DNA from: Bacteroidota bacterium
GTDB lineage: Bacteria > Bacteroidota > Bacteroidia > Flavobacteriales_F > PHOS-HE28
DNA: 47,285 bases
Reading direction: 5' to 3'
Assembly (NCBI GenBank): GCA_018267155.1
Contig: JAFDZE010000021.1
Span: 1-47,285 of the forward strand
Shown here: one piece after another, positions 1-47,285 of the stretch
Position numbering within the stretch: position 1 is the stretch's first letter
Layout of the letters: each line of letters starts with the position of its first letter
Notes under the pieces: generated by a model
Database searches by the model: none
Told to the model about the DNA's origin: nothing
Seen by the model: the letters and a program-made list of their open reading frames with translations, nothing else
Program-made: the position numbers and the translations under genes

Positions 1-469
1 AGCCACTGCTCCCGGCCCGCCGTGCCCAGATGCAGTTGCCGTCCACATCATAGCGGGCCAGGAAGATGTCATCCGAACCCATGGAATTCAGCGTGATGCC
101 ATTTCCGAAATCGGCGTTGCCATCGTAACTGCCGGTGACGTAGATGCGGTCCTGCGCGTCGATGGCGATCCCGTAGGCCCATGCGTCATTGAAGCCCACC
201 GTGATGCCGCGCACCCATTGGCACACGCCATTGGCATCCGCCTTCGCCACGAAACCAGCGATCGTGCTCCCCGGTGCAAGGGTGCCGCAACCGAAGTCGG
301 CGGAGCCGCTCACCGTGCCCACCCAATAGGCGCTGCCCTGGCTGTCCGTGGCAATACCGTAACAGAAGTCGGTATTCCCGCCACCACCCGCATCGGCGGC
401 CCAGTTCCATTGTTGGGCGTGAAGGGTACATAGCAAGGTGAAGGCAACGGCCGTGAACAGGATGCGCAT
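1..469 (-). CDS. Secreted beta-propeller-like protein, N-terminal part (runs off the window)
   Basis: The minus frame opens with ATG at 469 and stays open to base 1, giving about 156 residues; the C-terminus lies outside the window. The start MRILFTAVAFTLLCTLHAQQ is a signal peptide with a cleavage-like HAQ. After it come short propeller-like blades with recurring patterns such as YGIATDSQGSAYWVGT and YGIAIDAQDRIYVTGSYDG, then DDIFLARYDVDGNCIWARR. This resembles SBBP/beta-propeller repeat proteins of Bacteroidota, which are usually exported and often end in a T9SS domain; that end cannot be seen here. The gene at 719-2314 upstream is of the same kind, so the two may be related secreted products. 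The ligand or role is unknown. Confidence 0.75.
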   Translation of the reverse strand, partial: MRILFTAVAFTLLCTLHAQQWNWAADAGGGGNTDFCYGIATDSQGSAYWVGTVSGSADFGCGTLAPGSTIAGFVAKADANGVCQWVRGITVGFNDAWAYGIAIDAQDRIYVTGSYDGNADFGNGITLNSMGSDDIFLARYDVDGNCIWARRAGSSG

Positions 470-594
470 GGGGCGAAGTTCTGCTTCTCGTTCTACACCT
501 TCTTCATCCCAGCGTTCAATTCCTGGGCGAAATGGAGGGAATACCGTGTGCGCGTGCGCTTACGGGGGACGGCGAGAATGAACCGGTCGGTCTC

Positions 595-654
595 GGGTGC
601 GAGGGTGTGAGGGTGCGAGAGACGTGACTCTTGCACCCTCGCACTTTCGCACCC
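595..654. repeat. Long palindromic element, GGTGCGAG type (intergenic copy a)
   Basis: Left arm 595-621 and right arm 627-654 are inverted repeats agreeing at about 24 of 27 positions, separated by a 5-nt loop. Each arm is itself about three units of a GGTGCGAG-like octamer. The stem is flanked by GAATGAACC on the left and GGTTCATTC on the right, which can also pair. It lies in the 249-bp gap between two minus-strand genes (470-718). It shares its unit with the element inside dnaE at 13351-13431 and with the intergenic element at 34914-35023. It may act as a terminator or mRNA-stabilising hairpin, but there is no T-run. Confidence 0.85.
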
Positions 655-718
655 CAAGGTTCATTCCGACCACGATGATCGAGAGACCGGATCTTCATCA
701 TCGGCTCAGTAGGGATCC

Positions 719-2314
719 TCATTCCACCACGAAGCGGTCGACCGACCCATCCGCACGACGCAGCATGTACAACCCTTCCGCAAGTCCGTTCAGATCGATC
801 ACGGAAAGGCCGGGTTGCAAACGGAGCAGTCGCACGCGCTGTCCGCTGGATGTGCGCATTTCCGCCAGCACCGGGACTTGCCCATCGTGTTCAACGAACA
901 AATGATCCCGTGCAGGATCCGGCCAGACGTGGTGCGATCGGCCCGGTGCATTGGTGAGCAGTCCGGTATTGATGCCCGTGACCTTGCCGAGCACGGCCGC
1001 CTGTACACCCGAAGTGCCCACCTCGATACCGCCCATGATGAATGGATCCGCCGTGTGTGCGACAAAATGAATGGACTGGTTACCGGCCAGTGCGGTGATC
1101 CCTTGTGGTTCGATGCCCCAGGTCGTTGGTGCGCTGGTCAACGCCCATTGGGCCATGCCGGTCGGGGCGATCGCGAGGATGGTCATCGTTCGATCGGTGA
1201 TCACATCTTGGCCGCTGGTCACGCCGTTGCCCCAAACAGCCGTGCCTCGTCCAGCGCCCAGGAAGTAGGCATTTCCATCGGCATCCACGGAAATGCACGG
1301 GCCTTCCGCTCGGTCCATGTCCCCGTTGATCACCCCGTCCTCTTGCTGTAACCCGATGTTCCACTCAAAGGCTCCGGTACTGTCCATGCGAGCGATGAAG
1401 ACACCCGAACCCCAGTTGGGCGCAGGAACCGTGTGATCCCCCCACGTCGTTGCGATGAAGATCGATCCCGCGAAATAGGCATGACCATCGGCCGTGGCCA
1501 CCACCGTCGGATCCTGGAAGGTGACATCTTCCGTGAAGCGCGCGAAACCCGCGGTTCCATCGGGGCGGTATCGCAGCACGAACATGTTGTAGCCTTCATC
1601 ACTCCCAACCGGGAAGTCCTGCCCGCCGAAGCTGAGGATACCGTTCTCGCAGGATCCGCTCACGTACAGGCCACCAGCGGGGTCGAAGCTGATGGTGCCG
1701 AGGTGCCGGATGCCGCTGATGGTGCGCATCACCTGATCCACGCCGTTCCCATCCACCCGCACCACCTGCGCATGGGAGAAGTCGCGCATGAGATACCACA
1801 GCCTTCCCTGTTCATCCAGGGCGAGCGAGGTGATGTCCTGGCATTCCGGATGATCCGCCGAGATGTTACGCGACCAGAGGAACGCACCTGTCGACAGGTC
1901 CCAGGCCAGGATGAACCGGTTCTCCGTGAAGCCGCTCCCGACGCTCTGCATCATGGTGCCATCGCACAGTTCCAGCGCATCACCGTTGAAATGCCCGGCG
2001 AAGTAGGCCACACCATTTCCCACGACCGTAGCGGCCACCGCCACCGAATCCCCCAGCAGGCAAGACAGTTCCAATGCGCCTGTGCCCGGGTCGCGTGCGT
2101 CCAAGGCGACCTGTCCGTAGGTCCGATCCCCGTACACCAGTTCCACATCCACCATCCGCATGGTCACCACAGCCCCAGGCGCGGCAGCCACGCGGTGTTC
2201 GGTCATGGCCGGATTCAGGGTATAATTCACGTCATCGTCCACCATCCATTCCACCAGTTGGGCATGGCCGGGATCCAATAACAGGGTCGAAATGGCAAGG
2301 ACGAGGGAACGCAT
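719..2314 (-). CDS. Secreted beta-propeller-like protein with T9SS type A sorting domain
   Basis: A 531-residue protein. I chose the ATG at 2314 because a signal peptide follows directly (MRSLVLAISTLLLDPGHAQ); the open frame continues upstream to 2470 without a plausible leader. The body holds repeated blade-like segments (for example ISFDPAGGLYVSGSCENG, ATADGHAYFAGSIFI, VDADGNAYFLGAGRG), as in SBBP-type propellers. The last 75 or so residues (from about GRSHHVWPDPARDHLFVE to ADGSVDRFVVE) fit a T9SS type A C-terminal domain: an ARD/L-F strand, a GQRV turn, then GLAEGLYMLR. The protein is therefore probably exported by T9SS to the surface or medium. It is divergent from the ABC transporter ATPase gene starting at 2473. 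Substrate unknown. Confidence 0.8.
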   Translation of the reverse strand: MRSLVLAISTLLLDPGHAQLVEWMVDDDVNYTLNPAMTEHRVAAAPGAVVTMRMVDVELVYGDRTYGQVALDARDPGTGALELSCLLGDSVAVAATVVGNGVAYFAGHFNGDALELCDGTMMQSVGSGFTENRFILAWDLSTGAFLWSRNISADHPECQDITSLALDEQGRLWYLMRDFSHAQVVRVDGNGVDQVMRTISGIRHLGTISFDPAGGLYVSGSCENGILSFGGQDFPVGSDEGYNMFVLRYRPDGTAGFARFTEDVTFQDPTVVATADGHAYFAGSIFIATTWGDHTVPAPNWGSGVFIARMDSTGAFEWNIGLQQEDGVINGDMDRAEGPCISVDADGNAYFLGAGRGTAVWGNGVTSGQDVITDRTMTILAIAPTGMAQWALTSAPTTWGIEPQGITALAGNQSIHFVAHTADPFIMGGIEVGTSGVQAAVLGKVTGINTGLLTNAPGRSHHVWPDPARDHLFVEHDGQVPVLAEMRTSSGQRVRLLRLQPGLSVIDLNGLAEGLYMLRRADGSVDRFVVE

Positions 2315-2472
2315 GGTAGGAGTTTCCGGTAATGACGCACCGACAGCACGTTCGGTTCGCTGGCCGACCTGAATGATCCTCCCCGGCCATCCCTGATCCA
2401 TACCGTTCGTGTTATGAAGGTGTCGTGTTCCGAATGGAAAGAGCATCTTGCCGGTGAAATCGATCACCACCC

Positions 2473-3360
2473 ATGCAACTCGTCATCCAGAACCTCAGTA
2501 AGACCTACGGCAACGGCGTGAAAGCGCTGGACAACGTGAGCCTCACCATCCCCACCGGCATGTTCGGCCTGTTGGGGCCCAACGGTGCGGGCAAGAGCAC
2601 GCTCATGCGGATCCTGGCCACGCTACAGGAGGCCGACAGCGGTAGTGCCATGCTGGGCGAGATCGATGTACTGAAGAACAAGGAGGCCGTGCGCCGTGTG
2701 CTGGGCTACCTGCCGCAGGAATTCGGCGTGTACCCCAAGGTGAGCGCTTACCAGATGCTCGACCATATCGCGTTGCTGAAAGGCGTGATCGACAACGGCG
2801 AGCGCAAAGCACTGGTGGAAGCCTTATTGCAGAAGGTGAACCTCTGGGAGCACCGCAAGCGCCGCATTGCCGGTTTCTCCGGTGGGATGAAGCAGCGTTT
2901 CGGCATCGCGCAATCGTTGATCGGTGAGCCCAAGCTCATCATCGTGGATGAACCCACGGCGGGCCTCGACCCCGGTGAGCGCAACCGATTCTACAACCTG
3001 CTCACCGAGATCGGCGAGAACGTGGTGGTGATCCTCAGCACCCACATCGTGCAGGACGTGCAGGAGCTGTGCAACAACATGGCCATCATCAACAAGGGGC
3101 AACTGCTCTTCGCGGGCGCACCTACCGACGCGTTGCGCGAAATGAAAGGCCGCATCTGGGAGAAGAGCATCGCCAAGAGCGAGGTGGAGCATTACAATGC
3201 GGCCAACAAGGTGATCAGTAACAAGCTCATCGCGGGGCGACCTTCCATCCACATTTACAGCGAGGCCGATCCGGGCAATGGATTCATCGGCGTGGAACCG
3301 TCGTTGGAGGATGTCTTCTTCGGCCACATCAACGGCGCGCACAACACCGTAGCGGCATGA
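2473..3360 (+). CDS. ABC transporter ATP-binding protein
   Basis: A 295-residue ABC ATPase. Walker A GPNGAGKST is at about residues 35-43, the Q-loop LPQEFG at about 79-84, the signature SGGMKQR near 136, Walker B LIIVDEP at about 155-161 followed by TAGLDP, and the switch histidine in LSTHIVQD near 190. The C-terminal 80 residues are a typical accessory domain of ABC-2 export ATPases, ending in EPSLEDVFFGHI. The stop codon overlaps the start of the next gene by 4 bp (ATGA at 3357-3360), so it is translationally coupled to the permease-peptidase fusion and probably powers both fusion proteins downstream. The transported substrate cannot be read from the sequence. Confidence 0.95.
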   Translation: MQLVIQNLSKTYGNGVKALDNVSLTIPTGMFGLLGPNGAGKSTLMRILATLQEADSGSAMLGEIDVLKNKEAVRRVLGYLPQEFGVYPKVSAYQMLDHIALLKGVIDNGERKALVEALLQKVNLWEHRKRRIAGFSGGMKQRFGIAQSLIGEPKLIIVDEPTAGLDPGERNRFYNLLTEIGENVVVILSTHIVQDVQELCNNMAIINKGQLLFAGAPTDALREMKGRIWEKSIAKSEVEHYNAANKVISNKLIAGRPSIHIYSEADPGNGFIGVEPSLEDVFFGHINGAHNTVAA

Positions 3361-6300
3361 CCTGGCGCCTCTTCCTCATCGAACTGCGCCACTGGTTCCG
3401 GCAGCCGATGGTGTACATCTTCTTCCTGCTGTTCGCGCTGCTGGGCTTCGGCCTGGTGAGTTGGGACAAGCTGGTGGTGGGCGGGCAACTGGCCAACGTG
3501 AAGCTGAACGCGCCCTACATGGTGTTCCAGTACTACGCGGGTCTCGGTACGCTCGGCCTGCTCATGGTCACCGCTTTCGTCAACGCGAGCGCCATCCGCG
3601 ATTTTGCGAACAACACCCAGCAGATCATGTTCAGCACGCCCTTGAAGAAGGGGCAGTACCTGCTGAGCCGATTCCTCGGCAGCACCTTCGTTTCCACGCT
3701 GCCCTTGCTGGGGATATCGTTGGGTATGATCCTGGGCAGCGTGATGCCTTGGGTGGATGCTGAACGCATCGGCCCGAACGACCTGGCGGCGCACGCGCAG
3801 GCATACCTGTACCTGAGCATTCCGAACATCCTCTTCTCCGCCGCCGTGATCTTCGCCGTGGCCGTGCTTGTGCGCAGTACCGCCGCGGCCTTCGTCACGG
3901 CCATTGTGATCCTGGTGGGCAGCGGCGTGGCCGAGAGCTTCATGACCGAGATGGACAACCGGACGCTGGCCGCCCTGCTCGATCCTTTCGGTGGCACGGC
4001 CTTCGAACTGGTCACGCGCTACTGGAGCGTGGACGACAAGAACACGATGCTGCTGCCCATGGACGGTGTTTTCCTCTGGAACCGGCTGCTCTGGCTGGGA
4101 CTGGCGACCGTCGTCTTCATCATTTGCTACTGGCGTTTCAGTTTCACCGATCGCAGGCAGAAGGCCACGCCGCAGGTGCCGACCTCCACCGACAACGCTC
4201 CTTCGATGGCGAGCGTCGCGGTTCCAGCCGTACACCACCGCTTCAATGGTGCTGCGCGCTTCCGTCAATGGCGCCGCATCGTGTGGAACGACTTCACCGG
4301 CATGCTGAAGGGCACGGCCTTCCTGCTTGTCACGGGTATCGGCCTGCTCAACATGTTCCTCGGCCTCGCTTTCTCGTCCTCGCTCTACGAGAACACCCTG
4401 CATCCGGTCACCTATCGTGTGAACGAACTGACGGAGGGATCCTTCAGTCTCTTCGTTATGATCCTGATCACCTTCTACAGCGGGCTGCTGGTGTGGAAGG
4501 AACGCGAGCCGAAGCTGGACGAGGTGCATGACGCCACCCCGATCCCCTTGGGCATCGGACTGCTCGGCAAGTACACGGCGTTGTTGATGCTGCTCGGTTT
4601 CGTGCTGTTGATCGCCACGTTCGGCGGCATGGTCTTCCAGCTGATCAAGGGCTACACCCGACTGGAACCGGGCGTGTACCTGGGCAATTACATCCTGCCG
4701 AACCTGGTGGGCATGGGCATCCTGCTCACGCTCGCCTTCGTGATCCATGTCCTGGTGAACAACAAGTACGTGGGTTACGCGGTCTTCATCGTGGTGGTGG
4801 TGGGCAGCAGCCTCCTGCTGAACGCATTGGACGTGCGCACCAACCTGGCCGACTTCAACTCCGCGCCGCGCACCATGTACTCGGACATGAATGCTTATGG
4901 CACGGCCCAGGTGGCATGGGCCTGGTTCAAGGGCTACTGGGCGGCCTTCGGCGCGGTGCTGATGGCCGTGGCCCTCTTCTTCTGGATCCGCGGCAAGGAG
5001 TCCACTTGGCCCTGGCGCATGCGGCTCGCGCGCCAACGCTTCTCCCACAACAAATGGATCATCCTGCCGGCGCTCGTCGCATGGATCGGCCTCGGCGCTT
5101 GGACCTATTACAACACCAAGGTGCTCAACAACGTGGTGGGCAGCGATGAGCGTGAGGAGGACGCCGTGTACTACGAGAAGACCTACAAGAAGTACCAAGG
5201 CATCGTGCAACCGCACTACACCGACATCGACTTCACCATCGACCTGGAACCACACGAACGCATCCTGCACAGCGTGGCCCGGATCACCGTGCGCAACAAG
5301 AGCGCCGTGCCCATCGACTCGCTCCACCTGAACATGAGCGGCGAGGGTATCGTGCAGGAGGCGGAGATCCCCGGCGCCACGCTCGTCCTCAACGACGAGC
5401 GCGTGGACTACCGGATCTACAAGCTCGCCAAGCCCTTGATGCCGGGCGAAGAGTTGCACTTCACCGTGCGCGCCGACCATGTGCCGAAGGGCTTTGAGAA
5501 CAGCGTGTCCGTGATGGAACTGAACGACAACGGCACCTTCTTCAATAATATGAACCTGATCCCCACGATCGGGTACAGCGAAGGTGGCGAGCTGCAGGAC
5601 AAGAACGACCGGCGCAAGCATGAACTGCCACCGAAGGATCGGATGCCACGCCTCACGGCGGACAGCACCACGCGCATGCAGCAATACCTGATGCCGAACA
5701 GCGACTGGGTACACGTGCGCACCGTGATCAGCACCGCACCGGACCAGATCGCCATCGCCCCCGGTTCGCTCAAGCGGGAATGGGCCGAGAATGGCAAGCG
5801 CCACTTCGAGTACGTCGTGGACCACCCCAGCATGAATTTCTACTCGTTCATGAGCGCGCGCTACGAGGTGCTGCGGGAGAAGTGGACCGATCCCGCTGAC
5901 CCGTCGCACCAGGTGGATGTGGAGGTGTACTACCACCCGGCGCACGCCGAGAACGTGCCGCGCATGGCCAACAGCATCCACAAGTCGCTGAGCTACTACA
6001 ACGCCCACTTCGGCCCGTACCGGCACAAGCAGGCGCGCATCATCGAGTTCCCCCGCTACCAGACCTTCGCGCAAGCCTTCCCCGGCACCATGCCGTACAG
6101 CGAAGGCATCGGCTTCATCGCCGACCTGAGCGACACCACCGACATCGACATGGTGTTCTACGTGGTGGCGCACGAGATGGGGCACCAGTGGTGGGCGCAC
6201 CAGGTGATGGGTGCCAAAATGCAGGGCGCCACCTTGCTGAGCGAGAGCATGGCGCAATACAGCGCGCTCATGGTGATGGAAAAGGAGTACGGCCGCGCGG

Positions 6301-6974
6301 CCATGCGGAAGTTCCTGAAGCTGGAGAGCGATCGGTACCAGCGCTCGCGCGGGAGCGAGGAACTGAAGGAGGTGCCCTTGTTGCAAGTGGAGAACCAGGG
6401 ATACATCCACTACAACAAGGGCAGTATCATCCTCTACGGCCTGCGCGACTTCGTGGGCGAGGACAGCTTGAACAAGGCCTTCCGTGCGTTGGTGGACACC
6501 TTCGCCTATGCCGAGCCACCCTATCCCACCGCGCTGGACATGTACCGCGAACTGGAGAAGGTGGTGCCGGACAGCCTCACGTACCTTCTGGAAGACGGCC
6601 TCAAGCACATCACCCTGTACAACAACCGTGTGGATACGGCCACGGCCCGCATGTTGCCCGATAGCACCTGGGAAGTTTCGTTGCAGCTCTGGGGCGAGAA
6701 GAACTATGCCGACAGCCTGGGCCGCGAGACACCGGCACCGATGAACGACTGGGTCGACGTGAGCATCCTCCGCATGCCGCAGTTCGGCAGCAAAGCGGAC
6801 AAGTCGCTGAACGATGTGCCGTTGTTGCAAGAACGGGTCCGATTGAAGAGCGGGAAGAACACGCTCACCTTCATCGTGCAGGGCAAGCCGATGCGCGCGG
6901 AGATCGACCGTGACCACTTGTTCATCGACCGGGTGATGGAGGACAACGGCAAGAAGGTGGATCTGGGGCAGTAG
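3357..6974 (+). CDS. ABC-2 permease fused to M1-family metallopeptidase (copy 1)
   Basis: A 1205-residue fusion. Residues 1 to about 270 and about 305-595 are two ABC-2-type membrane blocks with several hydrophobic segments each (MTWRLFLIELRHWFRQPMV start; LGAWTYYNTKVLNN end). From about 605 onward is an extracytoplasmic M1 aminopeptidase-like domain. The zinc motif HEMGH is at residues 939-943, with the third ligand probably Glu963 in LLSESMAQ; that is 19 residues after the motif rather than the 18 of classical M1 enzymes. The exopeptidase GxMEN motif is replaced by GTMPYSE. Such fusions are known in Bacteroidota, but their substrate is not established. It is coupled to the upstream ATPase by a 4-bp overlap. 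A close paralogue follows directly, suggesting tandem duplication. Confidence 0.92.
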   Translation: MTWRLFLIELRHWFRQPMVYIFFLLFALLGFGLVSWDKLVVGGQLANVKLNAPYMVFQYYAGLGTLGLLMVTAFVNASAIRDFANNTQQIMFSTPLKKGQYLLSRFLGSTFVSTLPLLGISLGMILGSVMPWVDAERIGPNDLAAHAQAYLYLSIPNILFSAAVIFAVAVLVRSTAAAFVTAIVILVGSGVAESFMTEMDNRTLAALLDPFGGTAFELVTRYWSVDDKNTMLLPMDGVFLWNRLLWLGLATVVFIICYWRFSFTDRRQKATPQVPTSTDNAPSMASVAVPAVHHRFNGAARFRQWRRIVWNDFTGMLKGTAFLLVTGIGLLNMFLGLAFSSSLYENTLHPVTYRVNELTEGSFSLFVMILITFYSGLLVWKEREPKLDEVHDATPIPLGIGLLGKYTALLMLLGFVLLIATFGGMVFQLIKGYTRLEPGVYLGNYILPNLVGMGILLTLAFVIHVLVNNKYVGYAVFIVVVVGSSLLLNALDVRTNLADFNSAPRTMYSDMNAYGTAQVAWAWFKGYWAAFGAVLMAVALFFWIRGKESTWPWRMRLARQRFSHNKWIILPALVAWIGLGAWTYYNTKVLNNVVGSDEREEDAVYYEKTYKKYQGIVQPHYTDIDFTIDLEPHERILHSVARITVRNKSAVPIDSLHLNMSGEGIVQEAEIPGATLVLNDERVDYRIYKLAKPLMPGEELHFTVRADHVPKGFENSVSVMELNDNGTFFNNMNLIPTIGYSEGGELQDKNDRRKHELPPKDRMPRLTADSTTRMQQYLMPNSDWVHVRTVISTAPDQIAIAPGSLKREWAENGKRHFEYVVDHPSMNFYSFMSARYEVLREKWTDPADPSHQVDVEVYYHPAHAENVPRMANSIHKSLSYYNAHFGPYRHKQARIIEFPRYQTFAQAFPGTMPYSEGIGFIADLSDTTDIDMVFYVVAHEMGHQWWAHQVMGAKMQGATLLSESMAQYSALMVMEKEYGRAAMRKFLKLESDRYQRSRGSEELKEVPLLQVENQGYIHYNKGSIILYGLRDFVGEDSLNKAFRALVDTFAYAEPPYPTALDMYRELEKVVPDSLTYLLEDGLKHITLYNNRVDTATARMLPDSTWEVSLQLWGEKNYADSLGRETPAPMNDWVDVSILRMPQFGSKADKSLNDVPLLQERVRLKSGKNTLTFIVQGKPMRAEIDRDHLFIDRVMEDNGKKVDLGQ

Positions 6975-7006
6975 AACGTAATGGTCGATACCTCGGTTCA
7001 GTGATC

Positions 7007-7022
7007 AGGTCGGTTACGACCT
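7007..7022 (+). other. Small perfect hairpin between the two fusion genes
   Basis: AGGTCG, loop GTTA, CGACCT: a 6-bp perfect stem in the 76-bp gap between the tandem permease-peptidase genes. There is no T-run, so it is not a classical terminator. It could modulate translation or decay of the downstream message; a short stem like this could also be chance. Confidence 0.3.
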
Positions 7023-7050
7023 TGGACATTGAGCATTGCATATTCACATA

Positions 7051-10000
7051 GTGGTCTCCCGCCTCATCCTCTTCGAACTGCGGTTCTGGCTCCGCCAGCC
7101 GCTGCTGTGGGTCTTCCTTGGCCTTGCGTTCGCATTCGGCTGTGCGGCGGCGGTGTTCGAGAGCGGTGGCCAAGGTGGCCCGGGCATGGTGCATGTGAAC
7201 GCGCCGCGGCATGTGTACGAACTCTACGCCAACCTGGCCTTCTTGTGGTTGCCCATGGTCACGGCCTTCGTGAACGCCACGGCCATCCGCGACTTCGCCT
7301 GCCGCACATCGGAGATCGTGTTCAGCACGGTGGTCACGCGGAGGCAGTATTTGTTCGGACGCTTTCTCGGCAGCACGCTGGTGGCGCTCATCCCCACGCT
7401 CGGCATTTCGGCGGGGCTGGTCACCGGCAGTTGGATCCCATACGGCGACCCCATACGGTTCGGCCCCAACAGTTGGGCCGTGCATGGGCAGGCCTTCCTG
7501 TGGTTCGCGGTGAGCAGCATCGCCTTCCAGAGCGCGGTGATGTTCGCCGTGGCCACCCTGGTCCGGTCCACGGCTGCGGCCTTCCTCACGTCCATCGTAC
7601 TGGTGGTGCTCAACGGGGTGGCCATGGCGTACGCCACCCAGGTGGACAATGCCTGGCTCGCCTCGTTGCTGGATCCCTTCGGCGTGAACGCGCTGGACGA
7701 AGTGACGCGCTACTGGAGCGTACATGACAGCAATACGGCGTTGTTGCCTGTCACCGGCGCATTGACGTGGAACCGCCTCTTGTGGCTCGGCATCGCAGCG
7801 ATCGTCTTCGTGATAGGCTACCTGCGCTTCTCCTTCACGGGGCGGCGCAGCCGTGTGAAGCCCTTGGCTGAAGGGCCTTCGGCAGCTCTTGCGGACCCCA
7901 CCATCCCGGCGGTGGCGATCGTGCACGACGGCCGCACACGTGCGAAGCAGTTCATCAGCATGCTGCGATCGGACCTGTCGAGCATCCTACGATCACCGGT
8001 TTATTGGATCATTGCCGGGCTGGGCCTGGTCTTGTGCCTGGTGGCGCTGAGCGAAGTGAGCCAGGCGTTCGGTACCCGCACCTGGCCGGTCACGTACAAC
8101 ATCACCGAACTACTGCGGGGCTTGTCCATGCTCTTCATCGTGGTGCTCATCACCTATTACAGCGGTGAATTGTTTTGGCGTGACCGGGACGTGGGCCTGG
8201 ACGGCATCCTGCACGCGTTGCCCGTGCGATCACGCTGGCGCGTGCCGGCGCATTTCACGGCAGTGCTCGTTGTCGGGGGCATCGTGCTCGCGCTCATGTC
8301 GCTCTGTGGCATGGCCACGCAACTGGCGATGGGCTACACGCGGTTGCAGGTAGGCTTATACTTCGCTTCGTTCATCGGGCCTGGACTGGTGGCTTTCGCA
8401 TTCTGGTCCTTGCTCGCACTTACCATCCAGATGGTCTTGCACCACAAGTACGCGGGCTTTGGCTTCTTCATCCTGCTCTTCGCCTTGAACATGGTGATCT
8501 GGGACATCCTCAAGGTGCGATCGAACCTCGTGGTGCTCTATGGTTCACCGCCGTTGTGGTATTCGGACATGAACGGCTTCGGACCCTTCCTTGCGCCGTG
8601 GCTCTTCTTTCGATCGTATTGGCTGGCTTTTGCTGCGGTGCTGTTCTTCGCCGCGGCGCTTTACCTGGTGCGGGGAGGCGATAACACCTGGCGTTGGCGT
8701 ACACGCATCGCGGGTGCCAGGCTGCGCCGATCGTGGGCCGTTGGTATCACGGTGCTTGGCGTCTGGCTGCTGCTGCTGGGCTTCGGTTTCTACAACACGC
8801 GCATCCTCAACCGGCCGCATGCGCCGCAGGACACCGAGCGGTTGCAGGCGGAGTACGAGCGCACCTACAAGCCCTTGGCGGCCATGGCCCTGCCGCACAT
8901 CACCGCCATCGACATCACCATAGACCTGGGGCCACAAGAACGCGCCATCGCCTACCAGGCGGAAATGACCTTGCGGAACAAAGGCACGCGCCCGGTGGAT
9001 ACGCTCTGGTTCAGCCTGCCGGACCGGATGAAGTTGCGGTACGATATCCCCGGTGCCACGGATATCCTGGATGACACGGCACATTACGTCCGCATGTTCC
9101 GGTTGGACGAGCCATTGGCCGTGGGCGATTCCATCCGGATCGGCATCGCCTCGGAATGGCGGCAACAAGGTTTCGGCAACGATGTGGAATTCGCGCAACT
9201 GGTGGAGAACGGAACCTTCATCAACAACGGCGATCTGCTACCAGCCATCGGCTACCAGGCCGAAGCGGAACTCACTGACCTGGGCGCGCGCCGCAAGCAC
9301 GGCCTACGGCCCAACCAGCGCATGCAGGGCTTGAGCGAAGACCCCGCTCTTCGGCAACACAACGCCGTGATGCCCTACGCGGACCACATCCGCTTCGCCT
9401 GCACCATCGGCACCGCGCCGGATCAGCGTGCCATTGCGCCGGGCGAACTGAAGCGGGAGTGGCTGGAGAACGGCAAACGTTGGTTCCGCTACGAATGCGT
9501 TGCGCCCATCTTCAACTTCTGGTCGGTATTGAGCGGCAGGTACGAAGTGGCGCGCGCGAACGCCGGGCCGGTGGCGTTGGAAGTGTACCATCATCCGGGC
9601 CATGGGATCAACGTGCAACGCATGCTGAAGGCCATGAGCGATGCGGTGGCCTACGCCTCGGCTCAGTTTGCGCCGTACCAGCACCGATCGGCGCGCATCG
9701 TCGAATTCCCGCGCTACCGCCGCTTCGCGCAATCCTTCCCAGGCACCATGCCCTACAGCGAGGCCATCGGATTCATCACCGACCTGCGCGACACCGCACG
9801 GATCGACATGGTGTACTACGTGGTGGCGCACGAGGTGGCGCACCAGTGGTGGGGCCATCAGGTGATCGGCCCGCGCATGCAAGGCGCCACCATGCTGAAC
9901 GAGAGCATGGCGCAATTCACCGCGCTCATGGTACTGGAGAAGGAGTACGGTCGTGGCGCCATGCGGAGATTCCTGAAGTATGAGCGCGACAGCTACCTGC

Positions 10001-10584
10001 GCGGTCGTGGTTCCGAAGGCATCGGCGAGCAACCGCTCATGCGCGTGGAGAACCAGCAGTACATCCACTACAATAAAGGCAGCGTGGTGTTGTACGGACT
10101 GCGCGACTTCCTTGGGGAGGAGCGCATGAACGCGGGGCTGCGCCACTTCGTGGATTCCTTCGCCTTCAGGGAAGCGCCATATCCCACCACGCTGGACCTC
10201 TACCGCTCGTTGGAGGTCGTTACGCCGGACAGCCTGCACTACCTGCTCGATGATGGCTTGGCGCAGATCACCTTCCACCGGAATGCCGTGACTTCCGCCA
10301 AGGCCGCGCAGAACGCCAATGGTTCATGGACGGTGACCGCCGCGATCGGCTGCGCCAAGTTCCACGCGGACTCCCTGGGCAAAGAGACCGAGGTGCCCAT
10401 GAACGACTGGTTGGACGTGGCCGTGGAGCATGAAGGCGGAGAGATGAAGCGTCGCGTGCGGTTGCGTTCCGGGGAGAATTCGGTGCGCATGACCGTCCCT
10501 CGGAAGCCCAAGGCGGTGGTTGTCGATCCCGATCACTTGTTCTTCGATCGGGAGGGAGAGGACGATCGGCGTGGGGTTGAGTGA
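7051..10584 (+). CDS. ABC-2 permease fused to M1-family metallopeptidase (copy 2)
   Basis: About 1177 residues, paralogous along its whole length to the preceding gene. I chose GTG at 7051 because VVSRLILFELRFWLRQP then aligns with the N-terminus of copy 1 (MTWRLFLIELRHWFRQP); a TTG at 7036 would add five residues. Two ABC-2 membrane blocks are followed by the M1-like domain with HEVAH at residues 927-931, the downstream Glu in MLNESMAQ, and GTMPYSE in place of GxMEN. No second ATPase gene lies nearby, so the ATPase at 2473 probably serves both copies, perhaps as a heterodimer. The gene ends at 10584 and the convergent dnaE stop begins at 10585, with no spacer and no obvious terminator. Confidence 0.9.
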   Translation: MVSRLILFELRFWLRQPLLWVFLGLAFAFGCAAAVFESGGQGGPGMVHVNAPRHVYELYANLAFLWLPMVTAFVNATAIRDFACRTSEIVFSTVVTRRQYLFGRFLGSTLVALIPTLGISAGLVTGSWIPYGDPIRFGPNSWAVHGQAFLWFAVSSIAFQSAVMFAVATLVRSTAAAFLTSIVLVVLNGVAMAYATQVDNAWLASLLDPFGVNALDEVTRYWSVHDSNTALLPVTGALTWNRLLWLGIAAIVFVIGYLRFSFTGRRSRVKPLAEGPSAALADPTIPAVAIVHDGRTRAKQFISMLRSDLSSILRSPVYWIIAGLGLVLCLVALSEVSQAFGTRTWPVTYNITELLRGLSMLFIVVLITYYSGELFWRDRDVGLDGILHALPVRSRWRVPAHFTAVLVVGGIVLALMSLCGMATQLAMGYTRLQVGLYFASFIGPGLVAFAFWSLLALTIQMVLHHKYAGFGFFILLFALNMVIWDILKVRSNLVVLYGSPPLWYSDMNGFGPFLAPWLFFRSYWLAFAAVLFFAAALYLVRGGDNTWRWRTRIAGARLRRSWAVGITVLGVWLLLLGFGFYNTRILNRPHAPQDTERLQAEYERTYKPLAAMALPHITAIDITIDLGPQERAIAYQAEMTLRNKGTRPVDTLWFSLPDRMKLRYDIPGATDILDDTAHYVRMFRLDEPLAVGDSIRIGIASEWRQQGFGNDVEFAQLVENGTFINNGDLLPAIGYQAEAELTDLGARRKHGLRPNQRMQGLSEDPALRQHNAVMPYADHIRFACTIGTAPDQRAIAPGELKREWLENGKRWFRYECVAPIFNFWSVLSGRYEVARANAGPVALEVYHHPGHGINVQRMLKAMSDAVAYASAQFAPYQHRSARIVEFPRYRRFAQSFPGTMPYSEAIGFITDLRDTARIDMVYYVVAHEVAHQWWGHQVIGPRMQGATMLNESMAQFTALMVLEKEYGRGAMRRFLKYERDSYLRGRGSEGIGEQPLMRVENQQYIHYNKGSVVLYGLRDFLGEERMNAGLRHFVDSFAFREAPYPTTLDLYRSLEVVTPDSLHYLLDDGLAQITFHRNAVTSAKAAQNANGSWTVTAAIGCAKFHADSLGKETEVPMNDWLDVAVEHEGGEMKRRVRLRSGENSVRMTVPRKPKAVVVDPDHLFFDREGEDDRRGVE

Positions 10585-13500
10585 TCACTTCTCCCCATAC
10601 CTCGGATCCGGCTTCCACGGCAGCTTCTCCATGCTGGTGGTGCGTAATGAGTAATGGCCGAACTCCTCTTCCACCACACCGGTGAGCCGGTACACGCCCC
10701 TGCCGCGGAACGGATACCTGGCCGCCACCTGCGGGAACTGCGTGCTGTCCCAGAAGTCGCCGGCGGTGTCGATGAAGCTACCGAAACTCATGTAGTTGCC
10801 TGTTTGCGTGGTGGCGCTCTTCACGTGGATCATGTAGCCGAGCATGGATACGCGCTTGCCGATGTGGGAGGGCATGTCGCGTTTGAGGATGAAGGGCGGG
10901 GGCGGGGTGAATGGTGAATGGGGGCTGGTGAATGGAACTGAACGGTCGCTTCTATTCCATTCGCCATTCGCCAACTCCCATTCACCTGCTTGCACCAACG
11001 AGAACGGATCGCACAGCGGAAAACCCAGCAGATCCAGTTCATCGTAGGCGTCGGCCAAGAGGTAGTGTTGCAGGTCGGGCAACCGGGGTTCCTCCACGCG
11101 CGTGATGAAGAGGTCGCCATCGGCGGTGACGCTCGCGGGCTTATGCAGCAACGTAAGGTCCCACAGCAATTGCGGTTTGCTCTTTCCGGTGAAGCGCAAG
11201 GCGCCCACGCGGATCAGGATGCGCGCTTGTTCCAGCGAGAGCGGGACTCGTTTCAAAAGATCCTCCAGATGAAGGAATGGTCCCTTGCGGCGGCGTTCGT
11301 GCAGGATCAGTTCAACGCTTTCATTCTCGAGGCTTTTGATGTTGGAGAGGCCGAGGTATATACGTGGATCAGAAGGTGAATGGCGAATGGGAGTTGGCGA
11401 ATGGAGAGATGCCCCATTCGCTATTCGCCATTGACCATTCACCTGCTCGACCTGCACCAACGCGCACAACTCCTCACTGGCATTCACGCACGGCGCCTCG
11501 ATCACCGCACCCGCGCGTTTCGCTTCATGCAGGTAGAATTCCAGCCGGTAGAAACCGCCGAAGTTGTTCGCCACGCCCACGAGGAATTCCAGCGGATGGT
11601 GCGCCTTCAGGTAGAGGCTCTGGTAGCTCTCCACGGCGTAGCTGGCGCTGTGGCCCTTGGCGAAGCTGAAGCTCGCGAAGCTCTGGATCTGCCGCCACAC
11701 CTCTTCAGCCTCGCCGGGCGGATAGCCGAACGCCTTGCAGTTCTCGAAGAATTTCTTCTCCACCACCTTGAACTCCGGCCGGTCGCGGTAGCGCAGGTTC
11801 ATGCCGCGCCGCACCGTGTCCGACTCCTCCAGGTCCAGGCCGCCGTAGAGGTGTACCACTTTGATCACATCCTCCTGGTACACCATCACACCGTAGGTCT
11901 CGGGCATGATCGCCAACAAGCGCGGAATGGCCTGCTTCATGCGTTCCGGATCGTTGTGGCGCAGCAGGTACTCGCGCATCATGCCGCTCTCGGCCACGCC
12001 CGGTCGTATGATGCTGCTCGCCGCCACCAGTCCCAGGTAATCATCCACCTGCAGTTTCTTCAGCAGCATGCGCATGGCGGGGCTTTCCACATAGAAGCAG
12101 CCGATGGTATCGCCCTTGCGCAGCAGTTCCTTGATCGCGGGATCCTGCTTGAAACGCGGTATGTCGTGGATGTCCACCGCTGCGCGGAAGTCACAAGGCT
12201 CAAGTTTCAGATCACAAGCTTCAAGCGCGCCGGCGTTGAGACTTGAGGCTTGATCCTTGTGACTTGAAGCTTGAACGAGCTCCACCGCATCGCGTATATG
12301 CCCCAGGCCGCGTTGGCTCAGCAGGTCGAACTTGTGCAGGCCCATGTCCTCGCATTCGAGCATGCTGATCTGCGTTACGGGAAAGCCCTTAGGCGGACGG
12401 AACAGTGCCGAGAAGTGCGTCACCGGCTTCTCCGTGATCACGATACCGCCGGCGTGGATGCCCAGGTGATGCGGCATGCCGATGAGCTGTTGCCCGTAGC
12501 GGACCACCGCCTGCGCCACCTTGTCCACCTCGTTGCTCTTCGCGTGTGCGCTGGGTCTTCCGCGCGAGTAGTAGCCGTGATCGCCTTCGGATAGCGCATC
12601 GATCTCCACCGGCGGAAGCCCCACGGCCTTGCCCAGCTCGCGTATGGCACCGCGCCATTGGAAGGTGGTGTAGGTGGCGATCTGCGCGGCGTGGATTCCG
12701 CCCGCTCTTCCATCCGTGGAGTTGTACTTATTAAAGACATACCGGTACACCTCGTCGCGGTCCTTCCAACTGAAGTCGATGTCGAAGTCGGGCGGCTTTT
12801 TGCGTGCGGGGTTGATGAAGCGCTCGAAGTAGAGGTCGAGTTCCATGGGGTCCACATCGGTGATGCGCAGGCAATAGGCCACCAGGCTGTTGGCACCGCT
12901 GCCGCGCCCCACGTGGAAGAAGCCCCGGCTGCGGGCGTAGTTCACGAGGTCCTGGTTGATGAGGAAATAGCTGATGAAGCCCATGCGCTCGATCACATCC
13001 AACTCGTGGTGCATGCGGGCCAGCACCTTGGGCGTTACCTCCGGGTAGCGGTAGCGCAGCCCTTCACGCGTGTCGCGGTGCAGCTTTTCGCGGTCGGCGC
13101 GCACATCGTTGGTGAAGGCCACGCGCGTCTTGTCGCTGCCGTCGAAGACGATGCTGCATTGCTCCAACACACGTTCGGCGTTGGCGATGAGCTGCGGATG
13201 ATCATTATAGATGCGACGCACCTCCTCTTCGCTGCGGAAACATTCGTCGGCTTGCGCCAACTCTTCCTTCGGCAACATGCTCACCACCGTGTTCTTGGCC
13301 ACGGTGCGCAGCAGGCGGTGCGTGTTGTAGTCTTTCTTGCTGGGTGAAGAAGTGAGAGAGTGAGAGGGTGCGAGGGTGCCGGGCTCCATGACTCTCTCAC
13401 CTTCGCACCCTCGCACGCTCGTACGCTCGCATCTCCGGAATGTCACCGGCATCAACGCCACGAGTTCATGTTGCCGCTTCACCCAGGGGGAGAACGGTAA

Positions 13501-13911
13501 ACGCGTGAGATCCGAGGGCCTGATGCCCACCCGCTCGTTGGGGCGCAGTTGCTGTGGCGCGTGGCTGAACGGATGGATGAAAAAGACATCGGTGAGGGCG
13601 GGAGCCCGCTCCGGGATCGCCTCATCATCCAGCAGGTGCGGGCTCAGCAGTTCGTTCAGTTGCTGCAAGCCGTTGTTGTTCATCGCGATACCGATGTACA
13701 GGAGCCTCGGTCCCTTTCGGAATTCGATGCCCGCCACGGGCCGTACGCCGTAGCGCGGCGCATCGCGCACGAAGTCGGGGATGCCCGCCGAGCAGTGGAT
13801 GTCGGTGAGGGCGAGGGTGCGCACGCCGGCCTTGGCCGCTTCTTCGAGCAAGGCTTCGGGTTTCAGTACGCCATACTTGAAGCTGAACCAGGAGTGGCAG
13901 TTGAGGAACAT
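10585..13911 (-). CDS. dnaE: DNA polymerase III alpha subunit, short form, with four hairpin-encoded inserts
   Basis: A C-family polymerase of 1108 residues. The N-terminal PHP domain starts NCHSWFSFKYG, where the usual HxH is not intact, so PHP metal catalysis is doubtful. The palm Asp motif PDFDIDF is at about residues 373-379. Further conserved blocks are FDLLSQRGLGHIRDA, GDTIGCFYVESPAMRMLL and a C-terminal OB-like region (VSMLGYMIHVKSATTQTG). Without about 110-120 residues encoded by four palindromic repeats (near residues 160-187, 545-573, 823-845 and 975-1002) it would be about 990 residues, a usual length for the second, shorter DnaE of Bacteroidota. The inserts fall in the PHP region, before the fingers, in the C-terminal helical region and in the linker before the OB domain. 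The frame stays open through all four. It is divergent from an XRE/S24 regulator, so damage-inducible control is plausible. Confidence 0.93.
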   Translation of the reverse strand: MFLNCHSWFSFKYGVLKPEALLEEAAKAGVRTLALTDIHCSAGIPDFVRDAPRYGVRPVAGIEFRKGPRLLYIGIAMNNNGLQQLNELLSPHLLDDEAIPERAPALTDVFFIHPFSHAPQQLRPNERVGIRPSDLTRLPFSPWVKRQHELVALMPVTFRRCERTSVRGCEGERVMEPGTLAPSHSLTSSPSKKDYNTHRLLRTVAKNTVVSMLPKEELAQADECFRSEEEVRRIYNDHPQLIANAERVLEQCSIVFDGSDKTRVAFTNDVRADREKLHRDTREGLRYRYPEVTPKVLARMHHELDVIERMGFISYFLINQDLVNYARSRGFFHVGRGSGANSLVAYCLRITDVDPMELDLYFERFINPARKKPPDFDIDFSWKDRDEVYRYVFNKYNSTDGRAGGIHAAQIATYTTFQWRGAIRELGKAVGLPPVEIDALSEGDHGYYSRGRPSAHAKSNEVDKVAQAVVRYGQQLIGMPHHLGIHAGGIVITEKPVTHFSALFRPPKGFPVTQISMLECEDMGLHKFDLLSQRGLGHIRDAVELVQASSHKDQASSLNAGALEACDLKLEPCDFRAAVDIHDIPRFKQDPAIKELLRKGDTIGCFYVESPAMRMLLKKLQVDDYLGLVAASSIIRPGVAESGMMREYLLRHNDPERMKQAIPRLLAIMPETYGVMVYQEDVIKVVHLYGGLDLEESDTVRRGMNLRYRDRPEFKVVEKKFFENCKAFGYPPGEAEEVWRQIQSFASFSFAKGHSASYAVESYQSLYLKAHHPLEFLVGVANNFGGFYRLEFYLHEAKRAGAVIEAPCVNASEELCALVQVEQVNGQWRIANGASLHSPTPIRHSPSDPRIYLGLSNIKSLENESVELILHERRRKGPFLHLEDLLKRVPLSLEQARILIRVGALRFTGKSKPQLLWDLTLLHKPASVTADGDLFITRVEEPRLPDLQHYLLADAYDELDLLGFPLCDPFSLVQAGEWELANGEWNRSDRSVPFTSPHSPFTPPPPFILKRDMPSHIGKRVSMLGYMIHVKSATTQTGNYMSFGSFIDTAGDFWDSTQFPQVAARYPFRGRGVYRLTGVVEEEFGHYSLRTTSMEKLPWKPDPRYGEK
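10906..10986. repeat. Palindromic element inside dnaE, GGCGAATG type (copy b)
   Basis: Arms 10906-10937 and 10955-10986 are inverted repeats matching at 24 of 32 positions, with a 17-nt loop. The arms are built from GGTGAATG/GGCGAATG-like units. The element is 81 nt, 27 codons, and is read through in the dnaE frame as GEWELANGEW then a loop and PFTSPHSPFT. It sits in the linker before the OB domain of DnaE. Confidence 0.9.
11375..11443. repeat. Palindromic element inside dnaE, GGCGAATG type (copy c)
   Basis: Arms 11375-11404 and 11414-11443 match at 23 of 30 positions after reverse complementing, with a 9-nt loop. The left arm is nearly the same sequence as an arm of copy b. At 69 nt it is a multiple of three and is translated in dnaE as VNGQWRIANG followed by SPTPIRHSPS-like residues. 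That is the same reading frame of the unit as copy b. It lies in the C-terminal helical part of DnaE, just before RIYLGLSNIKSLE. Confidence 0.9.
12191..12275. repeat. Palindromic element inside dnaE, TCACAAG/CTTCAAG type (copy d)
   Basis: Left arm about 12191-12225 and right arm about 12242-12275 are imperfect inverted repeats made of short TCACAAG, CTTCAAG and GATCAAG units; the centre CGCGCCGGCG is GC-rich. The element encodes VQASSHKDQASS...EACDLKLEPCDF in DnaE, between FDLLSQRGLGHIRDAVEL and AVDIHDIPRFKQD, two blocks that are normally close together in this enzyme. The unit differs in sequence from the other copies but the architecture is the same. Confidence 0.8.
13351..13431. repeat. 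Palindromic element inside dnaE, GGTGCGAG type (copy e)
   Basis: Left arm about 13351-13379 (units like GTGAGAGA and GGTGCGAG) and right arm about 13391-13431 (units like CACCCTCG) form a long imperfect inverted repeat; about 20 of 27 positions match in the core. It shares its unit with the intergenic copies at 595 and 34914. In DnaE it encodes an Arg/Glu/Ser/Pro-rich stretch (RGCEGERVMEPGTLAPSHS) in the PHP-domain region, before DYNTHRLLRTVAKN. Confidence 0.85.
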
Positions 13912-13929
13912 GGTCGGGAAGAGGGCCGA

Positions 13930-13960
13930 TTTGGAAAATTGGAAAGCGGCGATACATTTG
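13930..13960 (+). promoter_or_regulatory. Bacteroidota-type promoter of the XRE/S24 regulator
   Basis: TTTG at 13930-13933, a 19-nt spacer, then TACATTTG at 13953-13960. This matches the phylum's -33/-7 consensus (TTTG, about 19-20 nt, TAnnTTTG) exactly. The start codon of the regulator follows at 14006. Confidence 0.85.
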
Positions 13961-13975
13961 ACGCGGAAACCGTCA
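13959..13975. promoter_or_regulatory. Candidate operator TGACG-N7-CGTCA
   Basis: A perfect 5+5 bp inverted repeat overlapping the end of the -7 box and the expected transcription start of the regulator gene, in the 94-bp gap shared with dnaE. The position suits autorepression by an XRE/LexA-like dimer and possible co-control of the divergent dnaE. No binding data are available from sequence alone. Confidence 0.5.
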
Positions 13976-14005
13976 TTCTGTCGTCGGTAAATTAGTCAAG
14001 AAGCC

Positions 14006-14836
14006 ATGGCAGGCAACACCACCTTCGGAGCGAACATCAAATTGCTGCGCACCCGCCGGGGCCGCAGCCAGGAAGAGACCGCTATCGCCCTCGACGTGAA
14101 GCGATCGAGCTGGAGCGGCTACGAGAACGGCAGCGCCGAGCCCAACCTGGATCTGCTGGTGCGCATCAGCGCGTACTTCAAGATCAGCGTGGACAAGCTG
14201 CTCAAGCACGACCTCACGCTGTTGAGCGAAAGCCAGCTCGGCATCCTGGAGCGGGGCGGGGACGTGGACATGGACGGCCGCCGCCTGCGGGTGCTGGCCA
14301 CCACGGTGAGCAAGGACAACGAGGAGAACATCGAACTGGTGCCCGAGAAGGCCCGCGCCGGTTATGCCCTGGGTTACGCCGATCCGGAGTACATCAGCGT
14401 GCTGCCCACCTTCCAGATGCCCTTCCTGGGGCGCGACCGCAAGTACCGCACCTTCCAGATCAGTGGGGACAGCATGCCGCCGGTGGGCAACGGCTCGTGG
14501 GTCACCGGGGAGTACGTGCAGAACTGGCAGATGATCAGAGATGGCCAGCCTTACGTTGTGGTCACCAAGGACGACGGCATCGTTTTCAAGGTGGTGTACA
14601 ACAAACTGAAGGAGAAGGGCACCCTGCTGCTGTGCAGCACCAATCCAGTGTATCCGCCCTACGAGGTGGAAGTGGGCAACGTGCTGGAGATCTGGAAGTT
14701 CGTACACTTCATCAGTCAGGAATTGCCCGAGCCGAACCTCTCCCGCGACGAGCTGGCCCGCAGCGTGATGGTACTGCAGAAAGAGGTGGGGCAGCTTCGA
14801 CTGAGCATTGAGCAGCAGGGGAGGCTGGCATTGTGA
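14006..14836 (+). CDS. XRE-family regulator with S24 (LexA/CI-like) C-terminal domain
   Basis: A 276-residue protein. An N-terminal helix-turn-helix (about residues 8-65, with RSQEETAIALDVKRSSWSGY and PNLDLLVRISAYF) is followed by an S24 peptidase-like domain. The dyad is visible: Ser in SGDSMPPVGNG (about residue 155) and Lys in IVFKVVYN. The family comprises damage-responsive repressors that self-cleave after RecA activation; whether this one cleaves is inference, and no typical Ala-Gly cleavage site is obvious. The gene starts 94 bp from dnaE in divergent orientation. In related genomes similar regulators sit beside DNA polymerase IV (dinB) and dnaE; no dinB is present here. It has a strong promoter with an inverted repeat across the start site. 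Confidence 0.88.
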   Translation: MAGNTTFGANIKLLRTRRGRSQEETAIALDVKRSSWSGYENGSAEPNLDLLVRISAYFKISVDKLLKHDLTLLSESQLGILERGGDVDMDGRRLRVLATTVSKDNEENIELVPEKARAGYALGYADPEYISVLPTFQMPFLGRDRKYRTFQISGDSMPPVGNGSWVTGEYVQNWQMIRDGQPYVVVTKDDGIVFKVVYNKLKEKGTLLLCSTNPVYPPYEVEVGNVLEIWKFVHFISQELPEPNLSRDELARSVMVLQKEVGQLRLSIEQQGRLAL

Positions 14837-14894
14837 GTTTCAAGACCCGGAGCGATCACGATCCGTTGTGGAAAACATAAGCCTTGGGCCAGCC

Positions 14895-14924
14895 TTGGCG
14901 AAGGGCGCGTCCTTGCTATGTTTG
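14895..14924 (+). promoter_or_regulatory. Promoter of the large T9SS protein gene
   Basis: TTG at 14895-14897, a 19-nt spacer and TATGTTTG at 14917-14924 fit the Bacteroidota -33/-7 consensus. The chosen ATG is at 14982, leaving a leader of about 50 nt. Confidence 0.75.
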
Positions 14925-14981
14925 AACGCTCTACGAAACCCCTGAACTGCGGTGATCCTTGGCCGCGAATCCGATCCTCAG

Positions 14982-17900
14982 ATGAAGAAGCAGTACTCGT
15001 ACCTCAAGTCAGCCATGTTCGCCCTGCGGGGAACTGCGGCCGTGATGTCCGCCTTGGCCATGGTCCAGTCGCACGCACAGTTGAACATTGCTGCCGCTAA
15101 CACGGCGTACAACATCAATTTTGATGGTACGCTGGCCGGTGTCGGAAATGGTGTGTGGGCTGGTAATGGGTTTCAGCCCGCGCCTACGGCCGGACGGTTG
15201 GACAGCGATGCATGGCAGGTGACCGATTGGAGCAACGGGAACCTTCCTTACGGAGGGACCCGCATCACCTCGGGTACTGATTATCGGCGTGGAGTGGCCG
15301 TGGCACCGATCGCGGTAGGTGGCATGTACGCGTTCGATGATGGAGTTGGCGGAACCTTGAACGGAAGGGCGTTGGGCTTCCAACCTGGCAGCAGTGATTG
15401 GGCTCCGGGTTCGCTTACACTCCGCGTACAGAACAACACGGGAAGCACGCTCACCGCGTTCGATATCGCGTACAACGTGTACTACCGCGATGACCAGGGG
15501 CGGTCCAGTGACTTCAACCTGTACGTTTCCACGGACAACGTCTCGTATACCCATATCTCCTCGCAGGATGTGGTTTCGCCGGTCGGACCTGCCGGCATCG
15601 CGTGGGTGGCCAATGCCCGCTCCGTGACGGTGAACGGATATTATGTCCCCAACGGTCAGTATTTTTATATCCGCTGGCGCGGCAACGACGTGGCGGGGTC
15701 GGGCAGCCGGGATGAGTTCGCCCTGGACGATATCAGCGTCACGGGTCGCGTATACACCCTGGTACGGCTCACCTCATCCTCGTCCAATGCCGATGAGGAC
15801 GATGGTACCGCGACCCTGACGGCATCCATCGTGAATCCCCATCCGACGAACCCCACCACGGTCGATGTCGCACTGAGCAGCGGCGATGCGGCCCGGATCG
15901 ATAATTATACCACGCAGACCCTTGTCTTCCCCGGGGGAAGCATCGCCAACCAGAACCTGACGATCAACATTACGGACAATGGTGCGTGTGATGGCGATGT
16001 CGTTGAGACCTTCATGTTGCAGAACGTGACCGGGGGCATAACACCGGGCATCGGAAGTCCCGATACGCACATCATGACCATTGATGACGATGAGACGGCA
16101 CCGGTATCCCACGCCCAGAACTTTGATGGTGGCCCGGGCGATGATTGGCCGATCACCTTGGGAGGAGGGAATCAAAGTGCGAATACCGGCGCCGGGGATA
16201 CCCCCGCGAGCCAACGGATCCTGTCCGCCTCGCAGAGCTGGCAGGTGAACAACGGTACGGCAACGTTGGAACTGGGAGCGGTCGATGTGCAGGACTGGTC
16301 GTCCATCACTTTGAGTGCCCACCTGACCAGCACCTCGTTGAACGCCACGAACGGTGCCGATGTGCCCGACTCCGTTGCGTTCTATGTGGATCTCGATGGT
16401 GCGGGTTTCCCATTGGATCCGGACATCAGCGTTTCGGGCAACAGCAACCGTCGCTACGGTTACGGGGCCCCCGGGGTCGCGAGCACCACGGCTGGGACGC
16501 CGGTGACCTATATCTGCAATTTCGGTGGGAACGGCATCGATTACGCAACGGTGAACATCACCATACCGAACGGCACCAATACGGTCGCGTTGCGCGTCAT
16601 CGGGAAGAACAACGATGCGAACGAAGTGTGGAACCTGGACAATATCCAGGTCTCTGGAACGCTTTGCTCCCCCATCTATTACAGCCGCTCCAACGGAAGC
16701 GAGACGACCGGCACATGGTCCACCTCGCGCACGGGCGCACCCGCGCCGGGGGTGGTGACCTTCACCAAGAACGCCACCATGGTGATCCAGGCCACCCACA
16801 CGGTGACCAGCACGTCCAACGCGACCATCGATCTGCGCGATCTGGATGTGGAGACGGGCGGAACGCTGGACCTTGCCGGGAACGGTACGGTGTCGATCAA
16901 TGGCCCCTCTTTCAACGTGGACGGAACATTGACCGCAACGGATGACGCGTTCAACATCCTGGGCGATGCGCTCACGACCATTTCCGGAGCCACTTCGTCG
17001 ATCGATGTGGAAGACCTGACGCTTGATGGCTTCGGGGCCCAGGTGACCACGACCAACTTGAGGATCTTCGGCACGCTCCAACTGGACAACGGGAACTTCG
17101 ACGCGAACGGGAAGAACGTGGTGCTGGCCAGCACGGCAACGGGCACTGGACGTCTTGGCCCGGTGGACCCGGCGGCGAGCTACACGGGATCCATACGCAT
17201 GGAACGGTACATTCCAGCGGGTGTCACCGACTGGCGCCTCCTGTGCTCCCCCGTACAAGGTCGGACCGTGTACGATTGGACGGACGATTTCTACACGGCG
17301 GGTTTCCCGGGGTCGTACTACCCGAATTTCATTGTGAACGGCAACCCGTGGCCCAGCGTACGCATGTACGACGAAACCGTTGCAGGCGGAAGCAACGCTG
17401 GCTTGATCGGCGTGAGCAGCACGGCGGAACCCCTCACCCCCGGGCGCGGCTTTACCGCATGGAGTGGTGCTACCCTCACGAGTACGCCCGCCTTCACGAT
17501 CGATGTGCGTGGTGTGCCCGTGATCGCCAACACACCGTTCTCCATTCCGCTCAGCTACACCAGCACTGGTAACCCTGGGGCCGATGGCCTGAACCTCGTG
17601 GGCAATCCGTTGCCTTCGCCCATCGACTTCACGGACGTCACGCTCACCAACGTGGCCAGTAACTACTACATCTACGATCCGGGAGCCAGTGCCAACGTGG
17701 GCTGGGACGAGGTGACCCAGATCGGAACCGGCGGATGTAATGGCAACATCCAGAGCAGCCAGGGCTTCTGGCTCACGGCCACTGCAGCCTCCCCCTCGGC
17801 CACCTTGGATGAGAGCGCCAAGGTGCTGGAACCGATCAACGGCGGCATCTTCAGCGACGTGCAGGACCACCGCCCGATGGTGCGTCTTTTCCTGCGCGAT

Positions 17901-19259
17901 CAGGATACGAGCTTCACCGATGAGGCCCTGGTGCATTTCATCAGCGGCGAGCCCAGCATGGATGCGCGCGATATGCGCAAGCTCGTGCTGGAGGATGCAC
18001 CGAACGTCATTTCCACGGTCAACGGTAGCGAGGATCTGATGATCAATGCCATGGGCGAGTTGAACGACGCGATCGACATTCCCGTGAAGGTGCGGGTGGC
18101 CACCAGTGGTGATCACAGCATCTCGTTCGGGTCCTCCGCAGCCATCGGAGGAGCGCGTTGCCTGGTTCTCGAAGACCTGCTCACCGGCAATACGGTGGCC
18201 GTGGAGGATGGCTCCAGTATGAACTTCTTCATCGATGCATCGGCACCTGTGGATCCGCCCCGCTTCGTATTGCATGTTGGCCGCGCGGTGGAAAGCAGCG
18301 TGGTGGATGTGGCCTGCGCGGGGAATGCTACCGGTACGATCAGTGCGACCGGTCCCGGCGATGGGGCATGGACCTGGCAACTCATCACACCGGCTGAGGA
18401 CATGATCCAGCAGGGTCCGGTGGAAGGGGAGGTCGTGTTCAGCGACCTGCCCGCAGGTGAGTATCATTTGTATGTGGATGGCGCCACGGGCTGCGGCGCT
18501 CTGTCACAGGATCTGCACATCGATGAGCCCGGATCGCTGGCGGGTTCCACTACCGTGACCGCCGCTTCCTGCCCCGGTGCCGGGAACGGAGGCGCGGATC
18601 TGACCGTGATGGGAGGGACCGCCCCGTATTCCTTCACATGGACCGATGGTTCCACCACCGAGGACCTGCAGAACGTGCAGGCTGGTGAGTACGCGGTGAC
18701 CATCACGGATGGCAACAACTGCCAGGCCGAGGTGAGCGGCATCATCGTGAGCGCTGGTGCGGGCCCTGAGGCCTCCTTCGAAGTGAGCGAGGCACCCCTG
18801 CCCATGGAGGATGTGTTCTTCTTCAATAGCGGCGATCAGGGCCTGGCGTACACATGGGACTTCGGCGATGGCGCCACCAGCACGGAGGTGGAGCCGGTGC
18901 ATCAATTCGCCACGGCCGGTGTGTACACCATAACCCTCACGGCCACGGATGGAACCTGCTCGGACGTGTTCGCGCAGGATCTGCTCGTTGGCAGCACGGG
19001 TATGATCGCGGCCGCGAACTCGGCCATGATCGCATGGAGTGAAGGCCAGGAATTCGTGGTGCAGTGGCACCTGGAAGGCGTGGGCGGCATTCTGGCCGAA
19101 GTACTCGATGCTTCAGGTCGTTCCTTGGCCCAGCACACGGCACAGGGCGGCATGGGACGGATCACGATCAGCACGCAGGAACTGCCCGCCGGAGTCTATC
19201 TCCTCCGGGTCAAGGCGGGCGCTGAATACCGCACGTTCAAGCTGCCGGTCGGGCGCTGA
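14982..19259 (+). CDS. Large multidomain secreted protein (Calx-beta-like, SprB-like, PKD) with T9SS sorting domain
   Basis: 1425 residues from the ATG at 14982 (MKKQYSYLKSAMF...), chosen because a signal-like N-terminus ending MVQSHAQ follows; ATG-less extension reaches 14952. Visible parts in order: an N-terminal beta-rich domain with FALDDISVTGRVY; a Calx-beta-like segment (VRLTSSSSNADEDDGTATL to DGDVVETFMLQNVTG, about residues 260-350); a second jelly-roll-like segment ending VWNLDNIQVSGTL; a parallel-beta-like stretch; SprB-like repeats (VVDVACAGNATGTISATG and TTVTAASCPGAGNGGADL); a PKD domain (YTWDFGDGATSTEVEPVHQF); and a type A T9SS tail ending ELPAGVYLLRVKAGAEYRTF. It is probably a surface-attached or released adhesin-like protein. 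It has its own promoter and a strong terminator. Confidence 0.85.
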   Translation: MKKQYSYLKSAMFALRGTAAVMSALAMVQSHAQLNIAAANTAYNINFDGTLAGVGNGVWAGNGFQPAPTAGRLDSDAWQVTDWSNGNLPYGGTRITSGTDYRRGVAVAPIAVGGMYAFDDGVGGTLNGRALGFQPGSSDWAPGSLTLRVQNNTGSTLTAFDIAYNVYYRDDQGRSSDFNLYVSTDNVSYTHISSQDVVSPVGPAGIAWVANARSVTVNGYYVPNGQYFYIRWRGNDVAGSGSRDEFALDDISVTGRVYTLVRLTSSSSNADEDDGTATLTASIVNPHPTNPTTVDVALSSGDAARIDNYTTQTLVFPGGSIANQNLTINITDNGACDGDVVETFMLQNVTGGITPGIGSPDTHIMTIDDDETAPVSHAQNFDGGPGDDWPITLGGGNQSANTGAGDTPASQRILSASQSWQVNNGTATLELGAVDVQDWSSITLSAHLTSTSLNATNGADVPDSVAFYVDLDGAGFPLDPDISVSGNSNRRYGYGAPGVASTTAGTPVTYICNFGGNGIDYATVNITIPNGTNTVALRVIGKNNDANEVWNLDNIQVSGTLCSPIYYSRSNGSETTGTWSTSRTGAPAPGVVTFTKNATMVIQATHTVTSTSNATIDLRDLDVETGGTLDLAGNGTVSINGPSFNVDGTLTATDDAFNILGDALTTISGATSSIDVEDLTLDGFGAQVTTTNLRIFGTLQLDNGNFDANGKNVVLASTATGTGRLGPVDPAASYTGSIRMERYIPAGVTDWRLLCSPVQGRTVYDWTDDFYTAGFPGSYYPNFIVNGNPWPSVRMYDETVAGGSNAGLIGVSSTAEPLTPGRGFTAWSGATLTSTPAFTIDVRGVPVIANTPFSIPLSYTSTGNPGADGLNLVGNPLPSPIDFTDVTLTNVASNYYIYDPGASANVGWDEVTQIGTGGCNGNIQSSQGFWLTATAASPSATLDESAKVLEPINGGIFSDVQDHRPMVRLFLRDQDTSFTDEALVHFISGEPSMDARDMRKLVLEDAPNVISTVNGSEDLMINAMGELNDAIDIPVKVRVATSGDHSISFGSSAAIGGARCLVLEDLLTGNTVAVEDGSSMNFFIDASAPVDPPRFVLHVGRAVESSVVDVACAGNATGTISATGPGDGAWTWQLITPAEDMIQQGPVEGEVVFSDLPAGEYHLYVDGATGCGALSQDLHIDEPGSLAGSTTVTAASCPGAGNGGADLTVMGGTAPYSFTWTDGSTTEDLQNVQAGEYAVTITDGNNCQAEVSGIIVSAGAGPEASFEVSEAPLPMEDVFFFNSGDQGLAYTWDFGDGATSTEVEPVHQFATAGVYTITLTATDGTCSDVFAQDLLVGSTGMIAAANSAMIAWSEGQEFVVQWHLEGVGGILAEVLDASGRSLAQHTAQGGMGRITISTQELPAGVYLLRVKAGAEYRTFKLPVGR

Positions 19260-19285
19260 TCCTCCCGATCAAGAGACCAGAACAG

Positions 19286-19318
19286 CAGAAGGCTCCGGAA
19301 ACGGGGCCTTCTGTCTTT
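19286..19318 (+). terminator. Intrinsic terminator after the large T9SS gene
   Basis: A 12-bp stem (CAGAAGGCTCCG / CGGGGCCTTCTG, one mismatch) closes a GAAA tetraloop and is followed by TCTTTCCCTT. It lies 26 bp after the stop codon. Confidence 0.85.
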
Positions 19319-19355
19319 CCCTTCGGTGTACTTTTCGCGCTGGATCCCCACCACC

Positions 19356-20027
19356 ATGAAAACCGTACGGACCGCTTTCGGCAAGAACCTTCCTTGGATG
19401 ATGACGGTGCTCGTCCTCCTGCTGCAAGGGTGCCTCACCATCGAGGAGCACTACGTCTTCAAGAAGGACGGCTCAGGCACATTGGAGTATGTGTTCGATG
19501 CGAGTGAAATGGGCGAGATGCTGAAGGGGTTCCCGGGGAGCAAGGACGACAAGGACGGCATGAAGGAGAACGACTTGAGTGACAAGATCGGAGCGTTGAA
19601 GGCCATTCCGGGTATCACCAAAGTGAAGCATAAAAAGGAGGATGACGGCTGGGTGCAGCGCATGAGCCTCCGGTTCGCCAACATCAACGCGTTGAATGCC
19701 GCACTGAATGAGTTGGATGCTGACAGTACCTCGGCCGACCACACCTATTTCAAGTGGGAAGGCAATACCCTGGTGCGCACCACGGGTCACGAGACCGGCG
19801 ACCTGGCCACGGGCATGGGTGGCTCGGGTGATTCGACCACGGCGATACTCAAAGAGATGCACTACAAGTTCGACATGAAATTCGCCGATGAACTCGGCGA
19901 GGTGAAGGCGGCCGATGGTATGGTGAAGGAAATGGACGGGACCAAGCACGTGAAACTGAGCACCGACTGGTCCATGATCAAGGACGATCCCGCGGCGTTG
20001 GACCTGCGGATCACGTTGAAGAAGTAG
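19356..20027 (+). CDS. Putative lipoprotein of unknown function
   Basis: 223 residues from the ATG at 19356. The N-terminus MKTVRTAFGKNLPWMMTVLV runs into the lipobox LLLQGC, so Cys is the likely lipidation site. The mature part begins LTIEEHYVFKKDGSGTLEYV and is rich in Lys, Asp and Glu with no motif I recognise. A weak -7-like box (TACTTTTC, 19329-19336) lies 19 nt upstream of the start. The following HD-domain gene starts two bases after its stop, so the two are probably co-transcribed. The periplasmic or outer-membrane side cannot be decided. Confidence 0.75.
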   Translation: MKTVRTAFGKNLPWMMTVLVLLLQGCLTIEEHYVFKKDGSGTLEYVFDASEMGEMLKGFPGSKDDKDGMKENDLSDKIGALKAIPGITKVKHKKEDDGWVQRMSLRFANINALNAALNELDADSTSADHTYFKWEGNTLVRTTGHETGDLATGMGGSGDSTTAILKEMHYKFDMKFADELGEVKAADGMVKEMDGTKHVKLSTDWSMIKDDPAALDLRITLKK

Positions 20028-20029
20028 GA

Positions 20030-20515
20030 GTGGAGCATCATCTGCTGGAGAGCGCCATCCGCCTTGCGGCGAAGGTGCACAAGGGTCAGGTCGACAGGTT
20101 CGGCAAGCCGTATGTGTTGCACGTGATGCGCGTGATGATGCGCGGGCACGATCTTGAGGAGCAAGCGCTGGGAGCATTGCACGACGTGCTCGAACGCTCG
20201 TCCCTGGCCTTGGAGGATCTGGTGAAAAAGGGTTATCCGCCGCGAGTGCTCAAGGCGTTGGAGCACATCACGCGCCGGGCCGACGAGGATTACGAGGACT
20301 ATATCGAACGGGTGCTGCTGGACGGGCTGGCGATGCGTGTGAAGTTGCACGACCTGGCCGACAAAATGGACCTGTTGCACGTGGACGAACTGAGTGTTGC
20401 CGATCTGAAACGGTACAACAGGCAGCTTGCCGCGTACCACAAGTTGAGGCGCGCGGTGGAGGCGGCGCACGCGAACATGGACCTGCCCTTGCGCAGGACG
20501 AGGACCGGCACCTGA
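20030..20515 (+). CDS. Small SpoT-like HD-domain protein
   Basis: A 161-residue protein starting with GTG at 20030, two bases after the preceding stop. The layout matches the (p)ppGpp hydrolase fold of RelA/SpoT and Mesh1: AAKVHKGQVDRFGKPYVLHV (His31), then ALGALHDVLERS (His51-Asp52) and MRVKLHDLADKMDLL (Asp108). In active hydrolases the pattern after the HD pair is usually HDxxED and the late motif has D...N. Here they read HDVLER and D...K, so Asp is replaced by Arg at position 56 and Asn by Lys at about 112. It may be a divergent alarmone hydrolase, a hydrolase of another nucleotide, or a non-catalytic relative. No synthetase domain is present. Confidence 0.7.
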   Translation: MEHHLLESAIRLAAKVHKGQVDRFGKPYVLHVMRVMMRGHDLEEQALGALHDVLERSSLALEDLVKKGYPPRVLKALEHITRRADEDYEDYIERVLLDGLAMRVKLHDLADKMDLLHVDELSVADLKRYNRQLAAYHKLRRAVEAAHANMDLPLRRTRTGT

Positions 20516-20530
20516 ACCTGAGCCCGGGCC

Positions 20531-20570
20531 TATATTCGCCGAAGGTCGCGGGCACGGATATCGCCCGCGA
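20531..20570 (+). promoter_or_regulatory. -7-like box and leader hairpin before the M49 peptidase gene
   Basis: TATATTCG at 20531-20538 is one base from TAnnTTTG; no good -33 element is seen. It is followed in the presumed leader by a perfect 8-bp hairpin, TCGCGGGC (20546-20553) and GCCCGCGA (20563-20570), with a 9-nt loop. The stem would sit in the 5' untranslated region, 19 nt before the ATG. Confidence 0.5.
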
Positions 20571-20589
20571 ACGTTCCAACGTACCGCTC

Positions 20590-22638
20590 ATGAGAACCCG
20601 TTTTCCGGCCGTATCGGCCCTGCTGCTCCTGCTGACCACCCCATTGGACGATGCGTTCGGACAGGGCAAGCCGATCGAAAAGGTTGCGCCATCCGCCGAC
20701 TTCCAATGGGAGGCCGACCGCTTCGGCGACGTGCGCGTACTGCGCTACCGCATTCCGGGGTGGGAGCAGCTCAGCCTGAAGGAAAAGGTACTGGCCTACC
20801 ACCTCAGCATGGCCGGCCTGGCCGGGCGCGACATCATGTGGGACCAGAATTGCCGGCACAACCTCGTCATCCGCAAGGCCCTGGGGATGATCATCCAGCA
20901 CAACCTGCGGGGCATGGACTCCCCGGAATGGCCCAAGTTCATGGAGTACGCCAAACAGGTGTACTTCAGCAACGGTATCCACCACCACTACGGCATGGAC
21001 AAGTTCATTCCGGACTTCAGTCGCGACTGGTTCGAGAAGGAGCTCGCGGCCGCGGGTGGCAAGCGGTATATCGCCGCTGTGTCCGAAGTGATGTTCAACC
21101 CGGCGATCGCCGCCAAGAAGGTGAGCTTGGACGCCAGCCGTGACCTGCTCGGTGCGAGCGCGGTGAACTTCTACGGGGAAGGGGTGACCGACAAGGTCGT
21201 GGAGCGGTTCTACGCTTCCATGAAACAGCCGGATCCCGCCCGACCCCTCAGTTTCGGCCTCAACAGCCGATTGGAGAAGGAGGGCGGAACCCTCAAGGAG
21301 AATGTGTGGAAGGTTGACGGGCTGTACGGGTCGGCGTTGCGCGAGGTGAACGCCCACTTGACCAAGGCGATGGAATTCGCTTGCAACGAGAAGCAGAAGG
21401 CCGCCATCGGCCTGTTGATCAAGTTCTTCGCCACGGGGGACCTGAAGACCTGGGACGACTTCAACGTGGCCTGGGTGGAGGATACGGAGAGCACGGTCGA
21501 TTTCATCCTCGGATTCGTGGAGGTATACAACGATCCGCTGGGCAAACGCGGGAGTTTCGAGAGCATCGTGGAGGTGATCGACCCGGTGGCCACCAGGAAC
21601 ATGCGGGTGATCCAGGACAACGCGCAGTGGTTCGAGGACAACAGCCCGTTGCTGCCCGCGCACAAGAAGGCCAAGGTCACCGGGATCACGTACAAATTCG
21701 TGAACGCCGCCGGTGAAGCGGGCGATGCGGCGCCCAGCACGCCCATCGGTGTGAACCTGCCCAACGCCGATTGGATCAGGGCGGAGCACGGCAGCAAGAG
21801 CGTGAGCTTGGGGAATATCACCGATGCATACGAGCAAAGCGGAGGGAAGAGCGCGCTCGAGGTCTTCTGCAACGACCCCGAAGAGGTGGAACGGGCCATA
21901 GCGCAGGGCGGGCTCGCGGGCGAGCTGCACACGGCACTGCACGAAGTGATCGGCCATGCCAGCGGGCAACTCGAGCCGGGCGTCGAAGGCACGGACGTTA
22001 CACTCAAGAACTACGCGAGCACCTTGGAAGAGGGTCGTGCCGACCTGGTGGCCCTGTACTTCCTGATGGATCCCAAGTTGGTGGAACTCGGTGTGATGCC
22101 GAGCCTGGAGACGGGCAAGGCCGAGTACGATTCGTACCTGCGCAACGGGCTGCTCGCGCAACTCCGACGCATCAAGCCGGGCAACAGCATCGAAGAGGCC
22201 CACATGCGCAACCGGCAATGGGTGAGCGCTTGGGTGGTGGAACGTGGCCTGAAGAATGGTGCTGTGGCGCGCAACGAACGCAACGGCGACATCTATTACG
22301 ACATCCTGGATTATGAGAAGATGCGCTCGCTCTTCGGCGAGTTGCTGCGCGAGGTGCAACGGATCAAGAGCCAGGGCGACTACGAGGCCGGCAAGGCACT
22401 GGTGGAGACCTACGGTGTGAAGGTGGACCCGAAGGTGCATGCCAATGTGCTGGCTCGCGCGGCCCGCATCACAGTGCCCCCGTACGCGGGATTCATCCAA
22501 CCGCGCTTGGTACCGGTGATGAACGCATCCGGCCAGATCACCGATGTGCGTGTGGAATATCCCGGGAACTTCCTGGAACAGATGCTGGAGTACGACCGCG
22601 ACCACAGCTTCCTCCCGGAACAGATCCTGGTCCGGTAG
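20590..22638 (+). CDS. Secreted M49 (dipeptidyl peptidase III) family metallopeptidase
   Basis: A 682-residue protein. A signal peptide (MRTRFPAVSALLLLLTTPLD...AFGQ) is followed by the M49 fold. The hallmark HExxxH zinc motif is HEVIGH at residues 451-456, and the second motif EEGRAD is at 480-485, corresponding to EECRAE of DPP III. Length matches the family. Classical DPP III is cytosolic; this copy carries an export signal, so it probably works in the periplasm or as a surface peptidase on short peptides. No lipobox is seen. It follows the HD protein gene after 74 bp containing its own -7-like box, so it may be transcribed independently. Confidence 0.88.
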   Translation: MRTRFPAVSALLLLLTTPLDDAFGQGKPIEKVAPSADFQWEADRFGDVRVLRYRIPGWEQLSLKEKVLAYHLSMAGLAGRDIMWDQNCRHNLVIRKALGMIIQHNLRGMDSPEWPKFMEYAKQVYFSNGIHHHYGMDKFIPDFSRDWFEKELAAAGGKRYIAAVSEVMFNPAIAAKKVSLDASRDLLGASAVNFYGEGVTDKVVERFYASMKQPDPARPLSFGLNSRLEKEGGTLKENVWKVDGLYGSALREVNAHLTKAMEFACNEKQKAAIGLLIKFFATGDLKTWDDFNVAWVEDTESTVDFILGFVEVYNDPLGKRGSFESIVEVIDPVATRNMRVIQDNAQWFEDNSPLLPAHKKAKVTGITYKFVNAAGEAGDAAPSTPIGVNLPNADWIRAEHGSKSVSLGNITDAYEQSGGKSALEVFCNDPEEVERAIAQGGLAGELHTALHEVIGHASGQLEPGVEGTDVTLKNYASTLEEGRADLVALYFLMDPKLVELGVMPSLETGKAEYDSYLRNGLLAQLRRIKPGNSIEEAHMRNRQWVSAWVVERGLKNGAVARNERNGDIYYDILDYEKMRSLFGELLREVQRIKSQGDYEAGKALVETYGVKVDPKVHANVLARAARITVPPYAGFIQPRLVPVMNASGQITDVRVEYPGNFLEQMLEYDRDHSFLPEQILVR

Positions 22639-22798
22639 GAGTGTTCGGCGGGATCCGGAAGCGGTTCATCGGGCAAATACCACCACTTGGCGAATAGCCG
22701 ATCCTTGGGCGCAACCCGCATCCCCCGGTCGAGCGTTCCAACCCCTGTCCAAGTAGTTCATAGGTCGAACCTGAAGAGTCACGTCGCCCCTGCCTAGG
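22639..22798. other. Convergent intergenic gap, nothing recognised
   Basis: 160 bp between the M49 gene and the minus-strand YkuK-like gene. I see no coding frame, tRNA-like fold, clear terminator with T-run, or promoter box here. Confidence 0.4.
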
Positions 22799-23287
22799 TC
22801 ACAGACCGGTGGGGGCTTCGTGTTTGCGGCCCCACCGCTGGCACAGCACATTCGCTGCCCAAGTGGCAATGAGCATCTCCGGTTTGGTGTGTGCCACATA
22901 GCCGAGAGCGCGTACATGTCCCACGGCGGCATTGTGCAGTTTGTTCGATCCGAAGCGGGGGTCGCTGTTCAGGTCCATGTCGATGCTCCGCACGGGCACT
23001 CCACCCTCAACCAGTGCTTGCGCCACGTCCAAGCTGCGTTCCACCTCGCCCCAGAGGCGCGTCCACAGATCGCGGACCCGTTCGCGATCCTCGCGGCAAT
23101 AGAGCACATGGGCCCCGTTGCGTCGATAGCGAAGGACCACGGCGGTGGTGTAAATGGTGCTGCCGCTCCGGTTCTGGCTGTCGCTGCCCACGAGCACCTC
23201 CACATCGGGTTGCGCAGCGATGAGCTCCCGGACATGGTCCAGCAGATGCACGGCCGAACCGTCGTCCATCACGTGAAAACCCTTCAT
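22799..23287 (-). CDS. YkuK/DUF458-type RNase H-fold protein
   Basis: 162 residues from the ATG at 23287 (MKGFHVMDDGSAV); an ATG at 23299 would add four residues but overlaps the putative -7 box. Features resemble the YkuK family of RNase H-like proteins: VEVLVGSDSQNRSGSTIYTTAVVLRYR near the N-terminus (first acidic residue in GSDSQ), SIDMDLNSDP in the middle, and AVGHVRALGYVAHTKPE towards the end. The biochemical role of this family is not settled; nucleic acid binding or cleavage is inferred from the fold. A TACCTTGT box (23296-23303, minus strand) precedes it, in the short region shared with the tRNA-Leu gene. Confidence 0.7.
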   Translation of the reverse strand: MKGFHVMDDGSAVHLLDHVRELIAAQPDVEVLVGSDSQNRSGSTIYTTAVVLRYRRNGAHVLYCREDRERVRDLWTRLWGEVERSLDVAQALVEGGVPVRSIDMDLNSDPRFGSNKLHNAAVGHVRALGYVAHTKPEMLIATWAANVLCQRWGRKHEAPTGL

Positions 23288-23353
23288 CGAACGCCACAAG
23301 GTAACGGGAAGCGTATTGTGTTCCGCTACCGATCAGTGGATGGACGAGACACC

Positions 23354-23361
23354 TATATTTG
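23354..23361 (+). promoter_or_regulatory. -7 box of the tRNA-Leu gene
   Basis: TATATTTG is a perfect TAnnTTTG, 28 bp before the mature tRNA 5' end. No convincing TTG lies at the usual -33 distance. Confidence 0.7.
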
Positions 23362-23389
23362 CGCCCCCTGAGCCGGAAACGGCCCACTT

Positions 23390-23473
23390 ACCGAAGTGGC
23401 GGAATTGGTAGACGCGCACGTTTCAGGGGCGTGTGACCGAAAGGTTGTGCGGGTTCGAGTCCCGCCTTCGGTA
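23390..23473 (+). tRNA. tRNA-Leu (anticodon CAG)
   Basis: An 84-nt class II tRNA. Acceptor ACCGAAG (23390-23396) pairs with CTTCGGT (23466-23472), with discriminator A at 23473; CCA is not encoded. The D-arm is GTGGCGGAATTGGTAGAC-like, the anticodon stem CACGT/GCGTG holds the loop TTCAGGG with anticodon CAG, a long variable arm follows, and the T-arm is GCGGG-TTCGAGT-CCCGC. It reads CUG codons, which are abundant in this GC-rich window. It has its own promoter box and terminator and appears to be a single-gene unit. Confidence 0.97.
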
Positions 23474-23475
23474 CA

Positions 23476-23507
23476 ACGGGAGCGGCGGAAGTCGCTCCCG
23501 TTTTTTT
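23476..23507 (+). terminator. Intrinsic terminator after tRNA-Leu
   Basis: A perfect 9-bp stem ACGGGAGCG (23476-23484) / CGCTCCCGT (23493-23501) with an 8-nt loop and a run of seven T. Confidence 0.95.
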
Positions 23508-23523
23508 ACCATGATCGGGGTTC

Positions 23524-23554
23524 ACTGGCGCATATCTGGCATGTACACGCCAGT
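23524..23554. other. Inverted repeat ACTGGCG / CGCCAGT
   Basis: A perfect 7-bp inverted repeat with a 17-nt loop, between the tRNA terminator and the end of the convergent M23 gene. On the minus strand it lies downstream of the M23 stop and may help terminate that transcript, but no T-run follows it directly. Confidence 0.35.
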
Positions 23555-23585
23555 AATACGCGTAGCCGGACCGGGAAAAAAACGC

Positions 23586-24458
23586 TCAGAAACGGAGGCG
23601 CTGACCCACGCGAAGTGTGGACGTGCTGCGGATGCGGTTCTTCTTGCACAGCGCCGAAACCGAAGTGCGATGCCGACGAGCGATGGCACTGAGGGTATCA
23701 CCCCGCCGTACCACATGGATGCCCTGCGGGCTTGACTTCACCCGGTTCTCCACGGCGAAGAGGCCCGGATGAACCCGCAATGTGCTCGTTCGAAGCTCGC
23801 CTTCCTGCACGTTGAAAAGCAACTGCGGATCGATCGGCTGCCCCAGATACCTCGTCTCAAAATGAAGATGGTTCCCGCTGCTTCGTCCCGTGCTTCCTCC
23901 CAGCCCGATCAGATCGCCGGCCTCCACGTGGTCGCCCACTTCCACCTTGCGCTCACTCATGTGGCCGTACAACGTCTCGATCCCGTTGGCATGTCGTACG
24001 ACAACGACATGGCCGAACTGCCTGTGGTACCGGGACACGCGCACCACACCTTCGAAAGCGCTCACGATGGTGTCGCCATGTTCCAGATCGATATCCACGC
24101 CGTAGTGCATCCGCCCATGGCGGGGGCCGAAACGGGAGTTGATGGCCCCGCATACCGGGAACGTATGATCACAGGCCGAGGTGCTGAGTTCAAGTGTGGT
24201 ACTCTCGTTCCGCGCCCGCTCGATACGTTCAAAGATCACATCCGTGTTGAATCCACCATAGAGTTCGAATCCTGGGATGGATAGCGATCCATCCAGTGCT
24301 TCGTGAGGACCTTCTGAAGACCCGGCCTCATAATCACCGGAGTAGGGGTTCGCCGTTTCCGGCCCACCAATGGATGAACTATCCGCCTGGACCTGGGCTT
24401 GCGCCGATCCGTATGTCAGGGCGCAGGCGAGTAGGATATGCCACCGGTTTTTTGCCAA
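23586..24458 (-). CDS. M23-family peptidoglycan hydrolase-like protein with C-terminal LysM
   Basis: 290 residues if started at TTG 24458, which puts the signal peptide (LAKNRWHILLACALTYGSAQA) at the N-terminus. Upstream in-frame ATGs at 24551 and 24587 would give an implausible 30-43 residue leader. The catalytic lysostaphin-type domain has HYGVDID (His118, Asp122) and GNHLHFE (His197, His199), so the zinc ligands are intact. A LysM motif for glycan binding occupies about residues 248-290 (HVVRRGDTLSAIARRH ... LRVGQRLRF). It is likely periplasmic and acts on peptidoglycan crosslinks. A TAAATTCG box (24465-24472, minus strand) ends only 6 nt before the TTG, so the message would be almost leaderless. 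Confidence 0.85.
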   Translation of the reverse strand: MAKNRWHILLACALTYGSAQAQVQADSSSIGGPETANPYSGDYEAGSSEGPHEALDGSLSIPGFELYGGFNTDVIFERIERARNESTTLELSTSACDHTFPVCGAINSRFGPRHGRMHYGVDIDLEHGDTIVSAFEGVVRVSRYHRQFGHVVVVRHANGIETLYGHMSERKVEVGDHVEAGDLIGLGGSTGRSSGNHLHFETRYLGQPIDPQLLFNVQEGELRTSTLRVHPGLFAVENRVKSSPQGIHVVRRGDTLSAIARRHRTSVSALCKKNRIRSTSTLRVGQRLRF

Positions 24459-24605
24459 CGGCGGCGAATTTAGCCCGATACCCCGAACTGGAACCGCGCC
24501 AGGGCGCCTTCCGCCAACAGAGGGGCGTTGGCAATGGATGTATCGGTCCATATCCACGATGGAACGACGGATCGCGCCGTCGAACATATTTGTGAAATGA
24601 TGCGA

Positions 24606-25616
24606 ATGGCCGATGGTAACGGAGGCGCCCGGGTTGATCGTTGTGATCCATTGTTCAATTTACTTGGCACTGTGGTACAAGAGCGGGGCAACGGGAGCAG
24701 GAAGGAGGGAGGCGGCCGGAGCAGTTGGCCGGATGCTGCGCATGGGGTTATCATCTGGTTGGTATCGCTTCTGCTGTCCCTGCCGGTCTTCCTCCTGGTG
24801 TATCCGCACCTTCCACGGTGGGTGCTCCCGGTAGGGCATGGTTGGCGGGTGGATCACCTGCTGGCATTGGTACTGATCATGGCCGCGTTCATCGTGCTGG
24901 TACGCCGGTTCCAACTGGCCGTATACATCATGCTGGTGGCGGGCCTCGGCACGATCACGGTCACCAGCCTAACAGGGCGATATGGATTCCGGGACCTCTA
25001 CCAGGACTACACGGTCCTCCTATCGTCGATGCGGGGCAACACCGAACCCTTGCCCATGTTGTTGCAGGAGGAAGGGCCTTTCCCGGGCGCAGCGGAGATC
25101 AGCGCTCATATTGACTACAGGGATCCCGTGGTGCGTTCCTTCGCTGTGCGTGCGGCCACCACCTGGTTCACCGATCTGGACGTGCCCGAAGAGGATGCCG
25201 TGCTCGTACAATGCTTCTCCGTGTTCAAGGTGATCAATTCCAATTGGCGGTACGTGAATGATGCGCAGGGAGTTGAATATTTCGCCAAGGCGAGCGAGAG
25301 TACGGCCCTGTTGGCCGGCGATTGCGATGATCACGCCATCCTGATGGCCGCATGCATCAAAGCCATTGGCGGGAACGTCCGATTGGTGCGGACAACGGGA
25401 CATATCTACCCCGAGTTGCGCGTTGGCAACGCGGCCGACATGGAGCGTGCGGCCACACTCATCCGGGAGCGACTGTTCCCGCGATCGGCCCGCCACGCCA
25501 CGTTGTTCTACCACATCGATCCCAAGGGGGACCGTTGGATCAATCTGGACTATACGCGCGACTATCCAGGAGGCGAAGTGATGGATGAGGCCATTCGCGG
25601 AGTGATGGGGGTGTGA
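24606..25616 (+). CDS. Membrane protein with transglutaminase-like (cysteine protease fold) domain
   Basis: 336 residues from the ATG at 24606; in-frame starts at 24528, 24597 and 24600 are alternatives. Hydrophobic segments near residues 50-70, 80-105 and 105-125 (for example GVIIWLVSLLLSLPVFLLVY) suggest about three membrane spans, followed by a soluble domain. The transglutaminase-like triad is visible: Cys240 in LLAGDCDDHAILMAA, His266 in TTGHIYPELRV and Asp315 in WINLDYTRDYPGG. Such domains usually cleave or crosslink peptides; the partner here is unknown. It is divergent from the M23 peptidase gene, which hints at an envelope role. A near-consensus box CATATTTG (24585-24592) precedes it. 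Confidence 0.72.
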   Translation: MADGNGGARVDRCDPLFNLLGTVVQERGNGSRKEGGGRSSWPDAAHGVIIWLVSLLLSLPVFLLVYPHLPRWVLPVGHGWRVDHLLALVLIMAAFIVLVRRFQLAVYIMLVAGLGTITVTSLTGRYGFRDLYQDYTVLLSSMRGNTEPLPMLLQEEGPFPGAAEISAHIDYRDPVVRSFAVRAATTWFTDLDVPEEDAVLVQCFSVFKVINSNWRYVNDAQGVEYFAKASESTALLAGDCDDHAILMAACIKAIGGNVRLVRTTGHIYPELRVGNAADMERAATLIRERLFPRSARHATLFYHIDPKGDRWINLDYTRDYPGGEVMDEAIRGVMGV

Positions 25617-25634
25617 TCGGGGAGCAGAAAAGCA

Positions 25635-25678
25635 GAAGACCGTGCAACGGACCGGCCCCGGTCAGTCGCACGGCCTTC
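25635..25678. terminator. Bidirectional terminator hairpin between convergent genes
   Basis: Arms 25638-25655 and 25658-25675 pair at 15 of 18 positions with a very tight GC loop, and the flanking GAA/TTC can extend the stem. It fills most of the 76-bp gap between the convergent stops at 25616 and 25693. Confidence 0.75.
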
Positions 25679-25692
25679 CCATCACGTTCCGG

Positions 25693-28692
25693 TCAGGGCA
25701 GTTGTTCCGTCACCGTATTGTTCGGCGCGATGCTGCCAACGTTCAGCAGGATGGGATCACGGTCGTTCGCACTTCCGGTATATTTCACCTGCCCGTTCAG
25801 GTTCACGTCCTCCTGGAAGTACCCGTTCGCCGTGTTGTTCGGTGTGATGCTGCCCACCCGGATGAGTATGGGGTCGCGATCGTTCTGGCTGCCAGTGTAC
25901 TTGATGTTGGTGTTCCGGAACGAATTCCCGGTCCGGAGGACGCGGTATGCACCGACGGTCTTCAACGCATTGGTGCCGTACGTCCCGACCAGACCCGTGG
26001 TGAGATCGAGCGAGGTGGGCGAGGAGGAGAGCGCCACAGCCGTCCCCGTCATGACACCCAAATGGTTGCGATGACGGATGGCCACATGATAGGTGCCGGC
26101 CGGTACGGGCAGGGTGAGCGTGCTGTTGTTGTCCAATCCCACGATGTCCCCGTCGCTCTGGAGCAAGGCTGCCTGGGTGCGCACCAACGTTGCTGGCGTG
26201 GCTGCGTTACGCAGTTCCACCAGCACCCAGTCAACCACCGCATTATTTCCCGAAGTGGCAAGCACGGACGGGGCGATCGTCTCGCCTCCTCCTCCGACCT
26301 GGGTGAATCCCAGCGCGCTGAAGGGTTCGGTGAGTGGGAAAGAGGGCAGTGAACGCAGGTTGGCGTTCATCAGGCCGGTTCCGCTGACGAAGGGGCCTTC
26401 AAGGAACACCTTGGCAGCAAGCCTCACCGATTGCGGGATCACCGCGGATTCGGGCACCAGACCATCGTATGGCAGTGCACCGTTGGACGCTCCGGTGAAG
26501 GTGAGCAGAACCGAATAAGCGAGGCTGGTGGGGTCGAAACGGAAGATCGCACCCGAAGCATTGCCTCCGGAGCCTCCTTGCGTGGTGGTGCCGTACAGCA
26601 TGCCATCCGACCCCTGGAGCAGCGAACTCTGGGGCAGACTGCCCTGGTCCGTTACCGGGGCGATGTTGAGGTCGAATTCCTCGGTGTACGTGGCGGTCCC
26701 GATGTCCCAGCTGTAGATCCCGCCGGAGAAGCCCTGTCCTTCTTCGCGGAACACACCGTACAGCTTGCCGTTGGTGGCTTGCAGCAGTTCACCTCCCGGT
26801 GTGCCGCCCTCAAGTCCATTGAAGTTATAGATCGTGGTGAAGGTGTTGGAGCCCGGATCGAAGGAGAAGATGGTCCCGTAGTTCTCGGCGCCGCCCAAAC
26901 TGGTGGTCCCGTACAACAGGCCGTCGGATGCCTGCATCACATCGCCCAAGGGCTGCTTGCCGGTGGTGGCCAACAGGAAGTCCTTGCGCTTGGTGAGGGT
27001 GGTACCGCCCGGTACATATTCATACAGGGATCCCTGCGCGTTGCCCGCACCCGAACCGGTCGCACCGTACATCAACCCGTTGGTCGCTTTGAACAGACCG
27101 TTGACGGGGGCGTTGCCCACCAAGGTGGATGCGAAGTTCACTTTGACCGTCAGGATATTGGAGCTGATATTGTACTCGAACAATGTGCCGCCATTGGCGG
27201 TACCGCCAGCACTGCAAACGCCGTACAATTTGCCGTTGTCCTCCACCAGGCTGCCCAACGGGATGGTGCCTTTGCCATTGTCAAAATGCACCCGGGTGAT
27301 GAAATTGGAGTTGGTCGGGTCAATGCTGAACAGGGTGCCGCTGGAGAACTCGCCCCCCGCGCTCGCGAGCCCATAGAAGAGCCCGTTGCTGGCCTTGAAC
27401 AATCGCCCGTGGGGGTTGGCCCCGTTGGCGTAGCTGAACGGAAGCAGCACGGTACCGACCGAACCGGAGATGGTGTACTTGAACAGTGCTCCCTCGTTGC
27501 CGGTACCGCCGTCACTGGCCATTCCCACCAGCGTGCCGGAGGGGTCCTCGATCACGCTGCTCCATGGTGCGGACAGTCCGAGTGAGGCCATCTGAAGCAC
27601 GGGCGTGTAAGTGTTGGTGCCCGTATTGAAGGAGAACAGGACCCCGGCATTCGAGGTGCCGCCCGCGCTGGTGGTCCCATAAAGTTGTCCGTCACTGGCC
27701 GCGAACAGCCGCGAGAACGGTGCATAACCGATGCTGTTGTTGAGGTGCACCAGATCGGCATGCGCGGCACCGCTGATATCCCAACTGAAGATGGTGCCTC
27801 CACTACTTGAGCCTCCGGCCGATGCGGTGGCGTACAGGACCCCGGAAACAGCCGTGAACTCGGAGAGGGGGGCGCGTCCGGCACCCGTGGCCAGGAAGTT
27901 GTACAGGTTCGTGAAAACGTTACCACTGGTGTTGAATGAAAAGATGGAGCCATGGCCATTGGCCCCGCCGTTGGCGGTGAAACCGTACAAGAGGCTTCCC
28001 GACTGGGCAAGGCCGGTAAGGGGCCGATTGCCCGTTGTGATCGCCGGCAGTGCGGGGAAGTTGTACACCTTGGTGTTGCTCACGCCCCCCGCCGTGTACG
28101 AGAAGATGCAACCCGCCCCGTTCAGGCCACCAAGCTGGGTGGTCCCGTAGATCGTGCCGTTGCTGTGTACCATCAACCGGCCGCGCGGGGTGCTCCCCTT
28201 GCCCGTTGTCAGTCCATCGAAATCGAACTTCTTGGTGAGGGTGGAGGTGCCGATGTTGTACTCCCACAACGTGCCCACATTGTTGGCCCCTCCACTGCTG
28301 CACGTGCCGTACAACCTGCCGTTGTTCGCGATCACCGGGCCGCGCAGCGGCTGTGCCCCCGTGGTAGATGAATTGAAATTGTGGAGCACGGTGTACGTGC
28401 CGTTGGACGGGTTGAAACTGAAGAGCACGCCCACCCCACCTGTCCCACCGACCTCGGTAACCCCGTAATACAGCCCATTGCTCGCTTTGACCACATCACC
28501 CTTCGGTGTACTCCCGTCGAAACGCAGGAAGTTGTGCTTGGTGGTGAACACGTTCGATTCGGTGATCGTGTAAATGGTGCCCACACCAAAACTGCCACCG
28601 CTGGAGGTCATGCCCCAATAGGGACCTTGCGCCAGAAGAGGGTATGCGAAAAGCACGAGGGTGGAAAGGAGCACGGGAGCACGAAAGGACAT
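25693..28692 (-). CDS. Secreted GloVer-repeat protein with a tandem dockerin-like C-terminus
   Basis: A 999-residue protein with signal peptide MSFRAPVLLSTLVLFAYPLL. Most of it is some 14-15 repeats of about 50-55 residues of the form LYGTxxxGGxxNxGTLFxYN...LT, ending FxGxxGxxPxG. This is the choice-of-anchor GLOEO_VERRUCO (GloVer) tandem repeat, expected to fold as a beta-propeller-like array. After a separate domain (about 760-920) the last 75 residues hold two copies of VKYTGSxNDRDPIL followed by VGSxxPNNT, the second preceded by EDVNLNG. This looks like paired calcium-loop (dockerin-like) motifs and replaces the usual type A T9SS tail. It is probably a surface or released protein; the function is unknown. 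Confidence 0.82.
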   Translation of the reverse strand: MSFRAPVLLSTLVLFAYPLLAQGPYWGMTSSGGSFGVGTIYTITESNVFTTKHNFLRFDGSTPKGDVVKASNGLYYGVTEVGGTGGVGVLFSFNPSNGTYTVLHNFNSSTTGAQPLRGPVIANNGRLYGTCSSGGANNVGTLWEYNIGTSTLTKKFDFDGLTTGKGSTPRGRLMVHSNGTIYGTTQLGGLNGAGCIFSYTAGGVSNTKVYNFPALPAITTGNRPLTGLAQSGSLLYGFTANGGANGHGSIFSFNTSGNVFTNLYNFLATGAGRAPLSEFTAVSGVLYATASAGGSSSGGTIFSWDISGAAHADLVHLNNSIGYAPFSRLFAASDGQLYGTTSAGGTSNAGVLFSFNTGTNTYTPVLQMASLGLSAPWSSVIEDPSGTLVGMASDGGTGNEGALFKYTISGSVGTVLLPFSYANGANPHGRLFKASNGLFYGLASAGGEFSSGTLFSIDPTNSNFITRVHFDNGKGTIPLGSLVEDNGKLYGVCSAGGTANGGTLFEYNISSNILTVKVNFASTLVGNAPVNGLFKATNGLMYGATGSGAGNAQGSLYEYVPGGTTLTKRKDFLLATTGKQPLGDVMQASDGLLYGTTSLGGAENYGTIFSFDPGSNTFTTIYNFNGLEGGTPGGELLQATNGKLYGVFREEGQGFSGGIYSWDIGTATYTEEFDLNIAPVTDQGSLPQSSLLQGSDGMLYGTTTQGGSGGNASGAIFRFDPTSLAYSVLLTFTGASNGALPYDGLVPESAVIPQSVRLAAKVFLEGPFVSGTGLMNANLRSLPSFPLTEPFSALGFTQVGGGGETIAPSVLATSGNNAVVDWVLVELRNAATPATLVRTQAALLQSDGDIVGLDNNSTLTLPVPAGTYHVAIRHRNHLGVMTGTAVALSSSPTSLDLTTGLVGTYGTNALKTVGAYRVLRTGNSFRNTNIKYTGSQNDRDPILIRVGSITPNNTANGYFQEDVNLNGQVKYTGSANDRDPILLNVGSIAPNNTVTEQLP

Positions 28693-28821
28693 CGGTATGT
28701 GGGTAAGGGGTGGGACGGAGCGGTGTCAGCACCTTCGGAGCGGGTGAAAGTAAGGCGTTCGGGCCCTGGGAGCGTACGTTGTACCGGAACCAGGGACATC
28801 CTGCACTGGGATACTCCCCGC

Positions 28822-28829
28822 TACATTTG
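28822..28829 (+). promoter_or_regulatory. -7 box before the OlsF-like gene
   Basis: TACATTTG, a perfect TAnnTTTG, 16 nt before the proposed TTG start at 28846. This position supports a start downstream of it and rules out the longer open frame beginning at 28381. No good -33 TTG is seen at 19 nt. Confidence 0.7.
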
Positions 28830-28845
28830 GCCGAAGACCCGCCGT

Positions 28846-30621
28846 TTGAAAAAGAAACTGGTCGACCCCAATGAGCTGGCCAAGGCCAGTCACATGCGCC
28901 CGGGCGACCCGCGTTTGGCCCTGCTTACCGAGGTGAGCGGCCTGGGGCGGTTGGAGCGGCTCTACAACGAGATCGATCTCCAACCAGGAGATGACTTCAT
29001 CACGAGGTTGTTCGCCCACATGGAATTGGGGTTGGAAGTGGACGGCGATGACCTGGCCCACATCCCGGCCACGGGCGGTGTGGTGCTCGTGGCCAATCAC
29101 CCGTACGGTGCCATCGACGGGCTGGCGCTCATCGATGTGGTGCGGCGCGTGCGGCCCGAGGTGAAAGTGATGGCCAACTTCATGCTGCAGCAACTCGAAC
29201 CGCTCAAGGATCGGTTCATCGGCGTGAATCCGTTCGAGCAGATGAAAGCGCGGTCGAGCTTTCATGGTATGCGTCAGGCCATGGAACACCTGGCGGCCGG
29301 TGGCGCACTGGGCATATTCCCTGCTGGCGAGGTGAGCAGCTATCGCACCGAATTGAATGCGGTGGCCGACACCCGCTGGAAGGCGCCGGTGATCAAACTG
29401 ATCAAGAACGCCGGGGTGTCGGTGGTTCCCATCTGGTTCGATGGCGCCAACGGCGTGGTCTTCCACATGCTCGGCTTGATCCACCCCGAGTTGCGCACCA
29501 TCGCCCTGCCCGGTCAAATGCTCCGGATGCGAGGAAAGCGTGTGCGGTTGCGCATAGGCAAACCCATACTGCCCACCGATCACGCATCGCTGGGAGTGGA
29601 GGAGTTCACGCGATACCTGCGGGCCAAGACCTACGCATTGGGATCTGGTGTCCAGGTGAAGCGCGAGTTCTTCAAACCGTTACGCATCCCGCGTCGTCCC
29701 AAGGCCATCGCCCAGGCTTCGCACACCGGGGATCTGGAGAAGGAATTGGGCTCCATCGCGGATCTGCGCCTCAGTTCGCAAGGTGGCTTCGACCTGTACC
29801 TGGCACCCAGCGAACGGATCCCGCACATGCTGTACGAGATCGCGCGCCAGCGGGAGATCGCCTTCCGGGCCGTGGGCGAGGGGACCAACAAGAGTCTCGA
29901 TCGGGACGAGTTCGATCTGTACTACGACCACCTGTTCCTGTGGGACACCACCGCCCACAAGCTGGCCGGCGCATACCGCATCGGCGATGGCATGCGGATC
30001 ATGGAGCGGTATGGCAAACGCGGCTTTTACACGCATACGCTGTTCCGCATGCGGAAGCCGATGGAGCGTGTGCTGGGCGTGAGCTTCGAGCTCGGCCGCT
30101 CCTTCGTGCCCGAGGAGTACCGCCGTCACCGCCTCCCGCTGTACATGTTGTGGCGCGGCCTGCTCCTTCATGTGATCAGCCATCCGGACCACCGTTACCT
30201 GGTCGGGCCGGTCAGCATCAGCGGTACGTACAGCCATTTCTCCCGTGGGCTCATGATCGATTTCCTGCGCAAGCACCATTTCGATCATGATCTTGCGCGA
30301 TATATCCGGCCGCGCAACCGATTCATCGTGCGCAACGAGAAGGCTGATGGTCAGGCGTTGCTGGAGGCCAGCGGCGAGGACCTCCGCAAGCTGGACCGGA
30401 TCATCGCCGACATCGAGCCCGAAGGCAGCACCGTGCCCGTGCTCTTGAAAAAATACCTGCAACTGAACGCGAGGATCATCGGCTTCAACAGCGATCCCAA
30501 GTTCAATGATGCCCTGGACGGATTCGTTGTGCTCGATCTCACCAGGGTGCCGGCGAAGGTGATCGAGGACCTCAAGCGCGGTATGAACGACACGGCGTCG
30601 CCGGGGGTGGGAGCTTCCTGA
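28846..30621 (+). CDS. OlsF-like bifunctional acyltransferase (PlsC-type plus GNAT-type domains)
   Basis: 591 residues from the TTG at 28846 (LKKKLVDPNELAKASH...); ATG at 28894 is the alternative. The N-terminal half is a lysophospholipid acyltransferase-type domain with NHPYGAIDG (His-x5-Asp, as in OlsF/COG3176-type proteins) and the later block LGIFPAGEVSSY. The C-terminal half resembles the OlsB/hemolysin-like N-acyltransferase (LDRDEFDLYYDHLFLWD, HKLAGAYRIGDGMR, FELGRSFVPEEYR). In Flavobacterium and Serratia, one fused protein of this kind (OlsF) makes ornithine lipids; in Bacteroides separate proteins make glycine lipids. Here the amino acid used is not known. A perfect -7 box lies just upstream. 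The CoA-binding protein gene follows after 25 bp, probably in the same operon. Confidence 0.83.
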   Translation: MKKKLVDPNELAKASHMRPGDPRLALLTEVSGLGRLERLYNEIDLQPGDDFITRLFAHMELGLEVDGDDLAHIPATGGVVLVANHPYGAIDGLALIDVVRRVRPEVKVMANFMLQQLEPLKDRFIGVNPFEQMKARSSFHGMRQAMEHLAAGGALGIFPAGEVSSYRTELNAVADTRWKAPVIKLIKNAGVSVVPIWFDGANGVVFHMLGLIHPELRTIALPGQMLRMRGKRVRLRIGKPILPTDHASLGVEEFTRYLRAKTYALGSGVQVKREFFKPLRIPRRPKAIAQASHTGDLEKELGSIADLRLSSQGGFDLYLAPSERIPHMLYEIARQREIAFRAVGEGTNKSLDRDEFDLYYDHLFLWDTTAHKLAGAYRIGDGMRIMERYGKRGFYTHTLFRMRKPMERVLGVSFELGRSFVPEEYRRHRLPLYMLWRGLLLHVISHPDHRYLVGPVSISGTYSHFSRGLMIDFLRKHHFDHDLARYIRPRNRFIVRNEKADGQALLEASGEDLRKLDRIIADIEPEGSTVPVLLKKYLQLNARIIGFNSDPKFNDALDGFVVLDLTRVPAKVIEDLKRGMNDTASPGVGAS

Positions 30622-30646
30622 GCCGCGATCAACCCCGGATCTTCCG

Positions 30647-31009
30647 ATGGGAAAAACCACCCTCGTACTGGGCGCCAGCCTGAAAGCGGAACGCTACGGG
30701 AACATGGCCGTGCGTCGTCTGCGGGCAATGGGGCATCCGGTGGTGGCCGTGGGTGGGCGCGACGGATTCATCGGCGACGTGGAGGTAACGCGCGAAATAC
30801 CGGAGGGTGCGGCACCGCATACGGTCACGCTGTACATGAATGCGCAGAACCAGGGACCCTGGGAGGAGCGGATCCTGGCCTTGCATCCTGCCCGCATCAT
30901 CTTCAATCCCGGTGCGGAGAACCCCGCGCTGGCGAGCCGAGCTCAAGCCCTTCGGATCGAGGTGGTGGATGGCTGCACGTTGGTGATGCTGGGCTCTGGG
31001 CAGTTCTGA
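30647..31009 (+). CDS. CoA-binding domain protein (YccU/COG1832-like)
   Basis: A 120-residue single-domain protein with a Rossmann-like CoA-binding fold: KTTLVLGASLKAERYGNMAV at the N-terminus, then VVAVGGRDGFIGDVEV, VTLYMNAQNQ, RIIFNPGAENPAL and the end VVDGCTLVMLGSGQF. These are the conserved blocks of the family. The physiological role is poorly defined. It sits 25 bp after the acyltransferase gene, which itself needs acyl donors, but a functional link is only suggestive. It converges with the aminotransferase gene with only three bases between the stops. Confidence 0.88.
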   Translation: MGKTTLVLGASLKAERYGNMAVRRLRAMGHPVVAVGGRDGFIGDVEVTREIPEGAAPHTVTLYMNAQNQGPWEERILALHPARIIFNPGAENPALASRAQALRIEVVDGCTLVMLGSGQF

Positions 31010-31012
31010 CCT

Positions 31013-32191
31013 TCAGTTGCCGAGCACCTCCAGGATCACCGCGCACGCCTCCCGGACCTGTTCTTCGCTGATCACCAAGGGTGGTGCGATCCGGAAGGCC
31101 GTGGGGCAGCTGAGGAACCAGAAGCCGAGCACGCCGCGTTCCAGGCAGCCCAGCACCACCTGTTGTACAAGGTCCGCATCGCCGAGGTCCACCGCCAGCA
31201 TCAGCCCTTCGCCGCGCACTTCTTTGATGCGTGGGTGAACAAGCAACTGCTTGAACAGCGTGCCCATGCGCGCGGCGTTGTTCACGAGCCCCTCCTCCAG
31301 CAGCACCTCCAATGCCGCAAGGCCGGCCACACAGGGCAAGGGATGCCCGCCGAAGGTGGTGATATGCCCGAGCACGGGATCGCGCGTGAGCAGATCCATG
31401 CGGGCGCGCGAACTCACGAAGGCGCCCATGGGTAGCCCGCCACCAAGTGCCTTGCCCAGCACCAGGATGTCCGGAACAATACCTGAATGTTGGAACGCGA
31501 AGGGCTTTCCGGTCCGACCGAAGCCGGTCTGTACCTCGTCGAACACGAGCAGCGCACCTGTGTCGTTACAGCGCTGACGCAGGGCCCGCAGCCAGGTATG
31601 TTCGGGCACGCGCACACCCGCATCCCCCTGGATCGGCTCAACCACCACGGCGGCGGTATGCTCGCTGATGCGTTCCAGGTCGTCCGGGTCGTTGAAGGTG
31701 ATGTGGTCCGTATCGGGAAGCAGGGGCAGGTTGCGGTAACGTTTCGCCGTGTTGTCCGTCAGGCTGAGCGAGCCGTGCGTGGCGCCGTGGTAGCTTTTTC
31801 GGCAGCCGATCAGCTGCGTTCGCCCGGTGACGCGTTTGGCCAGTTTCAGGGATGCTTCAATGGCCTCGGTACCGCTGTTCACGAAGTACACATTGTCCAG
31901 CGTGGGCGGGAGGAGCGAGGCCAGTTCCGCAGCATAGCGGGTCTGGGGCTCCTGCATGAACTCGCCGTACGGGATCACGTGCAAGTACCGGTCGCATTGA
32001 TCCTTGATGGCGGCGATCACCTTGGGGTGGCGGTGGCCGGTGTTGTTCACCGCGAGACCCGCCACGAGGTCCAGGTAGCGTTTGCCGTCGCGGGTGAAGA
32101 TGTGGCATCCCTCGGCCCCGATCACATCCAAGGCGATGGGGTAGGGGCTGGTCTGAGCGAGGTGGCTCAGGAAGTCTTCATGCAAGGACAT
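31013..32191 (-). CDS. Class III PLP-dependent aminotransferase
   Basis: 392 residues from the ATG at 32191 (MSLHEDFLSHLAQTSPYPIA); the in-frame extension to 32239 runs through a hairpin and is unlikely to be coding. Fold-type I features: YLDLVAGLAVNNTGHRHP near the N-terminus, NSGTEAIEASLKLAKR for cofactor phosphate contact, YHGATHGSLSLTDN, LLVFDEVQTGFGRTG with the PLP-nitrogen Asp, and the Schiff-base Lys in LVLGKALGGGLPMGAF. The family covers acetylornithine, ornithine, GABA and related omega-aminotransferases; the exact substrate cannot be assigned. A GACTTTTG box (32197-32204, minus strand, one mismatch to TAnnTTTG) lies 5 nt from the start, implying a near-leaderless message. Confidence 0.88.
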   Translation of the reverse strand: MSLHEDFLSHLAQTSPYPIALDVIGAEGCHIFTRDGKRYLDLVAGLAVNNTGHRHPKVIAAIKDQCDRYLHVIPYGEFMQEPQTRYAAELASLLPPTLDNVYFVNSGTEAIEASLKLAKRVTGRTQLIGCRKSYHGATHGSLSLTDNTAKRYRNLPLLPDTDHITFNDPDDLERISEHTAAVVVEPIQGDAGVRVPEHTWLRALRQRCNDTGALLVFDEVQTGFGRTGKPFAFQHSGIVPDILVLGKALGGGLPMGAFVSSRARMDLLTRDPVLGHITTFGGHPLPCVAGLAALEVLLEEGLVNNAARMGTLFKQLLVHPRIKEVRGEGLMLAVDLGDADLVQQVVLGCLERGVLGFWFLSCPTAFRIAPPLVISEEQVREACAVILEVLGN

Positions 32192-32205
32192 GGGTCCAAA
32201 AGTCG

Positions 32206-32233
32206 GGGTCCGAAGCGACTTCACTCCGGACCC
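32206..32233 (-). terminator. Hairpin between the ECF operon and the aminotransferase gene
   Basis: On the minus strand GGGTCCGGAG and CTTCGGACCC pair at 9 of 10 positions around an 8-nt loop and are followed by CGACTTTTGG. It lies 46 nt after the stop of the Spy-like gene. It may end the sigma/anti-sigma/sensor transcript, or act in the leader of the aminotransferase. Confidence 0.5.
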
Positions 32234-32278
32234 GTGCATGTTCCCTCTTGTTGCTGGTTCTTGATCCCGGGAGACCGG

Positions 32279-32782
32279 TCATGGTCTTCCTTCGGGTCTC
32301 CTGCCACCGCCATCGCGCCGATCCTCCATGCGGTCGCGCACGCGCTTGATCAGCTCCTTTCGGAAATCGCGTTCCGCCCGGGCCAGCTTCACGGTCTTCA
32401 CAGCCCCGATGGTCTTCTTGAAGTCCGCCGCGTATTTCTTATGGATATCGAGTTCCTTCTGGCGCCCGGCCATTTCCTTGTCGATCGTGGCGCTGGCCTC
32501 GGCCTCGGTCAGGTCGGCATCGTTCTTCACGGCCTGGTGCATCGCTCGCATCTCCTTACGGTTCGCTTCCAGTTCCTTGTCGTACTGGTTGTACACCGGC
32601 CAGAACTTCTCGGCCTCGGCTGGCGTCAGATCAAGGCGCTGGGTGATGAAGGCCGTCTTCTGGGCCTTGATCGCCTGCATGCGGTCCTCGGGGATCGCGG
32701 GCATGTCGTCGTCCTGCGCGGATACGGCCGAGGCGGTGGCCAGTAGGAGCAGGAACAGGGCGTGTTTCAGTATGGTTCTCAT
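32279..32782 (-). CDS. Spy/CpxP-like periplasmic protein, probable sensor of the ECF system
   Basis: A 167-residue protein. Signal peptide MRTILKHALFLLLLATASAV...SAQ, then an almost all-helical, highly charged mature part with LTPAEAEKFWPVYNQYDKEL. This is the pattern of Bacteroidota proteins called sensors of ECF-type sigma factors and distantly of Spy/CpxP (LTxxQ) chaperones. The tail is Arg/Gly/Pro-rich (RRDGGGRRPEGRP). Its start overlaps the anti-sigma gene stop by 4 bp, so it is the third gene of a sigma, anti-sigma, sensor operon. A role in sensing envelope stress is inferred from that context. Confidence 0.8.
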   Translation of the reverse strand: MRTILKHALFLLLLATASAVSAQDDDMPAIPEDRMQAIKAQKTAFITQRLDLTPAEAEKFWPVYNQYDKELEANRKEMRAMHQAVKNDADLTEAEASATIDKEMAGRQKELDIHKKYAADFKKTIGAVKTVKLARAERDFRKELIKRVRDRMEDRRDGGGRRPEGRP

Positions 32783-33243
32783 TCCAATTCAACGATCAGG
32801 TCGGTGATGTCCTCGTTCTCGAGGTAGGCGAGGAGTTCGTCCTCGTTCAGTTGCAGGTCAACGGCACCCAGGTCCTCGTCCGTGAGTTCGTTCGTTCGGG
32901 AGAGGTCGAAGGCAGCGAGGACCTCCGCATCGTCCAGCGCGTCGAGTTCGCGGTCGGTCAGGGGTGTCACCGCTACGGGTTGAGCGGTTGCGTCGGGTTG
33001 TTGCGTGCGAAGCATCCAAAGACCGGTAACGGCCAAGGCGACCACCGGCAGGGCGATGGCCGCGCGCATCCACCACGTCCACGCGGGAGCGGACGAACGC
33101 TGGCGCTCGACGATGGCCGCTTGTACCTGGTGCGGAAAGCGCTCGAAGAAACCGTCCGGCACGGTGAACGGGTCCGTTCGTTTCAGCCCGTGCAACGTGG
33201 GCGCGAGGTGCTTCAGTTCGTCCATTTCGTCGGACCGTTCCAT
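32779..33243 (-). CDS. Putative anti-sigma factor, single-pass membrane protein
   Basis: 154 residues. A soluble N-terminal part (HLAPTLHGLKRTDPFTVPDGFFERFP, then HQVQAAIVERQR) faces the cytoplasm, one hydrophobic span lies at about residues 58-80 (WWMRAAIALPVVALAVTGLWML), and an acidic periplasmic tail follows (DRELDALDDAEVLAAFDL ... ITDLIVELE). There is no zinc-binding HxxxCxxC, so it belongs to the non-ZAS kind. It lies 46 bp after the ECF sigma gene and overlaps the Spy-like gene by 4 bp. Holding the sigma factor at the membrane is inferred from the gene order. Confidence 0.75.
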   Translation of the reverse strand: MERSDEMDELKHLAPTLHGLKRTDPFTVPDGFFERFPHQVQAAIVERQRSSAPAWTWWMRAAIALPVVALAVTGLWMLRTQQPDATAQPVAVTPLTDRELDALDDAEVLAAFDLSRTNELTDEDLGAVDLQLNEDELLAYLENEDITDLIVELE

Positions 33244-33289
33244 GGCTTCTTGCTCTATTGACCGTTCGTGTGCGCGAAGGTTTGATCCA

Positions 33290-33841
33290 TCATTCTCCGG
33301 TGACCCACTCCTCGATCTTCTTCACGGCGATGTGGTAGCTGCTCTTCAGCGCGCCCACGCTGGTGCCGGTCACCTGGCTCATGTCCTCGTATTTCATCTC
33401 GTCGAAGTACCGCATGTTGAATACCGCGCGCTGCTTGGCCGGCAGGCGCATGATGGCCTTTTGCAGTTTGAGCTGGATGGCGTCGCCGCTGAAGTGCTCG
33501 CTGTTGTCCAGGGTGGTGGTGAGCCGATCGAAGACCCGTTCATCGCTGGTGAACAGCCCACGCCGCATGCGGGCCAGGTGACTGATGCTCTCGTTGTGGG
33601 CGATACGGTAGAGCCAACTGTACAATTGGGCATCGCCGCGGAAGTTGCCCAGGCCGTTCCATGCTTTGATGAAGGTGTTCTGGAGCACGTCCTGCGTTTC
33701 ATCCGGATCGGTCACCATGCGCCGCACGAAACTGTACAGCCGCTGCTGGTGCTTGCGCACGATCAGGTTGAAGGCGTAGTGTCGGCGATCCTCCTGAGCG
33801 AACAGGGCCAAGAGTTCCTCGTCGGAAAGATCTGCGCTCAT
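33290..33841 (-). CDS. ECF-type RNA polymerase sigma factor
   Basis: 183 residues from the ATG at 33841 (MSADLSDEELLALFAQ). Region 2 is clear: AFNLIVRKHQQRLYSFVRRM and DPDETQDVLQNTFIKAWNGLGNF with WLYRIAHNESISHLARMRR. Region 4 has LPAKQRAVFNMRYFDEMKYEDMSQV and TGTSVGALKSSYHIAVKKI. The frame continues upstream for another 29 codons through a palindromic repeat to an ATG at 33928; I take the shorter form, since the extension would be repeat-encoded. It heads the sigma, anti-sigma, Spy-like operon and probably autoregulates it, but no specific promoter motif was identified. Confidence 0.92.
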   Translation of the reverse strand: MSADLSDEELLALFAQEDRRHYAFNLIVRKHQQRLYSFVRRMVTDPDETQDVLQNTFIKAWNGLGNFRGDAQLYSWLYRIAHNESISHLARMRRGLFTSDERVFDRLTTTLDNSEHFSGDAIQLKLQKAIMRLPAKQRAVFNMRYFDEMKYEDMSQVTGTSVGALKSSYHIAVKKIEEWVTGE

Positions 33842-33850
33842 CGGACCGTA

Positions 33851-33931
33851 GGTGGCTAGAGGCGAGAGGCGAGAGGCGAGTGGCAGAACTGTATCCACAG
33901 CGGCCACTCGCCACTCACCACTCGCCACTCA
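33851..33931. repeat. Palindromic element, GGCGAGTG type (intergenic copy f)
   Basis: Left arm 33851-33884 and right arm 33902-33931 are inverted repeats; in the best 26-nt core 22 positions match. Each arm is three to four units of GGCGAGAG/GGCGAGTG. It fills the gap between the ECF sigma start (33841) and the transketolase C-half stop (33942). The sigma reading frame is open across it and contains an ATG, so an N-terminal extension of the sigma factor cannot be excluded. Confidence 0.88.
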
Positions 33932-33941
33932 GAATTCAACT

Positions 33942-34898
33942 TCAGGCCTTCCGCGCCATCACGCGCTCCACAGCTTTCACGATATCGGGCGTGTCCAGTC
34001 CGTACTTCTTCAGCAACTGGTCCGGTGTTCCGCTCTCGCCGAAGCTGTCGTTCACGGCCACGTACTCCTGCGGAACATGGGCATGGCGCACCAGTACCTG
34101 AGCGATGGTATCGCCCAGGCCGCCGTACCGATTGTGTTCTTCGCAGGTGACCGCGCATCCCGTTTTCCGGACAGAGGCTAAGACGGCCGCTTCATCGAGA
34201 GGTTTGATCGTGTGTACATTGATCACCTCGGCCCGGATGCCGCGCTCGGCCAGCTGCTCCGCTGCTTGCAGGGCCTTCCACACCAGGTGGCCGCAGGCGA
34301 ACACGCTCACATCGGAACCTTCGATCAGGCGCTGGGCCTTGCCGATCTCAAAGGGCAGATCTGTGGGGATGAACACGGGCCATTTAGGGCGCCCGAAGCG
34401 CAGGTACACCGGCCCTTCGTGCGCGCCGATGGCGATGGTGGCCTGCTTGGTCTGGTTGAAGTCGCAGGGCACCACCACGGTCATGCCGGGCAGCATACGC
34501 ATCAGTCCGATGTCCTCCAGGATCTGGTGCGTGGCGCCGTCCTCGCCCAAGGTGAGCCCGGCGTGGCTGGCGCAGATCTTCACGTTCTTGCCGGCGTAGG
34601 CGATACTCTGGCGGATCTGGTCGTACACGCGACCGGTGCTGAAGTTGGCGAAGGTCCCGGTGAAGGGGATCCTCCCACCGATAGTGAGGCCAGCCGCTAT
34701 GCCCATCATGTTCGCTTCGGCGATGCCCGTTTGGAAGAAGCGGTCCGGGTATTTTTTGGCGAAGGCGTCCATCTTCAGCGAACCGGTGAGGTCGGCACAG
34801 AGGGCCACCACACGCTCATCGCGCGAGCCGAGTTCGAGGAGGCCGGCGCCGAAACCGCTGCGGGTGTCCTTCTGGTCGAGGATGGGGTAAGTGCTCAT
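33942..34898 (-). CDS. Transketolase, C-terminal subunit (pyrimidine-binding and C-terminal domains)
   Basis: 318 residues from the ATG at 34898 (MSTYPILDQKDTRSGFGAGL). It has the central transketolase domain (RFFQTGIAEANMMGIAAGLTIGG, with the catalytic Glu in GIAEAN; ASHAGLTLGEDGATHQILED) and the C-terminal domain (VINVHTIKPLDEAAVL, TCEEHNRYGGLGDTIAQVL). Split transketolases, with N and C halves as separate chains forming one enzyme, are common in Bacteroidota and archaea. The N-half is at 36470-37345, and the two halves are separated by a vWA gene. An in-frame extension upstream to 35015 runs through a palindromic repeat and is taken as non-coding. Confidence 0.93.
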   Translation of the reverse strand: MSTYPILDQKDTRSGFGAGLLELGSRDERVVALCADLTGSLKMDAFAKKYPDRFFQTGIAEANMMGIAAGLTIGGRIPFTGTFANFSTGRVYDQIRQSIAYAGKNVKICASHAGLTLGEDGATHQILEDIGLMRMLPGMTVVVPCDFNQTKQATIAIGAHEGPVYLRFGRPKWPVFIPTDLPFEIGKAQRLIEGSDVSVFACGHLVWKALQAAEQLAERGIRAEVINVHTIKPLDEAAVLASVRKTGCAVTCEEHNRYGGLGDTIAQVLVRHAHVPQEYVAVNDSFGESGTPDQLLKKYGLDTPDIVKAVERVMARKA

Positions 34899-34913
34899 GG
34901 CAGGGAGGGATCG

Positions 34914-35023
34914 GAGGGTGCGAGGTAGCGAGGGTGCATGGGTGTGAAGGTGCCAGGGTGCGAGGGTACAAGGGTGCAAGGCGGATCGCTCTCTTTCACC
35001 TTCGCACCCTGGCACCCCGCTAC
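34914..35023. repeat. Palindromic element, GGTGCGAG type (intergenic copy g)
   Basis: The longest copy: left arm about 34914-34980 and right arm about 34989-35023. The best pairing is 34925-34952 with 34993-35022, both containing GTAGCG and GGTGCGAAGG-like units. It lies between the vWA gene (stop at 35032) and the transketolase C-half start (34898). Like copy f, it leaves the downstream reading frame open. It shares its unit with copies a and e. Confidence 0.85.
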
Positions 35024-35031
35024 GGCATTCA

Positions 35032-36468
35032 TCATAGATCGAGGTTGACGACTTCTCCGCTTACGATGGTCACGTCCTTTTCAACGGAGAATGCGGACTG
35101 GCGGGCGTTCACGCCGCGCCGGACCACCTTGTATTCGCCGGGTTGCAGGCGGAACTGGCTGAAGGCATCGGCGGGGGAGAGGTCCACCACCCAGCGCAAT
35201 TCGCTGCCGTCCTTCACGAAGATGGCCCCGTGGCCCGGAGTGGTGCCGCGCAGGTTGAGCGTGCCGCTGCGGGGTATGCGCACGGGGGTGGTGCTGCTCT
35301 GGCGGATGTTCACGTCGGGGATCAGGATGCGCGGCAGGGTGAGCACCTCCAGGTCGTACACGCCGGTGCGGTATTTTTTGGTCGAGTTCATCCGCTGGGC
35401 GTTGAGCGTGGCGGCCTGGCCTTTGGCGCGCACGATGCAGGCGACCTCCTCGGCGGTCTGCACCGCGCCATCGATGCGCAGGTCCAATGTGCCCTGTCCG
35501 GCGGCCAGCGCGATGATATTGTGGCGCCCGGCCTCGATGGTGACGTTCTCCTTCACGCTGGGTGGCACGGTATGCGCCACCACGCGGTAGGTGAACACCG
35601 GGTCGATGCTGAGCGTGTCCGGTTCCCCGCGCAGGTTCATGGTATGCACGAAATTGTACCGTTGCTGGCCGGTCTTCTGGTCGTACAGGGTCACGGCCAC
35701 ATCGGTCTCGGTGGGCCGCGTATCGTCCGCCACAAGGAGGAGTTGCGTGGTGGTGGAGTTGAGGGCCTGGTCGATCACCACGCGCAGCACGCGGTCGAAC
35801 ATCTCGGGGGTGGTGGCGTCGTAATAGTTGCCCACGCATTTCAGGCTGAACTTGCCCGCATCCTCCAGGCCGATCCCGATGACGAAGGGTTTCAGGATGA
35901 TCCCCTTGGCCTGCAGTGCTCGACTCACGGCACAGGGGTCCTCATCGCAGGCCTCGATGCCGTCCGTGATCAGGATGATGACGTTCCGTGCCTTGTTGTC
36001 CGGGAAATCACCGGCTGCTTTCTCCAGCGAGCGTGCGATGGGCGTGGTGCCCAAGCATCGCACCGAGCGCATCGTTTGTCGGATGGCATCACCCTGGTGC
36101 GGCCCGAACGGTACCTCCAGGCGCGTATCATCACAATCCTGCTTGCCGGACTCGATGCGGGTCTGGTGGCCGTACAGCCGCAGGGCGAGTTCCGTGTTCG
36201 GTGCGGCCTCGAGCGGCCCGAGGGCCTCGAGCAGGATCCGGCGGGCGCTGTTGATCTTCGGTTCGTTCTCCCAGAACGCGTTCATGCTGTTGCTCGCATC
36301 GAACACGAAGAGGATGCGTGTCAGGGGGACATCCTTCTGCGCTGAGGTGTTCTGTGCGCGGGCGGGAAGCATGCCGCCGAGCAGAAGCAACGCGAAGGCC
36401 ACCACCGACCGAGCAACGGTCGCGAACGGGTCACGAGAGCGGCCGTTGGCCGTGGGCCGATGGCGCAT
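35032..36468 (-). CDS. Secreted von Willebrand factor A domain protein
   Basis: 478 residues from the ATG at 36468 (MRHRPTANGRSRDPFATVAR), followed by a hydrophobic signal stretch and GGMLPARAQ. The vWA domain has an intact MIDAS: DASNS in RILFVFDASNSM, Thr in GTTPIARSLEKAAGDF and Asp in ILITDGIEACDED, so metal-dependent ligand binding is likely. The remaining 250 or so residues are beta-rich repeats without a T9SS tail or lipobox. The start lies one base after the stop of the transketolase N-half gene, so the two are tightly coupled although functionally unrelated. No partner such as a MoxR ATPase is nearby. Confidence 0.85.
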   Translation of the reverse strand: MRHRPTANGRSRDPFATVARSVVAFALLLLGGMLPARAQNTSAQKDVPLTRILFVFDASNSMNAFWENEPKINSARRILLEALGPLEAAPNTELALRLYGHQTRIESGKQDCDDTRLEVPFGPHQGDAIRQTMRSVRCLGTTPIARSLEKAAGDFPDNKARNVIILITDGIEACDEDPCAVSRALQAKGIILKPFVIGIGLEDAGKFSLKCVGNYYDATTPEMFDRVLRVVIDQALNSTTTQLLLVADDTRPTETDVAVTLYDQKTGQQRYNFVHTMNLRGEPDTLSIDPVFTYRVVAHTVPPSVKENVTIEAGRHNIIALAAGQGTLDLRIDGAVQTAEEVACIVRAKGQAATLNAQRMNSTKKYRTGVYDLEVLTLPRILIPDVNIRQSSTTPVRIPRSGTLNLRGTTPGHGAIFVKDGSELRWVVDLSPADAFSQFRLQPGEYKVVRRGVNARQSAFSVEKDVTIVSGEVVNLDL

Positions 36469-36469
36469 A

Positions 36470-37345
36470 TCAGTAATCACCCAACGTCTCGGGAAGCTGT
36501 GCAAGTGCCTTGGCCAGTTGTTCGTCATTCGGGGCGATGCCATGCCATTCATGGCTGCCCATCATGAAATCAACTCCCATGCCCATTTCGGTGCGCATCA
36601 GGATGCACACGGGTTTCCCGCGACCGGTGCGCTTCTTGGCTTCGGCAAGTCCTTGGAGTACAGCGACCATGTCGTTGCCGTTCATGGTGAGCACATCCCA
36701 GCCGAATGCGGTCCATTTCGCGTGCAGGTCGCCCAGTGGAAGCACCTGGTCGGTATCGCCATCGATCTGGCGTCCGTTCTGGTCTACGGTGGCGATCAGG
36801 TTGTCCACCTTGTTGGCAGCGGCGAACATCGCAGCCTCCCAGATCTGGCCCTCCTGCAGTTCGCCATCGCCGTGCAGGGTGTACACCAGCTGCGGGTCCT
36901 GGTTCAGCTTTTTGGCCAGTGCGGCACCGATGCCCACACTGAGGCCCTGTCCCAGTGATCCGCTCGCCATGCGCACCCCGGGCAGCCCTTCGTGCGTGGT
37001 GGGATGTCCTTGCAGGCGCGAATCCAGGCGGCGGAAGGTCTTCAGCTCACTCGCAGGGAAATAGCCGCTGTGTGCCAGCACGCTGTAGAAAACGGGGCTG
37101 ATGTGGCCGTTGCTCAGGAAGAAGAGGTCCTGGCCGGCACCATTCATGTCGAAATGGGCGGGGTCGTGTTTCATCACGCTGAAGTACAGCGCGGTGAAGA
37201 AGTCAGCGCAGCCTAGCGATCCACCGGGGTGGCCGCTCTGGCAGGCATGCACCATGCGCACGATGTCGCGGCGTACCTGGCTGGCAATGCGCTGGAGTTC
37301 CTCGGTGGAGGGCTTGGAAGCCTTTACCGGCGCGGGTTCCGTCAT
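36470..37345 (-). CDS. Transketolase, N-terminal (thiamine diphosphate-binding) subunit
   Basis: 291 residues from the ATG at 37345 (MTEPAPVKASKPSTEELQRI); a TTG at 37354 would add three residues. Family blocks: ACQSGHPGGSLGCADFFTAL, FFLSNGHISPVFYSVLAHSG, ASGSLGQGLSVGIGAALA, and the thiamine diphosphate/Mg signature GDGELQEGQIWEAAMFAA followed by ATVDQNG. Together with the C-half (33942-34898) it forms one transketolase of the non-oxidative pentose phosphate pathway. It leads an operon reading N-half, vWA gene, C-half. A TACCTTCG box (37375-37382, minus strand) lies 29 nt upstream. Confidence 0.94.
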   Translation of the reverse strand: MTEPAPVKASKPSTEELQRIASQVRRDIVRMVHACQSGHPGGSLGCADFFTALYFSVMKHDPAHFDMNGAGQDLFFLSNGHISPVFYSVLAHSGYFPASELKTFRRLDSRLQGHPTTHEGLPGVRMASGSLGQGLSVGIGAALAKKLNQDPQLVYTLHGDGELQEGQIWEAAMFAAANKVDNLIATVDQNGRQIDGDTDQVLPLGDLHAKWTAFGWDVLTMNGNDMVAVLQGLAEAKKRTGRGKPVCILMRTEMGMGVDFMMGSHEWHGIAPNDEQLAKALAQLPETLGDY

Positions 37346-37374
37346 GTGTGGCAAGGGATCGGGATGAAGGTGCG

Positions 37375-37382
37375 CGAAGGTA
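37375..37382 (-). promoter_or_regulatory. -7-like box before the transketolase operon
   Basis: TACCTTCG on the minus strand, one mismatch from TAnnTTTG, 29 nt before the ATG at 37345. No TTG element at the usual distance. Confidence 0.45.
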
Positions 37383-37519
37383 CTTTCCGGCCATCGCAGG
37401 GCTGGTTGCGCGTGGAAAACTTCTGATAAGTGGAGCGGTGGTCGCCGGTTCTCGTTCAGCGGCTACCGGTGGTGCATGATATTGTTCGGATCCGGGAGGG
37501 CGAATATCTTCGGTCCAAC

Positions 37520-37666
37520 AAAAGCCGAATGGGCCGCACGGTGCTCAGTTGGCCCAAGCCAGTAGCGCGCATGGATGCTGGACAACTGCCAGCAGGAACG
37601 TACCTGTTCATCGTGCTCGGGCGCAACGGCTTGCGCCTGGCCACCCAACGCTTCATAAAACGATGA
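37520..37666 (+). pseudogene. Remnant of a T9SS C-terminal domain
   Basis: In the 317-bp gap 37346-37662, which otherwise holds only the transketolase promoter region, the plus frame ending at 37666 reads RMGRTVLSWPKPVARMDAG, then QLPAGTYLFIVLGRNGLRLA and TQRFIKR. This is a recognisable type A T9SS tail and aligns over about 47 residues with the end of the next gene (LGRAVLDLRQVPAQLDVG, then GTYAVTMLARDGMRLAMARF). No signal peptide or body precedes it. It looks like the surviving end of a deleted or recombined paralogue. Its stop overlaps the next start (ATGA at 37663). Confidence 0.75.
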
Positions 37667-39123
37667 GACCCATCCTTACGGGCCTGTGCGCGCTGGCCCT
37701 GCTGCCCGCAAGCGCGCAATGGCAGGCCATTGGCACGCCGTCCATCACCACCTCCGCCGGTGGCGATCCAGACATGTTGAGTGTGCGCCGGGTGTGGGGC
37801 GACAGCATCATGGACCGGCTGCTCCTCGGTGGCCAGTTCGAGTGGATCACGCACGATGGGGAGCCGGTGCTGGGCATGGGTCAGGCCAAGTGGGACGGCA
37901 CGCAGTGGGACAGCATCGCCACGCGCATCGCCCCGGTGGCCGGTACAACACTCGGTTTCCTGCGCTTCCAAGGGCGGTTGTACTCCTATGGGGAGTTTGT
38001 GCAGATGCTCGATGGCGGGGCGCACAACAAGTCCATCGCCCGGCTGAACGAGGACAATGCTGTGTGGGAGCCCTTGGAATGCCTGAATCCCGACACCGGC
38101 CACTACCTGAGGCGCCTGGTGAACATTGCCCCATCGGACACGCTTTACGCCACCGGATACCGGGCTTCGGTGTGCGGCTATCCCAACAACTACGTGTTCG
38201 CCTACGACGGCAGCGCCTTCCATGAATGGCCTCTATGTCAGTTGCAAGGCGCGGCCGATGACCGTGTATTCCACGTCTTCACGTTCCAAGGCATCTGGTA
38301 CATGACGGGCCATCTCATCAATTCGGGTCAGGGGTTCCAGGAGGTCCGTTTCATCCGGTACATCAACGGCGCATGGGAAGTGGTGCCGGGCTGGCCCTCC
38401 GCCTGGTACGGCTTCATCGAGGACGTGAGCATCCATAACGATACGCTGTATGTCTGCGGAGAGTTCAGCGAGCAGACCGGAGCGCCGGGGAACAACATCG
38501 CCTACTTCGATGGAACGGCCTGGCACGCCATGGGCGAGGGACTCGGCTATCCATCGGATCCGATGGGCATTGGCGCTGGCCGCATGCGCTGGTATCATGG
38601 GGATCTGTATGTGACCGGTCGGTACAGCCATGCCGGTGGCGAGGACCGGCATGGTGGCCTGGCCTGGTGGAACGGCGAGCAGTGGTGCGGTTTCCCGTCG
38701 GTCTTCGAAGGCGACGTGATGCCCGGTACCTGGCCCGAGGTACGCGATATCGCCGTGTGGCGGGACAGCCTGTACATCTGCGGCTCCTTCAAGAACCTCC
38801 AGAACCAGACGGTACACCAGGTGGCGCAATGGACCGGAGCACCACCGGATGCGGATTGCCTGTTCCAAGGGGTGGCCGCGAACGATCCCAAGGTTCCATT
38901 CTGCGTACATCCGAACCCGTCGGAAGGGCTCGTCGCCTGGAGTGGTATGCCTGCTGGGGCCGAGCGTGTGCGCGTGTGTGATGTGTTGGGCCGTGCGGTG
39001 CTGGACCTGCGGCAGGTACCTGCGCAACTCGATGTCGGCTCGTTCGCGCCAGGCACGTATGCCGTTACCATGCTGGCCCGCGACGGTATGCGCTTGGCGA
39101 TGGCACGCTTCGTGAAACGGTAG
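37663..39123 (+). CDS. Secreted propeller-like protein with T9SS type A sorting domain
   Basis: 486 residues from the ATG at 37663, chosen because the signal peptide MRPILTGLCALALLPASAQ starts there. The body has Trp- and Gly-rich repeats typical of a galactose-oxidase/delta-60-like propeller (for example WDSIATRIAPVAGTTLGFL, RLYSYGEFVQM, DTLYVCGEFSEQTGAPGNNI, DLYVTGRYSHAGGED, LYICGSFKNLQNQTVHQVAQW). The C-terminus VHPNPSEGLVAWSG ... FAPGTYAVTMLARDGMRLAM is a T9SS type A sorting domain. It follows a decayed tail of a paralogue. It converges with the O-antigen ligase gene with two bases between the stops. Ligand unknown. Confidence 0.82.
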   Translation: MRPILTGLCALALLPASAQWQAIGTPSITTSAGGDPDMLSVRRVWGDSIMDRLLLGGQFEWITHDGEPVLGMGQAKWDGTQWDSIATRIAPVAGTTLGFLRFQGRLYSYGEFVQMLDGGAHNKSIARLNEDNAVWEPLECLNPDTGHYLRRLVNIAPSDTLYATGYRASVCGYPNNYVFAYDGSAFHEWPLCQLQGAADDRVFHVFTFQGIWYMTGHLINSGQGFQEVRFIRYINGAWEVVPGWPSAWYGFIEDVSIHNDTLYVCGEFSEQTGAPGNNIAYFDGTAWHAMGEGLGYPSDPMGIGAGRMRWYHGDLYVTGRYSHAGGEDRHGGLAWWNGEQWCGFPSVFEGDVMPGTWPEVRDIAVWRDSLYICGSFKNLQNQTVHQVAQWTGAPPDADCLFQGVAANDPKVPFCVHPNPSEGLVAWSGMPAGAERVRVCDVLGRAVLDLRQVPAQLDVGSFAPGTYAVTMLARDGMRLAMARFVKR

Positions 39124-39125
39124 TG

Positions 39126-40361
39126 CTACGTGGATCCCGGTCGCGTGTTCGTCTCCAACCGTCCCGCCACGAACAGCGCGTTGAAGCTGGCGAAGAGCAC
39201 CACGCCCCATTGCCGTGCCAGGAGGTTCTCGGTGAGCATGCACAACAGCAGGAGGACGAGGAAGGCGAAGTGGGCGTGATCGCGCACATGCCAGGCGGAC
39301 CGCAGCAGCACGCTGAAGTAAAGAACGAAGAGCAGCAGCCCCGCGATACCGAAGCAGAGCCACCAATGGAGGGGCTGGTTGTGGGTGCCGTAGCTCCCAT
39401 CGAGCAGGATCGGGATCCCGAACTGCTGGTAGCACGTATCGAGCGTGGCCTGTGCCCGGGCCTGGCCGGTGCCCACGAGCCAGTGCGCACCGATCGCCTC
39501 GTGGGTGCAATGGGCGATGGCCCTGCGGATGTTGGAGGAATTGACCTCCGCTTGCGTGGCTGGGATCGCGGTGGCATCGAAGGACTCCATGATGCGCTGC
39601 CGTGCGCCAGGCAGAGCCAGCGCGGTGAGCACGCCGCCGAGGAGGATGGTGCCCGCGAGGACCAACGCCCTTCCACGGTGCAGGCGTAGTGCCACGATGC
39701 ACAGGGCGGCCACCAGGAAGGCGACGAGCGGCATACGCGAGGCCAGCAGGGCCGATGAGGTGAAGAGCAGGAGGATCGCGGCGATCCGCCAGGCACGGTA
39801 TGTTGCTCCACACAGCACGCGGTCCAACTGGAAGAGTGCGGCGCAGAGCAGGAAGTAAGCGGCGTAGGGCGGATGGAGCGAGGTGATCGCAGTGAAGGCC
39901 GCGCGGTAGTCGTACGCGAAGCCGCCGCCGGTGCTGGCGGGGATGCCGCTGATGGTGATCCCGATGTTCGCGTAGAGGGCCAGTGCCATCGCCGTCGCGC
40001 TGAACACATCGGTCATCGCGCGGCGGAAGGGGGCGGTTGATGGCGCGCCCAGCAGCAGGAAGCCCACGGGAAAGAGCAGGAGGGCGGCGCTGCGTTCGGT
40101 ATGTTTCCAGCCTTCGGCCAGGTCGGGCGCACGCAGGTTGTCCAGCAGCATGAGCAGGAAGGGTAGCGCGAGGAAGCCGCACCAGCGGAGTTGGGCACGT
40201 GTGATGGGCACGGGATCCACGAAGGCACGGAGTACGAGCAGCACCAGCCAGGCCACGATCACCAGGACCAATGCGCGCGTTGGCAGCACAGGCATCAGGG
40301 CGAGCAGCAGGGTGAACAGTGGGACGGCACCCCAGAGGAAGGGTCGAAGGAGGCCGCTCAT
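39126..40361 (-). CDS. O-antigen ligase-like (WaaL/O-antigen polymerase family) membrane protein
   Basis: 411 residues with about eleven hydrophobic segments spread along the whole length (first: FLWGAVPLFTLLLALMPVLP). A large periplasmic loop at about residues 255-330 contains HWLVGTGQARAQATLDTCYQ, then GSYGTHNQPLHWWLCFGIAG. The GTG/H...N-x-H-x-x-W pattern is typical of O-antigen ligase and related Wzy-like proteins. It probably transfers or polymerises a surface polysaccharide at the outer face of the inner membrane. Its start overlaps the stop of the GT4 gene by 4 bp, placing it at the end of a minus-strand envelope operon. Confidence 0.82.
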   Translation of the reverse strand: MSGLLRPFLWGAVPLFTLLLALMPVLPTRALVLVIVAWLVLLVLRAFVDPVPITRAQLRWCGFLALPFLLMLLDNLRAPDLAEGWKHTERSAALLLFPVGFLLLGAPSTAPFRRAMTDVFSATAMALALYANIGITISGIPASTGGGFAYDYRAAFTAITSLHPPYAAYFLLCAALFQLDRVLCGATYRAWRIAAILLLFTSSALLASRMPLVAFLVAALCIVALRLHRGRALVLAGTILLGGVLTALALPGARQRIMESFDATAIPATQAEVNSSNIRRAIAHCTHEAIGAHWLVGTGQARAQATLDTCYQQFGIPILLDGSYGTHNQPLHWWLCFGIAGLLLFVLYFSVLLRSAWHVRDHAHFAFLVLLLLCMLTENLLARQWGVVLFASFNALFVAGRLETNTRPGST

Positions 40362-41494
40362 GGTGCGTCGGCAGTGGTTCTGGGCATTGATCGCTCGCTC
40401 TGAACCTCGTTCACGATGGCGTGGATACGCAGTGCGAACCGATCGTTGAAACAGGGGGCGACCGAGGCGCGAAGTCGCACAGGATCCGGTGCCCGGGTTC
40501 GTTCCTCATGGCGCAGCACGGCCTGGCGGATGTCCGTCGGGCTGTCCGAGGAGAATAGAAGTCCACCGTGTTCCTCATTCACCGTTTCCAGGTATCCTCC
40601 CTGGCGCAGGGCGATCACGGGCGTGCCACAGGCCTGGGCTTCCAGCACGGTGAGGCCGAGGTCCTCGTTGGCGGTGCAGATCAATGCGCGGGCACGTTGC
40701 ATGCGTTCCACGAGCCGAGCTTGCGGTAGGAACCCGGTGAAGGTCACGTTGGGCGTGGCCATTTCGCGCAGGCGTTGCGCTTCGGGCCCTGCACCCACGA
40801 TGGTGAGCCGTTGTTCCGGCAGGTCGCGGAAGGCCGCGACGATGCGATCGATGCGCTTGTACGGTACCAGCCGTGAAACCGCGAGGTAACCCTCACGCGG
40901 GCCGTTGTACAACGTGAACACGTTCGGGTCCACGGGCGGGAGCACCACATCCGCCTCGCGACCGTAGATGCGCCGTACGCGCTCGCGCACGTTGGCGCTG
41001 TTGGCGATGAAGTGGTCCACATGCGCACTGTTGGCGGTGTCCCAGGCGCGCATGCGGCGCATCACCCGGCGAATGATCCATGCTTTCCAGGAGTGCATGC
41101 CATGTTCGCGCAGATAACCGTCCTGATCCACCCAGGCATAGCGCATGGGCGTATGGATGTAGCACACATGGACCTGGCCGGGTCGCTTGCGCACACCTTT
41201 GGCAACGGCATAACTTGAACTGAGGATCAGATCGTATCCGCGCAGGTCGAGGGACCCGATCGCCTTGGGGAACAAGGGCAGGTACCAGCGGAAGTGGGCT
41301 CTGGCGAAGGGAAGGTTCTGAATGAAGGTGGTGCGTGCCCGTTGGCCCCCGAGGATCCACGCTCGGTCCGCATCGTTCAACAGGTCCACCAGAGCGAAGA
41401 TATCGGCATGGAAGAGTCGGACCAGCTCGCGCGTCACCTTCTCGGCACCACCGGGTCCGCTCAGCCAATCGTGCACAACGGCCACCCGCATCAC
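40358..41494 (-). CDS. GT4-family glycosyltransferase
   Basis: 378 residues of the GT-B fold. The N-terminal Rossmann domain starts MMRVAVVHDWLSGPGGAEKV with the glycine-rich loop; the C-terminal donor domain holds YLAVSRLVPYKRIDRIVAAF, LTIVGAGPEAQRLREM and the E-x7-E motif (EDLGLTVLEAQACGTPVI). The length is normal. It is expected to act at the cytoplasmic side, building a polysaccharide or lipid-linked glycan. It overlaps both neighbours by 4 bp (40358-40361 and 41491-41494), so it is translationally coupled with the second GT4 and the O-antigen ligase gene. Confidence 0.9.
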   Translation of the reverse strand: MMRVAVVHDWLSGPGGAEKVTRELVRLFHADIFALVDLLNDADRAWILGGQRARTTFIQNLPFARAHFRWYLPLFPKAIGSLDLRGYDLILSSSYAVAKGVRKRPGQVHVCYIHTPMRYAWVDQDGYLREHGMHSWKAWIIRRVMRRMRAWDTANSAHVDHFIANSANVRERVRRIYGREADVVLPPVDPNVFTLYNGPREGYLAVSRLVPYKRIDRIVAAFRDLPEQRLTIVGAGPEAQRLREMATPNVTFTGFLPQARLVERMQRARALICTANEDLGLTVLEAQACGTPVIALRQGGYLETVNEEHGGLLFSSDSPTDIRQAVLRHEERTRAPDPVRLRASVAPCFNDRFALRIHAIVNEVQSERSMPRTTADAP

Positions 41495-42531
41495 CCCTGG
41501 ATCAAGGGCCCCAGCACCTCACGCAGGGCGGCCATGGTGCGTTCTTCAGAGAAGGCACGGGCGCGTTCATGGCCTCGGGCCACTTGTTCAGCACGCATTT
41601 GCGGTTGGTTCACGGTGACCATGGCGCGCATCATGCTGCGGGTGTAACCGATATCGGTCTCGATCACCGCATCGCCGAACTGCTCCGTGAAGACGTTCAG
41701 GTGCCCGGTGATCACCGGGGTGCCGATGGTGATGGCTTCCAGGATCGGCAGTCCGAATCCTTCGTAGTAGGAGGGTTGGATCAAGGCGATGGCATCGCGG
41801 TACAGACCACCGAGGCGAGCATCATCCACGTCGTTCAGGATGTGCAGACCCGGATGGTCGGGGATCGTTACCGGTGCGAACGCGCGATGCTTGCGGCCCA
41901 CGATCAACAGGTCGAATGCCGGCCGATGCAGACCGGTGTACCAATTGAGTACGCGATCGATGCCCTTGCGCGGATCGAGGGAGGCGACCATCAGGTAGTA
42001 AGGACGATGTTCCGGTGCGCTCCCGTTGGCCGGGAGCAAGGATGGGAGCACATAGGGCGGCACCACGAACGACTTGTCAGGCCCAATGCCGTAGTAGCGC
42101 TGTAGTTCCTGCTGAACGGTGCCGCTCACGGTGATCACACGTTCAGCGCGGCGCAGCATGCGCGGGATCAGCAATTTGTACCAGGTGGCGAACCGGCTAT
42201 TGAACCATTCCGGGTGATGCAGGTAGGCAAGGTCGTGTACCACGGGCACATGACGTGCGACACTCAGCGGACCGGAGTTGGCCGGGGAGAGGAGCACATC
42301 GCCTTTACCTGCAGCACGGGGCAATTCCATTTGCTCCCAAACGTGGCCGGAGGTGTTGCCCACGCGTTCCACCGCGAGCCCGCAGGCATCGAGTTTCTCC
42401 GGTGAACCTTTGGGAACGATCACGCGGCTATCGGGCCAGGCCTGCGCGATCAAACGCAGCAACAATCTTCCGTAGCGTTCAGTGCCCGTGACCGGCCTGG
42501 CCAGAAAGCGGCCGTTGATGACGAGCGACAT
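41491..42531 (-). CDS. GT4/GT1-like glycosyltransferase
   Basis: 346 residues. It begins MSLVINGRFLARPVTGTERY, the glycine/threonine loop of this family, and then VVHDLAYLHHPEWFNSRF and AERVITVSGTVQQELQRYYG. The donor domain has YYLMVASLDPRKGIDRVLNW and the E-x7-E motif EGFGLPILE followed by ITIGTPVI. Resembles mannosyl- or rhamnosyltransferase-type GT4 enzymes, but the sugar cannot be read. It is first of the three coupled polysaccharide genes. It starts 30 bp after the PIN toxin stop on the same strand, so it could be co-transcribed with the toxin-antitoxin pair. Confidence 0.88.
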   Translation of the reverse strand: MSLVINGRFLARPVTGTERYGRLLLRLIAQAWPDSRVIVPKGSPEKLDACGLAVERVGNTSGHVWEQMELPRAAGKGDVLLSPANSGPLSVARHVPVVHDLAYLHHPEWFNSRFATWYKLLIPRMLRRAERVITVSGTVQQELQRYYGIGPDKSFVVPPYVLPSLLPANGSAPEHRPYYLMVASLDPRKGIDRVLNWYTGLHRPAFDLLIVGRKHRAFAPVTIPDHPGLHILNDVDDARLGGLYRDAIALIQPSYYEGFGLPILEAITIGTPVITGHLNVFTEQFGDAVIETDIGYTRSMMRAMVTVNQPQMRAEQVARGHERARAFSEERTMAALREVLGPLIQG

Positions 42532-42561
42532 GCTGTTGTGAGGTGCAGGAGGGCTTGTTGG

Positions 42562-42978
42562 TCAGTTGAATGCTGAGGTGAACTCCGATGGCGAAAGGAT
42601 GATCGTTCCGCCGAACCGCTCAACGACGAGCAGATTCTCATCACCCGTGATCAACAGGTCGGCCAGGCCGTCCTGGGCCAGGGCCAGCAGGAAGTTGTCC
42701 TTCTTGTCGCGGCACACGTCCACGATGCTGGTGGTCTCCACCCGGGTGGCGTTCCGCCGAAGGGCCGTGATGAAGGTGTTCGCGATCCTTTCGGGCACAC
42801 GGTTCCGGATGCGCGGTCGCGAAAGAACGTCCAGTAGTTCATTGATCTGCGGTTCCGAGAACAGCACGACGAAGCGCCCGGTCCGCCAGCCGTTCACCAG
42901 GGATGTGAACGAACTGGTCAGCAGGTAGCTGATGATGTTCGTATCAACGACGAGTCTGAGCCTTCCGGGATGCGGCAT
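42562..42978 (-). CDS. PIN-domain toxin-like ribonuclease
   Basis: 138 residues of the PIN_3 (putative toxin) type. Acidic active-site residues are in place: Asp12 in LVVDTNIISYLL, Glu47 region in SEPQINELLDVL, Asp91/Asp94 in CRDKKDNFLLALA and Asp113 in LLITGDENLLVV. PIN toxins cut RNA, often tRNA or mRNA, and are held by a partner antitoxin. The start overlaps the 3' end of the upstream small gene by 35 bp, the usual toxin-antitoxin coupling. It lies upstream of and on the same strand as the glycosyltransferases. Confidence 0.85.
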   Translation of the reverse strand: MPHPGRLRLVVDTNIISYLLTSSFTSLVNGWRTGRFVVLFSEPQINELLDVLSRPRIRNRVPERIANTFITALRRNATRVETTSIVDVCRDKKDNFLLALAQDGLADLLITGDENLLVVERFGGTIILSPSEFTSAFN

Positions 42979-43192
42979 AACGCTTGGATCTAACGGCGTC
43001 CACTTCGGCCACCACCTCTTTCACCGTCATCTTGTCCTTGATACCGGCACGGATGCGCTTCATGGTGGCGACGAGGGTCTCCAACGAGGCATCATCGCGT
43101 TCGTGCTCGATCTCGATCACGCCAAGTCCGTCCAACTGTTCGAGCAGGGCCTTGGCCTTCTTGGTGGGCACCTTCACCCGCAGGGTTTCCAT
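42944..43192 (-). CDS. Putative antitoxin of the PIN toxin
   Basis: An 82-residue charged protein (METLRVKVPTKKAKALLEQL, then GLGVIEIEHERDDASLETL and a basic tail YAASRKAQTRR). Size, charge and the 35-bp overlap with the PIN gene fit an antitoxin; no DNA-binding fold is obvious by eye. A TAGCTTTA box (43197-43204, minus strand) ends four bases before the ATG, so the message would be leaderless or nearly so. The assignment rests mainly on gene context. Confidence 0.65.
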   Translation of the reverse strand: METLRVKVPTKKAKALLEQLDGLGVIEIEHERDDASLETLVATMKRIRAGIKDKMTVKEVVAEVDAVRSKRYAASRKAQTRR

Positions 43193-43222
43193 GGCGTAAA
43201 GCTACGTTGGGCGGCCGGATCC

Positions 43223-43250
43223 ACCTTGCACGTCCTCCGATGGCCAGCAC
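43223..43250 (+). repeat. 28-bp direct repeat, upstream copy (decayed permease start)
   Basis: 26 of 28 bases are identical to 43815-43842. It contains CACCTTGCACG, a spacer and ATGGCCAGCAC. The ATG at 43240 opens a frame (MASTVRGSRPDHAHAVPL) that resembles the N-terminus of the ABC-2 permease (MASTTRSTRLGRAHTPLL) and runs on in frame into hicB. Likely a duplicated 5' end of the permease gene left upstream of the hicBA module. Confidence 0.8.
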
Positions 43251-43335
43251 TGTGCGAGGCAGCCGCCCCGACCATGCACATGCCGTACCATTGGCGAAGG
43301 AAGACGGAACCTCTGCGACGAACCATCAGCAACGC

Positions 43336-43563
43336 ATGGAACACAAGGTCATCCTGCACATCGAAAAGCTGCCTGAAGGCGTATACCTGGCTACGTCAGA
43401 CTCGGTTCAGGGCCTGGTTGCGCAAGGGCGCACCATCGCGGAAACGCTGGAGATCGCGCGTGATGTCGCCAAGAAGCCGCTGGAAGCCCAAGCTCCCGGA
43501 TCGCTGCCGCAGACCGTGGAGTTCGGCGACCGCTTCGAGTATCCGCTGGTGGTGGGTCTGTGA
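43336..43563 (+). CDS. hicB: HicB-family antitoxin
   Basis: 75 residues from the ATG at 43336 (MEHKVILHIEKLPEGVYLAT). The partial RNase H-like HicB fold is visible: GVYLATSDSVQGLVAQGRTI and AETLEIARDVAKKPLEAQ. The antitoxin blocks HicA and may repress the operon. The toxin gene follows with an overlapping stop/start (GTGATG at 43560-43565). The frame is open upstream to 43207 and includes the ATG of the decayed permease start at 43240, so a longer fused form beginning MASTVRGSR is possible but not favoured. Confidence 0.78.
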   Translation: MEHKVILHIEKLPEGVYLATSDSVQGLVAQGRTIAETLEIARDVAKKPLEAQAPGSLPQTVEFGDRFEYPLVVGL

Positions 43564-43790
43564 TGGGAAGGCTCGGCGGATCCAGCTACCGCGACATTGT
43601 GCGCAGGCTCCGATCATTCGGATCCGAGTTCCATCGTCAGGCGGCTGGGAGCCACGAGATCCAGCATTGTCCGGGTTCCGGTCGTTTCACCACGATCGCC
43701 AAGCATGCGGGTGACATGCCGGAAGGTACGTTACGGGCCATTCTCAAGCAGGCGGATGTGGCACCGGAAGAATTCCTGAAAGTGCGGTAG
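43563..43790 (+). CDS. hicA: HicA-family toxin
   Basis: 75 residues from the ATG at 43563 (GTG at 43560 would add one). The dsRBD-like HicA fold is recognised by RDIVRRLRSFGSEFHRQAAG, the catalytic His in GSHEIQHCPGSGRFTTIAKH (about residue 31), and GDMPEGTLRAILKQADVAPE. HicA toxins cleave mRNA. The order here is hicB then hicA. It ends 41 bp before the ABC-2 permease start, which lies on the same strand, so read-through into the permease is possible. Confidence 0.82.
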   Translation: MGRLGGSSYRDIVRRLRSFGSEFHRQAAGSHEIQHCPGSGRFTTIAKHAGDMPEGTLRAILKQADVAPEEFLKVR

Positions 43791-43814
43791 GGCCGACCAC
43801 CGCCACGAGCTTCT

Positions 43815-43842
43815 ACCTTGCACGCCCACCGATGGCCAGCAC
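43815..43842 (+). repeat. 28-bp direct repeat, downstream copy (functional permease start)
   Basis: 26 of 28 bases are identical to 43223-43250. It holds the TACCTTGC box (43814-43821) and the ATG at 43832 of the ABC-2 permease. With the upstream copy it brackets the hicBA module (43336-43790). Confidence 0.8.
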
Positions 43843-44614
43843 CACCCGGAGCACCCGCCTTGGCCGCGCCCATACGCCGCTGCTTCTGGCCTTGGCGTGG
43901 AAGAACGTGCGGCTGCGCTACAAGAGTTCGATGCTCGGTTTCGTGTGGACCCTGTTGAATCCGCTGATATTTCTGGGTATATTTCTGCTCATCTTCAGCA
44001 ACGCCTTCCCACAGGTACCGAACTATGCGGTCTTCGCGCTCACCGGCCTGGTGTTCTGGTCCTTCTTCGCCACGGTGAGCGGGCACGTGCTGGGAGCTTT
44101 GGTAGAGAACGCTTCGATCCTGAAAAGCCTGGCGGTGCCGCCGCTGGCCTTCCCGCTGGGGCAGTTGCTCGCGGGGCTGTTCAACCTGCTGCTGAGTTTC
44201 GTGCCGTTGGCGGCCATCCTCGTGTGGTTCGGATGGCGACCCGCACCGCAGCACCTGCTGATCGTACCAGCCACCGCGCTGTTCGCGCTGTTCGTCTTCG
44301 GCATCGGCCTGTGCCTCTGCGCGCTCAACGTGTTCTTCCGCGACATCGGCCTGCTGTGGAATGCGCTGCTCCCGGCCTTCTTCTACCTCACGCCCATTGC
44401 CTATCCGCCCGACCTGGTTCCCGAACGCTTGCGTTGGATCGCCGAGCTGAATCCATTGTACCATTTTATCGCGCTGGTGCGCTCCATCCTCGTCGAGGGC
44501 GCCATGCCGACCACGGGCGAATGGGGCACGGTGGTGTTTCTTGCAACGGTGGCCATGGCCGTTGGGCTGCTCGTGCACCGTTGGCTGCGCAAGGGCTACG
44601 TGGCGAATTACTAA
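43832..44614 (+). CDS. ABC-2-type polysaccharide export permease (Wzm-like)
   Basis: 260 residues with six hydrophobic segments. Starts MASTTRSTRLGRAHTPLLLA, then the typical RYKSSMLGFVWTLLNPLIFL of O-antigen/teichoic acid export permeases (Wzm, TagG). Later blocks LCALNVFFRDIGLLWNALLP, FFYLTPIAYPPDLVPERLRW and LNPLYHFIALVRSILVEG complete the family pattern. It should pair with a Wzt/TagH-like ATPase, but none lies in the window; the next gene is on the other strand. Its start region is duplicated upstream of hicBA. A polysaccharide export role fits the neighbouring glycosyltransferases and O-antigen ligase. Confidence 0.9.
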   Translation: MASTTRSTRLGRAHTPLLLALAWKNVRLRYKSSMLGFVWTLLNPLIFLGIFLLIFSNAFPQVPNYAVFALTGLVFWSFFATVSGHVLGALVENASILKSLAVPPLAFPLGQLLAGLFNLLLSFVPLAAILVWFGWRPAPQHLLIVPATALFALFVFGIGLCLCALNVFFRDIGLLWNALLPAFFYLTPIAYPPDLVPERLRWIAELNPLYHFIALVRSILVEGAMPTTGEWGTVVFLATVAMAVGLLVHRWLRKGYVANY

Positions 44615-44627
44615 GGCGGGTGAGGAT

Positions 44628-45914
44628 TCAGTTGAACACCTGCCGGATATTCCCGAGCCACTGTGTCGGATCCCATGTGGTAGACCAGTAGCACATGTCG
44701 TACAGGTGTGCGAGCATGTTGTTGATGAATGCTGCGGCCAAAAAGGGAGCGAGCAGGAGAAGCACGATCGCGGGGCGTCGCGGCCACCAGTGATGCACGG
44801 CGCACCAGGTGATCATGGCGAGCAGCGGAACGGTCTGCACGAAGGACCGCTGGCCGAAGCTGCACCCGAAGGCGGGGTCCCACCACGATGAGACGGCGTA
44901 CCAGTATAGTAGGAACATGAAAAGAACAATGATCGTCCTGGTTCGCTCGCGGTGCCACGCGGCAAGAACCGCGACAGGCAGGAGTAGAAAGGCGGGAGCG
45001 TATGGCAGCAAACCGTTCTTCGGCGCAAGATAAGTGGCGAGCAAGTGAGGAGTCCTCCAGTTGGTGAACCCTTCGTTCTGGTATGAAAAGACGATCGGAT
45101 CCCCATAAGCGGCCTGCCAGTAGAACATCTGGGGCAGGGCCAAGGCGATACCGATGACGATCTGCCCCAGGAACCAACGCGGGCGGCGGGTGAAAGGTTC
45201 ATCGGCGAGGACCAGGGCGTACAGCGCCAGTACCAGAAGGAGGTCCAGTGGGCGAATGAGGATGAGCCATGCACAGGCGATGCGGAAAAGTGCGCCGCGC
45301 CACCGGCCATCACGGCCAGATACGCCGTGGGCCCAGCACCAGAGCGCCAGGCAGACCAACACCCACGAACCTATGTGCGAGTATGCCGGGGAACGGAAGG
45401 CATAGTAGAAGACGTTGGTGCCCTGGCTCATGAGGAAGAGCAGCGCCAGGCCGATGCTGCCGGGCACGGGCCATTTTCGCCGCAAGGCGGACCAGAGCAG
45501 CAGCAGTCCGCTCCACCAGAGCACGATCCCCGCCACGTCCATGGCGCGATGGTGCACGGGCGTGAAACCATCGGAGTTCCCCCAGCCCACGATCAGTTCG
45601 GCGGCCAGGAAGAAGGGGAGTTCGATAAGTGCGGTGCCGTAGGTGTATTTCGTGCGGATGATGTTCCGTGCGGTATCCTCCTGGATCCCGCTGCCGATGA
45701 TGCGCAGCCGCTCGTCCGAAAGCCACCCCGGGCGCATGCCGTGATGGATGACGCCAGGAAGGTAGATGTAGTATCCGGCTGCGTCCGCACGCAGTTCGGT
45801 CTTCCAGTCATCGGTATCAATCACCTGGTGCTGCCGGAAGGAGTCATGCACGGTCCAAACGAGAACGACCAGTGCCAATGCGCCGCCGACGATCATCTTG
45901 ATCGTCCTGTTCAT
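44628..45914 (-). CDS. GT-C-like integral membrane glycosyltransferase candidate
   Basis: 428 residues from the ATG at 45914 (MNRTIKMIVGGALALVVLVW); ATGs at 45938 and 45953 are alternatives. About ten hydrophobic spans follow. The first periplasmic loop carries an acidic pair and aromatic pattern (VIDTDDWKTELRADAAGYYI, then LPGVIHHG), as in dolichyl-phosphate-type GT-C enzymes. A second loop has YGDPIVFSYQNEGFTNWRTP, and the last has SSWWDPAFGCSFGQRSF. It could transfer a sugar from a lipid carrier in the periplasm; this is inference from topology, and no family name can be given with certainty. It converges with the permease gene with 13 bp between the stops. Confidence 0.65.
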   Translation of the reverse strand: MNRTIKMIVGGALALVVLVWTVHDSFRQHQVIDTDDWKTELRADAAGYYIYLPGVIHHGMRPGWLSDERLRIIGSGIQEDTARNIIRTKYTYGTALIELPFFLAAELIVGWGNSDGFTPVHHRAMDVAGIVLWWSGLLLLWSALRRKWPVPGSIGLALLFLMSQGTNVFYYAFRSPAYSHIGSWVLVCLALWCWAHGVSGRDGRWRGALFRIACAWLILIRPLDLLLVLALYALVLADEPFTRRPRWFLGQIVIGIALALPQMFYWQAAYGDPIVFSYQNEGFTNWRTPHLLATYLAPKNGLLPYAPAFLLLPVAVLAAWHRERTRTIIVLFMFLLYWYAVSSWWDPAFGCSFGQRSFVQTVPLLAMITWCAVHHWWPRRPAIVLLLLAPFLAAAFINNMLAHLYDMCYWSTTWDPTQWLGNIRQVFN

Positions 45915-45965
45915 TGAGTCGAGCGTTCGCCAGAGCATGGGTGGTCGGTTCAACGATACTGCAGG

Positions 45966-47285
45966 CTACCGTAAGAGTTGCCCGTCATTCCCGAAGGGTC
46001 TGGTCCATTCGTACTTCAGATCGCGTAGCACGCTGGCTTTCACATTGATGCGGAAACCGATGCTCTTGCGGGTGCCCAGGGGGATCACGTTCACATTGAA
46101 CTCCCAGCAATGCATGTCCCAGTACACGTTGATGGTGGTCGGGGTCCATTCACCGGCGGTGAGGTCGTAGCCGCTGCTGGCACCGAGTTTCCACCATTTC
46201 AGGATGGTCACATCGCCGTTGAAGAGCACGCTCTGGCGTTGTGTGTCGGTGAAGTCGCTCTGCTTCCACGCACGTGCCAGGTCGTAGCTGTAGTTGACGC
46301 GCAGGTGCCAGGGCAGGTTGAAGTTCATGCGGGCACCCTTGTCCGGGTCCGCTTCTTCCACTACCTTTTCGGTATTGTTGTTCACCGGTGTGTCGGTGGT
46401 GCTCTGGCCATAGCGACGGCTCTTCAATTCGAAGCCCAGGGCGAGGTTGGCATTGGAGAGGCGCGCCAGGCGGCCGTCCAGTTCGCGCTGCGACCGGTTG
46501 ATGCGGGCACCCTGTTCGTTCGTCGCGTACGGATCCCACACGCTGGTCACGTTCACATCCACACGGTCCAGGATCCGTGTTCGGGCGTTCACGTTCATCG
46601 GACTCCAGTTCACCGAGTCCTTCAGCATGTCGTAGCTGGTGGTGGCCCCGAGGAAATCGAGCAGTTTGATCTTGCGGGTGGTCTGCTGTGCGCTGTCCTG
46701 CGAAGCTCCCGATCCGCTGGGCAGGAGCGTTTTGGCCTCCAGGCTCTGCACCAGTCCGAGGGTGAGCAGCCCGCTGGCGCTGGGCGAGGGCGTGCCGTAG
46801 ATGCCGATCTCGTACGGCGAATAGCTGGCCTCGGCGCCAGCGGTGCCGAAAGGTCCGGTGATGCGGGTATCGTTACCGGGCGTGTAGCTCAACCCGGCGG
46901 TGGGAGTGATCACATGGCGGATGGCCTTCAGTCGTCCCTTGTTGAAGGTGAACATGCCATACAGTTTACTGGTGAGCGAGACGCCCGCGCTCCAGTCCAG
47001 TGGCGCACCGAAGCGGGCCACGGTGTCGGTAGTGAGCACACCCGCCTCCGCATCGTAGGTCCTGCGTACCTGGTCGAAGTACATGCGGTCCGTGAGGCGC
47101 ACCTCGGGGTTGATGGAAAAGGCGCGCGTTTTGAAGGAGGTGTTGATGGCGGCGGTGTGGCGCAGGCCGTTGCGCATGAGTCGTAGAACGCGGTCCATGC
47201 CGCTGGAAAAGAGCACGTCCTCGGTGGTGCTGATGCGGTTGTCGAACTGCGAACTCCAGGTGAGGCCGATGTTGTCGAACCACTT
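45966..47285 (-). CDS. lptD: LptD-like outer-membrane LPS assembly protein, C-terminal part (5' end outside the window)
   Basis: About 439 residues are visible; the frame is open to base 47285 (KWFDNIGLTWSSQFDNRIST...), so the N-terminus lies beyond the window. The sequence is a series of amphipathic beta strands with alternating charged loops (LRHTAAINTSFKTRAFSINP, KAIRHVITPTAGLSYTPG, MNFNLPWHLRVNYSYDLARA, VLFNGDVTILKWWKLGASSG). It ends with YWDMHCWEFNVNVIPLGTRK followed by SIGFRINVKASVLRDLKYEW, which is the characteristic end of Bacteroidota LptD/OstA-type barrels. LptD inserts LPS into the outer leaflet. Its position beside polysaccharide genes fits an envelope cluster. Confidence 0.8.
   Translation of the reverse strand, partial: KWFDNIGLTWSSQFDNRISTTEDVLFSSGMDRVLRLMRNGLRHTAAINTSFKTRAFSINPEVRLTDRMYFDQVRRTYDAEAGVLTTDTVARFGAPLDWSAGVSLTSKLYGMFTFNKGRLKAIRHVITPTAGLSYTPGNDTRITGPFGTAGAEASYSPYEIGIYGTPSPSASGLLTLGLVQSLEAKTLLPSGSGASQDSAQQTTRKIKLLDFLGATTSYDMLKDSVNWSPMNVNARTRILDRVDVNVTSVWDPYATNEQGARINRSQRELDGRLARLSNANLALGFELKSRRYGQSTTDTPVNNNTEKVVEEADPDKGARMNFNLPWHLRVNYSYDLARAWKQSDFTDTQRQSVLFNGDVTILKWWKLGASSGYDLTAGEWTPTTINVYWDMHCWEFNVNVIPLGTRKSIGFRINVKASVLRDLKYEWTRPFGNDGQLLR

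Follow-up and report, generated by a model that had tools for sequence, protein, structure and literature searches.

Results obtained on a DnaE-type DNA polymerase gene of a draft Bacteroidota genome show that three positions in the gene (c, b and a) are insertion slots, which hold different repeat families from species to species with conserved protein on both sides. Genes whose core protein is at least 97% identical can have completely different occupants, or none. Judging from the sequences compared, the gene likely offers docking slots in which selfish DNA has been swapped repeatedly, with the enzyme apparently left unbroken. We regard the palindromes as in-frame copies of dispersed repeat families (probability roughly 0.6), likely selfish non-autonomous DNA, which persist in loops predicted to tolerate them.

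Such a gene would amount to a natural experiment: at fixed codon positions of a conserved enzyme, many unrelated palindromes come in, displace each other and are lost again. The gene would allow one to follow at high resolution how selfish DNA is inserted, exchanged and tolerated within coding sequence, and it provides a testable model of how disordered loops of replication and repair proteins may arise from parasitic DNA. It also carries a warning for work on environmental Bacteroidota, whose genes will confront alignment and structure prediction with inserts of this kind.

The polymerase gene and its four palindromes

The window, that is the whole stretch of 47,285 nucleotides analyzed here (contig JAFDZE010000021.1 of assembly GCA_018267155.1), had been predicted to contain four imperfect palindromes with units of 7-8 nt inside a polymerase gene. 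All four are present at the predicted positions within one open frame (10585-13911). The gene, its hairpins and the adjoining regulator are the following:

10585..13911, minus strand: DnaE-type DNA polymerase gene, intact frame of 1108 aa, host of the four hairpins
13351..13431, minus strand: hairpin d, family C, 8-nt unit GGTGCGAG, aa ~160-191, in a loop of the PHP domain
12191..12275, minus strand: hairpin c, family B, 7-nt units CTTGTGA/CTTGAGT, aa ~546-577
11375..11443, minus strand: hairpin b, family A, 7-nt unit GGYGAAT, aa ~819-847
10906..10986, minus strand: hairpin a, family A, aa ~974-1003, between the HhH part and the C-terminal part
14006..14836, plus strand: HTH/S24-peptidase regulator (HTH_3 and Peptidase_S24), divergent from and adjoining the polymerase gene

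The hairpins measure 69-85 nt. Their units are degenerate and their arms inverted, with a best repeat lag of 7 nt in a, b and c and of 8 nt in d. A repeat search places the arms at 10906-10942/10950-10986 (a), 11371-11404/11414-11447 (b), 12188-12217/12236-12265 (c) and 13353-13379/13405-13431 (d). Compared to homologues of 998 aa the inserts add about 110 residues to the predicted protein, the lower end of the 110-120 estimated originally. The kinship of the palindromes had to be revised: b and c were thought to share sequence, but the true pair is formed by those at 10906 and 11375 (GGYGAAT), and those at 12191 and 13351 belong to two other families. Neither is the related pair read in the same frame, as had been claimed. 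Its codon phases differ (AGEWELANGEW against VNGQWRIANG in the gene), and the peptide NGEWELANG quoted earlier is absent from the protein. Because the unit is 7 nt long, the codon phase cycles along family A copies.

The product of 10585-13911 carries the Pfam domains PHP, DNA_pol3_alpha, DNA_pol3_finger and HHH_6, scores above the cut-off of TIGR00594, and its polymerase motifs align with E. coli alpha. It falls below the cut-off of both the replicative model PRK05673 (502.5 bits, cut-off 1002) and the error-prone model PRK05672 (465.4 bits, cut-off 939). A second, replicative DnaE is found elsewhere in the genome (contig C105, partial) and passes PRK05673 with 1015.7 bits against the same cut-off of 1002. 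Given the two scores below cut-off, the separate replicative DnaE and the divergent S24 gene, the hairpin-bearing polymerase is therefore probably of the DnaE2 type (damage-inducible) rather than the replicase. The LexA-like context of the regulator supports this assignment; S24-type SOS regulators of error-prone polymerases are described for Bacteroidetes in PMC8565304, and the divergent S24 arrangement fits. None of the eight window neighbours scanned encodes an ImuB-like protein, and none of three motifs tried occurs in the region between the polymerase and the S24 gene. With a separate replicative DnaE in the genome, the polymerase is probably non-essential, contrary to its first description as an essential-type enzyme.

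An AlphaFold2 model of the polymerase is poor (mean pLDDT 60.9, pTM 0.35), with values below 50 for the inserts and likewise for conserved parts. For this reason the inserts were placed in loops by alignment to E. coli alpha (5fku), in which slot c corresponds to residues ~575-581, slot b to ~824 and slot d to ~205, slot a being outside the aligned part. From the domain limits described in the literature, we take these positions to be the palm-fingers junction (c), the fingers before the HhH (b) and a PHP loop (d). A known structured RNA was rejected as an explanation, 10400-14100 having no Rfam match at gathering score.

Slot occupancy and turnover among relatives

To compare relatives we used an alignment of P0001 and 120 listed homologues (less P0002, which is identical to P0001), and called a slot filled if it held at least 10 residues in alignment columns occupied by fewer than 70% of rows. 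Among these 120, the best of 7939 listed matches, slot c is filled in 92 (a recount that merges two alignment blocks, of 52 and 80, earlier given apart), slot b in 86 and slot a in 83. Slot d is filled in 1 of the 120, namely the own gene, and comparable blocks outside the slots occur in at most 4 of the 120 rows. The segments are thus absent or different at these places in orthologues, as an alignment with relatives had been expected to show. All four inserts are missing from each of the six outgroup proteins compared, which come from other Bacteroidota and include two near-identical ones (L074, L079 and five Streptomyces loci set aside).

The comparison was extended to DNA from 45 genomes of the genus, 41 of which have a polymerase match; four duplicate rows of the 45 were removed from the folding and occupancy counts, leaving 41 rows from 40 genomes. 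At least eight repeat families occupy the three slots. The occupants, labelled approximately by loose patterns, are A, A2, B, C, D, E, F, G, H, I, J, M and a GTAG-type palindrome, and they appear singly or in series. As for site d, 38 of the 39 genus rows are empty there ('empty' includes short K- and H-type inserts), and among the genomes examined it is filled solely in the own one. The suggestion that several hairpin types in one enzyme are peculiar to this genome is therefore rejected and holds for site d alone: across the genus it is usual for the slots to be filled by a variety of families. At c a right-hand tail, TTCCGCGAAGCGG, is common to several B and F inserts, and F carries TTCCGCGAAGCGG at b in G030. 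One homologue of 1417 aa (P0020) has a site-a segment of 379 residues consisting mostly of ALSTEREGPSEGTVAR-type repeats.

The filled slots often fold well. Of the 99 filled slots, 66 reached a folding z below -2, compared with 4 of the 93 control windows taken from other parts of these genes (inserts shorter than 54 nt or containing N excluded, those over 330 nt shortened). By slot, the proportions are 27/35 for c, 26/35 for b and 13/29 for a. The other 33 slots fold no better than z -2, and old or one-armed repeats are among them.

Differences are pronounced when closely related genes are compared. In the 17 pairs with a core identity of at least 0.97, which have members in common and represent about six independent events, insert identity is below 0.5 in 7 of 17 comparisons at c, 2 of 15 at b and 1 of 10 at a. 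For core identities of 0.94-0.97 the corresponding numbers are 29 of 34, 16 of 31 and 23 of 28. Swaps in the closest class are seen at c in P0072/P0089 and P0069/P0075, at b in P0016/P0018 and at a in P0077/P0083. In P0057/P0091 slot c is filled in one gene and empty in the other at 97.7% core identity, and P0063/P0064 differ by a tandem triplication at c. Every window of 60 residues has an identity of 0.87-1.00 in P0072/P0089, P0069/P0075, P0016/P0018 and P0057/P0091. In P0035/P0047 identity drops to 0.80-0.88 beyond slot a, and the difference may belong to a longer tract that was exchanged.

Other events concern the inserts themselves. The E-type hairpins that L070 carries at c and at b are identical over 99 of 100 bases, the loop being counted in; recent copying is demonstrated for this pair alone, because family A copies in the own genome are mostly 74-84% alike. 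In G041 and G025, one hairpin family is nested at c in the loop of another, and the difference between G013 and G023 at site a is a pure tandem expansion. One protein, P0011, has a and b inserts equal to those of the own gene and switches lineage near aa 722-780; in a comparison with P0001 and P0108 it matches one lineage up to ~aa 722 and the lineage of the own gene from ~782. It was set aside as a natural recombinant or an assembly chimera.

Two near-identical genomes, G044 and G010, were compared as well. Most of the 76 kb aligned is 99.4-99.8% identical (98.7% overall), with one 7.8-kb stretch at 96%. The alignment is interrupted five times: three breaks are N runs, one concerns about 20 bases and the fifth is a hairpin difference. 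Here G044 (C54, ~19804-19938, L281) has a 135-base hairpin of the GATCAGA type (octamer), where G010 (C1, ~3338153-3339229, L285/L286) has, between the same flanks, about 1.08 kb with an rsgA-like gene. Hairpin content is changing at this depth of divergence. The event looks like a replacement rather than a clean insertion, and allele replacement fits better because the hairpin takes the place of the rsgA-like stretch and not of an empty site.

Dispersal of the repeat families

Copies of the hairpins were predicted elsewhere in the genome, and a search indeed found them outside the polymerase gene. In 443,240 bases of the own genome (the window plus 395,955 further bases) 21 palindromes reach a score of 16, against none in one Markov-shuffled control; as the window was picked for its hairpins, this density is descriptive only. 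In eleven of these the arms are periodic, the best lag being 7 or 8 nt and the fraction of matching positions at least 0.42; two further palindromes (at most 0.36 matching) are left out of this number. Four of the eleven are in the polymerase gene, four in the other 395,955 bases and three elsewhere in the window:

595..654, unstranded: hairpin of family C, intergenic, between ORFs 2-469 and 719-2470
33858..33929, unstranded: hairpin of family A2 (GGCGAGT), immediately upstream of where a sigma-70-like gene probably starts
34949..35016, unstranded: hairpin of family C, upstream of where a transketolase C-terminal-type gene probably starts

In the long frames of the latter two genes, Sigma70_r2 starts at residue 56 and Transket_pyr at residue 48. 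Searches with the window hairpins gave 30 own-genome matches for b (family A), 5 for c (family B) and 48 for d (family C), counts which include the query itself and in many cases list one copy more than once, by its two strands or its arms. The arms of family A consist of a small set of heptamer variants strung together in varying order, and their pairing is imperfect. A covariance model of this family (R1) has 36 strand-doubled matches in the own genome; hairpin b is the best of these, and hairpin a is found on both strands. At E 0.01, R1 has matches in 33 of the 44 genus genomes and, at E 1e-4, in 10 of 198 genomes of a class sample, six in the genus and four outside it. The four outside have weaker scores and AT-richer heptamer hairpins. 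At L277, L278, L279 and L280 we observed heptamer-armed hairpins with AT-richer units (such as GGATAAT, GAATAGC, GGTTAAT), belonging to other families of the class, which suggests that the hairpin type is wider than the genus.

In-frame copies are also present in other genes of the own genome: the replicative DnaE, Mfd (three inserts, two of them from families searched), guanylate cyclases (near the C-terminus), TrhO and an S66 peptidase. In the genus, the replicative DnaE has one site, filled in 11 of 30 (at least 12 aa), and Mfd has one main site, filled in 12 of 28 (at least 10 aa), as well as smaller ones; the sites of both genes mix family A with other sequence. The DnaE2-type gene is thus the extreme case of a wider habit. 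The prediction of dispersed palindromic repeats read in frame at loop-like positions is borne out, with orthologues that vary or are without inserts and copies elsewhere in the genome.

Some further palindromes were encountered. Three guanylate-cyclase frames about 2.05 kb apart (G000:C96; L004, L009, L010) each have an in-frame family A hairpin near the C-terminus. At L127 (2795-3350, G000:C73), three close palindromes of 96-98 bases have GCGCTTCGACRCGCTCAGCGTGAC in common and form a different palindromic family. The palindrome at L133 (8997-9083) contains CACAGAGGCACAGAGGACACGGAG, and a similar motif is seen in the site-c insert of G018.

Origin of the palindromes and comparison with known systems

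How the hairpins move can be approached from the transposases present. They might be REP-like elements moved in trans by the Y1 (IS200/IS605-like, RAYT) transposases of these genomes, which we consider possible but unlikely. Y1_Tnp genes above cut-off are found in 31 of 44 genus genomes (three in the own genome), and family A and Y1 match numbers show a weak correlation (Spearman 0.37, p 0.013, 44 genomes; 0.38, p 0.034, in the 31 genomes at least 90% complete), phylogeny being ignored in both. Moreover, site a of G006 holds a GTAG-tagged palindrome, a type tied to RAYTs in PMC3733652. However, in an exact-motif scan with strict patterns of 32 Y1 loci (the best-scoring locus per genome and the own genome's three), motifs of families A, A2, C, D, E, F and K occur at none and single B, G or J motifs at four, and no transposase linked to the hairpin families was found at these loci. 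Family A is present without a Y1 match in G022 (93% complete) and G036 (99% complete, 9% contaminated), Y1 without family A in five genomes, and the own genome's Y1 genes at C105 and C52 adjoin inverted repeats unrelated to the hairpins. GTAG or CGTC occurs nowhere in the four window hairpins on either strand. The four window copies have no flanking direct repeat longer than 3 nt (hairpin ends taken from the original prediction, shifts of a few bases covered), so the target-site duplication expected for a MITE of a DDE transposon is likewise absent there. Given the negative Y1 motif scan, family A without Y1 and the lack of a duplication or tag, copying of folded hairpins by host replication or repair, with later allele exchange across the conserved flanks, is therefore favoured. 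Strong inverted repeats, unlike the heptamer hairpins in sequence, were also noted beside Y1-type transposase genes at L120 (18868-18933) and L118 (789-856); they are possibly the ends of those transposons.

The folding results raise the question whether the hairpins are selected. An RNA or DNA fold in the coding region could tune expression of a mutagenic polymerase, and if the fold alone matters its sequence could turn over freely. This would agree with the 66 of 99 filled slots below z -2 despite unrelated sequences, and with filling that is commoner in the DnaE2-type gene (83 to 92 of the best 120 of 7939 listed matches, at least 10 aa) than in the replicative DnaE (11/30) and Mfd (12/28), a comparison in which the samples and one threshold differ. 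Nevertheless, close relatives have empty alleles, the same families occur in intergenic DNA and unrelated genes, and one third of the filled slots are without significant folding, which makes the explanation quite improbable. Little more can be said for a combined model, speculative and rather improbable, of three cassette slots whose exchange is far faster than protein change, with hairpins of any sequence kept by tuning the mutagenic polymerase or copied by its error-prone synthesis, such that mutator gene and palindrome pool sustain each other. Local growth, in which slippage expands tandem units of 7-8 nt that fold back on the spot, no mobile element being involved, also receives a low probability: the few heptamer variants in variable order in family A arms and the pure tandem expansion between G013 and G023 are what it would produce, but it does not account for the same families at many loci per genome, with family A in 33 of 44 genus genomes, for unrelated families replacing each other in otherwise near-identical genes, or for the 99 of 100 identical bases at the two slots of L070. 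That the inserts are an assembly artefact or the gene a decaying pseudogene is hardly credible. It is true that the window genome is a draft of 164 contigs and 82% completeness, that much of the data consists of metagenome assemblies, that P0011 appears chimeric or recombinant, that site a of G028 contains an N run and that the match in G022 has two internal stops. Yet polymerase-gene inserts are also found in independent assemblies (G010, a single contig, in the replicative DnaE; G025, 7 contigs; G041, 9 contigs), internal stops occur in no listed match other than that of G022, and the alignment of the polymerase motifs with E. coli alpha argues against decay.

For the preferred reading, in-frame copies of dispersed and likely selfish families, we propose that a folded hairpin is duplicated to give a new copy, perhaps when single-stranded at a fork or break. 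Alleles bearing hairpins would then pass between strains via recombination across the conserved flanks. Survival in a gene would be limited to copies that are free of stops and keep the frame, and selection would filter the hairpins to tolerated loops. The pattern agrees with the spreading mobile hairpin originally proposed, the steps outlined here being its putative mode of movement.

Several known systems resemble parts of this picture. PMC3733652 describes GTAG/CGTC REPs, which are mostly intergenic and sometimes in frame, with DnaE2, uvrA and recB among the repair genes that harbour them. It also records an element of the REP type in dnaE (replicative) of R. conorii, and two Xanthomonas species whose recB holds unlike REPs at roughly one site. 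The likeness consists of short palindromes that are dispersed, largely between genes and in part in frame, and of DnaE2 as a host. Unlike these REPs, the four window hairpins are without GTAG/CGTC, are longer (69-85 nt) and have arm units of 7-8 nt; furthermore, at least eight families are common to the same three slots, and no linked RAYT was found. Rickettsia palindromic elements (RPE) are in-frame palindromic inserts tolerated in many proteins. They are similar in mode, as a palindrome in frame in a conserved protein and absent from orthologues; the host phylum differs, and the slot occupants here change between families within a genus. With REPs in DnaE2 genes and RPEs as precedents, in-frame palindromes themselves are thus of a kind already known. 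Our searches of the open-licence PMC literature turned up neither a publication on the turnover of several hairpin families at fixed slots of a coding gene nor one on heptamer repeats in Flavobacteriales.

Heptamers are known from other repeats as well. The STRRs of cyanobacteria are heptamer tandem repeats, and in the cyanobacterial tRNA-Leu intron the arms of a stem-loop are degenerate heptanucleotide repeats, whose classes differ between strains at one site. Degenerate heptanucleotide arms and a class that varies at one site are shared with our hairpins, but the intron is a group I intron RNA and not a protein-coding gene. Heptamer repeats of the TAACTGA type, found in Beggiatoaceae, cyanobacteria and Bacteroidetes, are mainly direct repeats and in one genome lie mostly just upstream of start codons, according to PMC4679880. 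The 7-nt unit and its head-to-tail order in a, b and c are alike, whereas the heptamers described here form palindromes, many of them inside coding slots. The unit of family D, GTTGTCA, is one base away from GTTATCA, which is TAACTGA on the other strand, shifted in cycle.
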